Shown here piece by piece: positions 1 to 42,031 of a stretch of DNA of 42,031 bases. Source of the DNA: a virus. Made by a program: the position numbers and the translations under genes. Every line of letters starts with the position of its first letter. Position 1 is the stretch's first letter. The DNA lies in IMG/VR virus record IMGVR_UViG_3300046524_000273, positions 1-42,031 of that record; one strand, 5' to 3'. The notes beneath the pieces were generated by a model that made no database searches, was not told where the DNA came from, and worked only from the letters and a program-made list of their open reading frames with translations.

Positions 1-27
1 TGCGCCCATTGCGGAAAAGCCGGGCGA

Positions 28-47
28 TTGCCCCACTTTTGCCCCAC
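28..47. repeat. Tandem direct repeat in host flank upstream of mutS
   Basis: TTGCCCCAC occurs at 28-36 and again at 39-47, an 11-base period, in the host DNA before mutS. Short tandem repeats of this kind are common as arm-type sites at the ends of integrative elements, so another element may end here. The window starts too close to judge. The rest of 1-74 shows no gene. Confidence 0.35.
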
Positions 48-74
48 ACCTTTCAACGAGTTTTCCGATTCCCA

Positions 75-128
75 ATGAATAAAGCCCTTTCCGACCTGTC
101 CTCCCACACGCCGATGATGCAGCAGTAG
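75..128 (+). pseudogene. mutS: 5' fragment of host mutS cut off by prophage integration
   Basis: ATG at 75 opens the host mutS frame and encodes [17 protein letters not shown], followed at once by a TAG (126-128) created at the phage junction. The last eleven residues match residues 2-12 of the mutS frame that restarts at 41882, so this is the original 5' end left behind at attL. Only 17 residues can be made, with none of the MutS domains, so this piece cannot repair mismatches. The host promoter and leader of mutS stay on this side, about 41.8 kb from the rest of the gene. Confidence 0.93.
114..127 (+). repeat. attL core (14 bp)
   Basis: ATGATGCAGCAGTA is identical here and at 41906-41919. 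To its left is host mutS sequence; to its right the sequence is unrelated to mutS. Homology to the right-end copy extends a further 21 bases leftward, but only at the amino-acid level (four of seven codons differ synonymously). This fixes the left prophage boundary. Confidence 0.93.
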
Positions 129-181
129 TATTGAAATTTGTCTACAGGCCTTGTATTTAAAGGGTATGCATTGAGAATCGT

Positions 182-301
182 CTAAAACTCCAAGCCGAGA
201 TAGGCGTATTTCAGACCAATAAAACCAAGCAAACCAATGACGGTATTAGACAGAGTTTTATCCTTCGGCCCACGTCCTGCCGATCGCACAAATTCACCCA
301 T
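182..301 (-). CDS. Small putative membrane peptide at the left prophage end
   Basis: A 39-codon frame begins MGEFVRSAGRG and ends KYAYLGLEF. A hydrophobic stretch (about residues 20-37, VIGLLGFIGLKYAYLG) could form one membrane helix after a basic N-terminus. The frame is open upstream to about 370, with a hydrophobic segment WPVLLVP just before the chosen ATG, so it may instead be the 3' remnant of a longer gene. No Shine-Dalgarno sequence is visible. It would be the last gene of the late operon, after the spanins. Function unknown; the call rests only on composition and orientation. Confidence 0.25.
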   Translation of the reverse strand: MGEFVRSAGRGPKDKTLSNTVIGLLGFIGLKYAYLGLEF

Positions 302-488
302 CGGTACAAGCAATACAGGCCAGGCGCGACATTTAATTATGACGTCAACACGGGGATGCACGGGGGATCAGCCCTTGAAATCAAGGGCCAATTCCCGAAG
401 TTTCCCCGCCCTACTCCCTCCTTCCCCGAAAAATTGGCCCAAGAATTGGCCCAACCATCTGCGGCGTTCTGCCGACTGAACACAATCT
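302..488. other. Non-coding left-end region with inverted and tandem repeats
   Basis: No convincing gene. A perfect 8-base inverted repeat GCCCTTGA-AA-TCAAGGGC lies at 371-388, and AATTGGCCCAA is repeated in tandem at 432-442 and 444-454. These lie about 250-330 bases inside attL, where arm-type integrase sites or a late-operon terminator would be expected. The hairpin has no T-run on either side, so arm sites are the likelier reading. Confidence 0.4.
432..454. repeat. Tandem repeat, possible integrase arm-type sites
   Basis: Two copies of AATTGGCCCAA with a 12-base period, plus the inverted sequence GGCCAATT close by at about 386-393. The position near attL and the short spacing fit arm-type sites of a tyrosine integrase. 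This is inference from position only. Confidence 0.35.
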
Positions 489-1004
489 CTAATTCGAAAG
501 ACCGTCATACGCCTGCTCGCAAGTCAGCCCCCGAGCTCTGGCTTGGTCAGCAATTGCAGCCAGCTCGCCCGCTCGCTGGTCAGCGCGCTTGAACACGTCG
601 GCAAGCACAGCGGCGGCACGGGCAGCTGCCTTGCTTGCGGAGGCAGCGCAGGTATTGCCGCTGGCTTCACTGGCTGCGAGTCGACGGGCAAGGTTGTCTG
701 CGGCGAGCTGCACGCCGTCAGCAGCAGCGCGAGCGGCAGCAGCATCAGCCATTGCCTGATCGATGATCTGTTGGCCATCTTGAATTGCCTTATTGATGGA
801 TTGTTGACGAGCCTGTTCTCTGGCGCGTTCGGCGGATTCGCGGGCAGCCAGAACCTTGGCGTCCAAGGTATTGCGGTCGTTCCATCTGCCAAGCCACTCG
901 GCATCCTTCACCGACAGACCGTGGTGGTAGGAACCAAACAATGCACCGACCGCCATCGCGAGCGCCGCAAAATAAGGAAGGCAACGCAACCACAACGGCT
1001 TCAT
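489..1004 (-). CDS. Rz-like inner-membrane spanin, DUF2514 type
   Basis: 171 residues. A hydrophobic N-terminal helix (about residues 8-25) is followed by a long alanine-, glutamine- and arginine-rich coiled coil and a C-terminal part with two cysteines. This is the layout of i-spanins, which stay in the inner membrane and reach through the periplasm to an outer-membrane partner to disrupt the outer membrane at lysis. It resembles the DUF2514 proteins of Pseudomonas phages. Its ATG overlaps the endolysin stop by four bases (ATGA), so the lysis genes are translationally coupled. The Rz1 partner lies wholly inside this gene in another frame. Confidence 0.85.
   Translation of the reverse strand: MKPLWLRCLPYFAALAMAVGALFGSYHHGLSVKDAEWLGRWNDRNTLDAKVLAARESAERAREQARQQSINKAIQDGQQIIDQAMADAAAARAAADGVQLAADNLARRLAASEASGNTCAASASKAAARAAAVLADVFKRADQRAGELAAIADQARARGLTCEQAYDGLSN
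524..778 (-). CDS. Rz1-like outer-membrane spanin lipoprotein nested in Rz
   Basis: 84 residues starting MANRSSIRQW, with hydrophobic LPLALLL and a lipobox ending LTAC, so the mature protein would begin at Cys about 23. The mature part is proline-rich (VDSQPVKPAAIPALPP), as in lambda Rz1. It is read in a different frame entirely inside the Rz-like gene. I chose the ATG at 776-778 because it sits directly before the signal peptide; the frame is open further upstream, but that extension has no signal-peptide character. Together with the DUF2514 protein it would form the spanin complex. Confidence 0.82.
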   Translation of the reverse strand: MANRSSIRQWLMLLPLALLLTACSSPQTTLPVDSQPVKPAAIPALPPQARQLPVPPLCLPTCSSALTSERASWLQLLTKPELGG

Positions 1005-1426
1005 GGCACATCCTTAAAGAACACGTGGTGACCGAGTCTCAACGTCTCCTTGGCGCCTTCCACCCAAGTCGGCGCCTTCGGCATCGTGGTGGCGTAGTAA
1101 TGGGTGGCACCACCGGTTGCGTCTGGAACCTTGCCATCGATCACTTGGTCAGCAGCGATACGGCATTGCGCCAGCTCCCGGAATGGAATCGGCCTCACGC
1201 CACTCAGGGAGGCGAAGTTCGGATCGTTCTTGTTCCAACAGCTGAACTGGTACGGTTTCTGGCACACGCCGGCATAGCCCTCACCCCACCACGACTTGGT
1301 CTTGCCGTCGTTCACGCGGTTTCGGATCGTCCAGGCCACGGCGATCTGACCGGCCAAGGATTCCCCGCGGGCCTCACCCCACAGCGTGCGGGCGAGGATG
1401 TCGCGGTCTTTTTCGGATACGTTCAT
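1001..1426 (-). CDS. Endolysin, SleB-type cell wall hydrolase
   Basis: 141 residues starting MNVSEKDRDIL. The N-terminal motif ARTLWGEARGE is the signature of the SleB/CwlJ-like hydrolase family, with the first Glu the probable catalytic acid. Downstream come NRV, the aromatic YQFSCWN segment and a C-terminal HYYAT motif. The family cleaves peptidoglycan, and the place just before the spanins marks this as the phage endolysin. There is no signal peptide, so export depends on the holin. GGAG eight bases upstream of the ATG at 1424-1426 decides the start over an in-frame upstream codon at 1459. Confidence 0.85.
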   Translation of the reverse strand: MNVSEKDRDILARTLWGEARGESLAGQIAVAWTIRNRVNDGKTKSWWGEGYAGVCQKPYQFSCWNKNDPNFASLSGVRPIPFRELAQCRIAADQVIDGKVPDATGGATHYYATTMPKAPTWVEGAKETLRLGHHVFFKDVP

Positions 1427-1441
1427 CACTTTTCTCCAGGC

Positions 1442-1468
1442 AAAAAAATACCCGCTCAATGGCGGGCT
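1442..1468 (-). terminator. Intrinsic terminator upstream of the endolysin
   Basis: On the minus strand a CCCGC / GCGGG stem is followed by ATTTTTTT. It lies between the tail accessory gene and the endolysin, so it would lower lysis-gene expression unless transcription is antiterminated. Confidence 0.6.
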
Positions 1469-1484
1469 ATCTACGCTCCAACAA

Positions 1485-1862
1485 TCACTCCTCAGGAGGA
1501 GATTCGTCCTCGATTGTTAGCGGCTCTTCCTGCACAGGTGGCATTTCTATCACTGCAGGATCTGGCACAAGGATGTGCAGAGTGATCATGTGCTTCAGGT
1601 CATAGGGCAGGCCGTCTTTCGTGACGGTTACCGTCAGCACGCCATCCGCGAAATCGGTTTCCACCTCCGCACGATTGTCCACCTGGTTGACCGTGTAGCC
1701 CCAACCATCATCAACCGGTGGAAAAGGGACCATGCCAAGGCAACCAGAGATCCGGTAAACCCCCTTAGAGGAACGGGATGACGTGACAGCAGTATCGCCT
1801 TGCGTCACAAAGTCATAAGTGACGCCGGTCGCACCCAACACGTTAATAGCAGCTCTCGCCAT
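1485..1862 (-). CDS. Hypothetical tail-fibre-associated protein
   Basis: 125 residues starting MARAAINVLG. It has no signal peptide or membrane segment. The middle (VLTVTVTKDGLPYDLKHM) alternates hydrophobic residues like a beta-rich fold, and the C-terminus is very acidic and proline-rich (EEPLTIEDESPPEE). It starts two bases after the tail-fibre stop, where small fibre-assembly or fibre-cap proteins are usual. I do not recognise a named family; involvement in fibre assembly is inferred from position only. Confidence 0.6.
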   Translation of the reverse strand: MARAAINVLGATGVTYDFVTQGDTAVTSSRSSKGVYRISGCLGMVPFPPVDDGWGYTVNQVDNRAEVETDFADGVLTVTVTKDGLPYDLKHMITLHILVPDPAVIEMPPVQEEPLTIEDESPPEE

Positions 1863-1864
1863 GA

Positions 1865-2719
1865 TCAGATCGCCTTCAGTGTGCCGTCAGCGGCTCGGGT
1901 GGTATTTGATGTGCCGTATTGAATTGTCCACGCAGACCAGCCAGCGGCGGCTGAGAAAAATCTAGTCGCAATCCTGCCGCCAGTGAAAACCTCGTAAGCA
2001 ATTTGGTAATAGTTACTGTTTGCCTGAGTCATGGTCCTCAGGAATCCGTAAGGAAATGGCAGTGGGCCTGCTGTTTGTGGGGTGCTAAACCACTGATCCG
2101 AACCGGAAAGTCCGCCCGATTGCATATCTGTGATCGGAGTAACGTGGGTAAGCCCCAGTCCGTAGTCCAGGGTTTTAACAACCTGGCCGGCTATGGAGCT
2201 GTTTGACGAGGTAGTCACGTTCGAGGTCGATGCTGTGCCGAGCCCCAGACTGGAACGCGCAGCCGCCTGAGTGTTTCCACCAGTCCCGCCCTTGGCTACG
2301 GGAACGATGTTTTCGACGGCCGCCGCCCCAAGGCCCAGCCCAGCGCGGGCGCCGGCTTGGTCAGACCCGCCCGTGCCGCCTTTGCTTACGGGCAATATGT
2401 CGTAGTTGCCGGTCGTGCCCAATGCGGCGAGCTTCGCACCAAACTGAAGATTGATGTTATTGAACGCATCCGCCAGGGTCTTGGGATATCCCTGAACCGG
2501 CATGATGGCGTAAGCCACGCCGCTGGCAGTCACCCCTTTGTACGCTGGAATAATGGATATCACCGTCGCGCTTGCGACGTTGCTGATCTCGTAATTCAAA
2601 CCGTCAGGACCAACGAATGCATCACCAACCCTTGAGTTGGCTGCAAAGTCTGCATTCGTGCCGACGACGGTGGTTGATCCATTAGTAACGGCAACCGTCC
2701 CCCCTCTGAGCCAAGGCAT
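1865..2719 (-). CDS. Tail fibre protein with glycine-rich repeats
   Basis: 284 residues. The N-terminal part (about 1-90) resembles a phage baseplate or tip attachment module. It is followed by two tandem repeats of about 26 residues, each with PV(S/A)KGGTGG and a GLGLG(A/T)A end (about residues 105-160), a motif of trimeric phage fibres. The C-terminal 100 residues (YGFLRTMTQ, YQIAYEVFTGG, WSAWTIQYG) look like a receptor-binding tip. It lies at the end of the tail genes after a terminator. It probably binds the cell surface; the receptor cannot be deduced. Confidence 0.8.
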   Translation of the reverse strand: MPWLRGGTVAVTNGSTTVVGTNADFAANSRVGDAFVGPDGLNYEISNVASATVISIIPAYKGVTASGVAYAIMPVQGYPKTLADAFNNINLQFGAKLAALGTTGNYDILPVSKGGTGGSDQAGARAGLGLGAAAVENIVPVAKGGTGGNTQAAARSSLGLGTASTSNVTTSSNSSIAGQVVKTLDYGLGLTHVTPITDMQSGGLSGSDQWFSTPQTAGPLPFPYGFLRTMTQANSNYYQIAYEVFTGGRIATRFFSAAAGWSAWTIQYGTSNTTRAADGTLKAI

Positions 2720-2742
2720 GGCGCCTCCTTAATTTTGGGTAA

Positions 2743-2766
2743 CAAAAAACCCGCGCAAGGCGGGCT
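2743..2766 (-). terminator. Intrinsic terminator before the tail fibre gene
   Basis: On the minus strand AGCCCGC-loop-GCGGG is followed by six T. It separates the 2784-3509 gene from the fibre gene and resembles the one before the endolysin. Confidence 0.65.
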
Positions 2767-2783
2767 ATTGGATTGGGCTTTGT

Positions 2784-3509
2784 TTACAGCGGCCGCATGG
2801 GTCTGGCGGCAAAGGTGGTTCGACCATTCTTAGCGGTGCCACCTTCCGAGCTAACCATTGCCCCCACGTAACCATTCAATGTTGAGCGCACCCCCGCATG
2901 AAAGCCGCAAGGCGTTTCAAGGGTGCTGTTGCCGTTGTAGATCTTTCCACCGAGCAACGTTGAGGCGAGAAAGTAGTCCTCATACGAACCGGTCCATGGC
3001 ATCTGAAAACCAGACCAATACACGCCCGACTGCTCTTGACCACGACTGTCCAGCGACCAACCTTCGTTGATGGGCAAACCAGTCATTACCAGCAGGTTGT
3101 CGGCACCCACAAAAATCTGTTCGCCAGCCGCATTCCGCAATCGCAGATCATATTGATTGGGCGGCGATGTGGAACGAAAGGTCGCCACCAACCACTTGCC
3201 GCTGCAATCCGAACTGTTGAAAGGCGACATCAACTGCAATTTGAAGTAGAAGCCTGTCCAGTTGCCTGGGCCACCGGTATGCATCAGCGTGTGATACATG
3301 CCCTGATTCGTTGGATTCAGGAATACATGCGGAGCCTCTGTAGTTGTGATCGGCACCGGATAAGTGATCACGGCCTGAGTAATAGTTGTGGGTGCGCCGG
3401 GCGGTTTGCCAATGGTGTAACTGCCGGATGCAGCGACATTCAGCGCTCTATTTTCACTATCGATCTGAAATAAGTTCTGCCCATTGCGAGATCTGAAACC
3501 GTAAGTCAT
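2784..3509 (-). CDS. Hypothetical tail-associated protein
   Basis: 241 residues starting MTYGFRSRNGQNLFQID. This opening is like many small siphovirus proteins encoded after the J-type tip protein. The protein is rich in Gly, Asn, Thr and aromatic residues, has no membrane segment and looks beta-structured. It follows the 98-residue gene by eight bases and ends before a terminator, so it belongs to the tail operon. A surface-exposed tail or fibre accessory role is likely from position, but I recognise no named domain. Confidence 0.65.
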   Translation of the reverse strand: MTYGFRSRNGQNLFQIDSENRALNVAASGSYTIGKPPGAPTTITQAVITYPVPITTTEAPHVFLNPTNQGMYHTLMHTGGPGNWTGFYFKLQLMSPFNSSDCSGKWLVATFRSTSPPNQYDLRLRNAAGEQIFVGADNLLVMTGLPINEGWSLDSRGQEQSGVYWSGFQMPWTGSYEDYFLASTLLGGKIYNGNSTLETPCGFHAGVRSTLNGYVGAMVSSEGGTAKNGRTTFAARPMRPL

Positions 3510-3517
3510 ATCCGCTC

Positions 3518-3814
3518 CTACTGGTAAGTCAGAATAAACACGTTGAGCACCAGGCCCTGCCCTCGCCTTACCTTTAGCTGTCCGGTAGACCAGAAGACCG
3601 CCGGCAATGAGACAGACTCACTGGCTTGAGTTTGAAGTGTGGCGCAGACGAATGACTGCGCCGTTATTTCCGGCATGTCGATGAAACTGGTGAAGTCGCT
3701 GGTGATGGGTGGGACAGTCACCTGTTTCGTCACAATTGACCGAACCGTCATCGTTGAAGTGTCGAGCGTGATAGCGCCCGCTGCGTTTTTGGTCCTTGCT
3801 CCGTAATAAGCCAT
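3518..3814 (-). CDS. Hypothetical tail protein coupled to the J-type tip gene
   Basis: 98 residues starting MAYYGARTKNAAGA. The ATG overlaps the stop of the tail tip gene as TGATG, which decides the start over a TTG one codon upstream and predicts coupled translation. The sequence is beta-rich (TMTVRSIVTKQVTVPP, LKVRRGQGLVLNVFIL), with no signal or membrane segment. Small proteins of this kind follow J in many Pseudomonas siphophages. Function not known. Confidence 0.7.
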   Translation of the reverse strand: MAYYGARTKNAAGAITLDTSTMTVRSIVTKQVTVPPITSDFTSFIDMPEITAQSFVCATLQTQASESVSLPAVFWSTGQLKVRRGQGLVLNVFILTYQ

Positions 3815-6800
3815 CAACCAATTTTCCCGAACGCAGCACGCTCTGTGTTGTTCCCGTCGTAGGCGAACATGCCGTAGTTGTTGAGCAGCATCGAACCGTC
3901 GGCTGTCTGACCGCGAAGTGTCAGGGTCCCAGCAGGGATGTTGATTTCCAGCAGCGGCAACCCTTGGGAGTTCAAAGCAGCAGATCTGAGCGTCATTCCA
4001 AGAATGAGCTCCTTGATGAAGGCGGTGCTGATGATCGCGGTGTTGATGAACACCTGGCCGCCCTGTACCACAAACGGGGCAATCATCTGGCCGCTGACCT
4101 CATCAAGAATCGCAAAGCGTTGGGCGAACGCTAGAATCTGCGACTCCTGCGTCTGCCCCTCTACCCCGATGGCCAGTGCCGCCATGACGGTTCGCCCATC
4201 CACCGTAGTGGACGTCTTAATGGTGGTCAGTGCCGAAACTTTACCGTTCAACCCCGAGATGGCCGAGGTGGCCGTTTCCGCTTTGGCGTTCGCACCGTTG
4301 GCCGACGCGGTCACGCTGTCAATCTTCTGCGCCGTGGCCTCCTTGTCTGTGGCAACAGCAGATTCAAGCGCGGTGAGATTGGTGGCATTCTGCCCGACCG
4401 CTGCGTCAATTGAAGTGAAGCGCGTGGCCGAAGCCAGCTTCTCCTCTGCTAGCACTTTGTCAGTCTGGACAATGCTCGCAGTGTTGTTATAGCCCTTCAG
4501 CGCATCATTCATCGCCGCCGCGCCGTCGTCATCGCGAGAGGCCGCTTGCAACGCCTGAACGGTCGAAGCTTGGGCGGTGACCTTGCCATCGAGGGTGTCA
4601 ATTTGGGTGGTGTGCTGTTGGATCTGCAAGGCCATCGCATTGGTGGTTTCGGCGATGGTTCCCATGTCGTACCAAAATGCAGCGTTCGGTGGGGTGGTCC
4701 CGGCTGGAACTGCCTTTATAGCTGAGAACAAGCGGCCATCTAGTCGCACCACCTCCCCTTTGCCGTATGGCTTAGCCGGGTCATATACCATTGCGTCGGT
4801 GATTTCACTGATCAGCTCTTCCAGCTGCTGCTTGGCGGCCTCAATGCGCCCGTTGACGGAGTCCGTACCGTCCCCGGAAATCTTGCCGATCTCTTCGAAC
4901 AGCTGTTGCCCCAAGGCTGACGCTTGGATTTTCCCAATGAAATACGGCTCATACTCCGCTTGGTCGACACTCGGCTGACCATTTACCCCATTGATTGCCG
5001 GATACCACGGCCCGACATTTCCGGTTCGGTCCACCAGTCGCGCCCAGAAAAACAGGCTGGTGCCGGGCACGATGTTCTGCATTTCGTGATTCGCCTGCGG
5101 GTAGGCGAAATCCGCCAGCTTCACAGCGGTGGCCAAGTCGTTGGCCTTGTTGTTCCAGATCTCGGTGCGCTGTGTGTCCTCCGCACCAGGCGGGAAGCCC
5201 CACTCCAATCCGATCCCGTAGACCTTGCTGGTGGTGCGCAGGAATGACACCGCCGGCGGCAATCCCTCCTTGCCCTTGAGAACAACTTCGTTGCTGGTGC
5301 CCCAGATGGAAGAAACGTCCATGGCGTTGATCGCACTGACACGCGCAACGTATCGCCCACTGTAGATCCCCTCGACTTCCGTTCCGAGGTTTCCAGTGCG
5401 AGGTAGGCGAATCCAGCTGCCGCTTTCCTTACGCCATTCAACGTTGTACGCAATCGCTCCCGGTACCGACGCCCAAGCGATACGCATAGTGCTAATCGCT
5501 ATCCCTTGCGACACCACGCTGCGAGACTCGATGGCTATACCTGTCGGAGCCGGCATAACACCTGGTGGAATGATGCTGATCGGTTGCGGGTCGATCCTCG
5601 CACCGGTATCAATGGCGGCGTATTTCTGCGGTTCATGTTGAATAGCCGAGATTTTGAACTGATGTAGACCTTGCGGTTCGATGGTCTGCACGCGAAAACG
5701 CATCACAGCCAGATCAGCACTTTCAACGGACCAGCTGCACTCTGAGGCTGGCAACTCCGAATAATCCGCCAGCACGGTAATCTGGCGACCCAATACCGAT
5801 TTGACAATGCGCCCTTCAGACTTGCCGCTTGGCAGGTTGATGATCAACCGATCCTCTGGCTTGATCTGCGCATCGATGTCGATAGTGATCACGCGCTTGG
5901 TAGCAGCGCTGATCCTGCCGCCGTTGGGGCGCCCAGATAGCAGCTCGTCAGCCACGCAAATGATCTGGCCTGGCTCGACGTTTCGCCCTTCCATGCCAGT
6001 GGTGAAGCTGACCGACCAGCTTTCATATTGCTCGGACTTCAGCGCCCAGACACCGTGACGCATGGCCTGGCCTTCCGATGTGCAGCCAAAAGCCCCCACG
6101 TCCAACATGCGGTGACCTAGAGCCCCGATCATTTCCTCATTGGTTACAGCAACCGGTTGGGTCTTGAACTCGTTGGCTGGGTTATCCCAGGCAACCTTTG
6201 CCCGGGTGTGCCGGTCTGGCCAGGCGGCAGCGCCATACTCAAACTCGCCGATGACGTTCGACCGAGTGAATACGTAACCGTCTTCATTACCAGGGATGTC
6301 GGCGATCATTGTGACCATTGAACCGTTCCAGCAGCTGCTGCCGTGGAACACGCTGGCCAGATCGGACAGCAAGGCGTACCCCTCAGCCTGGTCCTGGATG
6401 TAGACGTTGGTGGTCATGCGTGGCTCTAGTTCGCCCTTACCATTCGACACAAACACGTCGCAGTAGCGACCGATCTCGTACAGTGTCCAGCGGTCAACCA
6501 TATCTGCCGAAATACGACGGCCCAGCCCATAGCGGCGGTGCAACATCAGGTCGTACCAGACCCATGCCGGGTTATTTGAATAGGCCTGCTTGAAGGTGCC
6601 ATCCCAGTTGCCGACGTAAGTGCGGCTCTCTGGGTCATAGTTGCTCGGAACCCGAATGATTCGGCCGCGAGCGCGCAAGCTGAACTTCGGAGTGTCTTGA
6701 AACTGCTTGGCATCGAACTGCAAGCCACCCAGCGCCAAGTTTGGATAACGCAGCTTGGCATCGATGACCTCGGTCAGCGCCTTGATGCGCATCAGGTCTG

Positions 6801-7461
6801 CCCAGTTGCTGTCGTTCCGGTTGGCCGTCAGTCGGCGCACGCGCACCAGGGCGCTGGTGAAGCCTTCTGGCAGATCGATCCGATGGCTACGCTCGTACTC
6901 GGTGGTTCCTTTGTCATCGAGCGTGGCAGAAAGCACCGTTTGATAACTTGCGCCGTCGACAGAGAGATCAATCGCGTAGTCGATCCGGTAACCGACCTGA
7001 TCGCCGTTACTCTTCAGCTCCCAGATCTGCGGCCACGACAAACGAATGCGTACTGCCGATAGCTGCCGATCGGTAATGGCGCGCGTCCAGGCATTGTCCG
7101 AAGTCAACTCAACCGGCAGCCCCTGAGACGCTTCATTCTCGACCGCCGGAAAGCCGGCAATGTGTTCCTGATCTACCGTGCCCGGGCGAAAATCCCAATG
7201 GGTGCCGGGAAAGTTTTCGCTGCCATCTGGAGAGATCAGCGGCGTGCCGTTGAGCTTTACCGATCTCAGTCCGTCGACCGGGCCAACGATTGGACCCTCG
7301 CTGAGGATGTAGAGCAACTTGGCCGTAGCAATGGACAGCGCACTGTCTGGCGCCTTGTAGGGCTGATGAGGCTTTGTCTCGCCCCCTTTCGCCCCTGAAA
7401 TCCGGACAGCAGCAGGCCGGCGCCGACGTTTAGCAACGGGCACTGAAGCATTCTTGGACAT
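3814..7461 (-). CDS. Tail tip / host specificity protein, lambda J-like
   Basis: 1215 residues, close to the size of lambda J (1132). The first 80 residues are basic, then the region with SIATAKLLYILSEGPIVG and VKLNGTPL matches the N-terminal part typical of J. The middle carries fibronectin-III-like segments (AYNVEWRKESGSWIRL). A long alanine-rich coiled coil (about residues 860-1090) and a C-terminal beta region (TLTLRGQTADGSM) follow. J forms the central tip of the tail and decides host range. The gene follows the I homologue and is coupled to the next gene, the standard order of lambda-like tails. Confidence 0.93.
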   Translation of the reverse strand: MSKNASVPVAKRRRRPAAVRISGAKGGETKPHQPYKAPDSALSIATAKLLYILSEGPIVGPVDGLRSVKLNGTPLISPDGSENFPGTHWDFRPGTVDQEHIAGFPAVENEASQGLPVELTSDNAWTRAITDRQLSAVRIRLSWPQIWELKSNGDQVGYRIDYAIDLSVDGASYQTVLSATLDDKGTTEYERSHRIDLPEGFTSALVRVRRLTANRNDSNWADLMRIKALTEVIDAKLRYPNLALGGLQFDAKQFQDTPKFSLRARGRIIRVPSNYDPESRTYVGNWDGTFKQAYSNNPAWVWYDLMLHRRYGLGRRISADMVDRWTLYEIGRYCDVFVSNGKGELEPRMTTNVYIQDQAEGYALLSDLASVFHGSSCWNGSMVTMIADIPGNEDGYVFTRSNVIGEFEYGAAAWPDRHTRAKVAWDNPANEFKTQPVAVTNEEMIGALGHRMLDVGAFGCTSEGQAMRHGVWALKSEQYESWSVSFTTGMEGRNVEPGQIICVADELLSGRPNGGRISAATKRVITIDIDAQIKPEDRLIINLPSGKSEGRIVKSVLGRQITVLADYSELPASECSWSVESADLAVMRFRVQTIEPQGLHQFKISAIQHEPQKYAAIDTGARIDPQPISIIPPGVMPAPTGIAIESRSVVSQGIAISTMRIAWASVPGAIAYNVEWRKESGSWIRLPRTGNLGTEVEGIYSGRYVARVSAINAMDVSSIWGTSNEVVLKGKEGLPPAVSFLRTTSKVYGIGLEWGFPPGAEDTQRTEIWNNKANDLATAVKLADFAYPQANHEMQNIVPGTSLFFWARLVDRTGNVGPWYPAINGVNGQPSVDQAEYEPYFIGKIQASALGQQLFEEIGKISGDGTDSVNGRIEAAKQQLEELISEITDAMVYDPAKPYGKGEVVRLDGRLFSAIKAVPAGTTPPNAAFWYDMGTIAETTNAMALQIQQHTTQIDTLDGKVTAQASTVQALQAASRDDDGAAAMNDALKGYNNTASIVQTDKVLAEEKLASATRFTSIDAAVGQNATNLTALESAVATDKEATAQKIDSVTASANGANAKAETATSAISGLNGKVSALTTIKTSTTVDGRTVMAALAIGVEGQTQESQILAFAQRFAILDEVSGQMIAPFVVQGGQVFINTAIISTAFIKELILGMTLRSAALNSQGLPLLEINIPAGTLTLRGQTADGSMLLNNYGMFAYDGNNTERAAFGKIG

Positions 7462-7470
7462 GGGTTTCCC

Positions 7471-8067
7471 TTACTGCTGATCTTCCGCGTAGATGCCGGC
7501 CGAGCCGAGAGCTCCGCCAATGTCGCGCTCACCGTAGAGCAGTGGCTTACAGCGACCCTGTGCGGTCGTTGTAACGGCGCCACCAAAGGCGTAGGAGGGT
7601 TTGTTGCCATCACCTTCATTGTTGAGAAGACCAGCCGGTGAGGGTGACATCGACATTGCAATACCGCCCAGCATCAGGCCGGCACCAATGGCGGCGAGGT
7701 AATACTGACCTGAGACCGCTCCAACAACGATGAGCGCCAACCCGGCAATGGTGGCAAAGATGCCGCCTGACTTACTGCCGATTACGATCGGTGCGATGCG
7801 AATCGGCTCAATGCTGTCCGACCGCATCTCGACCTCGTCACCAGCCAAGTTCTGTTTTCCTCGGAATACTGCGTAGGTCAGACCTCGTTCTTCGGAAAAC
7901 CTCAGGAAGCGCTTAAAACCCGGGATCGTTACGCACAGAGCGTGGATCGCCTCCGCCCCTGAAGCCACAGCCAACCGATGCTCGCGACCGAACCTAGCAC
8001 CGAGCACTCCATACAGCAGCACCAGCACAACCAATGGCTGTGGCGCGACCATTGTTCTCATCGCCAT
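7471..8067 (-). CDS. Tail tip assembly protein, lambda I-like
   Basis: 198 residues. The N-terminal half includes GARFGREHRLAVAS and GFKRFLRFSEERGLTYAVF. A glycine-rich hydrophobic region (GIFATIAGLALIVVGAV and YYLAAIGAGLMLGGIAM) follows, then a C-terminal tail with GRCKPLLYGE. This is the pattern of lambda gpI. Its ATG overlaps the K stop (TGATG), and J follows ten bases later. It takes part in tail tip assembly. Confidence 0.88.
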   Translation of the reverse strand: MAMRTMVAPQPLVVLVLLYGVLGARFGREHRLAVASGAEAIHALCVTIPGFKRFLRFSEERGLTYAVFRGKQNLAGDEVEMRSDSIEPIRIAPIVIGSKSGGIFATIAGLALIVVGAVSGQYYLAAIGAGLMLGGIAMSMSPSPAGLLNNEGDGNKPSYAFGGAVTTTAQGRCKPLLYGERDIGGALGSAGIYAEDQQ

Positions 8068-8819
8068 CAGTCAACCTCCGGCACTCGTTGGTGCCGAAGA
8101 ATCAGCACGGTGTGATCGGCCCACATACCGCCGTAAACATCGCGGGTGGATTTCTTGTTGTAGCGGTGATGCAAGAAAGTGTTCGGCGCCGGATGCAGGT
8201 CCGGATCACTCGACAGCAGGCCATCTCCGAGGTAGATGCCTGCGTGATTTGGCGCTCCGGCGTTGATCTGCATAACGATCATGTCGCCCTTGCGCGGTAC
8301 CGACACAGGGTAGAACCCAGCCTCCTCGTAATACTTCACGTAGAGGTTTTCTCCCTCGTTCCACCAACCATCACGGCGCGGGTAATTCGGCAGATCGATG
8401 CCATGTTCGCGACTGTAGTAGTCGCGGCACAGCGCGTAACAGTCCAGCAGGCCGTGACCGAACTCGCGACCGATCAGCGGCGCTTGGTAGCCGCACGGCT
8501 TGAATTCGAAGTACTCGGTGGACGGCCAGCTGATGATGCCCCATGGCGTTTCGTGGAGTTCGCAACTCACTCGGTCAGCCATGCTCGGCAGCGGCGGCAC
8601 GTCGGGGTGGCTGTGCACAATCATCAGCACCTCGCCCCGATCTTCGGCAGCGCACTTGTCCTCTGGATTGATGATGAAATGCTCGCTTGGAGTCAGAGCG
8701 TCGTTACGGCATGGCACGTACTTCTGACGACCGTTTTCCTTGATCACTACGCCGCAACTCTCCTTCGGGTACTGCTCAGCAGCGTGCGCTTGAACCTGTT
8801 TCAGTAACGTCTTGTTCAT
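8067..8819 (-). CDS. Tail tip protein K: JAMM-like plus NlpC/P60 peptidase
   Basis: 250 residues with two recognisable domains. The first (about 1-95) is a JAMM/MPN-type metalloprotease fold with Glu20 and the HSHPDVPPLPSMAD motif (His69, His71, Asp82). The second (about 115-245) is an NlpC/P60 cysteine peptidase with Cys127 in DCYALC and His192 in NHAGIYLG. This is the layout of lambda gpK, thought to cut peptidoglycan during DNA entry. The catalytic residues of both halves look intact. Confidence 0.92.
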   Translation of the reverse strand: MNKTLLKQVQAHAAEQYPKESCGVVIKENGRQKYVPCRNDALTPSEHFIINPEDKCAAEDRGEVLMIVHSHPDVPPLPSMADRVSCELHETPWGIISWPSTEYFEFKPCGYQAPLIGREFGHGLLDCYALCRDYYSREHGIDLPNYPRRDGWWNEGENLYVKYYEEAGFYPVSVPRKGDMIVMQINAGAPNHAGIYLGDGLLSSDPDLHPAPNTFLHHRYNKKSTRDVYGGMWADHTVLILRHQRVPEVD

Positions 8820-8822
8820 GGC

Positions 8823-9512
8823 TCATCCATCAATCAGAGAGGCGCCTGGAACGCCACCGAAGGACAAGGGGTTGCCCTTGCCAAAACGTATTTCGCAGTC
8901 ACTGACCTGACCACCGCAACGATCCAGCGCAGGGTCATCGACCGGATTACCGTCAAGGTCGAACATTTTGATGCCGGTGTAGTTGCAGTCAGCGCCGCGA
9001 TACTCGCCCCACAAACACCACTCGCACCGATTCATGATCAGCCCGGCAGGGAGCATCTGCCCCTTCACCGCCGTTGGAGGCGCCAGAGCGAACACCACCT
9101 CGGTTCGGTTGATGCTCGTTGCCTGATTGATGTACGAGATGTCCACCCGCTCCATCGTGCTCGCGCCTGGGTTACCACCAGGGAAGTTCGCGGCGTCCAG
9201 GTATTTGGCGTAGGTCTGGCGAACCGTCAGCTTGATCCCGCTCAGGTGCTGGAACTGAATGCAGAGAGCGGTGATCAATCCGTCGATGTTGCTGATCTTC
9301 AGTGACGGTGAAGAGTTGTTGCCCTCGACGCTTCGGCCAAACCCAGAGGTTTCATAAGGTCGAGGGTGGTAGGTTTCGCCCTTCCAGATGATCGGCGTCG
9401 ATTGCTGGTGAGCGTGGTACCGCAAAAAACCCATGCCCCGGGATTCGCCATCCAACTCGATTAGCTGGATCAGCGCACCCGGCTCGAGCTTCTGGTCGTC
9501 CAACGTGATCAT
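8823..9512 (-). CDS. Minor tail protein, lambda L-like
   Basis: 229 residues starting MITLDDQKLEPG. The C-terminal part has four spaced cysteines (CEWCLWGEYRGADC and DRCGGQVSDCEIRFG), as in lambda gpL, which binds an iron-sulfur cluster at the tail tip. The ATG overlaps the M stop by four bases (ATGA), which decides the start over an in-frame codon about 40 residues upstream. It lies between the M and K homologues, as in lambda. Confidence 0.9.
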   Translation of the reverse strand: MITLDDQKLEPGALIQLIELDGESRGMGFLRYHAHQQSTPIIWKGETYHPRPYETSGFGRSVEGNNSSPSLKISNIDGLITALCIQFQHLSGIKLTVRQTYAKYLDAANFPGGNPGASTMERVDISYINQATSINRTEVVFALAPPTAVKGQMLPAGLIMNRCEWCLWGEYRGADCNYTGIKMFDLDGNPVDDPALDRCGGQVSDCEIRFGKGNPLSFGGVPGASLIDG

Positions 9513-9847
9513 GGATTGAATACCTGCTGAAAGGTGGTGCTGAGGGTGTACTTCTTGTTGCCGTGCGTTTGTAGCTGCCAGCCACCGGTGGTGATGAAGG
9601 CGCCCTGCTCCTCCAGCGGAGGCGTCCACAGGAAATGATTCGCCCCTTTATGCCTTTTGAAAAAGTCGCGGATCGGCTTGATGTAGGCTTCGCCTCCGGT
9701 GAACGACACCGAGTAGGAGCCGGCAACATTGTTGATCCCCACTGACAAGCGCTGGCTATAACCGTTGCCATACTTGGACTCGAGGGTGTCAGGCTGGTCA
9801 TCGCCCGACGAGCCGACCCGGGGAGACCAGTTGAATACTTCGGCCAT
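9509..9847 (-). CDS. Minor tail protein, lambda M-like
   Basis: 112 residues starting MAEVFNWSPRVGSSGD. The segments YGNGYSQRLSVGIN, IRDFFKRHKGANHFLWTPP and the aromatic C-terminal end are typical of the lambda M family of small tail tip proteins. It starts inside the tape measure stop (TGATG) and ends in an ATGA overlap with L, so H-M-L are coupled. Confidence 0.9.
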   Translation of the reverse strand: MAEVFNWSPRVGSSGDDQPDTLESKYGNGYSQRLSVGINNVAGSYSVSFTGGEAYIKPIRDFFKRHKGANHFLWTPPLEEQGAFITTGGWQLQTHGNKKYTLSTTFQQVFNP

Positions 9848-12800
9848 CAACCATTCCTCCGATTGCTTGGATCAAGCAGGCCGTTTTGGCCTTTTTCCTG
9901 AACGATTACTCCGCGAGCAATTTTCGGCATCTCCGCGCGCACAGTCGCCAGCAGCGCCTGGCCCATCTCTTCGTACCCTTCTGGCGAGTTGACGGCACCG
10001 CCGGAGCCATCGCCATTAATGTGCAGGTGAATCTCAGGCGTGGCGCCCGACCCGCTGTTGGCGGCAACGGCCGGTGCAGTGAATGCAGGCGAAATGCCTG
10101 GACTGCCGACGAATCCGCCGCTGGCATAGCCTGGCTTGCCGCTGCGGTTCAGGCCGATCAGGTAATCCTTCATGCCTGGCTGATCGACCACCTCCTTGCG
10201 GATCACCACCTCGCCGCCGTGAACGACGCCCTTGGGTTCGAACTTGCCGCCCGGGCCGGTGTAGCCGCCCTCTGAGAAACCAGCCAAGGACATGCCGGCG
10301 ACCATGCCCGCATTGGCGTAACCGGCAGCGAGCAACGCAGCACCGACCGGAATACCGCCGAGAATGGTCAACTCGGCTGGGGCTTTGGCGGCAGCGATCT
10401 GGGCGTTCATGATGATCGACGCGACCGCAAATGCTTTCTGGGCGACGAACAGAGCCTTGTAGGCGCCTGACTGCTCGCCAGCGATCTTGCCAACCATGTC
10501 AGCAGCCTGGCCGGACAGCTCGCTGAAGGTGCCCATCACGGCCACCTTGTACGCGCCCTGTATGTCAGACAACCGTAACTGGTTGGACTGATTGATCTCA
10601 ACGACACGGTCCAGATACTGCTGCTCGGCTGCCAACTTCTGCTCGTTGGTGCTTTGCTGGTCAGCCAGGATCTGGTCGCGTAGATCCGCCTGCATCGCCA
10701 ACTGCTTGTCATGCCATTTTTTGAGCGCTGATTCAGCTTCAGCGATCTTGACCAGCTCGCCTGATGGGCCACCCACCGAAGAATCTATGCCGCCGAACTC
10801 CGGCGCCTCGGTAACAGTTGCTTTCGAGATTGCATCGGCGCCGGCTCGGTAGTCGTCCGAGCTGAGCTTGCCTGCACGGTTCGCTGTTTCCAACACCTGC
10901 ATGCGCTCTTTGGTCGTCGACAACAGCGCCTGCTCTTTGGTCTGCAAACTGGACATCAGGCCGTCGTAGGCCTTCCTGGCATTGAGCGCGTCCAGCTCAA
11001 TGGCTTTGCCTTCGAGCATCACCTTGTTTTTGTCAGTCAGCTTGGAAAGCTCACCGGTAGTAAGGTCGTATCGGAGGCGCCCCAGTTCGGTGGTCTCACC
11101 GTACAGTGCAACCTGCTGAGTGAGATTTGCCAGGGTTTGCTTGTATGCATTACCCAATTGTTCTGTTTGGCGCTGGGCATCCTCACCGGCTTTTTTCGCC
11201 TTCTGCTGTGCCTCTTCTGTAGCTTTGGCCGCATCCTTGGCAGCCGTCTCAGCGGTCAACAGAATGCGCCAGCCTTGAGCCACCGCGGGGTCAACGCCTT
11301 CCCGCTGGATTTTTCGATTGAGCTCACCCAATGGGTCGCCGCCGTCACGAGCAGCGTTCAGCCTTTCGGTCAGCGTTTTTGTGTAGCTATCCCAGCCATC
11401 TATGATTTTCTGATCTGGGCCTTCAATTTTTTTGAGGCCTGCTCCAGCCTGCCCTGCGGCGGCAGCAACATCGTTCAAGCGGCCAGTAAGCATCATGGCA
11501 ACGTCGCCATAATCTCCAGAAGCCTTGACTGCCTCACCGTATGCAGCCGAAGAAGCATTGATCGCTTTGGTCATGTCCTCATTCGGGCCAATGGCTGCGA
11601 CGAGCTCCTGGCTTGCCGAGTCGATATCCTGACCGCTGGCAATACGACGATTGAAATCCGTGACGGCACGATCACGCTGGAAGGGGTTGGCCTTGTAGGT
11701 GTCACCCCATTTGTCATTGCCTTGCGCCGCTGCGCGGATGTCTCGCAGCGCCTTCTGCGCAGCGACCTGTGCATCAGCCTGCTGTTGAATTACGCCGCCC
11801 AACTTGTAACGAGCCTGCTCTTTGCCAAGCTCGGCAAACTCCTTGCGCAGCTCCTCGACTGGGCGCTTCAAGTCAACAGTGGCCTGGCGGGCCTTATCGC
11901 TGTTATCGCTGAACAAAAGATAGCTGGCAGCCACTGCACCAGCAGTTAAGGCGAGCCCTGCAGGACCGCCCATAACACCAAGAAGTGCCGAACCGGCACG
12001 TCCAGCCAGAGATGTTGCTGCAGCTTGAGCGGACTGAGCTGCATTTTGTGCGGCTGTAGCTTGTACATCAGCGAGCCTAGCGGCGCGCAAGCGACCAAGA
12101 GCTGCTGCATGCGCATCCGTAAATCTCGTTGCAGCAACTTGGGCCTCTGCCGCCACGGTCTCGGCTGCCGCCCGTCTAACCGCCATGTTTGCAGAATCAA
12201 GCTGCGCCTTAGTACGTCCGATCTCAGCTGAGTTTGCTTCCCGGATTGCGCCAACCTGGGCCCAAAGGCTCTTGACCAGCTCGCCCACCTTCAGGCCGCC
12301 ATACGCGGTACCAACAGTGAGCGCAGAGGCCGCGAGCACATCCATGTTTTCGGCAACAAACGTAACCGCACGAGCGAGCAGCTTAGTGCTCCCGGTCGCC
12401 CCGTCCATTCCTCCGACCCAAGCCTGGAACGAGTTGCTAACAGTTGTAGTGGCACGACTTACCGAGCCGGGCAAATCCTTAAATTCCCCCTGCAGTACGC
12501 CCAACTGACTGATCAGCGCGGGCACTACCTTGTCGATAGTGAGTAGCCCCTGATCTGCCATGGCCTTTAAATCTTTACGGGCTACGCCCATGCCAGCAGC
12601 GAGGGCTCGAATTACCCGATCACCGTTTTCATTGACTGCATTGAATTCCTCACCACGCAAAACCCCTTGACCCAGTGCCTGGGAGAACTGGGTGATTACT
12701 GAGGAAGATTCAGCAGCGCCAGCTCCTGAAAGCTGCAACCCCAAAGCAAGCGCCTCAGTGACTCCAAGAACATCGCTTGACGAGTAGCCAAACTCCCGCA

Positions 12801-13224
12801 TCGAAGCAGAGGACCTGCTGTACAGGTTCGCATTATCCGAGAACACCGTCCCAGTCCTTTGACTGATCTCAAATAAAGACTTTTGACTGACTGCAAAATC
12901 ATCGGTTCCTGTGGTTGCTTGCTTGAGGCGAGCATTGACTTGGTTCCAGGCGTCAGCTTGGTGGATAACATTGCCGACTGCCAGCGCACCAGCCATGGCT
13001 GCTGCGTAACTCCCAACCGTGGAAGTAAGCGACTGCATCGCAGCGCCTTGGGCGCGCACGGCAGCCTCCTGGGATCGCCAAGAACTGGTTGCATCCCGAT
13101 TGCCAGAAGTAATGGTCCGGAGATAGCTCTGCCCCATGCGTCCTGCTCTGGCCATTTCACGCTGGTAGGCGCTTGTTTCGGCAGACACGCTGACGATCAA
13201 AGAGCGAAGGGTCTGTCCCGCCAT
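9847..13224 (-). CDS. Tape measure protein
   Basis: 1125 residues. The N-terminal 300 residues carry the typical phage tape-measure domain (ADAWNQVNARLKQA, SQRTGTVFSDNANLYSR, GEEFNAVNENGDRVIRALA). A long alanine- and glutamine-rich helical region follows, with hydrophobic segments near 405-430 (LLGVMGGPAGLALTAGAVAAS) and 975-1010, then a glycine-rich C-terminus (FSEGGYTGPGG). The length sets tail length; by analogy with lambda H (853 residues) this tail would be longer than lambda's. The gene has its own start signal (CTGGAGAAAAGC before ATG) just after a terminator. Confidence 0.93.
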   Translation of the reverse strand: MAGQTLRSLIVSVSAETSAYQREMARAGRMGQSYLRTITSGNRDATSSWRSQEAAVRAQGAAMQSLTSTVGSYAAAMAGALAVGNVIHQADAWNQVNARLKQATTGTDDFAVSQKSLFEISQRTGTVFSDNANLYSRSSASMREFGYSSSDVLGVTEALALGLQLSGAGAAESSSVITQFSQALGQGVLRGEEFNAVNENGDRVIRALAAGMGVARKDLKAMADQGLLTIDKVVPALISQLGVLQGEFKDLPGSVSRATTTVSNSFQAWVGGMDGATGSTKLLARAVTFVAENMDVLAASALTVGTAYGGLKVGELVKSLWAQVGAIREANSAEIGRTKAQLDSANMAVRRAAAETVAAEAQVAATRFTDAHAAALGRLRAARLADVQATAAQNAAQSAQAAATSLAGRAGSALLGVMGGPAGLALTAGAVAASYLLFSDNSDKARQATVDLKRPVEELRKEFAELGKEQARYKLGGVIQQQADAQVAAQKALRDIRAAAQGNDKWGDTYKANPFQRDRAVTDFNRRIASGQDIDSASQELVAAIGPNEDMTKAINASSAAYGEAVKASGDYGDVAMMLTGRLNDVAAAAGQAGAGLKKIEGPDQKIIDGWDSYTKTLTERLNAARDGGDPLGELNRKIQREGVDPAVAQGWRILLTAETAAKDAAKATEEAQQKAKKAGEDAQRQTEQLGNAYKQTLANLTQQVALYGETTELGRLRYDLTTGELSKLTDKNKVMLEGKAIELDALNARKAYDGLMSSLQTKEQALLSTTKERMQVLETANRAGKLSSDDYRAGADAISKATVTEAPEFGGIDSSVGGPSGELVKIAEAESALKKWHDKQLAMQADLRDQILADQQSTNEQKLAAEQQYLDRVVEINQSNQLRLSDIQGAYKVAVMGTFSELSGQAADMVGKIAGEQSGAYKALFVAQKAFAVASIIMNAQIAAAKAPAELTILGGIPVGAALLAAGYANAGMVAGMSLAGFSEGGYTGPGGKFEPKGVVHGGEVVIRKEVVDQPGMKDYLIGLNRSGKPGYASGGFVGSPGISPAFTAPAVAANSGSGATPEIHLHINGDGSGGAVNSPEGYEEMGQALLATVRAEMPKIARGVIVQEKGQNGLLDPSNRRNG

Positions 13225-13239
13225 GCTTTTCTCCAGGTA

Positions 13240-13266
13240 ATAAAAAGCCCCGCACTTGGCGGGGCT
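13240..13266 (-). terminator. Strong intrinsic terminator after the lipoprotein moron
   Basis: On the minus strand AGCCCCGC-CAAGT-GCGGGGCT is followed by TTTTTATT, an eight-pair stem. It closes the lipoprotein gene and lies just before the tape measure gene, so late transcripts must read through it. Confidence 0.8.
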
Positions 13267-13284
13267 CTGGTAGCTCTCTGTAAC

Positions 13285-13644
13285 CTAAACTCGGTTTGCA
13301 CATCCCTGACGCGATGTGTCGATAAGCAAATCGCCCTCGACGCGGAACCCGATCATCCCGACCAGGAATGAGTGGTTCAATTGACTCATAACGACATCAG
13401 TCAGGCCTACCGCGCAGCCATCTTGCTGGATGGCGTTATCCATCGCGGTCTTCATATTCGGGATACCCGTAGGGAAGATAATTACCGGGTAGTTATCCTC
13501 ACCGGTTACGCGTTTTCCCTTCACGAACTTCGAGGAATTTACGTTGTAATTCTTGGTGCTTGCGACTGTCATGTCGGCGACACGAATGGTGCAGCCCGAA
13601 GCAACAACAGCGCCGAGAAGCATTGCAATAGCGGCTTTTTTCAT
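13285..13644 (-). CDS. Small lipoprotein, candidate superinfection-exclusion moron
   Basis: 119 residues starting MKKAAIAMLLGAVVASGC: a signal peptide with lipobox ending at Cys18. The rest is soluble and probably periplasmic, with the cysteine residues of IQQDGCAVG and RQGCANRV. GGAGGG before the ATG at 13642-13644 decides the start. The gene has its own extended -10 promoter upstream and terminator downstream and sits between the tail chaperones and the tape measure gene. In HK97 the equivalent place holds gene 15, a superinfection-exclusion protein. The protein is not similar in sequence as far as I can tell, so the function is inferred from locus and export signal. Confidence 0.8.
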   Translation of the reverse strand: MKKAAIAMLLGAVVASGCTIRVADMTVASTKNYNVNSSKFVKGKRVTGEDNYPVIIFPTGIPNMKTAMDNAIQQDGCAVGLTDVVMSQLNHSFLVGMIGFRVEGDLLIDTSRQGCANRV

Positions 13645-13668
13645 GGGTCCCTCCGTAAATTTGGCCGC

Positions 13669-13677
13669 AATATAGCA
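13669..13677 (-). promoter_or_regulatory. Extended -10 promoter of the lipoprotein gene
   Basis: On the minus strand TGCTATATT matches an extended -10 element (TGn then TATATT), about 25 bases before the ATG. The possible -35 TTGTAA at 13689-13694 is only 14 bases away, so the TG motif would have to do most of the work. It would allow expression in the lysogen. Confidence 0.45.
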
Positions 13678-13710
13678 GGTCGCCATCATTACAAGCGTAG
13701 ATTTTCCTGA

Positions 13711-14025
13711 TTAAGCTTCCTTGGCCTTGACCATCAAGAAAGCCTTGAACAGTTCTGCTCCCTCCTCGGCCTGGGTAGCCTCGTCAACAACTTGCTCCGG
13801 CTCGGCTTTCCACTTCGGCAACAAGTCCACGGCGGACACCTTCGCGCCCTGAGCCTGAAACACTGATGCGGCGATGATCGATGCCTGGATGTCGCCTCGA
13901 GTGTCACTGAGTGGCGATTCCTGGTTGTAGGCCATCCAGAGGAACAACTCCTCGGCAGTCATCCGTGACCTCAAATCCTGCAATGTCATACCGAGCCGGA
14001 GGGCCAGAGTCAGCATAAACACCAA
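13711..14025 (-). CDS. Tail assembly chaperone T part (DUF4035-like), made by frameshift
   Basis: About 104 codons, ending in an acidic, Lys-containing tail (AFLMVKAKEA). The segment LRLGMTLQDLRSRMTAEEL is typical of DUF4035, the T half of G/GT tail chaperone pairs. It lies in the -1 frame relative to the upstream G gene and connects to it at GGGAAAC (14046-14052). In that case the product is a G-T fusion spanning 14513 to 13711. An AAGGAGG sequence nine bases before a TTG at 14025 could also allow separate initiation. The fusion helps load the tail tube protein onto the tape measure. Confidence 0.85.
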   Translation of the reverse strand: MVFMLTLALRLGMTLQDLRSRMTAEELFLWMAYNQESPLSDTRGDIQASIIAASVFQAQGAKVSAVDLLPKWKAEPEQVVDEATQAEEGAELFKAFLMVKAKEA

Positions 14026-14039
14026 CTCTGGCTCCTCCT

Positions 14040-14513
14040 TTAGCCGTTTCCCGCTACGTCCACCGGGTCTTCTGCATCAGCTCCCGCCGCGACACCACTG
14101 AGTTCGAAAGCCTTGCCTACCAGTCGGTCATGGACAGGACTGAAAGCCTCGGCAACCACGGTGACATCCTCGTCGGCGAACACCCGGGAGTTGGCCTCAT
14201 CAAACAGGGTGCGGACCAGGACGAAGGCATACAGTGGCGACGACTGGATTTCCACCAGCGGCTCCGCCGGCGGCGCCTCATCACCTTCAACTTCGACAGG
14301 CTGTGCGGTCAGTCCGGCAGCCAGACGGGCAGAGGTAACAATTTCGGACGCCCGTCGACGATACTCGACCCAATCACCGGCGCTCATTGCACGAACCACC
14401 ACCTTGGCACCGCCCCACTCTGGCACCGGCACCGCCTCATGCTTGAAGTTGCGCATGGGGTCGAGCGCCATTGATCGCAGATCCATCGCCCCCGATGCTT
14501 TTAGCTTCGCCAT
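14040..14513 (-). CDS. Tail assembly chaperone G
   Basis: 157 residues. It resembles phage tail assembly chaperones of the G type, with VPVPEWGGAKVVVRAMSAGD near the start (the motif of this family) and an acidic C-terminus ending VDVAGNG. It stops with TAA (14042-14040) two codons after the slippery heptamer. Its ATG overlaps the tail tube stop (TAATG). Cytoplasmic assembly factor, not part of the finished tail. Confidence 0.88.
   Translation of the reverse strand: MAKLKASGAMDLRSMALDPMRNFKHEAVPVPEWGGAKVVVRAMSAGDWVEYRRRASEIVTSARLAAGLTAQPVEVEGDEAPPAEPLVEIQSSPLYAFVLVRTLFDEANSRVFADEDVTVVAEAFSPVHDRLVGKAFELSGVAAGADAEDPVDVAGNG
14046..14052 (-). promoter_or_regulatory. -1 ribosomal frameshift signal GGGAAAC
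   Basis: On the minus strand the zero frame reads GCG GGA AAC GGC TAA, so the heptamer G GGA AAC has the X XXY YYZ form and the right phase. It compares with G GGA AAG of lambda G/T. After a -1 slip, reading continues as CGG CTA AAG and joins the T frame, which has no stop before 13711. Confidence 0.88.
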
Positions 14514-14980
14514 TACGGAATCACCGGTAGATCGAAGGACACAGCACCGGTGATGCGCACGTTGAAGGTGCCATTGACCGTACCGTTCGGCGCAGCGTCC
14601 CAGGTGAACTGGGTAACCAGACCCAAGAAGCTCGAGGACGAACCATCCTTGAACACCGACTTGAATGCCCGAGGCTCGCCGTCGTCGCGAGCGGCCCGCA
14701 GTACGGTCTGGGCTTCGTCATCAGCTTTCCAGTTGCCGGACATGCTGAACGTGCCGTTGTCAGCCAGACCCACGGTGAACTCCTTGGCCTCACTGGCCAG
14801 CACCGTTACTTCAATTTCGTCCGACTGGCCGCCCTGGAACTGCGGCTGCTTGATGGTGACCGACAGATCCGCCCAGGTCAGGCCAGCCTCTTTCGGATCA
14901 GTGGTGGTGAGATTGGAAACGCTGAGAGCGGTGCCCTGCGTTTTGACAAACTTCGCTTTCGTTGGGGATTGAGCGGCCAT
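14513..14980 (-). CDS. Major tail tube protein
   Basis: 155 residues. The region DLSVTIKQPQFQGGQSDEIE and the C-terminal beta-rich part (LGLVTQFTWDAAPNGTVNGTFNVR) match the tail tube proteins of lambda- and HK97-like siphophages. It lies directly before the tail chaperones, as in those phages. It polymerises around the tape measure to make the tail tube. ATG at 14978-14980 is preceded by AGGAGG. Confidence 0.9.
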   Translation of the reverse strand: MAAQSPTKAKFVKTQGTALSVSNLTTTDPKEAGLTWADLSVTIKQPQFQGGQSDEIEVTVLASEAKEFTVGLADNGTFSMSGNWKADDEAQTVLRAARDDGEPRAFKSVFKDGSSSSFLGLVTQFTWDAAPNGTVNGTFNVRITGAVSFDLPVIP

Positions 14981-14988
14981 GAGGCCTC

Positions 14989-15336
14989 CTATGGTTGCAG
15001 GGTGTATTCCCAGCTCACGCTGTGGAGTTTGGTGTCATCTTCAAAAACGTCTGGCAGTCGATCAGCACTGCCGGTGGTGAAGTCGTCGCCGTCGGCAGTC
15101 ATGGCGGCGAATGCCAGCCCAGCCAAAGTCAAAGCCTGCAGGAAGCTTTCGCCCCAAGCGTCCAGCTGGATGGTTAGTTCGCTGGAACCATCCCAGCCGG
15201 CCAGCGTAAAACCACTGCCGCCGCTTACCGTTTGAATGACGAGTCGCGGTTGCGCGGCATCTTCAGGGGCAACGCCGAAGTAAACGCGCCCGTCGACCAG
15301 AGGCGAGAGCCTGTCGATGAGGGATTTCTCAATCAT
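14989..15336 (-). CDS. Tail terminator / DUF3168-like protein
   Basis: 115 residues. LIDRLSPLVDGRVYFGVAPED and LTIQLDAWGESFLQALTLA are typical of the DUF3168 (HK97 gp10 neighbour) group. The position between the HK97-gp10-like protein and the tail tube fits a head-tail or tail-completion role. Tight spacing on both sides. Confidence 0.82.
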   Translation of the reverse strand: MIEKSLIDRLSPLVDGRVYFGVAPEDAAQPRLVIQTVSGGSGFTLAGWDGSSELTIQLDAWGESFLQALTLAGLAFAAMTADGDDFTTGSADRLPDVFEDDTKLHSVSWEYTLQP

Positions 15337-15341
15337 TGGGT

Positions 15342-15788
15342 TTACCGGGTGATTGCGTTGTCGATGCCTTCAGCCAACTTGTCGGTGGTGGCCTTCTCGA
15401 TCTCGGCGATGTTGCTGTCCCACGCAGGGCGAATGAATGGAGCAGCCGCCATTTTCGACGTGCCTTGCTCGATAAACTTCCAGTAGAAAGGTGACTCGTT
15501 GGCCTTGGCCGCTCCCGCCTTTTTGCCGCGGCTACGGCTAGACCTTTTCACCCGGACACCAGCAGTAGCGCCACCAGGTGTATCGGACTGTTTGAGTCGG
15601 GTCGCGGTGATATTCTTCTTCAGATTACCGGTGCGAACAGGTGTTTTCTCGCGAGTTTTGTCCCGTGCTACGCGCGCGCCGGCCATGACCGCATCCTGCA
15701 CAATCTTGTTGCCCATCGACTTGGCCAGGCTTTCGAAGTCTTCCTGAAGCTCTCCGAAACCCGTCACGCTAATGGTTCCATTACTCAT
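15342..15788 (-). CDS. HK97 gp10-like head-tail component
   Basis: 148 residues starting MSNGTISVTGF. KIVQDAVMAGARVARDKTREKTPVRTG is the family signature, followed by basic KRSSRSRGKK and YWKFIEQGTSKMAAAPFIRPAWD. The start is set by the ATGA overlap with the upstream stop; the frame runs seven codons further upstream. Belongs to the head-tail joining group. Confidence 0.9.
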   Translation of the reverse strand: MSNGTISVTGFGELQEDFESLAKSMGNKIVQDAVMAGARVARDKTREKTPVRTGNLKKNITATRLKQSDTPGGATAGVRVKRSSRSRGKKAGAAKANESPFYWKFIEQGTSKMAAAPFIRPAWDSNIAEIEKATTDKLAEGIDNAITR

Positions 15789-16105
15789 TTTGGCTTCACC
15801 GTTTTGCACATGAGCTTGAGCATGTCCCGCTGATTATTTGGCATCGGGGCCACGATTTCGTAGCTGATGCCGTCGTGCACCAGGTGCTGGCCTGCCACCA
15901 CGTCCTTGCGGTACCGAATGTTGATTTCAGCGGTGACCGTGACCTGCATCTGTGACGCGGCTTCGTACATGCGTCCTGAGGGGATGTTGATCTCCGCCCA
16001 GAGCTTGCCGAGGTCGCCCCACACTTTCGAGGGCTGGCCGAGGGCATCCTTGCCCTCGATGTAGCCGCGGCGCATGCAGCGGTGACGCATTGGGCCGGCT
16101 CTCAT
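15785..16105 (-). CDS. Head closure / head-tail adaptor protein
   Basis: 106 residues. LGKLWAEINIPSGRMYEAASQMQVTV and YRKDVVAGQHLVHDGISYEI match phage head-closure (SPP1 gp16 / HK97-type adaptor) proteins. The start MRAGPMRHR overlaps the stop of the connector gene by one base. It seals the portal channel side of the head where the tail attaches. Confidence 0.87.
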   Translation of the reverse strand: MRAGPMRHRCMRRGYIEGKDALGQPSKVWGDLGKLWAEINIPSGRMYEAASQMQVTVTAEINIRYRKDVVAGQHLVHDGISYEIVAPMPNNQRDMLKLMCKTVKPK

Positions 16106-16404
16106 CAGTAGCGCTTCCTGTACATGAGCAGCCGCTCAACAGCCAGCGGCACTACGGTGGAAATGGTGCCCAGCGCCACGCCTTCGCGGTTGGCGTACCA
16201 ATGCCCGACCAAAAGCAGGACGGCCTGCTCAACGTCCGCAGTAAAACCCATCTGACCAGGCTCAACCGGCTCACCCTCGACCAGCTCCCTGTCGCAATGC
16301 ATGGCCACGTGGGACTTGGCCGCCTCGAAGTAGCCGGTGATGAGCGAATCCTCTTCGTCGTCATCGACCTTGAGGTGACTCTTCACGCGCGCCAGGTCGA
16401 TCAT
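16105..16404 (-). CDS. Head-tail connector protein, gp6-like
   Basis: 99 residues. MIDLARVKSHLKVDDDEEDSLI and the helical EAAKSHV and LLLVGHWYANRE segments match HK97 gp6-like connector proteins, which form a ring below the portal. The gene begins right after the previous stop. Confidence 0.9.
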   Translation of the reverse strand: MIDLARVKSHLKVDDDEEDSLITGYFEAAKSHVAMHCDRELVEGEPVEPGQMGFTADVEQAVLLLVGHWYANREGVALGTISTVVPLAVERLLMYRKRY

Positions 16405-16605
16405 TTACTTATTCTCGTTTGGCTTTGACTGCTTGTTGGATTTCGGAGCGGTGCCGTCTTCGAGGGCTGCCAGCCCCTTGCCGATCAGTTGGTGTCCGTA
16501 CTCTTCGTCTTCCAGCTCCAGAACCTGGCCGGCGGATACTCGACCGCTTTGGGTCTTGACCTTTTCGGGGTCGCCTTCGAAGCCCCACAGAACTTTGACT
16601 TTCAT
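16405..16605 (-). CDS. Small hypothetical protein after the capsid gene
   Basis: 66 residues starting MKVKVLWGFEGDPEK. AGGTGA five bases before the ATG at 16603-16605 decides the start over an in-frame GTG three codons upstream. The beginning (KVKVLWGF) and GRVSAGQVLELEDEEYGHQLI resemble small proteins often found between capsid and connector genes, and the C-terminus is Lys/Asn-rich. Function unknown. Confidence 0.75.
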   Translation of the reverse strand: MKVKVLWGFEGDPEKVKTQSGRVSAGQVLELEDEEYGHQLIGKGLAALEDGTAPKSNKQSKPNENK

Positions 16606-16627
16606 GATTGTCACCTGATGAATGGTT

Positions 16628-16643
16628 GGGGCCCGCAGGCCCC
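16628..16643. other. GC-rich hairpin after the major capsid gene
   Basis: GGGGCC-CGCA-GGCCCC is a perfect six-pair stem between the capsid gene stop and the next ribosome-binding site. There is no T-run, so it is more likely a stability or processing element of the capsid transcript than a terminator. Confidence 0.45.
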
Positions 16644-16658
16644 TGGATTGTGGGTTGA

Positions 16659-17867
16659 TTAGGCGGTGTACTTAAAGCGGCCTTTGACGAAGGCGTACTT
16701 CTTGCGCACGGCCAAACCGAGGCGCTCTTCCACCAGGATGGCGCGCTGGTTTTTGATGAAGTCGTCATTGATCATGCCGACCTTGATGGTGAAGCCCATG
16801 CGGTCGTAGATGCGAGCACCTTGCTGGAACGAACCAGTCAGGAACTCACCGCCAGTGGTGGCGCCATCGCCTTCGTCCATGCTGTCGGACGCAACGATAG
16901 GACGGCCCCACAGAACTGGCGTGACCAGCCCCTGTAGGTTCGCGAACAGATAGCGGTTCTCGCCATCCTTCTGCAGCTCAATGTTCATCCAGTCCAGGTC
17001 GGACATAACGACAGCGTCAGCCGGCAACTTGGACTGCTTGCGCGCCTGGTAGATCGCGCGACGCACGGTGTCGATCGCAGTATCTGACGCCTTGCTGAGG
17101 TCAGGATCAAACACAGTCGCCTGGGTCATGATGCCGTTCAGGTTGTTGCCGATGCCATCGCCTTTCAGCAACTGGCCTTCGCGTTTGAGCTCAAGGTCGA
17201 AACGCAGCAGCTCCTGGATGTAGCTGTAGAGCTGAGGCACGTCGTCGAGCGCTTCATCGGTAACCGGCATCCAGACGGCGATCTTTTTGATGGTGTCCGT
17301 CACCTGCTCAAAGGTGACGTTACTGGTTGGCTTGGCCCCACCTTCTGGAACCATGCCGGCACCCAGGGTGTGCAGAAGTTCGCGGAAGTAGGTGAACGCT
17401 TGGCCAGTTACCGGCGTGGTTGGGATCAGATCGCGGATCAGCAGGTTCTGGCGCGGAGCACCCTGGATTACCGGGTCGTACTGCGGCGCCACCAAGCCCG
17501 AGCTGGTCACCTTGGTTTCGGACATGCTTGCCATATCGGATTTGGTAACTTCGATTTCGGCAAAGCTTTGGGTCTTTTGCGACAGGGCTTGGTACTTGTC
17601 GTTGCCCTTGACAAAATCGATGAAGCTTTTCTTTTCCGGGTTCTGGTTGCGCAGCTTGATACCCTTCTCTTCAAGCTTTTGCACTTGCTCGATGACACGT
17701 TCGATCTCACCCTTTTGGTTTTCGATCTGCGACTTCATCTCGGCGGTGACAGTGTTGCCCTTTTGCAGCTCATCTGCGACAGCGTCGTACTTCTTCTGCA
17801 GGCCACCGAAACCTTCTTTCAGTTGGTTTTCGAGCGAGCTTTTTACTTCCTGGATTGGATCGGTCAT
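16659..17867 (-). CDS. Major capsid protein, HK97 fold
   Basis: 402 residues. The N-terminal 120 residues are a charged coiled coil (delta/scaffold domain), probably removed by the protease. The mature part begins around SSGLVAPQYDPVIQGAPRQ and contains FTYFRELLHT, VTDEALDDVPQL and the C-terminal GFTIKVGMINDDFIKNQRAILVEER-type ending of HK97 capsids. About 415 of these form the icosahedral shell in T=7 phages. It directly follows the protease gene, overlapping by four bases. Confidence 0.94.
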   Translation of the reverse strand: MTDPIQEVKSSLENQLKEGFGGLQKKYDAVADELQKGNTVTAEMKSQIENQKGEIERVIEQVQKLEEKGIKLRNQNPEKKSFIDFVKGNDKYQALSQKTQSFAEIEVTKSDMASMSETKVTSSGLVAPQYDPVIQGAPRQNLLIRDLIPTTPVTGQAFTYFRELLHTLGAGMVPEGGAKPTSNVTFEQVTDTIKKIAVWMPVTDEALDDVPQLYSYIQELLRFDLELKREGQLLKGDGIGNNLNGIMTQATVFDPDLSKASDTAIDTVRRAIYQARKQSKLPADAVVMSDLDWMNIELQKDGENRYLFANLQGLVTPVLWGRPIVASDSMDEGDGATTGGEFLTGSFQQGARIYDRMGFTIKVGMINDDFIKNQRAILVEERLGLAVRKKYAFVKGRFKYTA

Positions 17868-18508
17868 GGCGACACCTTAAAAAATTGGTCAAATGTGTGT
17901 GAGAGTTTTTTCAGCTCTTCCACGGTCGCCGTGGCCTCAGTGCCACCATCACGGTGCACTGCGGAGTAGCCGAGCGAGGCGACTGCTGCCGCCTCCTTTT
18001 GGGAAAGCCCCATGCGTTGGCGCAGGGCGTTCTCAAAAATTCGAATGTCCGACTTCACGTCGGTAATTTGGGCTTCAGGGTTCATACCAAAAGGCACAAT
18101 AGATGCTTCCCAAAGCTCAGCCTGCTTGATGATTCGAACGGTGCGACCAGCGCGCTCTTCAAACGTCGACAGCAGGGTATTGAACCCAATCGACATGCTG
18201 TCGAGGGTGCCCTCCTTCATCAGCTCGTAAGCGTCACGGGCATAGCTCACCGCTAGGTTGATCTTGCCCTTGAGGTGCAATCCGTATTCGTCCTGGCTGA
18301 AATCGGCCGAACCAACAAGGAGCTTCAGGTCATGGAAAAGCGCCAACTTCAGACGACCTGCGCGGGTGGTCTTAACCTTGGTGAAGGCCCCGGGCAAAAT
18401 CACGTCGTCGCCAAGGTCGATGTTGTTGAACACCGCGGCATAGCCCTCAAAGTTGCCAGCCTCGTCGACGGCCTTTACCTCGAAGGGGACTTCAAGCTTG
18501 CTGAACAT
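17864..18508 (-). CDS. Prohead maturation protease, HK97 family
   Basis: 214 residues starting MFSKLEVPFEVKAVD. GYAAVFNNIDLGDDVILPGAF is the family signature; the likely catalytic residues are in LALFHDL (His) and DSMSIGF (Ser). GGGAG about nine bases before the ATG supports this start; the frame upstream overlaps the portal gene and lacks family features. It overlaps the portal gene by 17 bases. It cleaves scaffold domains during prohead maturation. Confidence 0.9.
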   Translation of the reverse strand: MFSKLEVPFEVKAVDEAGNFEGYAAVFNNIDLGDDVILPGAFTKVKTTRAGRLKLALFHDLKLLVGSADFSQDEYGLHLKGKINLAVSYARDAYELMKEGTLDSMSIGFNTLLSTFEERAGRTVRIIKQAELWEASIVPFGMNPEAQITDVKSDIRIFENALRQRMGLSQKEAAAVASLGYSAVHRDGGTEATATVEELKKLSHTFDQFFKVSP

Positions 18509-19706
18509 TGGTCTGCATCTCCCACCGGGTGACCCGGCTGTACTCTTCGCCTTCCAGGCGGGGCAGGTTTTCCTTGTCACGCACTTCATTGATGCACATC
18601 CAGCCAGAGCCACCGGATCCGCCAAGAGCTGCTTGGTAGTAGGTGGCCCGGCCAGCGCTGTCGGCGCGCAACAATCCCTCCACGACGAACTCCACAAACT
18701 GGGGCTTGTCCCGGAAAAGCTTGTCGTTGATTTCGTCTTCAATAGCGTCGAGGTAAGGCTTGAGACCGAACGTCACAAAGCCGCTGGTTTGCTGCTCCAG
18801 ATTGGAGCCCATGATCGAGGTCTTCCCGGCACGGTTGGCCAGGTACAGCGGTACGCCGTAACAGCCTGCCAGCGCCTCCTCCTGGAATTGCTGAGACTCA
18901 ATGAATTGGCTGTCTTTCTGGCTGAGTCCGGCAGGTACGATCTTCGGGCCGCCCTGCAAGATTCCCATCGAGCCGATGTCATCGACATCGCCTTTGCGCA
19001 CATCGGGAAACTTTTCCATGATCTGCGCCTGCTGGACCTTGGTCAGGAACTGGTCGTAGATGACGTAGCCACCCGTGAAGCCGCCCTTGCGCATGAATCG
19101 CGCCGACCAGGCCTGCGCTGTCTTGGCAAGCCCCATGGATTCGGCCATGTACTCGACAGGAGAAAGGCCGATGATTCCGTCAGCACTGAACAGCTTGAAG
19201 TGCAGCATGTTCTCCGGAGAGACCGGGAATCGCTTGCCGTCCAGCGTCACCCAGTAAATCAGGTCATCCGAAGTATCCACCTCAACGTTGTCAGCGCTTA
19301 CCGGAATGAAGCCGATCCAGTCGCCGTTGTCGGCTCGCTCAATGATGCTGTAGCCATTCCCTCGCAGCGCCATGTTCACCACAGCACACTTAAGGAAGTT
19401 CAGCTTTGTCATGTGAGGGTTCGGCTTTCGCAACACCCTGGCCTGACGCGACTTGGTATCAGCCAGCACACGACCGGCCGGCGTGTCTTCGAATATCTTC
19501 AGCGGCAGCCCGGCGGCAGACTCGCTTAAGATCTTTACGCACGCCCAGATGATCGGGATTGTTATTGCCGTTTTGGCCGTAATGGTCACGCCAGACTTCG
19601 TGCGCTTTCCGCCGGCCATCATCTCGACCTCAACGTAGTTGCCGGTCGATGGGTCGTTGTAGCCGAACATGCGCCATGACAGCGGGTTGTACCAACGAGA
19701 TGCCAT
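18492..19706 (-). CDS. Portal protein, HK97 family
   Basis: 404 residues starting MASRWYNPLSWRMFG. The N-terminal TAITIPIIWACVKILSESAAGLPL, the central LFSADGIIGLSP and FMRKGGFTGGYV, and the C-terminal SGWMCINEVRDKENLP are the classical features of phage portal proteins (HK97/lambda-B-like HK97 clade). The start lies seven bases past the terminase stop; the frame is open 14 codons upstream, inside the terminase. It forms the dodecameric DNA gate of the head. Confidence 0.93.
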   Translation of the reverse strand: MASRWYNPLSWRMFGYNDPSTGNYVEVEMMAGGKRTKSGVTITAKTAITIPIIWACVKILSESAAGLPLKIFEDTPAGRVLADTKSRQARVLRKPNPHMTKLNFLKCAVVNMALRGNGYSIIERADNGDWIGFIPVSADNVEVDTSDDLIYWVTLDGKRFPVSPENMLHFKLFSADGIIGLSPVEYMAESMGLAKTAQAWSARFMRKGGFTGGYVIYDQFLTKVQQAQIMEKFPDVRKGDVDDIGSMGILQGGPKIVPAGLSQKDSQFIESQQFQEEALAGCYGVPLYLANRAGKTSIMGSNLEQQTSGFVTFGLKPYLDAIEDEINDKLFRDKPQFVEFVVEGLLRADSAGRATYYQAALGGSGGSGWMCINEVRDKENLPRLEGEEYSRVTRWEMQTNVQQA

Positions 19707-19713
19707 ATTCAGC

Positions 19714-21411
19714 CTATGCGTTCGAGCCGATAAGTCCGAAGAACCCATCAGCCAAGTAATTGTCGAGCCCGCTCTGGGCCTGGGGATTGAGCGACAGCAG
19801 CGAGACGGCGTTGAAGGCAGCCATCAACGGGTCGATCTTCGCCAAGCCAGATGCCTGCTTGGTGATCAGGATCGCGTTTCCAGCTGGCACCACACGGGCG
19901 TTGCCGCAGCACCACGCCATCATTGGCTGGCCGCCGTGGATCAGGCCTCCCTCTGCAAGCTTTCGCTCGGTGGTTTTGATCGCACCGTTCAGTTTCCAGC
20001 CTTGGCTGATGCCGATGATCTTCTCTTCCGGAATCCCGGCCTCGGCCAGGGCGTCAAGAATGGCGCCGATGCCCGAGGGATCGAGGCCAACCTTATCGAG
20101 CAGGCCAGCGGCCTCGACCCTGGCAACCAGTTCAGCGACCTCTTGCACGTCCTCACCGATGGTTTCCACCAGGGTCAAATCACCGTTGCCGGCGAAATCC
20201 CGGAAGCGCGGCGCCTCGCTTTTACGGCGCTCCAGCACTGACGGGTGAGCCCAGGCGTGCGTCCACAACAGCCACTGCCGGGTCAGCTTGTCGCGACCAG
20301 CAGCAGCGAAACCGAGCAAGTCATCCAGGCCGCCGCCGTCGATGCCGACGTCGATAACCTCGGACCGATCAATCAGCTGTTCAAAGGTCAATCCCTCCGG
20401 TGCCGCCTGGCCTTCCCAGAACTCCGCACCGGCCCATCGATCCGACTTCAGCGACAGGCCGATCTCAACATTCAGGTGTTTGGCGAGGAATCCACGGAAA
20501 GACTCTTCTCCGTCGAGTTGCGCCTGGGCATATCCGCGTTCCAGAAACGGCTCATCGACCGACAGCCCCAGGTTCGGGTTGGTGACATACGCGTTTTGGA
20601 AGTCGCGGTGCGCTCCAGAATCCAACATCGACTTAGGAAACTCGTACAGCACCGGCAGGAATGACCGGTCCTCAATCTCGCCATCCCTGACCTTCCTGGC
20701 ATAGAGCAGTTTCTGCCGGAAGATGCCAGCAGGCGGATCGTCCGATTGGGTGGTGGCATAAATCACGAAACCTTCAGGCCGTGACGCAAGCCCACCGGTT
20801 GCCTCGCGAAGCATGGCCTCGGCACCGTTGCGCTTGCCGAACACCCAAAGCTCATCGATGAAAATGCCGATGGCCTTCTTGCCCGACACCGTGTCGTTGT
20901 CAGCCGCCACCACCTTGAGCGTGGCGCCAGTCTGGCGATGGGTCACGGTGCGGGTGTGATTCTGTACCTGGATCAACGCCGACAGCTCAGGGTCGGCGTT
21001 GATCATGTCCCTGATTGGTAGATACGAGTTATCGGCAATTTCCTTGGTAGGAGCCAGGATGATGAATTCACCTGACACCCGCCAGTTCAGGATAAGTGCG
21101 GTGAGCATGATCCCAGCCGCGATTGTCGACTTACCGTTCTTCTTGCTGATCAGCAACATGAACTCGCTGATCATCCGGCGCCCTTCGTCCGGGTCGTATG
21201 CCCCGAAAATTGCCGCTACAAAATCGTTGACCCACGCTCGAACGGTCTCGCACATCAATGGGCTGCCGGCGGCGTCCACCATCCGGAGCGAACCGAACAC
21301 CTCAAGGGCCTCAGCAGCCTGATCTGCAAACAATGGCCCCTGTGGAATCAATGACTCACGCGCGACGATCCGACGCTCCCAGTCGGGACAGGCAGTAGTC
21401 CATTCCATCAT
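19714..21411 (-). CDS. Terminase large subunit
   Basis: 565 residues. The ATPase domain has a Walker A-like LLISKKNGKST (about 86-96) and Walker B IGIFIDELW (181-189). The C-terminal nuclease part includes DVGIDGGGLDDLLG with metal-binding aspartates. This is the HK97/YonF-type large terminase that cuts and pumps DNA into the prohead. Its start overlaps the small subunit stop by four bases. Confidence 0.95.
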   Translation of the reverse strand: MMEWTTACPDWERRIVARESLIPQGPLFADQAAEALEVFGSLRMVDAAGSPLMCETVRAWVNDFVAAIFGAYDPDEGRRMISEFMLLISKKNGKSTIAAGIMLTALILNWRVSGEFIILAPTKEIADNSYLPIRDMINADPELSALIQVQNHTRTVTHRQTGATLKVVAADNDTVSGKKAIGIFIDELWVFGKRNGAEAMLREATGGLASRPEGFVIYATTQSDDPPAGIFRQKLLYARKVRDGEIEDRSFLPVLYEFPKSMLDSGAHRDFQNAYVTNPNLGLSVDEPFLERGYAQAQLDGEESFRGFLAKHLNVEIGLSLKSDRWAGAEFWEGQAAPEGLTFEQLIDRSEVIDVGIDGGGLDDLLGFAAAGRDKLTRQWLLWTHAWAHPSVLERRKSEAPRFRDFAGNGDLTLVETIGEDVQEVAELVARVEAAGLLDKVGLDPSGIGAILDALAEAGIPEEKIIGISQGWKLNGAIKTTERKLAEGGLIHGGQPMMAWCCGNARVVPAGNAILITKQASGLAKIDPLMAAFNAVSLLSLNPQAQSGLDNYLADGFFGLIGSNA

Positions 21412-21905
21412 TTACCGCCTTTGACCGCTGTGAGTTTGGGCGGCTGGCGGACGCCGAAGCGGCCAGTCGCCGCCTTATCTGCCGCTTCTTTGGCTGCGTC
21501 CTTCTTACCACCCTCGCCTTTTCGGGAGTGAAGGAATGGCATCAGTGCCTTGGCGGCATCAACTCGCAGCTTTGCCTCGCTACCGAAGTCGTTCATGACA
21601 GCCAGAAGAAAGTCCTTCGGGTCGGAGTGCCGAAGCGCCTGAGCCAAATCGAAGCCTGCCTCCACCGGTTCAGCGGGCTCTGCCCCGGGTTCCTCAGCTG
21701 CTGCCCCCTTCTTCACCGGAGCTTTAACAATTTTGTTAATGCCCGCCTGAGCCAAAGCAGCCATCACGTTGGGGTGTTTCGCCAGTCTCGATCCGGCGAC
21801 TGATGCGCTGGAAGCCGCATAGCCAGCGGCTATTGCTGCATCTTTGTTTGAGGCGCCACCCTTCACGGCGACGACAAATGCGCGCTGTTTGGGTGTTAAT
21901 GCCAT
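21408..21905 (-). CDS. Terminase small subunit
   Basis: 165 residues starting MALTPKQRAFV. The N-terminal LTPKQ...FV and SNKDAAIAAGY / SRLAKHPNVMAAL motifs form the HTH DNA-binding region typical of small terminases. A linker rich in Ala, Glu and Pro and a basic C-terminus follow. GAGG about nine bases before the ATG at 21903-21905 supports this start. It recognises the packaging site and recruits the large subunit. Confidence 0.9.
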   Translation of the reverse strand: MALTPKQRAFVVAVKGGASNKDAAIAAGYAASSASVAGSRLAKHPNVMAALAQAGINKIVKAPVKKGAAAEEPGAEPAEPVEAGFDLAQALRHSDPKDFLLAVMNDFGSEAKLRVDAAKALMPFLHSRKGEGGKKDAAKEAADKAATGRFGVRQPPKLTAVKGGK

Positions 21906-22055
21906 TAACAAAAAACCTCAAAATGGGAAAAAATCTGCGCGTGAGAGGGGGAGTGGTCTGGAGCAAATTCACTCCTCACATTTTGACCGCCCCCCCGGTC
22001 TCGCCACGGGGAGTTGGCGTGCCGCAATAGGGGCAGTGGCGTGCTACACACGAAC
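21906..22055. other. Non-coding region, candidate cos site
   Basis: No gene is visible. The perfect inverted repeat GACCG-CCCCCC-CGGTC lies at 21985-22000. In HK97-like phages with an HNH nuclease next to the terminase, cos lies between those genes, which is this place. The GC-rich two-fold symmetric sequence fits a staggered cut site, but no cut has been shown and this is inference. Confidence 0.4.
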
Positions 22056-22388
22056 TCAGACGCCCTGCGCTTCCTCGCGCTGCTTCTTCGATGAGTGACA
22101 GGTGCCGCACAAGCTCATCCAGTTGGAGCGATCCCAGAACAGCACCATGTCGCCACGGTGCGGGATGACGTGGTCGACCGTATTGGCCGCCGTCACTCTC
22201 TCCTCGCGCTGGCAGTACACACAAAGCGGGTTGTCGTTAAGGTGAACCAACCGAGCCTTCTGCCATTCGTAGTTGTAACCACGCTGACTTGATGTGGTCT
22301 TGCCTGTCCGCCATGAGCCCGGCGCTGCTGTGGCCAGCCTGTTGCCTTGGGTGGTGACTCTGTTGCCCAGAGCCTTGAGGCGAGCCAT
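22056..22388 (-). CDS. HNH endonuclease next to the terminase
   Basis: 110 residues starting MARLKALGNRV. Two CxxC knuckles (CVYCQ and CGTCHSSK) flank the HNH core NTVDHVIPHRGD and SNWMSLC. This is the structure of phage HNH nucleases that work with the terminase at cos cleavage (HK97 gp74-like). The ATG at 22386-22388 lies two bases after the upstream stop. Confidence 0.93.
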   Translation of the reverse strand: MARLKALGNRVTTQGNRLATAAPGSWRTGKTTSSQRGYNYEWQKARLVHLNDNPLCVYCQREERVTAANTVDHVIPHRGDMVLFWDRSNWMSLCGTCHSSKKQREEAQGV

Positions 22389-22390
22389 AG

Positions 22391-22573
22391 TCAAGCTTCC
22401 AGCGAGATTCGAATCATCGCCATGAGCGCGCCGATCATCGCCTTGTCTGACTGCTTGGCAATCGCGATCACATCGGCCTCAGCCTTCATGACCTCAGCCT
22501 GCTCTTCAGTCGACAGCTCGCTGACCATGCCTTTCATCTGGTAGTACTCGGCCTTGTCATTGGATTGGGTCAT
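22391..22573 (-). CDS. Small hypothetical phage protein
   Basis: 60 residues starting MTQSNDKAEYYQMKGM. Helical and acidic (ELSTEEQAEVMKAEADVIAIA), ending in the hydrophobic IGALMAMIRISLEA. It overlaps the holin gene by 17 bases and runs into the HNH gene with two bases between. I do not recognise a domain; the tight coupling suggests it is a genuine late gene. Confidence 0.7.
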   Translation of the reverse strand: MTQSNDKAEYYQMKGMVSELSTEEQAEVMKAEADVIAIAKQSDKAMIGALMAMIRISLEA

Positions 22574-22895
22574 TGCGACCTCCAGTCATGATCCCAGCCT
22601 TCTTTGCCAGGATCTGCGTGTACAGCCCACCAGCCACATCGGCACCAATCACCGCAATGACGATGCCCAGTCCAGCAGCCAGATAGAGGTTGCTCCACAG
22701 GGCCAGCGCGAGCAGCAGCGTGGCCATGCCCAGCAGACCCGATGCCAGGAAGCGCAGGGCGACTCTCTGGAGAATCTGCCGCAGACTCAGGTCGCTACCC
22801 GATGCCCTCAGCATCTCGCCGGAAAGCCCGGCCATACTCAGCAGGACCAGCATCCAGAAGGGTACGTCTGCAAGCGTCTGGTGTTCTGTGTTCAT
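22557..22895 (-). CDS. Holin
   Basis: 112 residues starting MNTEHQTLADVPF. Three likely membrane segments (about 12-26, 46-68 and 71-92) and a short basic C-terminus (ILAKKAGIMTGGRN) fit holins of the LydA-like superfamily. The frame continues upstream but without membrane character and with two overlapping non-coding features. It is the first gene after the late promoter and terminators, as holin S is in lambda. It would make holes for the endolysin, which is encoded 21 kb away at the far end of the late operon. Confidence 0.8.
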   Translation of the reverse strand: MNTEHQTLADVPFWMLVLLSMAGLSGEMLRASGSDLSLRQILQRVALRFLASGLLGMATLLLALALWSNLYLAAGLGIVIAVIGADVAGGLYTQILAKKAGIMTGGRNDPIQ

Positions 22896-23019
22896 CAGTG
22901 GTCCTTGTCTGGGCGGGGCCCTTATTCCCTGGCGGGACTGAGTAATAAGACGGCGCCCGATGTACTGCGATCCGCCTGAGAGCAAAGAGGCAGGCATGGG
23001 AGCCGAAAACGACAAAGCC

Positions 23020-23043
23020 CCGCACGATGGCGAGGCCTTGGAA
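23020..23043 (-). terminator. Second terminator of the late leader
   Basis: On the minus strand GCCTCGC-loop-GCGGGGC is followed by TTTG. Its stem includes one T-G pair. Weaker than the one before it; together they form a tandem block between the late promoter and the holin gene. Confidence 0.6.
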
Positions 23044-23055
23044 TAGAAAGTAAAA

Positions 23056-23083
23056 AGCCCAGCGGGTGGCTGGGCTTTTGTTG
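23056..23083 (-). terminator. First terminator of the late leader
   Basis: AGCCCAGC-CACCC-GCTGGGCT followed by TTTTTAC on the minus strand; the plus strand also has a T-run (CTTTTGTTG), so it works in both directions. It lies about 30-60 bases after the predicted late start site, the place of tR' in lambda. Confidence 0.8.
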
Positions 23084-23121
23084 TCGTCTCTCATAACGCG
23101 CAAGATCGACATGATGGGGTT

Positions 23122-23151
23122 AATTTACGATCAAAGCGCCACTACGGTCAA
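23122..23151 (-). promoter_or_regulatory. Candidate late promoter (pR'-like)
   Basis: On the minus strand TTGACC (23146-23151) and TAAATT (23122-23127) are 18 bases apart. The -35 element overlaps the end of the Q-position gene. Transcription would start near 23115, run into two terminators and, if antiterminated, continue through all late genes. Confidence 0.6.
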
Positions 23152-23834
23152 GCGGCATCTACGAATATTTCTTCCATGTCGAATAGTTCGGTGGCGCTCA
23201 CCACTGCGGCCTCTTCCAAGCGCTCAAGACACCGGGCAATTCCAGTCTTCCAGCGGCGTCGGGTGGACTCAGGTTTCCCTTCCATGTCCCAGGTGTTCAT
23301 GTCGTAGAACTCAGCCGGCAACACGATCATGTCCGTGGAGCGCTTCACGTATTGGTCTCGCTCGACCTTCACTTCGGTCTTCCAGCCAGACGCGATCATC
23401 TTGCCAACGGCGGCGTGTTCCAGATCTTCGCGTAGACCACGACTGACCACTTCACGGCCGCTGCGTGGTGCAACCTGCAACCCCTTCAGCTTGGGGATTG
23501 CCCAGGCAGTCACAGCTTTGTAGATGAACAACTGCGGAGCAGGTGATTGAATCCGACTGATGAGCCGACCGATCGCAGCGACTTTATTGGCCTTGTGCGT
23601 GGAGTACTTGGCGACAAGGACATCCCACTGAGCAGGCTCAAGCTGACGATGCAGAAGCGCGTATAGGCAGCAGTCATAGTCGAACTTGTCACGCACCGAT
23701 AACGAACTGCCGGTGCCACCCTGGCGCAGGTCGGCGTCGATCAGCTTCTGCCAGGACTGCTTGGTGCTGTTGTCGATGTTGTCGGCGGCCAGTACGCGTA
23801 CCAGGGTGCCCATCACGTCTTTATAGATGCCCAT
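23148..23834 (-). CDS. Presumed late antiterminator (Q position)
   Basis: 228 residues starting MGIYKDVMGTLVRVLA. No known domain is apparent. The protein is basic and helical, with CCLYALLHRQLEPAQWDVLVAKYSTHKANKVAAIGRLISRI in the middle, reminiscent of Q-type or DUF1133-like antiterminators (residue pattern LxPxxWDxLxAKY). It is the last gene of the early right operon, directly upstream of a promoter and tandem terminators. Position supports a Q role; the sequence alone does not prove it. Confidence 0.55.
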   Translation of the reverse strand: MGIYKDVMGTLVRVLAADNIDNSTKQSWQKLIDADLRQGGTGSSLSVRDKFDYDCCLYALLHRQLEPAQWDVLVAKYSTHKANKVAAIGRLISRIQSPAPQLFIYKAVTAWAIPKLKGLQVAPRSGREVVSRGLREDLEHAAVGKMIASGWKTEVKVERDQYVKRSTDMIVLPAEFYDMNTWDMEGKPESTRRRWKTGIARCLERLEEAAVVSATELFDMEEIFVDAA

Positions 23835-23837
23835 CGC

Positions 23838-24164
23838 TCAATCCCCTGTGTAGTTCGATCCGCCAGCACCGCGGCGGTTGTTCTGTTCGTATTGCTGCTG
23901 AGCGCCTGACGGCTGATTTACCCGGTTACCAAAGGCAATGATGCGCTGCTGATAGATGTTCAGCATGAGCCCGAGGTGGGTAACCAGCACCTCAACCGGT
24001 AGCGCCTCCCCTGTCTCCGCCGAAACCCATCCGGAGGCGTGGCATTCAGTGCAAGGCAGCTCATGAAATATGCCTTTGATAACCGCTTTTCCCTTGCATG
24101 CTGCGCACCATTTCAACGGCATCGGCGAAGCATTGAAGGCGGGGCCATGCTGCTTTTTCATCAT
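23838..24164 (-). CDS. Small zinc-finger protein (DnaJ-like CxxC pairs)
   Basis: 108 residues. Two CxxC pairs (CAACKGKAVIKG and CTECHASGWV) match the DnaJ-type zinc finger, followed by a helix and a Gln/Asn-rich tail. Two ATGs stand side by side at the start (24164 and 24161). It lies three bases after the second recombinase and four before the presumed antiterminator. Such proteins are frequent in this place in Pseudomonas phages; the target is unknown. Confidence 0.75.
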   Translation of the reverse strand: MMKKQHGPAFNASPMPLKWCAACKGKAVIKGIFHELPCTECHASGWVSAETGEALPVEVLVTHLGLMLNIYQQRIIAFGNRVNQPSGAQQQYEQNNRRGAGGSNYTGD

Positions 24165-24166
24165 TT

Positions 24167-25462
24167 TTAAACCTCGCCCTTAACAAATTGCGGAAGTAGC
24201 TCGCATGCCGCGCTATTCAAGGCGTCTGCAAGGTTTTGCGAATCTTCATATCTAGCGCCTGTCTGCTCATGGATCGCCTTGAAGCCGCGCTCATCTAACC
24301 AGTTGTGCCACTTCACCAACGCCAGACGACGCTGTTCTTTCGCCTGGGTGTTGATGTAGGTCGACGCGATCTTGCCCAGCGAGTGGTTCAGCAACATCTC
24401 GCCGATGTGCCCGTCGACGCCGAGGTCAGTCCACGCCGTGCGGGCTACCTTGCGCAGGTCGTGACTGGTCCAAGCGCCCTGCCCCAATCGGGTGAACACG
24501 GCACTGGCCTGGTTGTCGCTCAGCGCCTTGCCTCGTCGGGAAGGAAACAGGAATGGCCCCTCGTAGCCTTGGGTGGACTGTCGGTCCCGGTACCGGCGAA
24601 GCAGCGCGCAGACTTGGTCAGTCAGTGGAACCCGCAACTCGGTCTTGCTCTTGGTGTGCTCGGCTGGCAGAAACCATTCACGCTCAGGCAGCGCAATATC
24701 CGCCCAGCGAGCCTGCCGGGTTTCGCCAATGCGGGTGCCGTGACACAACATCATCAGGGCCAGCATGGCGTCAGCGGGCGCACTCTCGAAGCGCTCAGTC
24801 AGCTGCTCCACCAACTCGGGCAACTGGACATCGCGCAGGCGCGCAGGCTTTGGCAGGATGCGCGCCGTCGTGAAGTGGATGAACTTGAGCTCGGCCATCG
24901 GGTTGACCGGGATCAGGTCCAATTTGCGGGCCTGACGGAAGGCCACGGCGAGCAGGCGATACAGCTGCTGGACGTACGACAGCGACAGCTCTTCCTGTGC
25001 CGGCCACATCAGCAGTTTGTCGAGGGTCTGGGCATTGACATCGCGAAGCAGCAGATCATCCAGGCGCGGCTTCAGCTGGCAACTGATGGCTGACTTGCCG
25101 GCCGAGCGCCGTTTAGCAGACAACGCGCGCGAACGGGCCATGCGATCGGCAAACCAGTCCAGCAGCTCGCCGACAGCCACCCAACCCGACACGCTGGCTG
25201 CGCCATCAGCCGCCACCCGCAGGCGCACCGCTGGCAAGGCCGCGACCACCTGCTTGGTGCTCAGGTCCGGGAAGCCGCCAATGCGGTGCCACTGGCGTTT
25301 GTTCAGCAGGTACCAAGACCCGCGCCCGCGATTCTTCGCATAACGGAAGTGCAGCGCGGGATGGCTGGCATCACGCAGGTCGCGCACGTGCTCGAGCTTG
25401 GCGTTGCGTTGAATTTCGGCGTCTGACAGCTTCACGGTCAGGGTCTTGATCAGTGCGCTCAA
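24167..25462 (-). CDS. Second tyrosine recombinase in the early right operon
   Basis: 431 residues from a TTG codon (LSALIKTLTV) that overlaps the upstream stop as TTGA and has GGTGGAG eight bases before it. The C-terminal domain has the complete catalytic set: Arg244 (HGTRIGETR), Lys271 region (HTKSK), His334 and Arg337 (HDLRK), His360 (LNHSLG) and Tyr369 (STYIN). The N-terminal domain resembles P4-type integrases. It is far from the attachment site and is transcribed with replication genes, so a role in dimer resolution or a different site is more likely than integration. It is not similar to the integrase at 38521 beyond the catalytic motifs. Confidence 0.88.
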   Translation of the reverse strand: MSALIKTLTVKLSDAEIQRNAKLEHVRDLRDASHPALHFRYAKNRGRGSWYLLNKRQWHRIGGFPDLSTKQVVAALPAVRLRVAADGAASVSGWVAVGELLDWFADRMARSRALSAKRRSAGKSAISCQLKPRLDDLLLRDVNAQTLDKLLMWPAQEELSLSYVQQLYRLLAVAFRQARKLDLIPVNPMAELKFIHFTTARILPKPARLRDVQLPELVEQLTERFESAPADAMLALMMLCHGTRIGETRQARWADIALPEREWFLPAEHTKSKTELRVPLTDQVCALLRRYRDRQSTQGYEGPFLFPSRRGKALSDNQASAVFTRLGQGAWTSHDLRKVARTAWTDLGVDGHIGEMLLNHSLGKIASTYINTQAKEQRRLALVKWHNWLDERGFKAIHEQTGARYEDSQNLADALNSAACELLPQFVKGEV

Positions 25463-25668
25463 TCGGTTTTCTCCACCTGGTTGAAACGGTCCACCACCTC
25501 GAACGTTGAAGGCCACATCCACGCGCCATACCGATTGGCCATGGCCTCATCGGCAAATAGCGCCAAGGCATGATCAGGAGTACTGCCCAACTCCATCTTG
25601 TAAGAGCAGCAGAACACCGCGAAGCGGTAGGTGGACGGATCGGGAACAGCGAGGCGCCTTGTGCTCAT
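25459..25668 (-). CDS. Small hypothetical protein between helicase and recombinase
   Basis: 69 residues starting MSTRRLAVPDPSTYRFAVF. ATG overlaps the helicase stop (TGATG) and its stop overlaps the recombinase start (TTGA), so three genes are translationally coupled. It is a compact alpha/beta protein with ALALFADEAMANRYGAW; no family recognised. Confidence 0.7.
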   Translation of the reverse strand: MSTRRLAVPDPSTYRFAVFCCSYKMELGSTPDHALALFADEAMANRYGAWMWPSTFEVVDRFNQVEKTD

Positions 25669-27047
25669 CAGAACGAATCCTTTTTACGGTAACGGCTGGC
25701 CAGACTGGTGACCTTTTCCGGCTGCTCAACAGGCTCTGGCTTCCACCCGGCAGCAAGGTTTTCAAAACGGTTGTATTGGCCAAGGAAGGCTGTACGAACG
25801 GTGCCCATCTCGATGTCACGACCCTTGCCGATGATGATTTCGGCAATGCCTTTGGCGTCGGTGTTTTCGTGGTAGACCTCGTCGCGGTAGACGAACAGGA
25901 TCACGTCGGCGTCCTGCTCGATGGCACCGGACTCCCTCAAGTCAGAGGGGATTGGCCGCTTGTTCGGGCGCTCTTCGCATTTGCGGGAGAGCTGGCTGAG
26001 CAGAACAACAGGGATGCCCAGCTCCTTGGCGAGCAACTTGCAACCCCGGCTGATGCTGCTGACTTCTTCGGTGCGGTTCCCGCCCTCGCCTTCCAGCAAT
26101 TGCAGGTAATCGATCATCAGAAGGTCCAGGCCGTAACGCATCTTGTGGCGGCGGGCCAGCGAGCGGATGCGACCAATCGACGAGCCAGCCCGGTCAGCGA
26201 TGTACAGCGGAGCGCGACGAAGCACGCCGGCCGCAGCAGAGAGTTCAGCGCCATGGCTCTGGCACGCTGTTCCGTTCTTCACCAACGTGAGCGGAATACG
26301 TCCCTCGGACGCCACAGCCCGATCCAACAATTGGCCTTTGTTCATTTCCAGGCTGATAACGAGCGCCGACTTGCTGTGGCGCACAGCAGTCTCGATCACA
26401 AAGCCCATGGCGAGCGTTGTCTTGCCCATGGCAGGACGGCCCGCAACGACGTACAGGTGATCCGGTTGCAGGCCGCCCAGCTTCTCGTCCAAATCTTTCA
26501 AGCCGGTCGATAGGCCGATCAGCGTTTCACCGCGAGCATGGCGATCGTGTCGCTCCTGCCACACTTCCAGTTGGTCGGCCAGCACGTCACCCACTTTGAC
26601 GATGTCGTCATCACCCGAACCGCAGTCAATCGCCATCGCGGCGGCCTGCACGGCGGCGATTTTTGCCTGCAGGTCTTGGTCGCTGTGCGCGATATCCATG
26701 GCTTGGGTGCCAAGGTCAAACAGGGAGCGCTCGACCGCCCGCTCTCGGACGATTGCCGCGTAAGTTTTGGCGTTGGCAACGCTGGGAGTACCGTTAACGA
26801 TTTCGGCGCAGTAGGCGAACGCCGGGGAACCATCGAGCAAGCTCCCAACGTGGTTACCCACGGTGAGGAAGTCGACAGCCTTGCCAGCAGAGCGAACCGC
26901 CAGAATCCCCCGATACACCTCGGCGTTTTCCGGGAAGTAGAAAGATTCGGCAGACAGGTCGTCGCTCAGAGAGTCGATCAGCTCAGGACGCTGCATCATC
27001 GCGCCCAGCAGACCGTGTTCGGCCTCAATGCTGTGTGGCTCACGCAT
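25668..27047 (-). CDS. dnaB: Replicative DNA helicase DnaB
   Basis: 459 residues starting MREPHSIEAEHGLLGAMM, the typical N-terminal motif of DnaB. The helicase domain has Walker A GRPAMGKT (about 203-210), Walker B LLMIDYLQLL and the Arg-finger region RESGAIEQDAD, all intact. It hexamerises on phage origins and unwinds DNA, loaded by the O-like protein encoded just upstream (8-base overlap). A phage-encoded DnaB makes replication independent of host helicase loading. Confidence 0.95.
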   Translation of the reverse strand: MREPHSIEAEHGLLGAMMQRPELIDSLSDDLSAESFYFPENAEVYRGILAVRSAGKAVDFLTVGNHVGSLLDGSPAFAYCAEIVNGTPSVANAKTYAAIVRERAVERSLFDLGTQAMDIAHSDQDLQAKIAAVQAAAMAIDCGSGDDDIVKVGDVLADQLEVWQERHDRHARGETLIGLSTGLKDLDEKLGGLQPDHLYVVAGRPAMGKTTLAMGFVIETAVRHSKSALVISLEMNKGQLLDRAVASEGRIPLTLVKNGTACQSHGAELSAAAGVLRRAPLYIADRAGSSIGRIRSLARRHKMRYGLDLLMIDYLQLLEGEGGNRTEEVSSISRGCKLLAKELGIPVVLLSQLSRKCEERPNKRPIPSDLRESGAIEQDADVILFVYRDEVYHENTDAKGIAEIIIGKGRDIEMGTVRTAFLGQYNRFENLAAGWKPEPVEQPEKVTSLASRYRKKDSF

Positions 27048-27843
27048 TGTAATTACCCTCCACAACCTTGACGAAGTTGCTCGGGGCGATCAGCCAGTCA
27101 AACGTGGCGCGGAATGCTTTGGTGCCATTGCGGCCAGGTACCTTGCCGGTCAGGAACGGGGAGGTTTTTACCTGAAAGAAGTATTCAGCCCAAAAATTGA
27201 GGTCACGGTGCACATCACTTTCACGCCACCGGGCCTGCAGCTTTGCCTTTCGGTCGTTGTTCAGGATTGCAACCGCTGGCAGTTCAGGAAGTGCTGTGTG
27301 GTACAGGTCGACAATCGCTTGATAGGGGCAAGCTTCCATCGCTGGCTTCTGCCGAATAACCTTTGCCGGTTTCTGCTCTGGTTGACGTTCGGCGTCGACG
27401 ACTACTACGTCAGTAGTAGTAATTGTATTTCTTTCTTTTATGTGTGTAATTTCCAACACAGTGGCATGTGTGTTTTTCACACACTGTGTAGATTTCAACA
27501 CGGTTGATCTCTGGTCGATTTTCCATTCGTTTGCGGGCAGAAAAGTGATCGGGTCACGACTGCCACCATCACGGAAAAGAACCCGCTGACGGATCAGGGA
27601 ATTGATTGCCCGAGATACATTCGCACGCTCTGTCTCTGCCCCTTCCGCGCCATACATCATCTTGGCGATGTAGAGCGCCGCAACCTTCACAGAGTCCTTG
27701 TTGTAGCCCGCAGTGAGACGGTGAACAGCCAGAGCAACACGCAGCTCCCGGCCAGAAAGATCAGCCCCTATCAGGGATTCGTACAGGTCGTTGGCCATCC
27801 GGGTAAACCCGCTGGTGTTGCTGATGGAAATTACATTGCTCAT
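27040..27843 (-). CDS. Replication initiator, lambda O-like
   Basis: 267 residues starting MSNVISISNTSGFTRM. The N-terminal FTRMANDLYESLIGADLSGRE and LRVALAVHRLTAGYNK are the winged-helix origin-binding domain of the phage replication protein O family (Phage_rep_O). NVSRAINSLIRQRVLF is the recognition part. The C-terminal half (WAEYFFQVKTSPFLTGKVPGRNGTKAF) is like that of initiators that load DnaB. The ATG is set by an ATGA overlap with the upstream gene. The origin is likely within the gene. Confidence 0.9.
   Translation of the reverse strand: MSNVISISNTSGFTRMANDLYESLIGADLSGRELRVALAVHRLTAGYNKDSVKVAALYIAKMMYGAEGAETERANVSRAINSLIRQRVLFRDGGSRDPITFLPANEWKIDQRSTVLKSTQCVKNTHATVLEITHIKERNTITTTDVVVVDAERQPEQKPAKVIRQKPAMEACPYQAIVDLYHTALPELPAVAILNNDRKAKLQARWRESDVHRDLNFWAEYFFQVKTSPFLTGKVPGRNGTKAFRATFDWLIAPSNFVKVVEGNYNA
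27441..27505. other. Candidate replication origin inside the O-like gene
   Basis: An AT-rich stretch (27410-27450) is followed by three related motifs: TTCCAACAC (27451), TTTTCACAC (27474) and TTTCAACAC (27493), spaced 23 and 19 bases. A hairpin TGTGTG-TTTTT-CACACA lies between. This resembles lambda ori (iterons plus AT-rich segment in the O gene). Inference from position and repeats. Confidence 0.4.
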
Positions 27844-28121
27844 ACGGAGGACGCCTTGCTCTTGCCGGCGCCTTTGGGTGCAAGCGATGCGATCAGGTGA
27901 CCAAGGCAATCGCGCTTGGCCTGTTTCTTGGCTTCTCGGGTGTACTGGTACTTAACGTTTTGAGCGGTCCGCATGGCTTCGGCCTGGTGGAACTTACGAC
28001 TGCCCGGCTCAACTACTGCTGGTTCGCTCATATCGAGAAGTACCCTGCCGACAAGTCGCGCCACCGATTGAATCCGGGGGGTAGGCCTGAAGTTATTGAT
28101 TGGAAGTGGCTGCTTGTGCAT
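27840..28121 (-). CDS. Small basic early protein before the O-like gene
   Basis: 93 residues starting MHKQPLPINNFRPTP. Very basic C-terminal half (YTREAKKQAKRDCLGHLIASLAPKG) and a proline-containing N-terminus; no domain recognised. The start follows GAGAGAGC-type purine-rich DNA; the frame runs 14 codons further upstream without support. Its stop overlaps the O start as ATGA, so the two are coupled, suggesting a role in early replication control. Confidence 0.65.
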   Translation of the reverse strand: MHKQPLPINNFRPTPRIQSVARLVGRVLLDMSEPAVVEPGSRKFHQAEAMRTAQNVKYQYTREAKKQAKRDCLGHLIASLAPKGAGKSKASSV

Positions 28122-28150
28122 AATTTGCTCTCTCAAAGCTGTAGCGATTA

Positions 28151-28176
28151 AGCCGGGGTGCAACCCGGCTTTTTTG
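28151..28176 (+). terminator. Plus-strand intrinsic terminator in the early right region
   Basis: AGCCGGG-GTGCAA-CCCGGCT followed by five T on the plus strand. It would stop antisense transcription into the switch. On the minus strand the same hairpin is followed only by TAATCG, so it could act as a weak attenuator of early right transcripts, at about the place of tR1 in lambda. Confidence 0.6.
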
Positions 28177-28186
28177 TGCCCGAAAT

Positions 28187-28351
28187 TCAGGCCATTGCTT
28201 TCCCGCGGACGCGACCTATCCCGCCGACTGAGCTGTTGCCCTCAGCGTTCAATGCCCCCATGCGTCCTGTTGTGTTGCCGTCCATTTCCTTCCCCCTAAT
28301 GGTCTTCCTGGTGCGTGCGGCTTTACTGCCGGCTACGCCTTCATTGCTCAT
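28187..28351 (-). CDS. Small basic hypothetical protein downstream of cro
   Basis: 54 residues starting MSNEGVAGSKAARTRKT, rich in Gly, Ala and Arg; no membrane or HTH motif. It lies where lambda has cII but has no CII-like helix-turn-helix. The frame extends up to a TTG at 28405 (72 residues). No clear ribosome-binding site is visible except a G-rich stretch. It may be non-coding. Confidence 0.35.
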   Translation of the reverse strand: MSNEGVAGSKAARTRKTIRGKEMDGNTTGRMGALNAEGNSSVGGIGRVRGKAMA

Positions 28352-28469
28352 CGGCCCCCGCCGATGTGTTGCCTTGTACTGCGGCCCGTTTACTGGATGA
28401 ATCAACAGCTAAACGAGGGGTGATTCTCCCGGGGCTGTCGCCGCCGGATAATTCCCCCAGGCTTTCGAA

Positions 28470-28673
28470 TTAAGGCTCAGACTTTTTCAGTGACTGCGAA
28501 GGAAACGGGCGTACTTCTTCGGCGACGTACGACCCGTCCAACTTCTTGGTCACGTAAATATCTCGACCAACGCGCAAAGCTTTGTTCAGGGCTCCTTGAC
28601 TCATGCCTAGAAGCCCAGCGGCCTTGGTTTGGCCATGTTCGATAGAAAACTCATTCAAAGTGATGCGGCACAT
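28470..28673 (-). CDS. cro: Cro-like repressor
   Basis: 67 residues, matching lambda Cro in length and in key positions: RITLNEFSIEHGQTKAA, the recognition helix QGALNKAL, GRDIYVT, LDGSYVAEEVRPFPS. It is a small homodimeric DNA-binding protein that would bind the operators just upstream of its start and those near 30170. The gene is the first of the early right operon, preceded by TAAGG at the ATG. Cro would shut off CI synthesis and favour lytic growth. Confidence 0.95.
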   Translation of the reverse strand: MCRITLNEFSIEHGQTKAAGLLGMSQGALNKALRVGRDIYVTKKLDGSYVAEEVRPFPSQSLKKSEP

Positions 28674-28676
28674 CGC

Positions 28677-28697
28677 CTTATCTCCACGGGCATGTAT
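28677..28697. promoter_or_regulatory. Weak third operator site beside cro
   Basis: TTATCTCC matches the left half of the operator consensus, while the right half (GGCATG) diverges. Its centre is 29 bases from that of the strong site at 28706. It lies in the cro leader. Possibly an OR site; the match is partial. Confidence 0.35.
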
Positions 28698-28701
28698 GGC
28701 G

Positions 28702-28730
28702 CGAGAATATCTCCCATGGAGATATTAAGC
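28702..28730 (-). promoter_or_regulatory. PR-like promoter of cro
   Basis: On the minus strand TTGCTT and TATTCT are separated by 17 bases and both lie in or beside the strong operator at 28706-28726, so repressor binding would block this promoter. It would start the early right operon. Confidence 0.6.
28706..28726. promoter_or_regulatory. Strong operator between cI and cro
   Basis: AATATCTCC-CAT-GGAGATATT: two perfect nine-base arms around a three-base centre, the best match to the operator consensus in the window. It overlaps the cro promoter -10. Confidence 0.85.
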
Positions 28731-28748
28731 AACTCCAATGGAGATGGT
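28728..28748. promoter_or_regulatory. Operator near cI, overlapping the PRM-like region
   Basis: Core CTCC-AAT-GGAGAT with weaker outer arms, 22 bases from the strong site. A possible PRM has TTAAGC at 28725-28730 and TTAATT at 28748-28753 (17 bases apart), reading toward cI. Confidence 0.65.
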
Positions 28749-28779
28749 TAATTATTGCCACGGGGAATATTCTTTGCGT

Positions 28780-29682
28780 ATGACGACAGAACGACGACCG
28801 CTTGAAGACTGGGAAAAGGCTGAATGTGCAGCTCTGAAGGCTGAGCTACAGGCTTTCAATGCACGCTCGCCAAAAGAAAAGAGGCTCACGCAAGAAGAGG
28901 TCGCGCACAGCTTGCGCATGAGCCAAGGCACCCTGAGCAGCCACCTGAATGGCCATCGAGCAATCAACCTCGACATGGCAGCACAGATGGCCAGGCTTCT
29001 CGATATCCCGGTAGAACGATTCAGTAAGCGGCTGGCGAGCGAGATCGGCGAGCTGAGCAAAGTCCCAACGACAAAATCAGCTGTCAGCGCATCTGAAGGC
29101 GCGGCCAGCAAGGTGTTGGATATGCTTCGCAAGCACTCCGGGAAGAAGCTTGATGACAGTGCCCAATCAAAGATCATGGCAGCGGTCACACAGACGCTGC
29201 AGGATGAGCAGAAGAACAATGTTATCCAGGCTGATTTCTCTGGGCTGCGACCGCGTAGCAGTGAAATCCTGATCCCTCAGTACGACATAAGAGCGGCCAT
29301 GGGCGACGGCCAAGTGCCGGCTGATTACAATGAAGCAATCCGAAATCTGGTGGTTAGAGAGGATCTGCTCCGGGAGAAAGGCGTCTCCTACACCTCTAAT
29401 TCAGCGCTTGCTATGGTGACCGGATGGGGGCAAAGCATGGAAGGGACAATCGAGGACAAGGACCCGGTGATTGTTGATCGCGGGGTAACCGAATACATCG
29501 GCGAGGGTGTCTACCTTCTGATCTGGCACGGTGAGCTGTTCATCAAACGCATTCAACGGCAGGACGAAGACCACTTATGGTTGATCTCAGATAACAAGAA
29601 CTATGCAAAGCAGAGCGCTAGGCTGGATGACGTGACCATCAAGGCAAAAGTGCTGATGGTGTGGAATGCTAGAAAGGTTTGA
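28780..29682 (+). CDS. cI: CI-like repressor (HTH plus S24 domain)
   Basis: 300 residues starting MTTERRPLEDWEK, aligning to the N-terminus of lambda CI (MSTKKKPL). The HTH lies at about 35-75 (RLTQEEVAH, SQGTLSSHLNG). The C-terminal S24 domain has Ser219 (GQSMEG) and Lys256 (FIKRIQ), the autocleavage pair. At the usual cleavage point the sequence is IRAAMGDG (168-177), so the canonical Ala-Gly is Met-Gly. It would bind the operators at 28706-28748 and 30152-30196 and hold the lysogenic state. The ATG at 28780 is chosen from the lambda match; the frame continues to 28738. Confidence 0.92.
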   Translation: MTTERRPLEDWEKAECAALKAELQAFNARSPKEKRLTQEEVAHSLRMSQGTLSSHLNGHRAINLDMAAQMARLLDIPVERFSKRLASEIGELSKVPTTKSAVSASEGAASKVLDMLRKHSGKKLDDSAQSKIMAAVTQTLQDEQKNNVIQADFSGLRPRSSEILIPQYDIRAAMGDGQVPADYNEAIRNLVVREDLLREKGVSYTSNSALAMVTGWGQSMEGTIEDKDPVIVDRGVTEYIGEGVYLLIWHGELFIKRIQRQDEDHLWLISDNKNYAKQSARLDDVTIKAKVLMVWNARKV

Positions 29683-29695
29683 CTCGCCGAAATAG

Positions 29696-29722
29696 AAAGC
29701 CCGCCACTGAGCGGGCTTTTTT
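29696..29722. terminator. Bidirectional terminator after cI
   Basis: AAAGCCCGC-loop-GCGGGCTTT then TTT on the plus strand, with an A-run at the 5' side that gives T's on the minus strand. It separates cI (plus) from the convergent DUF1654 gene. Confidence 0.85.
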
Positions 29723-29729
29723 GTGCTCG

Positions 29730-30047
29730 TCAGAAAGGCGGCTCATCATCAATCACACACAACTCGTCTTGCTCTTCTACTGCTGGATCCTCTTCGTCAA
29801 GCGCTTCCCATCGCAGCGTTACCGAGTCATCGTCATTGAAAGTCATCTCCAAGTTGTCCGTTTCGGATAGCAGTCCCATCACTTCATCCCACTCGAGATC
29901 ACCGTCCGTATCGAGGCGATGGATCGTGACCCACCGCTGCTGTTGTGCGGTGGGGTGATTGATCATCGCGGACACTCGAAGCCCAAGCCGCTCAAGCCCG
30001 GTCATCTCCTGACGAACCTTTTCAACGATTTTCTTCTGCTTAGCCAT
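29730..30047 (-). CDS. DUF1654 family protein
   Basis: 105 residues starting MAKQKKIVEKV. ERLGLRVSAMINHPTAQ and VTIHRLDTDGDLEWDEVMG match the DUF1654 family found in Pseudomonas genomes and phages; the C-terminal 30 residues are acidic. GAGGGG before the ATG sets the start. It lies between cI and the OL-like region on the opposite strand, where lambda carries rexAB, so expression in the lysogen is plausible. Biochemical function unknown. Confidence 0.8.
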   Translation of the reverse strand: MAKQKKIVEKVRQEMTGLERLGLRVSAMINHPTAQQQRWVTIHRLDTDGDLEWDEVMGLLSETDNLEMTFNDDDSVTLRWEALDEEDPAVEEQDELCVIDDEPPF

Positions 30048-30151
30048 GCCACCCCTCGACTGTATATCCATCCAGTAATTTTCGGATCATAGCCGAGCAA
30101 GATCGAAAAGTTAACCCTTTAGCTCTCCGGCCTGCTCACGTCATGGAAATA

Positions 30152-30172
30152 AATATCTCCATTGGAGTTGAC
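30152..30172. promoter_or_regulatory. OL-like operator 1
   Basis: AATATCTCC-ATT-GGAGTTGAC: perfect left arm and GGAG in the right. Centre 24 bases from the next site. It overlaps the -35 region of the PL-like promoter. Confidence 0.75.
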
Positions 30173-30196
30173 TTAAATATTTCCTTGGGAGATATT
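30168..30196 (+). promoter_or_regulatory. PL-like promoter
   Basis: TTGACT at 30168-30173 and GATATT at 30191-30196 with a 17-base spacer, overlapped by both operators. It would start the early left operon near 30203 and be repressed by CI and Cro. Confidence 0.75.
30176..30196. promoter_or_regulatory. OL-like operator 2
   Basis: AATATTTCC-TTG-GGAGATATT: one mismatch to the symmetric consensus. Overlaps the PL -10. The distance of about 1.45 kb from the cI-cro sites would permit looping by CI. Confidence 0.8.
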
Positions 30197-30237
30197 TGCA
30201 TCATCGCCGGATAACTACCGGCCAGGACAAGGCAGCG

Positions 30238-30327
30238 ATGAACCGGCCTCAACGGTTCAGAGGGTTGGCAACTGACCCGGGCGTGCAGCGTAAGTCGTCA
30301 AACAAGTTATCCAGTGGATCGAGCTGA
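30238..30327 (+). CDS. Candidate 29-residue basic peptide in the PL leader
   Basis: ATG at 30238, with AAGG five bases upstream, encodes MNRPQRFRGLATDPGVQR and ends KLSSGSS. It has several Arg/Lys residues early, like the Arg-rich RNA-binding N-terminus of N-type antiterminators, but is much shorter than N (107 residues). It is the first frame after PL. Reality and role uncertain. Confidence 0.35.
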   Translation: MNRPQRFRGLATDPGVQRKSSNKLSSGSS

Positions 30328-30360
30328 TCGCGACTGGAGAGAAAGACACAACGGAATTTT

Positions 30361-30395
30361 TCACTTCTGCACCTGGCTTGCCGGGTGTAGCGGGA
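30361..30395 (+). promoter_or_regulatory. Conserved leader hairpin, copy 1
   Basis: TCACTTCTGCACC, a loop, then GGGTGTAGCGGGA. CTGCACC pairs with GGTGTAG (one G-U pair), at 30367-30390. It lies 22 bases before the start of the LuxR-type gene. The G-U pair here versus G-C in copy 2 is a compensatory-type difference that supports an RNA structure. Confidence 0.75.
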
Positions 30396-30416
30396 AAACA
30401 ACCGGGAGTCACAACG

Positions 30417-30800
30417 ATGGAATCGACAATCGAAAACGGCGCATGGAGGGGCTATCTCGGACGGGGTCTTGCACCGAGGGAGCTTCAGTTTCTTCTCTGG
30501 GTCGCCCTCGGGCTCACTGCGAAGGAAATCGCCCGGGAAGCCGGCATATCCCCGGCAACCGTCGCGAAGCGCCTCACTAACGCAATGTTCAAGCTCGGCG
30601 TTACTCGCCGCGCCGCCTTGGTTGCCGAGGCGATGCGCCGGCAGATCATCTCCCCAATGTGCTTCGTGCTGGCCGCGCTGATCGCCATGCACTCAATGAT
30701 CGCCGACGACTCAATGCGCCGTGACCGCCGAGTTCCTGAACGCCGGATGGCCCAAGTGCGAGTGGTTAAGCGCTCTGAAGCTTTTGATCCGTACTCATAA
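30417..30800 (+). CDS. LuxR-type HTH regulator with a hydrophobic segment
   Basis: 127 residues starting MESTIENGAWRGYLG. The central part is a LuxR-type HTH: LAPRELQFLLWVALGLTAKEIAREAGISPATVAKRLTN-like pattern with KLGVTRRAALVA. After it comes a hydrophobic stretch (about 78-93, MCFVLAALIAMHSM) that might contact the membrane, then a basic tail. GGGAG before the ATG at 30417 sets the start. It is the first sizeable gene of the early left operon and could regulate phage or host genes; no sensor domain is present. Confidence 0.8.
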   Translation: MESTIENGAWRGYLGRGLAPRELQFLLWVALGLTAKEIAREAGISPATVAKRLTNAMFKLGVTRRAALVAEAMRRQIISPMCFVLAALIAMHSMIADDSMRRDRRVPERRMAQVRVVKRSEAFDPYS

Positions 30801-30803
30801 GTA

Positions 30804-30838
30804 TCACTTCTGCACCTTGGCTACAGGGTGCAGCGGGA
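30804..30838 (+). promoter_or_regulatory. Conserved leader hairpin, copy 2
   Basis: TCACTTCTGCACC, loop, GGGTGCAGCGGGA, with a perfect seven-pair stem CTGCACC / GGTGCAG (30810-30833). It lies between the LuxR-type gene and the TAXI-type gene. Confidence 0.8.
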
Positions 30839-30863
30839 TGTAACCCAACCCAGAGGAATGCCC

Positions 30864-31751
30864 ATGAAATCGAAAGCGTTATTACTGGCCATGCTGCTGA
30901 GTATTTCAGCGGTGGCCAGCGCAGCACCGCCACCCCTTCGCTTCTGCACCGGCGGTGAAGGCGGCTTCTACGAGAAGCTCGGTTCAGCCATCGGCCCGGT
31001 GATCACCAAGCAGACCGGCGGCGACTTGAAGGTCATCAACACCGGCGGCAGCGTCGAGAACGCGGAGAAGCTGAAGGATGGCGCCTGCGACATTGCCGTC
31101 ATTCAAAACGACGCAGTGATCAGCCTACCGATGCCGGCCGACATCAAGGTTACCGATGCTCATGAAGAAGTCGTGTACTGGCTGCACGGCAGAGCCGGTG
31201 TTGATGACTTCGGCAAGATGGAAGACGACGACGTAGCGAACAAATACGCCTTCGCTGCGGTGTCCGGCTCGGGTGCACTGGTCACGGTGCGCAACTGGAT
31301 CAAGACCGACAAGGACTACGAGGGTGCGCGCATCGTCGAGTTCGACAGCTGGTACAGCGCCGCCGAAGCAGTTAGCCAGGGCTACGTGAGCAAGGCAGGC
31401 GTCCGGATCGAGATCGCCGGCATGCTGTACATCGGCCGCTCAGGGGCGATCACCAGCGACATCACCGAGGACTTCGGTAAGCAGATCCTCATCGGCGAAG
31501 TCAACGACAGCTCGTTCGAAGACTCGAAGGATGCCAACAATAACCCACTGTACCGCCACTGCGCGGTACCCAAAGAAGCCCGCAGCGGGCTGGACACCTC
31601 GAACTCTTTCAAAGACCCGAAGACCTACTGCTTGCGCGCCCAGATTGTTTTCAACAACGACTACCTGGCAAGCCTGCAACCGGATGAGGCGAAGAAAGTT
31701 CGCCGCGCCGTGGACAAGGGCATCAACAGCGTCGTGAAGGTAGTGCGGTGA
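30864..31751 (+). CDS. TAXI-type periplasmic solute-binding protein
   Basis: 295 residues starting MKSKALLLAMLLSISAV, a typical signal peptide cleaved after about residue 20 (VASA). The mature part begins PPLRFCTGGEGGFYEKLG and has the TAXI-family signature GGSVENAEKL and DIAVIQNDAV. Several cysteines (FC, GAC, HCAV, YC) may form disulfides in the periplasm. AGAGGA about eight bases before the ATG at 30864 sets the start. TAXI proteins deliver ligands to TRAP transporters, but no transporter genes follow; instead a 49-residue membrane peptide overlaps the stop. It is probably a moron that changes the lysogen's envelope or excludes other phages. Confidence 0.82.
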   Translation: MKSKALLLAMLLSISAVASAAPPPLRFCTGGEGGFYEKLGSAIGPVITKQTGGDLKVINTGGSVENAEKLKDGACDIAVIQNDAVISLPMPADIKVTDAHEEVVYWLHGRAGVDDFGKMEDDDVANKYAFAAVSGSGALVTVRNWIKTDKDYEGARIVEFDSWYSAAEAVSQGYVSKAGVRIEIAGMLYIGRSGAITSDITEDFGKQILIGEVNDSSFEDSKDANNNPLYRHCAVPKEARSGLDTSNSFKDPKTYCLRAQIVFNNDYLASLQPDEAKKVRRAVDKGINSVVKVVR

Positions 31752-31897
31752 TCAGCCGCTTGATCACTGCGATCCTTTTGGGCGCTGCCCTACTGGTGGT
31801 AGCGAGCTTTCTTCACATCATATCCATCGCCCACCTGGCCGGCGTTGTCTCCGGCCTCGCCCTGGGCATGGTGATGTGGTTTCGCTTCGCTCGATAG
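31748..31897 (+). CDS. 49-residue membrane peptide coupled to the TAXI-type gene
   Basis: GTG at 31748 overlaps the TAXI stop as GTGA. The protein starts MISRLITAILLGAALLVV and ends MVMWFRFAR, with two hydrophobic segments (about 5-22 and 24-44) separated by a His-containing turn (HIISIAH) and a positively charged end. It looks like a two-helix inner-membrane peptide. The overlap suggests coupled synthesis with the periplasmic protein and a joint function. No family recognised. Confidence 0.7.
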   Translation: MISRLITAILLGAALLVVASFLHIISIAHLAGVVSGLALGMVMWFRFAR

Positions 31898-31899
31898 CA

Positions 31900-31934
31900 T
31901 CACTTCTGCCCATCCACTGAGTGGACAGCGAGAT
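31900..31934 (+). promoter_or_regulatory. Conserved leader hairpin, copy 3 (divergent)
   Basis: TCACTTCTGCCC then TCCAC-TGA-GTGGA and CAGCGAGATG. The stem sequence differs from the other copies but base pairing is kept (TCCAC / GTGGA and CTG / CAG), and the flanks TCACTTCTGC and CAGCGRGA are preserved. Confidence 0.65.
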
Positions 31935-32081
31935 GCGGATGATTCTGCACCGCGCAATGCGGCCCCCTGCATCCAATAGACCGGAAACAAATTGCATCTA
32001 ACTGGAATAGTTTTTCCAGCTAACTCCCACTGAGGATGCCTGCCATGAAATAGATCAAAGCCAGAACATCACTGCATCTGC

Positions 32082-32115
32082 GAAAGGCCCGAACGTCCAA
32101 CGGGCCTTTCTTTTT
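32082..32115 (+). terminator. Strong intrinsic terminator in the early left operon
   Basis: GAAAGGCCCG-AACGTCCAA-CGGGCCTTTC then TTTTT: ten-pair stem plus T-run. It would isolate the three upstream genes from the rest of the operon unless transcription is antiterminated. Confidence 0.88.
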
Positions 32116-32131
32116 GCCCGCGTTTATCCGC

Positions 32132-32181
32132 CAGCACTCTCCCCTGCGCCCAACGGCAACCAGCAGGCGGCCAGAGTGCTG
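32132..32181 (+). other. Long-range stem in the leader of the 90-residue gene
   Basis: CAGCACTCT at 32132-32140 is the exact reverse complement of AGAGTGCTG at 32173-32181, enclosing 32 bases. It lies 33 bases before the ATG at 32215. Likely a structured mRNA leader. Confidence 0.5.
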
Positions 32182-32214
32182 ACGAATAACCGCAACCAGC
32201 ACCGAGGGACAGCC

Positions 32215-32487
32215 ATGCATCCATCATTTCAAGAGCGCATCGACGAACTCGGTGCGCTGTTGCAACAGACCAACGCCGCGCGCGCCGCGTTTTTCGGCCG
32301 CACCGAGCAGCAGATGCCGCCAAAACCAGTGCGCTACCAAGTCGCCGGAGGCAGCGTCGGCATGTTCCAGATCGTCGACCTCAGCACCGGTAAGACTCGC
32401 GCCTTCCGCCAGGACTACAAAGCTGCTCACGACCTTGCCCTGCAGTTCGAAAACAAGGCGAATCGTCTGAAGGCAGGTGCACAGTGA
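32215..32487 (+). CDS. Hypothetical early phage protein
   Basis: 90 residues starting MHPSFQERIDELGALLQQ. The N-terminal half is helical; the second half YQVAGGSVGMFQIVDLSTGKTRAF looks like a small beta fold and is followed by a C-terminal helix. GAGGGA before the ATG sets the start. Its stop overlaps the next gene (GTGA). No family recognised. Confidence 0.72.
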   Translation: MHPSFQERIDELGALLQQTNAARAAFFGRTEQQMPPKPVRYQVAGGSVGMFQIVDLSTGKTRAFRQDYKAAHDLALQFENKANRLKAGAQ

Positions 32488-32717
32488 TCGGCAAGCCAAT
32501 GGCCAACCCGAAAGACGCGATCATCGCGAACCTAAACCGGCAGCTAGATCATTTCTTCGGCGCCGGTGGCAAAGCTGAACCCGCTTCCGAATTCAAGCCC
32601 GAGCAGCGGCCACCACGCTCGGACAAGATCGATCCCGAAACCATCCTGAAGCGCCGTCGCCCTTCCCCATCCCATGCAGAGCGCATCGCACTGCGACGTA
32701 TCACGGAGACGCTATGA
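32484..32717 (+). CDS. Hypothetical early phage protein
   Basis: 77 residues from GTG, overlapping the previous stop by four bases. It begins MIGKPMANPKDAIIANL; a short amphipathic helix is followed by a basic, proline-rich C-terminus (LKRRRPSPSHAERIALRR). An internal ATG six codons in is an alternative start. Function unknown. Confidence 0.65.
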   Translation: MIGKPMANPKDAIIANLNRQLDHFFGAGGKAEPASEFKPEQRPPRSDKIDPETILKRRRPSPSHAERIALRRITETL

Positions 32718-33175
32718 AGAAGCGCAAGCCAAACAACATGCGGACCAGGATCGAGCGTTCGTGTCGGGCACTGCTCAGCACGAACCACGTCGCGGTGGTG
32801 AACATCGATCCGAGCGGTCGCCAGGGCATGATCAACTGGAAGAATTGCAAGAACATCCCACCCGGGCATCGCATCGCCGATGCGGTCTGCGACGTTGCCC
32901 ACCGTTGGACGATTTACCTCAGCGTCCAGTGCCGAGACCAGCGCGGGCACCGCTACACAAAATCGGTAGAGGTCGCGCCCCAGGGCAACTACCTGGCTGC
33001 CCACCTCGAAGAGGTGATCGAGGAAACCTACAAGGACCTCGTAGCCGAGAGCAACCCGAATCATCGAGTCGCGTCAGGCTGGATCGCCATTCCCGCCGAG
33101 CTCTCACTGACTGAAGAGCAAGCCGCCCGGGTATTTGACGCCGCGGGTGTCTGGAGTCAGCAGAAAGCAGCATGA
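32714..33175 (+). CDS. Hypothetical early phage protein
   Basis: 153 residues starting MKKRKPNNMRTRIERSC, overlapping the previous stop by four bases. The central part (INWKNCKNIPPGHRIADAVCDVAHRW) and the later AELSLTEEQAARVFDAAGVW helix look like a compact folded protein that occurs in Pseudomonas phage early operons. No catalytic motif is visible. Function unknown. Confidence 0.72.
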   Translation: MKKRKPNNMRTRIERSCRALLSTNHVAVVNIDPSGRQGMINWKNCKNIPPGHRIADAVCDVAHRWTIYLSVQCRDQRGHRYTKSVEVAPQGNYLAAHLEEVIEETYKDLVAESNPNHRVASGWIAIPAELSLTEEQAARVFDAAGVWSQQKAA

Positions 33176-33237
33176 GACGAATCAACACCCAGGTGCACCA
33201 GCGCCTTCGCCAGTCGCAATTCAACCTTCCCCCTAGC

Positions 33238-33249
33238 GGCCTGTTGGCC
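33238..33249 (+). other. Hairpin next to a ribosome-binding site
   Basis: GGCC-TGTT-GGCC, followed after four bases by CGGAGAA and then ATG at 33267. One of the hairpin/ribosome-site pairs of this operon. Confidence 0.5.
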
Positions 33250-33266
33250 ATCCCGGAGAAACAGCC

Positions 33267-33614
33267 ATGCCAACCCCAACCGATACCGCCGAGTTCCTTG
33301 AAGAGCTCAACGGTGGCGCATTCGCCAGCCAAATCGGCCACGCCCTTTCCGAAGTAGCCTCCGGGGTTGTTGACCACGGCAAGACAGGAAAGCTGGTGAT
33401 CACCCTGGACTTCAGCCAAATCGGCGAATCCAGCCAGGTGAAGATCAAGCATAAGCTCGACTACAAGGTGCCGACCAAGCGCGGTACTCGCAGCGAGAAC
33501 ACCAGCCTGGACACGCCGATGCATGTCGGCTCCGGCGGAAAAATCACCCTCTTCGCCGAGAAGCACGATCAGCTCTTCAGCCGCGAACAAGCCCCTATCA
33601 CTCCCCGCTCCTAA
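33267..33614 (+). CDS. Conserved early phage protein
   Basis: 115 residues starting MPTPTDTAEFLEELNGG. FASQIGHALSEVASGVVDHGKTGKLVITLDF is typical of a family seen next to DUF2303 genes in phage early operons; KIKHKLDYKVPTKRG follows. CGGAG before the ATG sets the start. It probably works with the DUF2303 protein encoded next, perhaps in DNA metabolism, but that is inferred only from their pairing. Confidence 0.75.
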   Translation: MPTPTDTAEFLEELNGGAFASQIGHALSEVASGVVDHGKTGKLVITLDFSQIGESSQVKIKHKLDYKVPTKRGTRSENTSLDTPMHVGSGGKITLFAEKHDQLFSREQAPITPRS

Positions 33615-33640
33615 CTGCCCGACCATCAAGGAACTGACCA

Positions 33641-34456
33641 ATGTCTCTGACCAAAGAAGCGATCCAGCTCATCACCGACACCGCGCTCGAAGCGAGTGGT
33701 AAAGCGCTGGCCACCCAAACACCGACCATCGTGCTGCCCGAAGGCTGCCAAGTGGTCACTCTGGAAAAATGGCAGGCCGGTCGCAGCCGTTTCCGTGGCA
33801 TCTACTCCACCCACTCGCTAGCCGACTTCAGCGCCTACGTCGCCGACCGCGCCATCGCAACCGCGAAGGGCTTCATCGACCAAGACGAAATGACCTGCAC
33901 ACTGCTGTTCAACCTAGGCACCGATGAAGCACCAGGTCATGCCGATGATCGCGCAGTGCTTCGACTGAAAGCGTCTGCTGGTTACAAGGCTGCGCAGGCA
34001 ATCGGTGGCCGGGCTATGACGCAAAAGGATTTGAGCGACTGGATCGAAGATTGGCACCAGTACCTGACGCCGGTTGATGACGAAGGCAACGCGATCCCTG
34101 TCGCCAAGGCGATTGCGGCAGTACGAACCATCACGATCAAAGCGACTAGCGAATCCGAGACAACAGTTGGCGACACCAGCGCCAGCCGTAGCGCAATGGA
34201 TCAGATCGAGGCGCGCAGTAAAGAAACGCTGCCAGCCGCGCTGCTGTTCAGCACGGTACCGTTTGAAGGCCTGACCGAGCAGCAGATCAACTTGCGGATT
34301 TCCGTGATCACCAGCGGTGCCCAGCCGGCACTGAAACTGCGCTGGGTGGGCGAAGAGGTTCAGCGCGAAGACATCGCGCAGGAATTCAAAACCGTACTGC
34401 AAGAGAAAATCGGTACCAACGCATCGCTTTCCCTCGGTGCGTTTGATCCAAAGTAA
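33641..34456 (+). CDS. DUF2303 family protein (YfdQ-like)
   Basis: 271 residues starting MSLTKEAIQLITDTAL. The region GRSRFRGIYSTHSLADFSAYV matches DUF2303 (YfdQ) proteins of enteric and Pseudomonas prophages; a DLSDWIEDWHQYL segment and a C-terminal beta region (INLRISVITSGAQPALKLRW) complete the family length. AAGGAACTGACCA before the ATG is its ribosome-binding site. Family function is unknown; it usually lies in the early left operon. Confidence 0.85.
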   Translation: MSLTKEAIQLITDTALEASGKALATQTPTIVLPEGCQVVTLEKWQAGRSRFRGIYSTHSLADFSAYVADRAIATAKGFIDQDEMTCTLLFNLGTDEAPGHADDRAVLRLKASAGYKAAQAIGGRAMTQKDLSDWIEDWHQYLTPVDDEGNAIPVAKAIAAVRTITIKATSESETTVGDTSASRSAMDQIEARSKETLPAALLFSTVPFEGLTEQQINLRISVITSGAQPALKLRWVGEEVQREDIAQEFKTVLQEKIGTNASLSLGAFDPK

Positions 34457-34468
34457 GACTACCGATCC

Positions 34469-34494
34469 GGCCCTGCTGATGATTCAGCAGGGCC
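34469..34494 (+). other. Hairpin with an orphan ribosome-binding site
   Basis: GGCCCTGCTGA-TGAT-TCAGCAGGGCC, a perfect 11-pair stem, followed at once by CGGAGG. The other hairpins of this type lead into genes, but here an inserted antisense gene follows. There is no T-run, so it is a poor terminator. Confidence 0.6.
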
Positions 34495-34506
34495 CGGAGG
34501 ATGAAA

Positions 34507-35226
34507 TTATTGAACCTTAGTTTTGATTTCACTCAAACCTTTTATCGAAATTGTTAGACATTGCGCGATTAGACTCAAAGTGAAAATTAACTGATTGTCA
34601 GTCGGACCCATATACAATGAATATCCGCAGTCATCTTCGATAAATGACCTATCGAGAGAGCGAAATGTAGCGTGCCCTGCCAGTGATGAAAGTCCTCGAT
34701 AAATCACACTGTAGAGATTTAACATTCCGGCGGATTTTGCGGAGCTATACACTGAAAAGCTTCCGCTCGCCCCCGTATCAACAATTTCTTTTAGATATTG
34801 CTTGTTTATTTCAGACAGCTGATCTGGTGGTACGTCCTCTAGCATTGCCCTAGCCTGTTTCACATCCTCGCTATTATTGTGAGTGTCGAGCTTTTTAAAA
34901 ATGGTCGGATCAGCGATCAGCGCAGAGGCATGAAAAACTGTTTCATAAGCAGTTCTAACGAGAACCTGAGCTTCTTGAACCAAGCCAATCTCGCATAAAC
35001 GAACTGCTGCCTGAGATGTCCTAATTGTTCTTTCAAAAAACAAGAATGAGCAAAGCATAGGAGCATCGGTACCACTAACCCCTACACTCAAAAGTAGCTT
35101 TTGGGCTTGAGCAGAGATGCTCTCGCAATCCGAAAACCCACCTGCGTAAGTTCTCCTGACTTCTTCCCTATGTTCGTAAACATAGTCTGATAGAAATCCT
35201 TTTTCATCAAAGTCCCTGGCAGGCAT
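34507..35226 (-). CDS. Antisense AT-rich moron, DUF5677-like
   Basis: 239 residues starting MPARDFDEKGFLSDYV. The middle (FFERTIRTSQAAVRLCEIGLVQEAQVLVRTAYE) resembles DUF5677-type proteins: helical, with a conserved Arg in R-TAYE. GAGGAGAGG before the ATG at 35224-35226 decides the start. The gene is more AT-rich than its neighbours and opposes the operon, so it was probably acquired on its own and is expressed from its own promoter. DUF5677-like proteins occur in phage-accessory and defence settings; the function here is unknown. Confidence 0.75.
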   Translation of the reverse strand: MPARDFDEKGFLSDYVYEHREEVRRTYAGGFSDCESISAQAQKLLLSVGVSGTDAPMLCSFLFFERTIRTSQAAVRLCEIGLVQEAQVLVRTAYETVFHASALIADPTIFKKLDTHNNSEDVKQARAMLEDVPPDQLSEINKQYLKEIVDTGASGSFSVYSSAKSAGMLNLYSVIYRGLSSLAGHATFRSLDRSFIEDDCGYSLYMGPTDNQLIFTLSLIAQCLTISIKGLSEIKTKVQ

Positions 35227-35288
35227 ATATCGCCTCTCCTCGATTATTTTTAGATACCACCCCACCAATAACCTACTTCAACGAATCA

Positions 35289-35300
35289 CGCCAGCCGGCG
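35289..35300 (+). other. Hairpin next to the methyltransferase ribosome-binding site
   Basis: CGCC-AGCC-GGCG directly followed by AGGATCCCCT and ATG at 35311; the last stem base is also part of the GAGGA ribosome-binding sequence. Confidence 0.5.
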
Positions 35301-35310
35301 AGGATCCCCT

Positions 35311-36234
35311 ATGCCTACAGCAATCGATTTGTTCGCCGGTCTCGGCGGATGGTCTACCGGTGCCCGCAGTGCCGGCATCGACGTTCTCTGGGCCGCCAAC
35401 CACTGGCCTGTTGCGGTTGAGTGGCACAGCGCCAACCACCCGGAAGCGATTCACATCTGCCAAGACTTGCACCAGGCGGATTGGTCGAAGGTTCCGGCCC
35501 ACGACATCATGCTGGCCTCGCCATGCTGCCAGGGGCATTCGAAAGCCCGCGGCAAAGCGTCGGGCAACGCGCAGCACGATGCATCGCGGTCCACAGCCTG
35601 GGCAGTTGTGTCTGCAGCGGAATTCCACCGGCCCGAAGTGGTGCTGGTCGAGAACGTCGAAGAGTTTACGGCCTGGGCTTTGTACCCGGCATGGTCACAG
35701 GCAATGGCAGCGCTCGGCTACATGATCGCGCCCCACGTCGTTGACTGCGCCGATCTCGGCGTGCCTCAGCACCGGGTGCGCCTGTTCCTAGTTTGCACTC
35801 GAAGCAAGGCCCCTTTGAACCTGCAACTGCATCAGCGCCGGCATGTCCCGGCCTCATCCTTCATCGACTTTGACGCTGGCAAGTGGAGCAAGATTGTGAA
35901 GACTGGGCGCGCCGAATCAACTCTGCTCCGCGTGAAGAATGGCCGGGAGCGTTTCGGCGATCGCTTCATCATGCCCTATTACGGATCAGGCTCCGGCCTG
36001 ACCGGGCGATGCTTGGAGCGTCCGATCGGGACCATCACCACGCTCGACCGCTGGGCACTGGTGCGCGGCGATGAGATGCGGATGCTCTCGGCGAATGAAG
36101 CCCTTGCCGCCATGTCGTTCCCGGCGGACACCAAGCGCCCAGATAACCATCGACAAACCATGCACATGGCTGGCAACGCAGTACCGCCGCTGGCTGGACA
36201 ACGAATAATTGAAGCAATGATGGAGGCTGCATGA
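35311..36234 (+). CDS. DNA cytosine-5 methyltransferase
   Basis: 307 residues. Motif I DLFAGLGGW (about 6-14), catalytic PCCQGHS (71-77), ENV (114-116), QHRVR (153-157) and the C-terminal GNAVPPLAG are all present, so the enzyme should be active. It methylates cytosine at C5 and probably shields phage DNA from host restriction; no cognate nuclease gene lies beside it. The target sequence cannot be deduced. The stop overlaps the next gene (ATGA). Confidence 0.93.
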   Translation: MPTAIDLFAGLGGWSTGARSAGIDVLWAANHWPVAVEWHSANHPEAIHICQDLHQADWSKVPAHDIMLASPCCQGHSKARGKASGNAQHDASRSTAWAVVSAAEFHRPEVVLVENVEEFTAWALYPAWSQAMAALGYMIAPHVVDCADLGVPQHRVRLFLVCTRSKAPLNLQLHQRRHVPASSFIDFDAGKWSKIVKTGRAESTLLRVKNGRERFGDRFIMPYYGSGSGLTGRCLERPIGTITTLDRWALVRGDEMRMLSANEALAAMSFPADTKRPDNHRQTMHMAGNAVPPLAGQRIIEAMMEAA

Positions 36235-36632
36235 TGAGCGAAGCCCAGAAAACGCCAGCAGCGAAGTGGCGGGAAGAAGGTCAGGCCGATCCACACGGCG
36301 AGCACTACCACTGCCAACGCGCGGCGCTCACCCTTGGCGAGTACACGGACGATGAACTGGCCAACGGCATCTTTCTTCACGGCAACGAGCCGCTGAATAT
36401 CAACGCGCTGCTCCGCAAGACACCCGGCTATCACTCGGCCGTTGTCTGGCTCACCGCCGGCAAGGATCGCATCCGTTGGCTGTCACGAGCTCTTGAAGAA
36501 TCGAAGGCTCGCGAACAAGCACTGCAGCAGCGCCTGAACGAAGCGGATCAGCGGATTGATGAGCTGCTGGCAGAAATTACAAAAGTGCGGCTCGGTCCCT
36601 GCAAGATGATCGTCGGGGACGAACTGCCATGA
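36231..36632 (+). CDS. Hypothetical protein with a C-terminal coiled coil
   Basis: 133 residues starting MMSEAQKTPAAKWREEG; the ATG overlaps the methyltransferase stop, with a second ATG next to it. The N-terminal half (HYHCQRAALTLGEYTDDELAN and INALLRKTPGYHSAVVWL) is conserved-looking; the C-terminal half is a charged coiled coil (EESKAREQALQQRLNEADQ). It may bring the methyltransferase to DNA or partners, but no family is recognised. Confidence 0.72.
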   Translation: MMSEAQKTPAAKWREEGQADPHGEHYHCQRAALTLGEYTDDELANGIFLHGNEPLNINALLRKTPGYHSAVVWLTAGKDRIRWLSRALEESKAREQALQQRLNEADQRIDELLAEITKVRLGPCKMIVGDELP

Positions 36633-36925
36633 CCCACAAAAGCTACCGACTCGACCCGAACGTAAAAGCCGTAACCGACCTTGTGACCGATGAGCAGATG
36701 CAGGGCTCTTTCCACGGCACCAACTTCGGCCACGATGACTTCCGTGGTCTGCTGGCCCAAGGATGTATCAAGTCGCTGGCCGGCTGGCACCAGGGTCATA
36801 CCCTCACCACCATCCTGGACGAGCTGCGCCTGATAAGTTGGAACAAGCAGACCGGCAAGATCAAGGTCACCGCCAAAGGGCGCCACTACATCTGGCTGGC
36901 GTTCAAAGGACGCCCGGGCGTGTGA
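36629..36925 (+). CDS. Hypothetical early phage protein
   Basis: 98 residues starting MTHKSYRLDPNVKAVTDL, overlapping the previous stop by four bases. GSFHGTNFGHDDFRGLLAQGCIKSL and a basic C-terminal segment look like a compact DNA-binding or structural protein. No family recognised. Confidence 0.7.
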   Translation: MTHKSYRLDPNVKAVTDLVTDEQMQGSFHGTNFGHDDFRGLLAQGCIKSLAGWHQGHTLTTILDELRLISWNKQTGKIKVTAKGRHYIWLAFKGRPGV

Positions 36926-37101
36926 TCCCGACAGGAGTACATCTGTACTCCGCCACAATTTTCAGCACCTCCCCCTTCAAAGTCAGCCGCATCCTGACTG
37001 GAACAGAAAATCTTAACTGCGCCTAGAAAATCTTAATTTTCGGCACTTTCCCTCAATTTTTCTTAATTCAAAGTCAGCCGCTATAGCGGCAAGGAATCTT
37101 C
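36926..37101. other. Repeat-rich non-coding stretch before the DHH gene
   Basis: It contains a perfect inverted repeat GGAGTACA-TC-TGTACTCC (36934-36951), a 15-base direct repeat TTCAAAGTCAGCCGC (36976-36990 and 37067-37081), and AGAAAATCTTAA twice (37005-37016, 37025-37036) with a third TCTTAA at 37061. The TCTTAA starts are 20 and 30 bases apart, whole helical turns. There is no T-run. It may be a binding site for a regulator or an origin-like element. Confidence 0.55.
37077..37090 (+). other. Palindrome next to the DHH gene ribosome-binding site
   Basis: GCCGCTATAGCGGC is perfectly self-complementary, followed at once by AAGGAATCTTC and ATG at 37102. Confidence 0.6.
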
Positions 37102-38028
37102 ATGTCTGGACCTCAACGAAAGACGATGTGCATATACCACGGCAACTGCGCTGACGGCTTCGGCGCAGCTTGGGTCGTTCGGCAGGCGCTTGGCGCCGAA
37201 GTCGAGTTTGTCCCTGGTGTTTACGGGCAAGAGCCGCCGGACGTCACGGACAAGGACGTAATCCTCGTCGACTTCAGCTACAAGTACGACGTTCTGGCGG
37301 CGCTCGCGAACAAGGCAAACAGCATAATCGTGCTCGACCACCATAAAAGCGCTGCTGAAGACCTGGCACGCTTTGAGACATTCCACGCGGGCATCGAAGA
37401 AGACACTCGCCACGATGACGGATCGCCGCTGCTCGGCTGGAAAACAGCGCACGCCATGGCCAATTCCCAGAACGGTCCGGCCATCGCCTGCTGCTTCGAT
37501 ATGAACCGCAGCGGCGCGATGCTGGCCTGGGATCACTTCTTTCCTGACCAGGAGCCTCCGCAGCTCCTACGACACATCGAAGACCGGGATTTGTGGCTGT
37601 TCAAACTGGACGGCACCAGGGAGATTCAGGCCAACCTGTTCAGCTACCCCTACGACTTCGAAGTTTGGGACCGACTGATGGCCGCCGACGTTGAAACTCT
37701 TCGGTCAGACGGCGCGGCGATCGAGCGAAAGCATCACAAGGATGTTGCCGAGTTGGTTGCTGTAACTAAGCGGCGCTTGGTAATTGGTGGCCACGACGTG
37801 CCCGCTGCCAGTCTGCCATACACCCTGACCAGTGATGCCGGCCATCTTATGGCGCAGGGCGAGCCATTCGCCGCCTGTTATTGGGACACGCCCGACGGTC
37901 GATCCTTCAGCCTGCGCAGTACGGACGATGGCCTCGATGTTTCCGAGATTGCCAAGCAGTACGGTGGTGGTGGTCATCGCAACGCCTCCGGATTCCGCGT
38001 GCCGTTCGGCCACGAACTCACCCTGTAA
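37102..38028 (+). CDS. DHH-family phosphoesterase
   Basis: 308 residues. Motif HGNCADGFGAA (13-23), VDFSYK (56-61), the DHH motif at 79-81 (LDHHKSA), the metal-binding NRSGAM and the C-terminal DHHA1 motif GGGGHRNASGF are intact. DHH/DHHA1 enzymes hydrolyse phosphodiester bonds of single-stranded nucleic acids, oligonucleotides or cyclic dinucleotides with manganese. The substrate cannot be assigned. In a phage it could be a nucleic-acid exonuclease or a scavenger of signal nucleotides. AAGGA before the ATG sets the start. Confidence 0.9.
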   Translation: MSGPQRKTMCIYHGNCADGFGAAWVVRQALGAEVEFVPGVYGQEPPDVTDKDVILVDFSYKYDVLAALANKANSIIVLDHHKSAAEDLARFETFHAGIEEDTRHDDGSPLLGWKTAHAMANSQNGPAIACCFDMNRSGAMLAWDHFFPDQEPPQLLRHIEDRDLWLFKLDGTREIQANLFSYPYDFEVWDRLMAADVETLRSDGAAIERKHHKDVAELVAVTKRRLVIGGHDVPAASLPYTLTSDAGHLMAQGEPFAACYWDTPDGRSFSLRSTDDGLDVSEIAKQYGGGGHRNASGFRVPFGHELTL

Positions 38029-38047
38029 CCCCAATTCAACCGACCAG

Positions 38048-38066
38048 CCTGCCGGTGAACGGCGGG
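38048..38066 (+). other. Hairpin next to the zinc ribbon ribosome-binding site
   Basis: CCTGCCG-GTGAA-CGGCGGG (one T-G pair) followed at once by CGAGGAG and ATG at 38079. Confidence 0.55.
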
Positions 38067-38078
38067 CGAGGAGTTCGT

Positions 38079-38270
38079 ATGGCTTTCAATCTTCCAGCTG
38101 CCGTCAAGTGTCCTCGTTGCGACTACACCGGGCACGCCCTGCGTGAGACCGCAAAAGGCGGTTACTGTCCAAAATGTTTCGATGAATTCATCCAGCGGCA
38201 TGTACCGAGATTGGTGCCTGACCCTGATGGGAAGCAATTCGACCCCAATAGCCAATTCGTCACCCTTTAA
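38079..38270 (+). CDS. Small zinc ribbon protein
   Basis: 63 residues starting MAFNLPAAVKC. CPRC and CPKC (two CxxC pairs 16 residues apart) form a zinc ribbon; the rest ends DPNSQFVTL. The frame is open far upstream but the ATG with GAGGAG is the natural start. Phage zinc ribbons of this kind are frequent next to DUF4224 and integrase genes. Function unknown. Confidence 0.75.
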   Translation: MAFNLPAAVKCPRCDYTGHALRETAKGGYCPKCFDEFIQRHVPRLVPDPDGKQFDPNSQFVTL

Positions 38271-38285
38271 CCGTTCTTACCTTCT

Positions 38286-38302
38286 GCCACCACGCGCGGC
38301 AT
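38286..38302 (+). other. Weak hairpin before the DUF4224 gene
   Basis: TGCC at 38285-38288 can pair with GGCA at 38298-38301, after which TGGAG and ATG at 38314 follow; CTTCTGCC resembles the start of the conserved leader hairpins at 30361 and 30804. Only four pairs. Confidence 0.3.
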
Positions 38303-38313
38303 GGAGCATCATC

Positions 38314-38508
38314 ATGTTTTTGACCGCTGAAGAAGTGGCCGAACTCACCGGCTACTCGAAGCCTGGCGCCCAGATTAAATGGCTGCAGGCGGAAAAATAC
38401 GGGTTCGCCGTGGATGGTTACGGCAAGCCAAAGGTTCTGCGCCAGGTTGTCATCGGCCGGCTAGGTGGTATTCAATCGAAGAAAGGCCCGGAACTCCGGC
38501 TCGCATAA
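38314..38508 (+). CDS. DUF4224 protein next to the integrase
   Basis: 64 residues starting MFLTAEEVAELTGYSKPGAQ, the DUF4224 signature, with KWLQAEKYGFAVDGYGKPKVLR completing it. The N-terminal LTAEEVAELTGY looks like a winged-helix or MerR-like HTH. Its place just before the integrase suggests a directionality factor (excisionase) role, inferred from position. GGAG lies eight bases before the ATG. Confidence 0.82.
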   Translation: MFLTAEEVAELTGYSKPGAQIKWLQAEKYGFAVDGYGKPKVLRQVVIGRLGGIQSKKGPELRLA

Positions 38509-38520
38509 GGAAGGCAGAGA

Positions 38521-39501
38521 ATGCGTCCTCGCAAGAAAGACCGGCACCTGCCGGCGTGCATGTACCAGAAGCACGGGGCTTATTACCTGGTGCGAAAAGG
38601 AAAGTGGCTGCGCCTGGGCACGGACTTCCAAGATTCGCTGGTCGCCTACGCCAAAGCGATTGATAAGGGAAATCAGGGCGGCATGGGTAAGCTAATCGAC
38701 GATGCGCTGGCAACCATGGCGCCGAAGCTTTCAGCGAATACCGTCAAACAATATGAGGCTGCGGCGGTCCGTCTCAAGGAGGCATTCGCCGACTTCGAGC
38801 CGCGCGAGGTGCTACCGCGCCACGTGGCCGCGCTGAAAATGCACATGGCCAGCACGCCAAACATGTCGAACCGTGTGATTTCTTTTCTGAGGATGGTTTT
38901 CGTATATGCCTTGGAGAGCCAGCTGGTGGACTCAAACCCTTGCACAGGGATCCGCCGGCATACGGAGAAACGACGCGATCGGTATGTTTCCGATGCTGAG
39001 TTCGCAAAAATCTGCGAGAAGGCGAGCCCGAACATGCGGGTCATCTATGAAATGTGCTACCTGACCGGTCAACGGATCAGCGACGTGCTGTCCATTCACC
39101 TTTCAGATATCAGTGAGGAAGGGATTGCGTTCAAACAGCAGAAGACCGGCGCACGACTCATCGTTCGAATGAGCCCGGACCTTGAAGCCCTGGTCGCACG
39201 CATCAAGGCACTACCAAGGACGATTCGTGGACTGACGCTGTTCTGCTCGCCGCGTGGCGGGAAGCCGGTCCATTACAGCTCAGTGAAGGATGCATTTAAG
39301 CGCAACTGCGAGGCTGCTGGGGTCGTCGCTGCAACGCTACACGACCTCAGAGCAAAGTCGCTTACGGACACAGACAAACAGGGCAATAACGCCCAGAAGC
39401 TTGGGGGCCACACCGATGCGAAGATGACGGCCCGCTACTTGCGATTGCGAGAAACGGATATAGCAGAGCCGCCTACGATGCCGAAAAAAACAGTAACGTA
39501 G
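38521..39501 (+). CDS. int: Prophage integrase (tyrosine recombinase)
   Basis: 326 residues. The N-terminal basic domain (GAYYLVRKGKWLRLG) would bind arm sites. The core-binding domain follows, then the catalytic set Arg185 (TGQRIS), Lys208 (QQKTG), His274 and Arg277 (LHDLRA), His297 (GGHTDAKM) and Tyr306 (ARYLR), all present. It lies 2.4 kb from attR and, as the recombinase closest to an end, is the likely enzyme for insertion in mutS. AAGGCAGAGA before the ATG is its ribosome-binding site. Confidence 0.93.
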   Translation: MRPRKKDRHLPACMYQKHGAYYLVRKGKWLRLGTDFQDSLVAYAKAIDKGNQGGMGKLIDDALATMAPKLSANTVKQYEAAAVRLKEAFADFEPREVLPRHVAALKMHMASTPNMSNRVISFLRMVFVYALESQLVDSNPCTGIRRHTEKRRDRYVSDAEFAKICEKASPNMRVIYEMCYLTGQRISDVLSIHLSDISEEGIAFKQQKTGARLIVRMSPDLEALVARIKALPRTIRGLTLFCSPRGGKPVHYSSVKDAFKRNCEAAGVVAATLHDLRAKSLTDTDKQGNNAQKLGGHTDAKMTARYLRLRETDIAEPPTMPKKTVT

Positions 39502-39510
39502 ATCTATCTC

Positions 39511-40209
39511 TTAGGATGCAGGGGCGGTTTTTTCTCCCGGAGCGTATTTAAATAATTCCATAAAGTTGTGTTTCGCTCGTTCCTGAGGAACAACTAGGCC
39601 GGGAGCTAAATGGCATTGAGCACCATAGACACAGGTACCTACCGGACGCACCAAGTATTTTTGACAAAACTGATAAATGGCAAAAAAAAGTAGCAGGAAA
39701 ATCAGCGCTAACACCCCGCCTCTAAAAGACCGAGTGTAATCATTCAGCAAAAGTGCCCCGCCCTTAATGTTAGCCCAAAAGCCTTTCCGGGAAAAATATT
39801 CAGCATCGCAGCAGACTTCAATATGCTCTACGATATCTGCAACCTCTTCCCTAATTTTATAAGGGGTCTCATTATTAGCATGAGCTTCCGTATGAATTTC
39901 AACATCTCTAAGTGCTGAGAGCTTGGTTCCATCAAAAATCTCCCTGCCGACATGATTGTTAAGCTGAGAAATCCTCCCTTCGATTTGCGAAATCATTCCA
40001 GAATAAGTCGTCTCGGTATTAACGGAGGAGAAATTTTCTTTCTCAATCTCAGACTCCACCCAGTCGGCCAACTCCTCCAGCTTGTCGACTATTTTATCCT
40101 TCCTTTTTAACGATTCCGCCCTGCGATTGGATCTGTACTGCAAATAAACCGTAAAAGACCAGCCAAGTACTAGCGCTATCATTTGCGCCGGTGCATTATC
40201 GAAATTCAT
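39511..40209 (-). CDS. Two-helix membrane protein of the right-end cargo operon
   Basis: 232 residues. An N-terminal hydrophobic segment (about 8-24) is followed by basic RSNRRAESLKRKDK and a long charged helical domain (30-160), then a strong membrane helix (about 164-182, GGVLALIFLLLFFAIYQF) and a C-terminal tail with two cysteines. The middle domain is therefore cytoplasmic or periplasmic depending on topology. The ATG overlaps the DUF4325 stop (ATGA). AT-rich like its partners. No family recognised; it could be the membrane effector of the operon. Confidence 0.78.
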   Translation of the reverse strand: MNFDNAPAQMIALVLGWSFTVYLQYRSNRRAESLKRKDKIVDKLEELADWVESEIEKENFSSVNTETTYSGMISQIEGRISQLNNHVGREIFDGTKLSALRDVEIHTEAHANNETPYKIREEVADIVEHIEVCCDAEYFSRKGFWANIKGGALLLNDYTRSFRGGVLALIFLLLFFAIYQFCQKYLVRPVGTCVYGAQCHLAPGLVVPQERAKHNFMELFKYAPGEKTAPAS

Positions 40210-40529
40210 TCACATGCCTTCCTGGCAGCTTCCAGCCTTTCTTCTATCAAAAGCTCAATGCTTTTAACCTTAGAATGCGTATATACGAGCCGCTCCTTTA
40301 GGTCGGCCCACTTAAATCCTTCTTCACGAATAAGTCCGCCAAACGCCTCATCTAAAAATGAACGTCCATATCTATTGTAACCATCCAATACGACATGCAC
40401 TTTTTCATGCTCCCTTAATGCAGGAGCCAGTTTATTTTTACGAAACAGCTCACCACACCCATCTCCGTCATCAGGGTAGCGACCGTAAGGCTTTTTACTA
40501 AAATCTTTAACTACGTTAATTATAAACAT
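40206..40529 (-). CDS. STAS-like DUF4325 protein
   Basis: 107 residues starting MFIINVVKDFSKKPYGRYPDDG. DGCGELFRKNKLAPAL, VHVVLDGYNRYGRSFLDEAFGGLIRE are the DUF4325 signature (STAS-like). The start follows the GHKL stop by two bases; an in-frame GTG lies eight codons upstream within that gene. In STAS proteins the fold is that of anti-anti-sigma factors, which are bound or phosphorylated by GHKL kinases such as SpoIIAB, so it would be the partner of the ATPase encoded before it. Confidence 0.82.
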   Translation of the reverse strand: MFIINVVKDFSKKPYGRYPDDGDGCGELFRKNKLAPALREHEKVHVVLDGYNRYGRSFLDEAFGGLIREEGFKWADLKERLVYTHSKVKSIELLIEERLEAARKACE

Positions 40530-40531
40530 AA

Positions 40532-41626
40532 TTATGGCAACTCTATATTCCACTGAACCAAGGTCCCGGGAAACGAAAAGGGCAACGGATAAATTTCAGG
40601 CTTCTTTTTCGCCTGATCAAACTTATAAACACCGTTATTACTAAACACCCACAACAGCCCTCCCGACGTCTCCTCCACCAATGCTAGGATACTCTTGCTA
40701 CCTTGACCATGCTTTTCTTTCTTCGTCCCTGAAACGTCACCTTTCATGGACATTGCGATCAGCTCACAGTCGGTGATACGCGCTGGAATTATCCGGGAAA
40801 GGAGATGAGTTTCCTTTCCAGGACATTCAGAAATGGTGTCTCTAAAAGCTTGCGGGTAGGTAAATTCAAATGCTTCCATGAACCACCTCCTCTCCACCAC
40901 AGTCTTTGGAATACCAACACCAGTGTCATAGATAGCCAAGTACAACTTCTTGCCAACAGTGTGACACATCAGCCACCACTTCCTATCATCAACATGACTA
41001 CCAGGATAAGCATGAAGCCCAACATTATTTATCGTTTCAGATACAGCATCACCATATATATGCTCTGTATCCGCACTCATATCAGTGTAGACTCTGTTCT
41101 GTATGAAATCGACGATAACGTCACTCATTTTTCCGCCCACACTTGAAACTATGGGCATATGACTAACACTATCAAGAGCATAAGAAATTTTATGGCCGCG
41201 GATCAACCTAGAAACATTGCTAAGCCTTAACTGCCTGTTAACTCGCTCAGACTTAGACCAAATTATTTCAGCCTTCCCTTTACGCTTTGCGCCTGCCCGT
41301 TCAATCGCAGCGTACACCACAACAATTGCAGCAGCGGTAACAGATACAGTCTCACTAAAATCAACAAAACAATTTTTTACTCGATAGTTATTTTCTATAT
41401 CTGCAAGGAATAGTAAAGTTTGCTTGAACGCGTCGGAGCGCTCAGCGTTAAAATCATAAATAGATATTATAGGAGGCGCAAAAATCTTTACCCTACGATC
41501 ATTCGACGGTTTTTTTGATTTACCTGTGGAGCCATAGACTCGAAACTTTCGCCCTAATTCGTTCTCCCGCCTTGAAACGCCAGCGCGGTACCGAGATCCG
41601 TCTTTATCCAAAGCCGACTTCTTCAA
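40532..41626 (-). CDS. STAS-like and GHKL ATPase fusion, first gene of the cargo operon
   Basis: 364 residues from a TTG (in-frame stop seven codons upstream). The N-terminal part (45-115) has [21 protein letters not shown], a STAS-like motif. The C-terminal part is a GHKL ATPase: N box [11 protein letters not shown] (Glu197, Asn201), G1 DTGVGIP (234-240), G2 HGQGS (306-310) and the final VQWNIELP. There is no histidine-kinase phospho-acceptor domain, so it may be an ATPase or serine-kinase-like switch. The region is AT-rich compared with the prophage core. Upstream start choice is uncertain, since no clear ribosome site is visible. Confidence 0.8.
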
Positions 41627-41881
41627 CGTCCAATCCCCGCCGCACTACTGGTCGCCATCGTGGCTCACTTTGCGCGACCTAATATCACTACCAACCAATC
41701 GCGTCAACCACTGTCATTCCAAAGCCATCGCGAGATCGCCAGCGTTCAAGCGAACAGCAGTACAACGACACCAGCGGTAACCCGGATTTTCGAGTCTGGA
41801 CAAAGCAGTTCATCTGGAATCGAGGTAGTATTAGACGTTTGGCCGTTGTCAAATAGACAGATAGAGCAAACCCCTTTGAAT
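41627..41881. other. Right-end intergenic region upstream of restored mutS
   Basis: The plus-strand frame of mutS stays open from 41576 to the ATG at 41882. Possible earlier starts in frame are GTG 41660, TTG 41846 and TTG 41876. No strong sigma-70 promoter or ribosome-binding site is visible before the mutS ATG; GAG at 41864 is 15 bases away. The only other features are short GC-rich patches. It must supply mutS expression in the lysogen. Confidence 0.6.
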
Positions 41882-42031
41882 ATGGACCTCTCCAGCCACA
41901 CCCCAATGATGCAGCAGTACTGGCGCCTGAAAAACCAGCACCCGGACCAGTTGATGTTCTACCGCATGGGTGACTTCTACGAGATCTTCTATGAAGACGC
42001 GAAGAAGGCCGCCAAGTTGCTGGACATCACC
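41882..42031 (+). CDS. mutS: DNA mismatch repair protein MutS (5' part, phage-supplied start)
   Basis: The frame begins [18 protein letters not shown] and continues [25 protein letters not shown] into the window edge, the conserved N-terminal mismatch-recognition domain start with FYEIF. Residues 2-12 equal residues 7-17 of the left fragment, so the phage provides the first codons and MutS loses only five residues (NKALS). MutS binds mismatches and starts repair. Expression now depends on phage-end sequence. Confidence 0.95.
41906..41919 (+). repeat. attR core (14 bp)
   Basis: Identical to the attL core at 114-127. To its left the sequence is phage, with synonymous mutS codons; to its right it is host mutS. 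It fixes the right prophage boundary. Confidence 0.93.

Follow-up and report, generated by a model that had tools for sequence, protein, structure and literature searches.

RNA phages of the MS2 and PP7 type carry coat-protein operators in which a hairpin with a bulged A lies just 5' of a start codon, a layout suited to protein binding, and the early region of T7 contains RNase III sites in the form of irregular hairpins between the genes of one transcript. The closest known kind to the element described here is represented by the SAS/ESAS sequences of cluster K mycobacteriophages, inverted repeats situated by start codons, for which a role in translation initiation was proposed and the factor is unknown (PMC3203893). 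The put RNA of phage HK022 is about 70 nt long, consists of two stem-loops, occurs once after pL and once after pR and acts with no need for a phage protein (PMC9378689).

The element in question is a hairpin from the left operon of a Pseudomonas prophage-like virus record (IMGVR_UViG_3300046524_000273), the whole 42,031 nt of which is referred to below as the window. It shares with SAS/ESAS the character of a short repeated inverted repeat just upstream of several starts, found in one phage group and nearly uniform in orientation. The sequence and the host phylum are different, and ESAS has 17-bp repeats and is accompanied by a 13-bp SAS at the start codon, whereas the hairpin has a bulged A and covarying stems, is confined to one accessory zone and has a diverged form shared with tailocins. 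Where the sequence next to the hairpins was read, it did not contain the cluster K SAS GGGATAGGAGCCC. The likeness to HK022 put is that both are RNAs of the pL transcript with unpaired positions, cis-acting in put and putatively so here; however, the hairpin is a single stem-loop of about 43 nt, repeated and restricted to the left operon, and identity with put was rejected as neither two adjacent stem-loops of ~70 nt nor copies after both pL and pR were found. Similarly to the lambda nut site (boxA-boxB), it lies on the left-operon transcript, but it has no adjacent boxA, no conserved boxB loop and no right-operon copy. It resembles the MS2/PP7 operators in the bulged A and the proximity to the start codon, while its loop is unconserved, the constrained part is the stem base and no coat protein is involved. 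The T7 RNase III sites are also intergenic on one transcript, but the hairpin is shorter and its bulge core is conserved in sequence.

According to the original prediction, one hairpin is repeated three times at the start of the left operon, and this was borne out: the window contains TCACTTCTGC at exactly three places (30361, 30804 and 31900), always on the + strand. A covariance model matched the same three places with E values from 4.5e-10 to 1.6e-14, scores inflated by the presence of these copies in the training set, and the next best match in the window had an E value of 0.5. The real element is longer than initially delimited, an outer stem extending each of the three copies (Table 1).

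Table 1. Features of the left-operon region of the window.
Feature	Position	Strand
cI-type repressor (HTH and peptidase S24)	28738-29682	+
DUF1654 gene	29733-30071	opposite to cI
pL, predicted left-operon promoter, TTGACT-17-GATATT, flanked by repressor-operator-like repeats	30168-30196	+
Leader RNA, separate and conserved, three small hairpins, model R3	30229-30301	+
Hairpin copy 1; outer stem TTTTC/GAAAA, bulged A30362, inner stem CTGCACC/GGGTGTAG	30357-30399	+
LuxR/GerE helix-turn-helix protein, 127 aa; PHROG 3282, annotated as sigma factor	30417-30800	+
Hairpin copy 2; outer stem TATC/GATG, inner stem CTGCACC/GGGTGCAG	30800-30842	+
NMT1/TAXI-like binding protein, secreted, 295 aa, PF16868	30864-31751	+
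Small membrane-protein ORF, 49 aa; overlaps the stop of the NMT1/TAXI-like gene	31748-31897	+
Hairpin copy 3; outer stem GCATC/GATGC, inner stem with C x A mismatch	31896-31937	+
Second hairpin CCGCGCAATGCGG, part of the conserved noncoding module that follows copy 3	31950-31962	+
Start-stop minigene ATG-AAA-TAG; GAGGA SD upstream	32045-32053	+
Intrinsic terminator GAAAGGCCCG...CGGGCCTTTCTTTTT, end of the accessory zone	about 32082-32115	+
Long conserved hairpin CAGCACTCT...AGAGTGCTG; terminator on 5' side, first core gene on 3' side	32118-32196	+
First core left-operon gene, 90 aa, PHROG 6742; all hairpins upstream	32215-32487	+
Core left-operon gene, 77 aa, PHROG 14822; hairpin-independent anchor for sampling	32484-32717	+
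Integrase-like ORF	38521-39501	

Copies 1 and 2 precede genes, as had been noticed at first sight, with 21 nt to the start of the LuxR-type gene and 25 nt to the start of the NMT1/TAXI-like gene, respectively. The difference between them, a G-U pair in copy 1 in place of G-C in copy 2, is real, and with 10-nt flanks both fold far better than shuffled sequences (z -4.6 and z -3.3). For copy 3 alone folding was no better than for shuffles (z -0.25). This copy had been described as having a different stem with pairing kept; the stem is indeed different, but pairing is kept only in part, as a C x A mismatch interrupts CTGC...ACAG and, next to the bulge, GCGAGA disrupts the nearly invariant C-G pair. 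The relatives of copy 3 (CTGCCCATTCACTGAGTGGGCAGCGGGA) are fully paired, thus the description holds for the family and partly for copy 3.

A stop codon lies immediately 5' of copy 3 and no gene directly 3' of it. The suggestion that a gene had been lost here did not hold up: the region behind copy 3 is a noncoding module in which a second hairpin is followed at some distance by a start-stop minigene, and the same module stands behind copy-3 relatives in other phages, so nothing points to a lost gene. Start-stop minigenes (ATGTAA, ATGTGA and ATGAAATAG) with strong Shine-Dalgarno (SD) sequences were noticed in 62 of 140 loci, compared with 6 expected from shuffles, in the zone behind the hairpins that they also occupy in the window. 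Two loci, L004 (about 3440-3570) and L006 (about 3980-4110), contain a large variable noncoding insert bounded by GCATCGGGGTGTGATCTG/CAGATCACACCCCGATGC, which adjoins the copy-3-type module and is possibly another structured RNA. In L007, L032, L103 and others, a small hairpin with an SD-like GGAGG in the loop (CATAGGGAGGTCTATG and variants) lies in the interval from the last hairpin to the terminator, just before the latter. The long hairpin that follows the terminator in the window is also present after the terminator at the homologous places in related loci.

The search of viral contigs with the pattern CACTTCTGC-(12-22)-GCAGCGRGA gave at least 120 matches, and most of those listed were plainly the hairpin. 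Read from outside in, the element consists of an outer stem of 4-5 bp whose sequence changes, a C-G pair that is U-A in tailocins, the bulged A, a second C-G pair with hardly any variation, a nearly constant U-G pair, an often mismatched pair, a stem of 8-10 bp and a free loop. The copies were aligned first as a set of 34 and then as a more diverse set of 39. In the latter, changes on both sides with pairing kept were detected in 14 of 18 pairs and 91.7% of cells were paired; the covariation score was 0.492, compared with 0.158 for shuffles, which ignore relatedness, and at most 0.11 for slid registers. The aligned sequences were hand-picked from patterns favouring the motif. RNAalifold run with no structure as input returned the same helices. 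The addition of tailocin forms raised the score to 0.704, and in an alignment including such forms the bulged A was identical in 23/23 rows.

A partly independent check was provided by loci chosen by LuxR-protein homology alone. A model match upstream of the LuxR gene was present in 71 of these 80 loci, and all 151 matches were codirectional. The inner stems at this position (CACTTCTGCACC/GGGTGCAGCGGG, CACTGATGCACC/GGGTGCATTGGG, CACCGATAGGCC/GGCCTAACGGG, CACTGGCTGGCC/GGCCAGACGGG, CACGTCAGCGCC/GGCGCTTTCGG and others) have been replaced wholesale with pairing kept. The retention of G-U pairs at two positions and the strict strand bias favour RNA over DNA as the functional form. Selection for RNA structure, which the three window copies alone could not prove, is strongly supported by the covariation among homologues, and the hairpin is almost certainly a working RNA control element whose shape is kept while its letters change. 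No Rfam 15 family reached the gathering score in the window or in five related loci, and permissive thresholds gave only sub-threshold chance matches elsewhere in the region. No description of such an element in Pseudomonas phages was found in the open-access literature, and its assignment as an undescribed structured-RNA family is well supported.

All sites are located in the left (pL) operon, in the direction of transcription, with the cI region on one side and the core genes on the other. In loci fetched by the pattern, cI homologues were upstream and codirectional in 76/76 site-gene pairs and the 77-aa core gene was downstream and codirectional in 96/96. In a sample unbiased with respect to the hairpin, fetched with the 77-aa core gene, 62 of 80 loci had at least one match, always on the gene strand. 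The arrangement known from ESAS, an inverted repeat shortly 5' of several starts, was also found in this sample: an SD and a start codon followed within 60 nt behind 79 of 97 distinct sites, with the mode at 20-23 nt (54 of the 79), although a compact phage intergenic spacing alone could explain so short a distance. About one fifth of the sites have no ORF close behind. The preceding stop codon is usually 3-15 nt 5' of the hairpin. Sequestration of the SD was rejected: with the native hairpin in place the SD was predicted to be a little more accessible, rather than less so, than with shuffled ones (0.495 vs 0.442, p 7e-4). The 107 downstream proteins fell into 40 clusters, mostly unknowns, and the gene types behind the hairpin include LuxR-type, TerB, CsrA and ParB-like proteins. 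CsrA/RsmA-family phage genes at or near the hairpin were seen in L169 (PF02599 detected on the protein) and, by eye, in L008 and L135. The hairpin as a CsrA/RsmA site was rejected on sequence, the loop having no ANGGA, though some cassettes encode a CsrA protein.

This placement brings to mind a site at which an endonuclease cuts the pL transcript into gene-sized mRNAs, as at the T7 early RNase III sites, or one that stabilises 5' ends. The near-intercistronic position at the boundaries of gene units, the length of about 17 bp with a bulge and the occurrence on the mRNA strand only agree with such processing. The bulge core, however, is conserved in sequence, which RNase III is not known to require, and single copies lying directly in leaders would gain little from cleavage. 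We consider this explanation improbable.

A strong break in the mosaic also falls at the hairpin: when two sites resemble each other on one side of it, the other side is dissimilar in 91% of pairs, compared with 45% for a control point placed 3.5 kb further downstream; this control is small and unmatched and lies in less mosaic sequence. Such a break agrees with a boundary at the DNA level, a short shared sequence serving recombination that shuffles accessory cassettes. Homologous boundaries, however, require sequence identity rather than covarying stems, and here the stems were swapped wholesale at the same gene; the strict strand and SD spacing would be left unexplained, and the boundary status may itself be a consequence of an RNA role. 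Among the explanations considered, we regard this one as the least probable.

The host range is narrow. The model matched 166 of 399 Pseudomonas genomes but none of the 368 other gammaproteobacterial genomes from a class-wide sample of 369, in which the sole match was the Pseudomonas query genome. In the order sample, the four matching genomes were all within the Pseudomonas genus list. The matching genomes had 1-8 matches each and, where the context was read, these lay in prophage left operons or, in diverged form, in tailocin leaders; a REP-type palindrome dispersed over the chromosome was not what these numbers showed. Short-query BLAST against isolated phages gave few matches, most occurrences being in prophages or metagenomic virus contigs, and extra copies outside the first pattern search were found in the P. 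aeruginosa phages LESphi3 and TC7 and in the P. syringae phage Medea1.

A second structured RNA, the leader RNA, lies between pL and copy 1, with changes on both sides in 7 of 16 pairs and no match in Rfam. It was detected in 227 of 399 Pseudomonas genomes and is nearly identical across many prophages and tailocin clusters; in tailocin-type clusters it occurs, in the annotated one, after prtR. In tailocin leaders, a hairpin GCATTACTGAAAAGCCCGG...CCGGGCTTTTTGGAATGC is located behind the leader RNA and aligns with the phage element including the bulge, and alignment and position together suggest that the two are homologous. This form is shaped like an intrinsic terminator and lies 47-105 nt from the next ORF, which makes it a poor fit to a pure translation-start role. 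Some of the tailocin forms scored 33-34 bits with the model, others being missed or near background. A terminator-shaped relative, GCATTACTGAAAAGCC...GGGCTTTTTGGAATGC, was noted behind the leader RNA in L390 and L396-L405.

These relatives bear on a role in transcription, in which the hairpin would be either a nut/put-like site or a signal for pausing or termination, to be read by an antitermination complex that had loaded upstream on the leader RNA. The sites do lie between pL and the core genes, the tailocin form, which immediately follows the leader RNA, is a GC-rich stem in which a U tract is embedded (AAAAGCCCGG...CCGGGCTTTTT), and a boxA-like GCTCTTTA precedes 33 of 88 leaders compared with 0.7 expected. 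Nevertheless, a boxA-like sequence was found at most 120 nt from only 3 of 167 hairpins and beside none of the window copies, the right operon of the window has no copy, and in phiAH14a the detected copy is several genes away from the promoter. The canonical nutL/putL position is held by the leader RNA, not by the hairpin, and the leader RNA is the better antiterminator candidate. The proposal of a nut-like antitermination site was thus not supported for the hairpin, which has no boxA and no right-operon copy and does not need proximity to the promoter. The phage copies have no U tract, and their function as terminators was rejected on this ground. A transcriptional role is rather unlikely overall, though it comes before processing and the DNA boundary; the tailocin forms, terminator-shaped and further from starts, would fit it.

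The explanation weighted first, with a probability of roughly 0.45, is post-transcriptional: the hairpin would be a cis-acting RNA of the pL transcript through which a trans-acting factor controls the gene that follows. The hairpin marks the 5' boundary of each accessory gene unit, lying after the preceding stop codon and ahead of the Shine-Dalgarno sequence. A candidate RNA-binding factor acting in trans would read the invariant core, i.e., the bulged A between two C-G pairs and the U-G pair, and once bound would set the translation or stability of the downstream gene. The data show a selected RNA-like structure, its location, orientation and spacing, and its host range, whereas both the binding and the post-transcriptional output are what we infer.

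The factor is presumed to be encoded by Pseudomonas, as dissimilar phages and, in diverged form, tailocins carry the hairpin and no phage gene was shared among the few tested. A Com-like zinc ribbon (PF10122), tried since it is encoded beside the hairpin in one tailocin cluster, was rejected as a general partner, with none in the window and a score over the cut-off in 4 of 42 records. A partner among the core genes was likewise rejected: in 14 of the 74 loci that extend 4 kb or more downstream, both anchors (32215 and 32484) escaped detection, so that neither is a clear universal partner, though a few of these 14 may be false hairpin matches. A broader and doubtful extension is a Pseudomonas-wide RNA regulon, in which one host-encoded RNA-binding factor would act on the bulged-A hairpin in both phage cassettes and tailocin operons. 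If true, unrelated mobile elements and bacterial weapons would have in common a single switch, either post-transcriptional or at elongation, that operates downstream of a repressor of the cI/PrtR type.

The hairpin marks the accessory genes of Pseudomonas prophages and so gives a handle for finding LuxR-type, TerB and CsrA genes and many unknowns. These genes are swappable, with the hairpin copied in front of them and its diverged form present in bacterial phage-tail weapons. The hairpin also gives access to the question of how newly acquired phage genes come under control at once. The link to the tailocin leaders, if true, would tie the control of phage genes to the regulation of bacterial killing devices.
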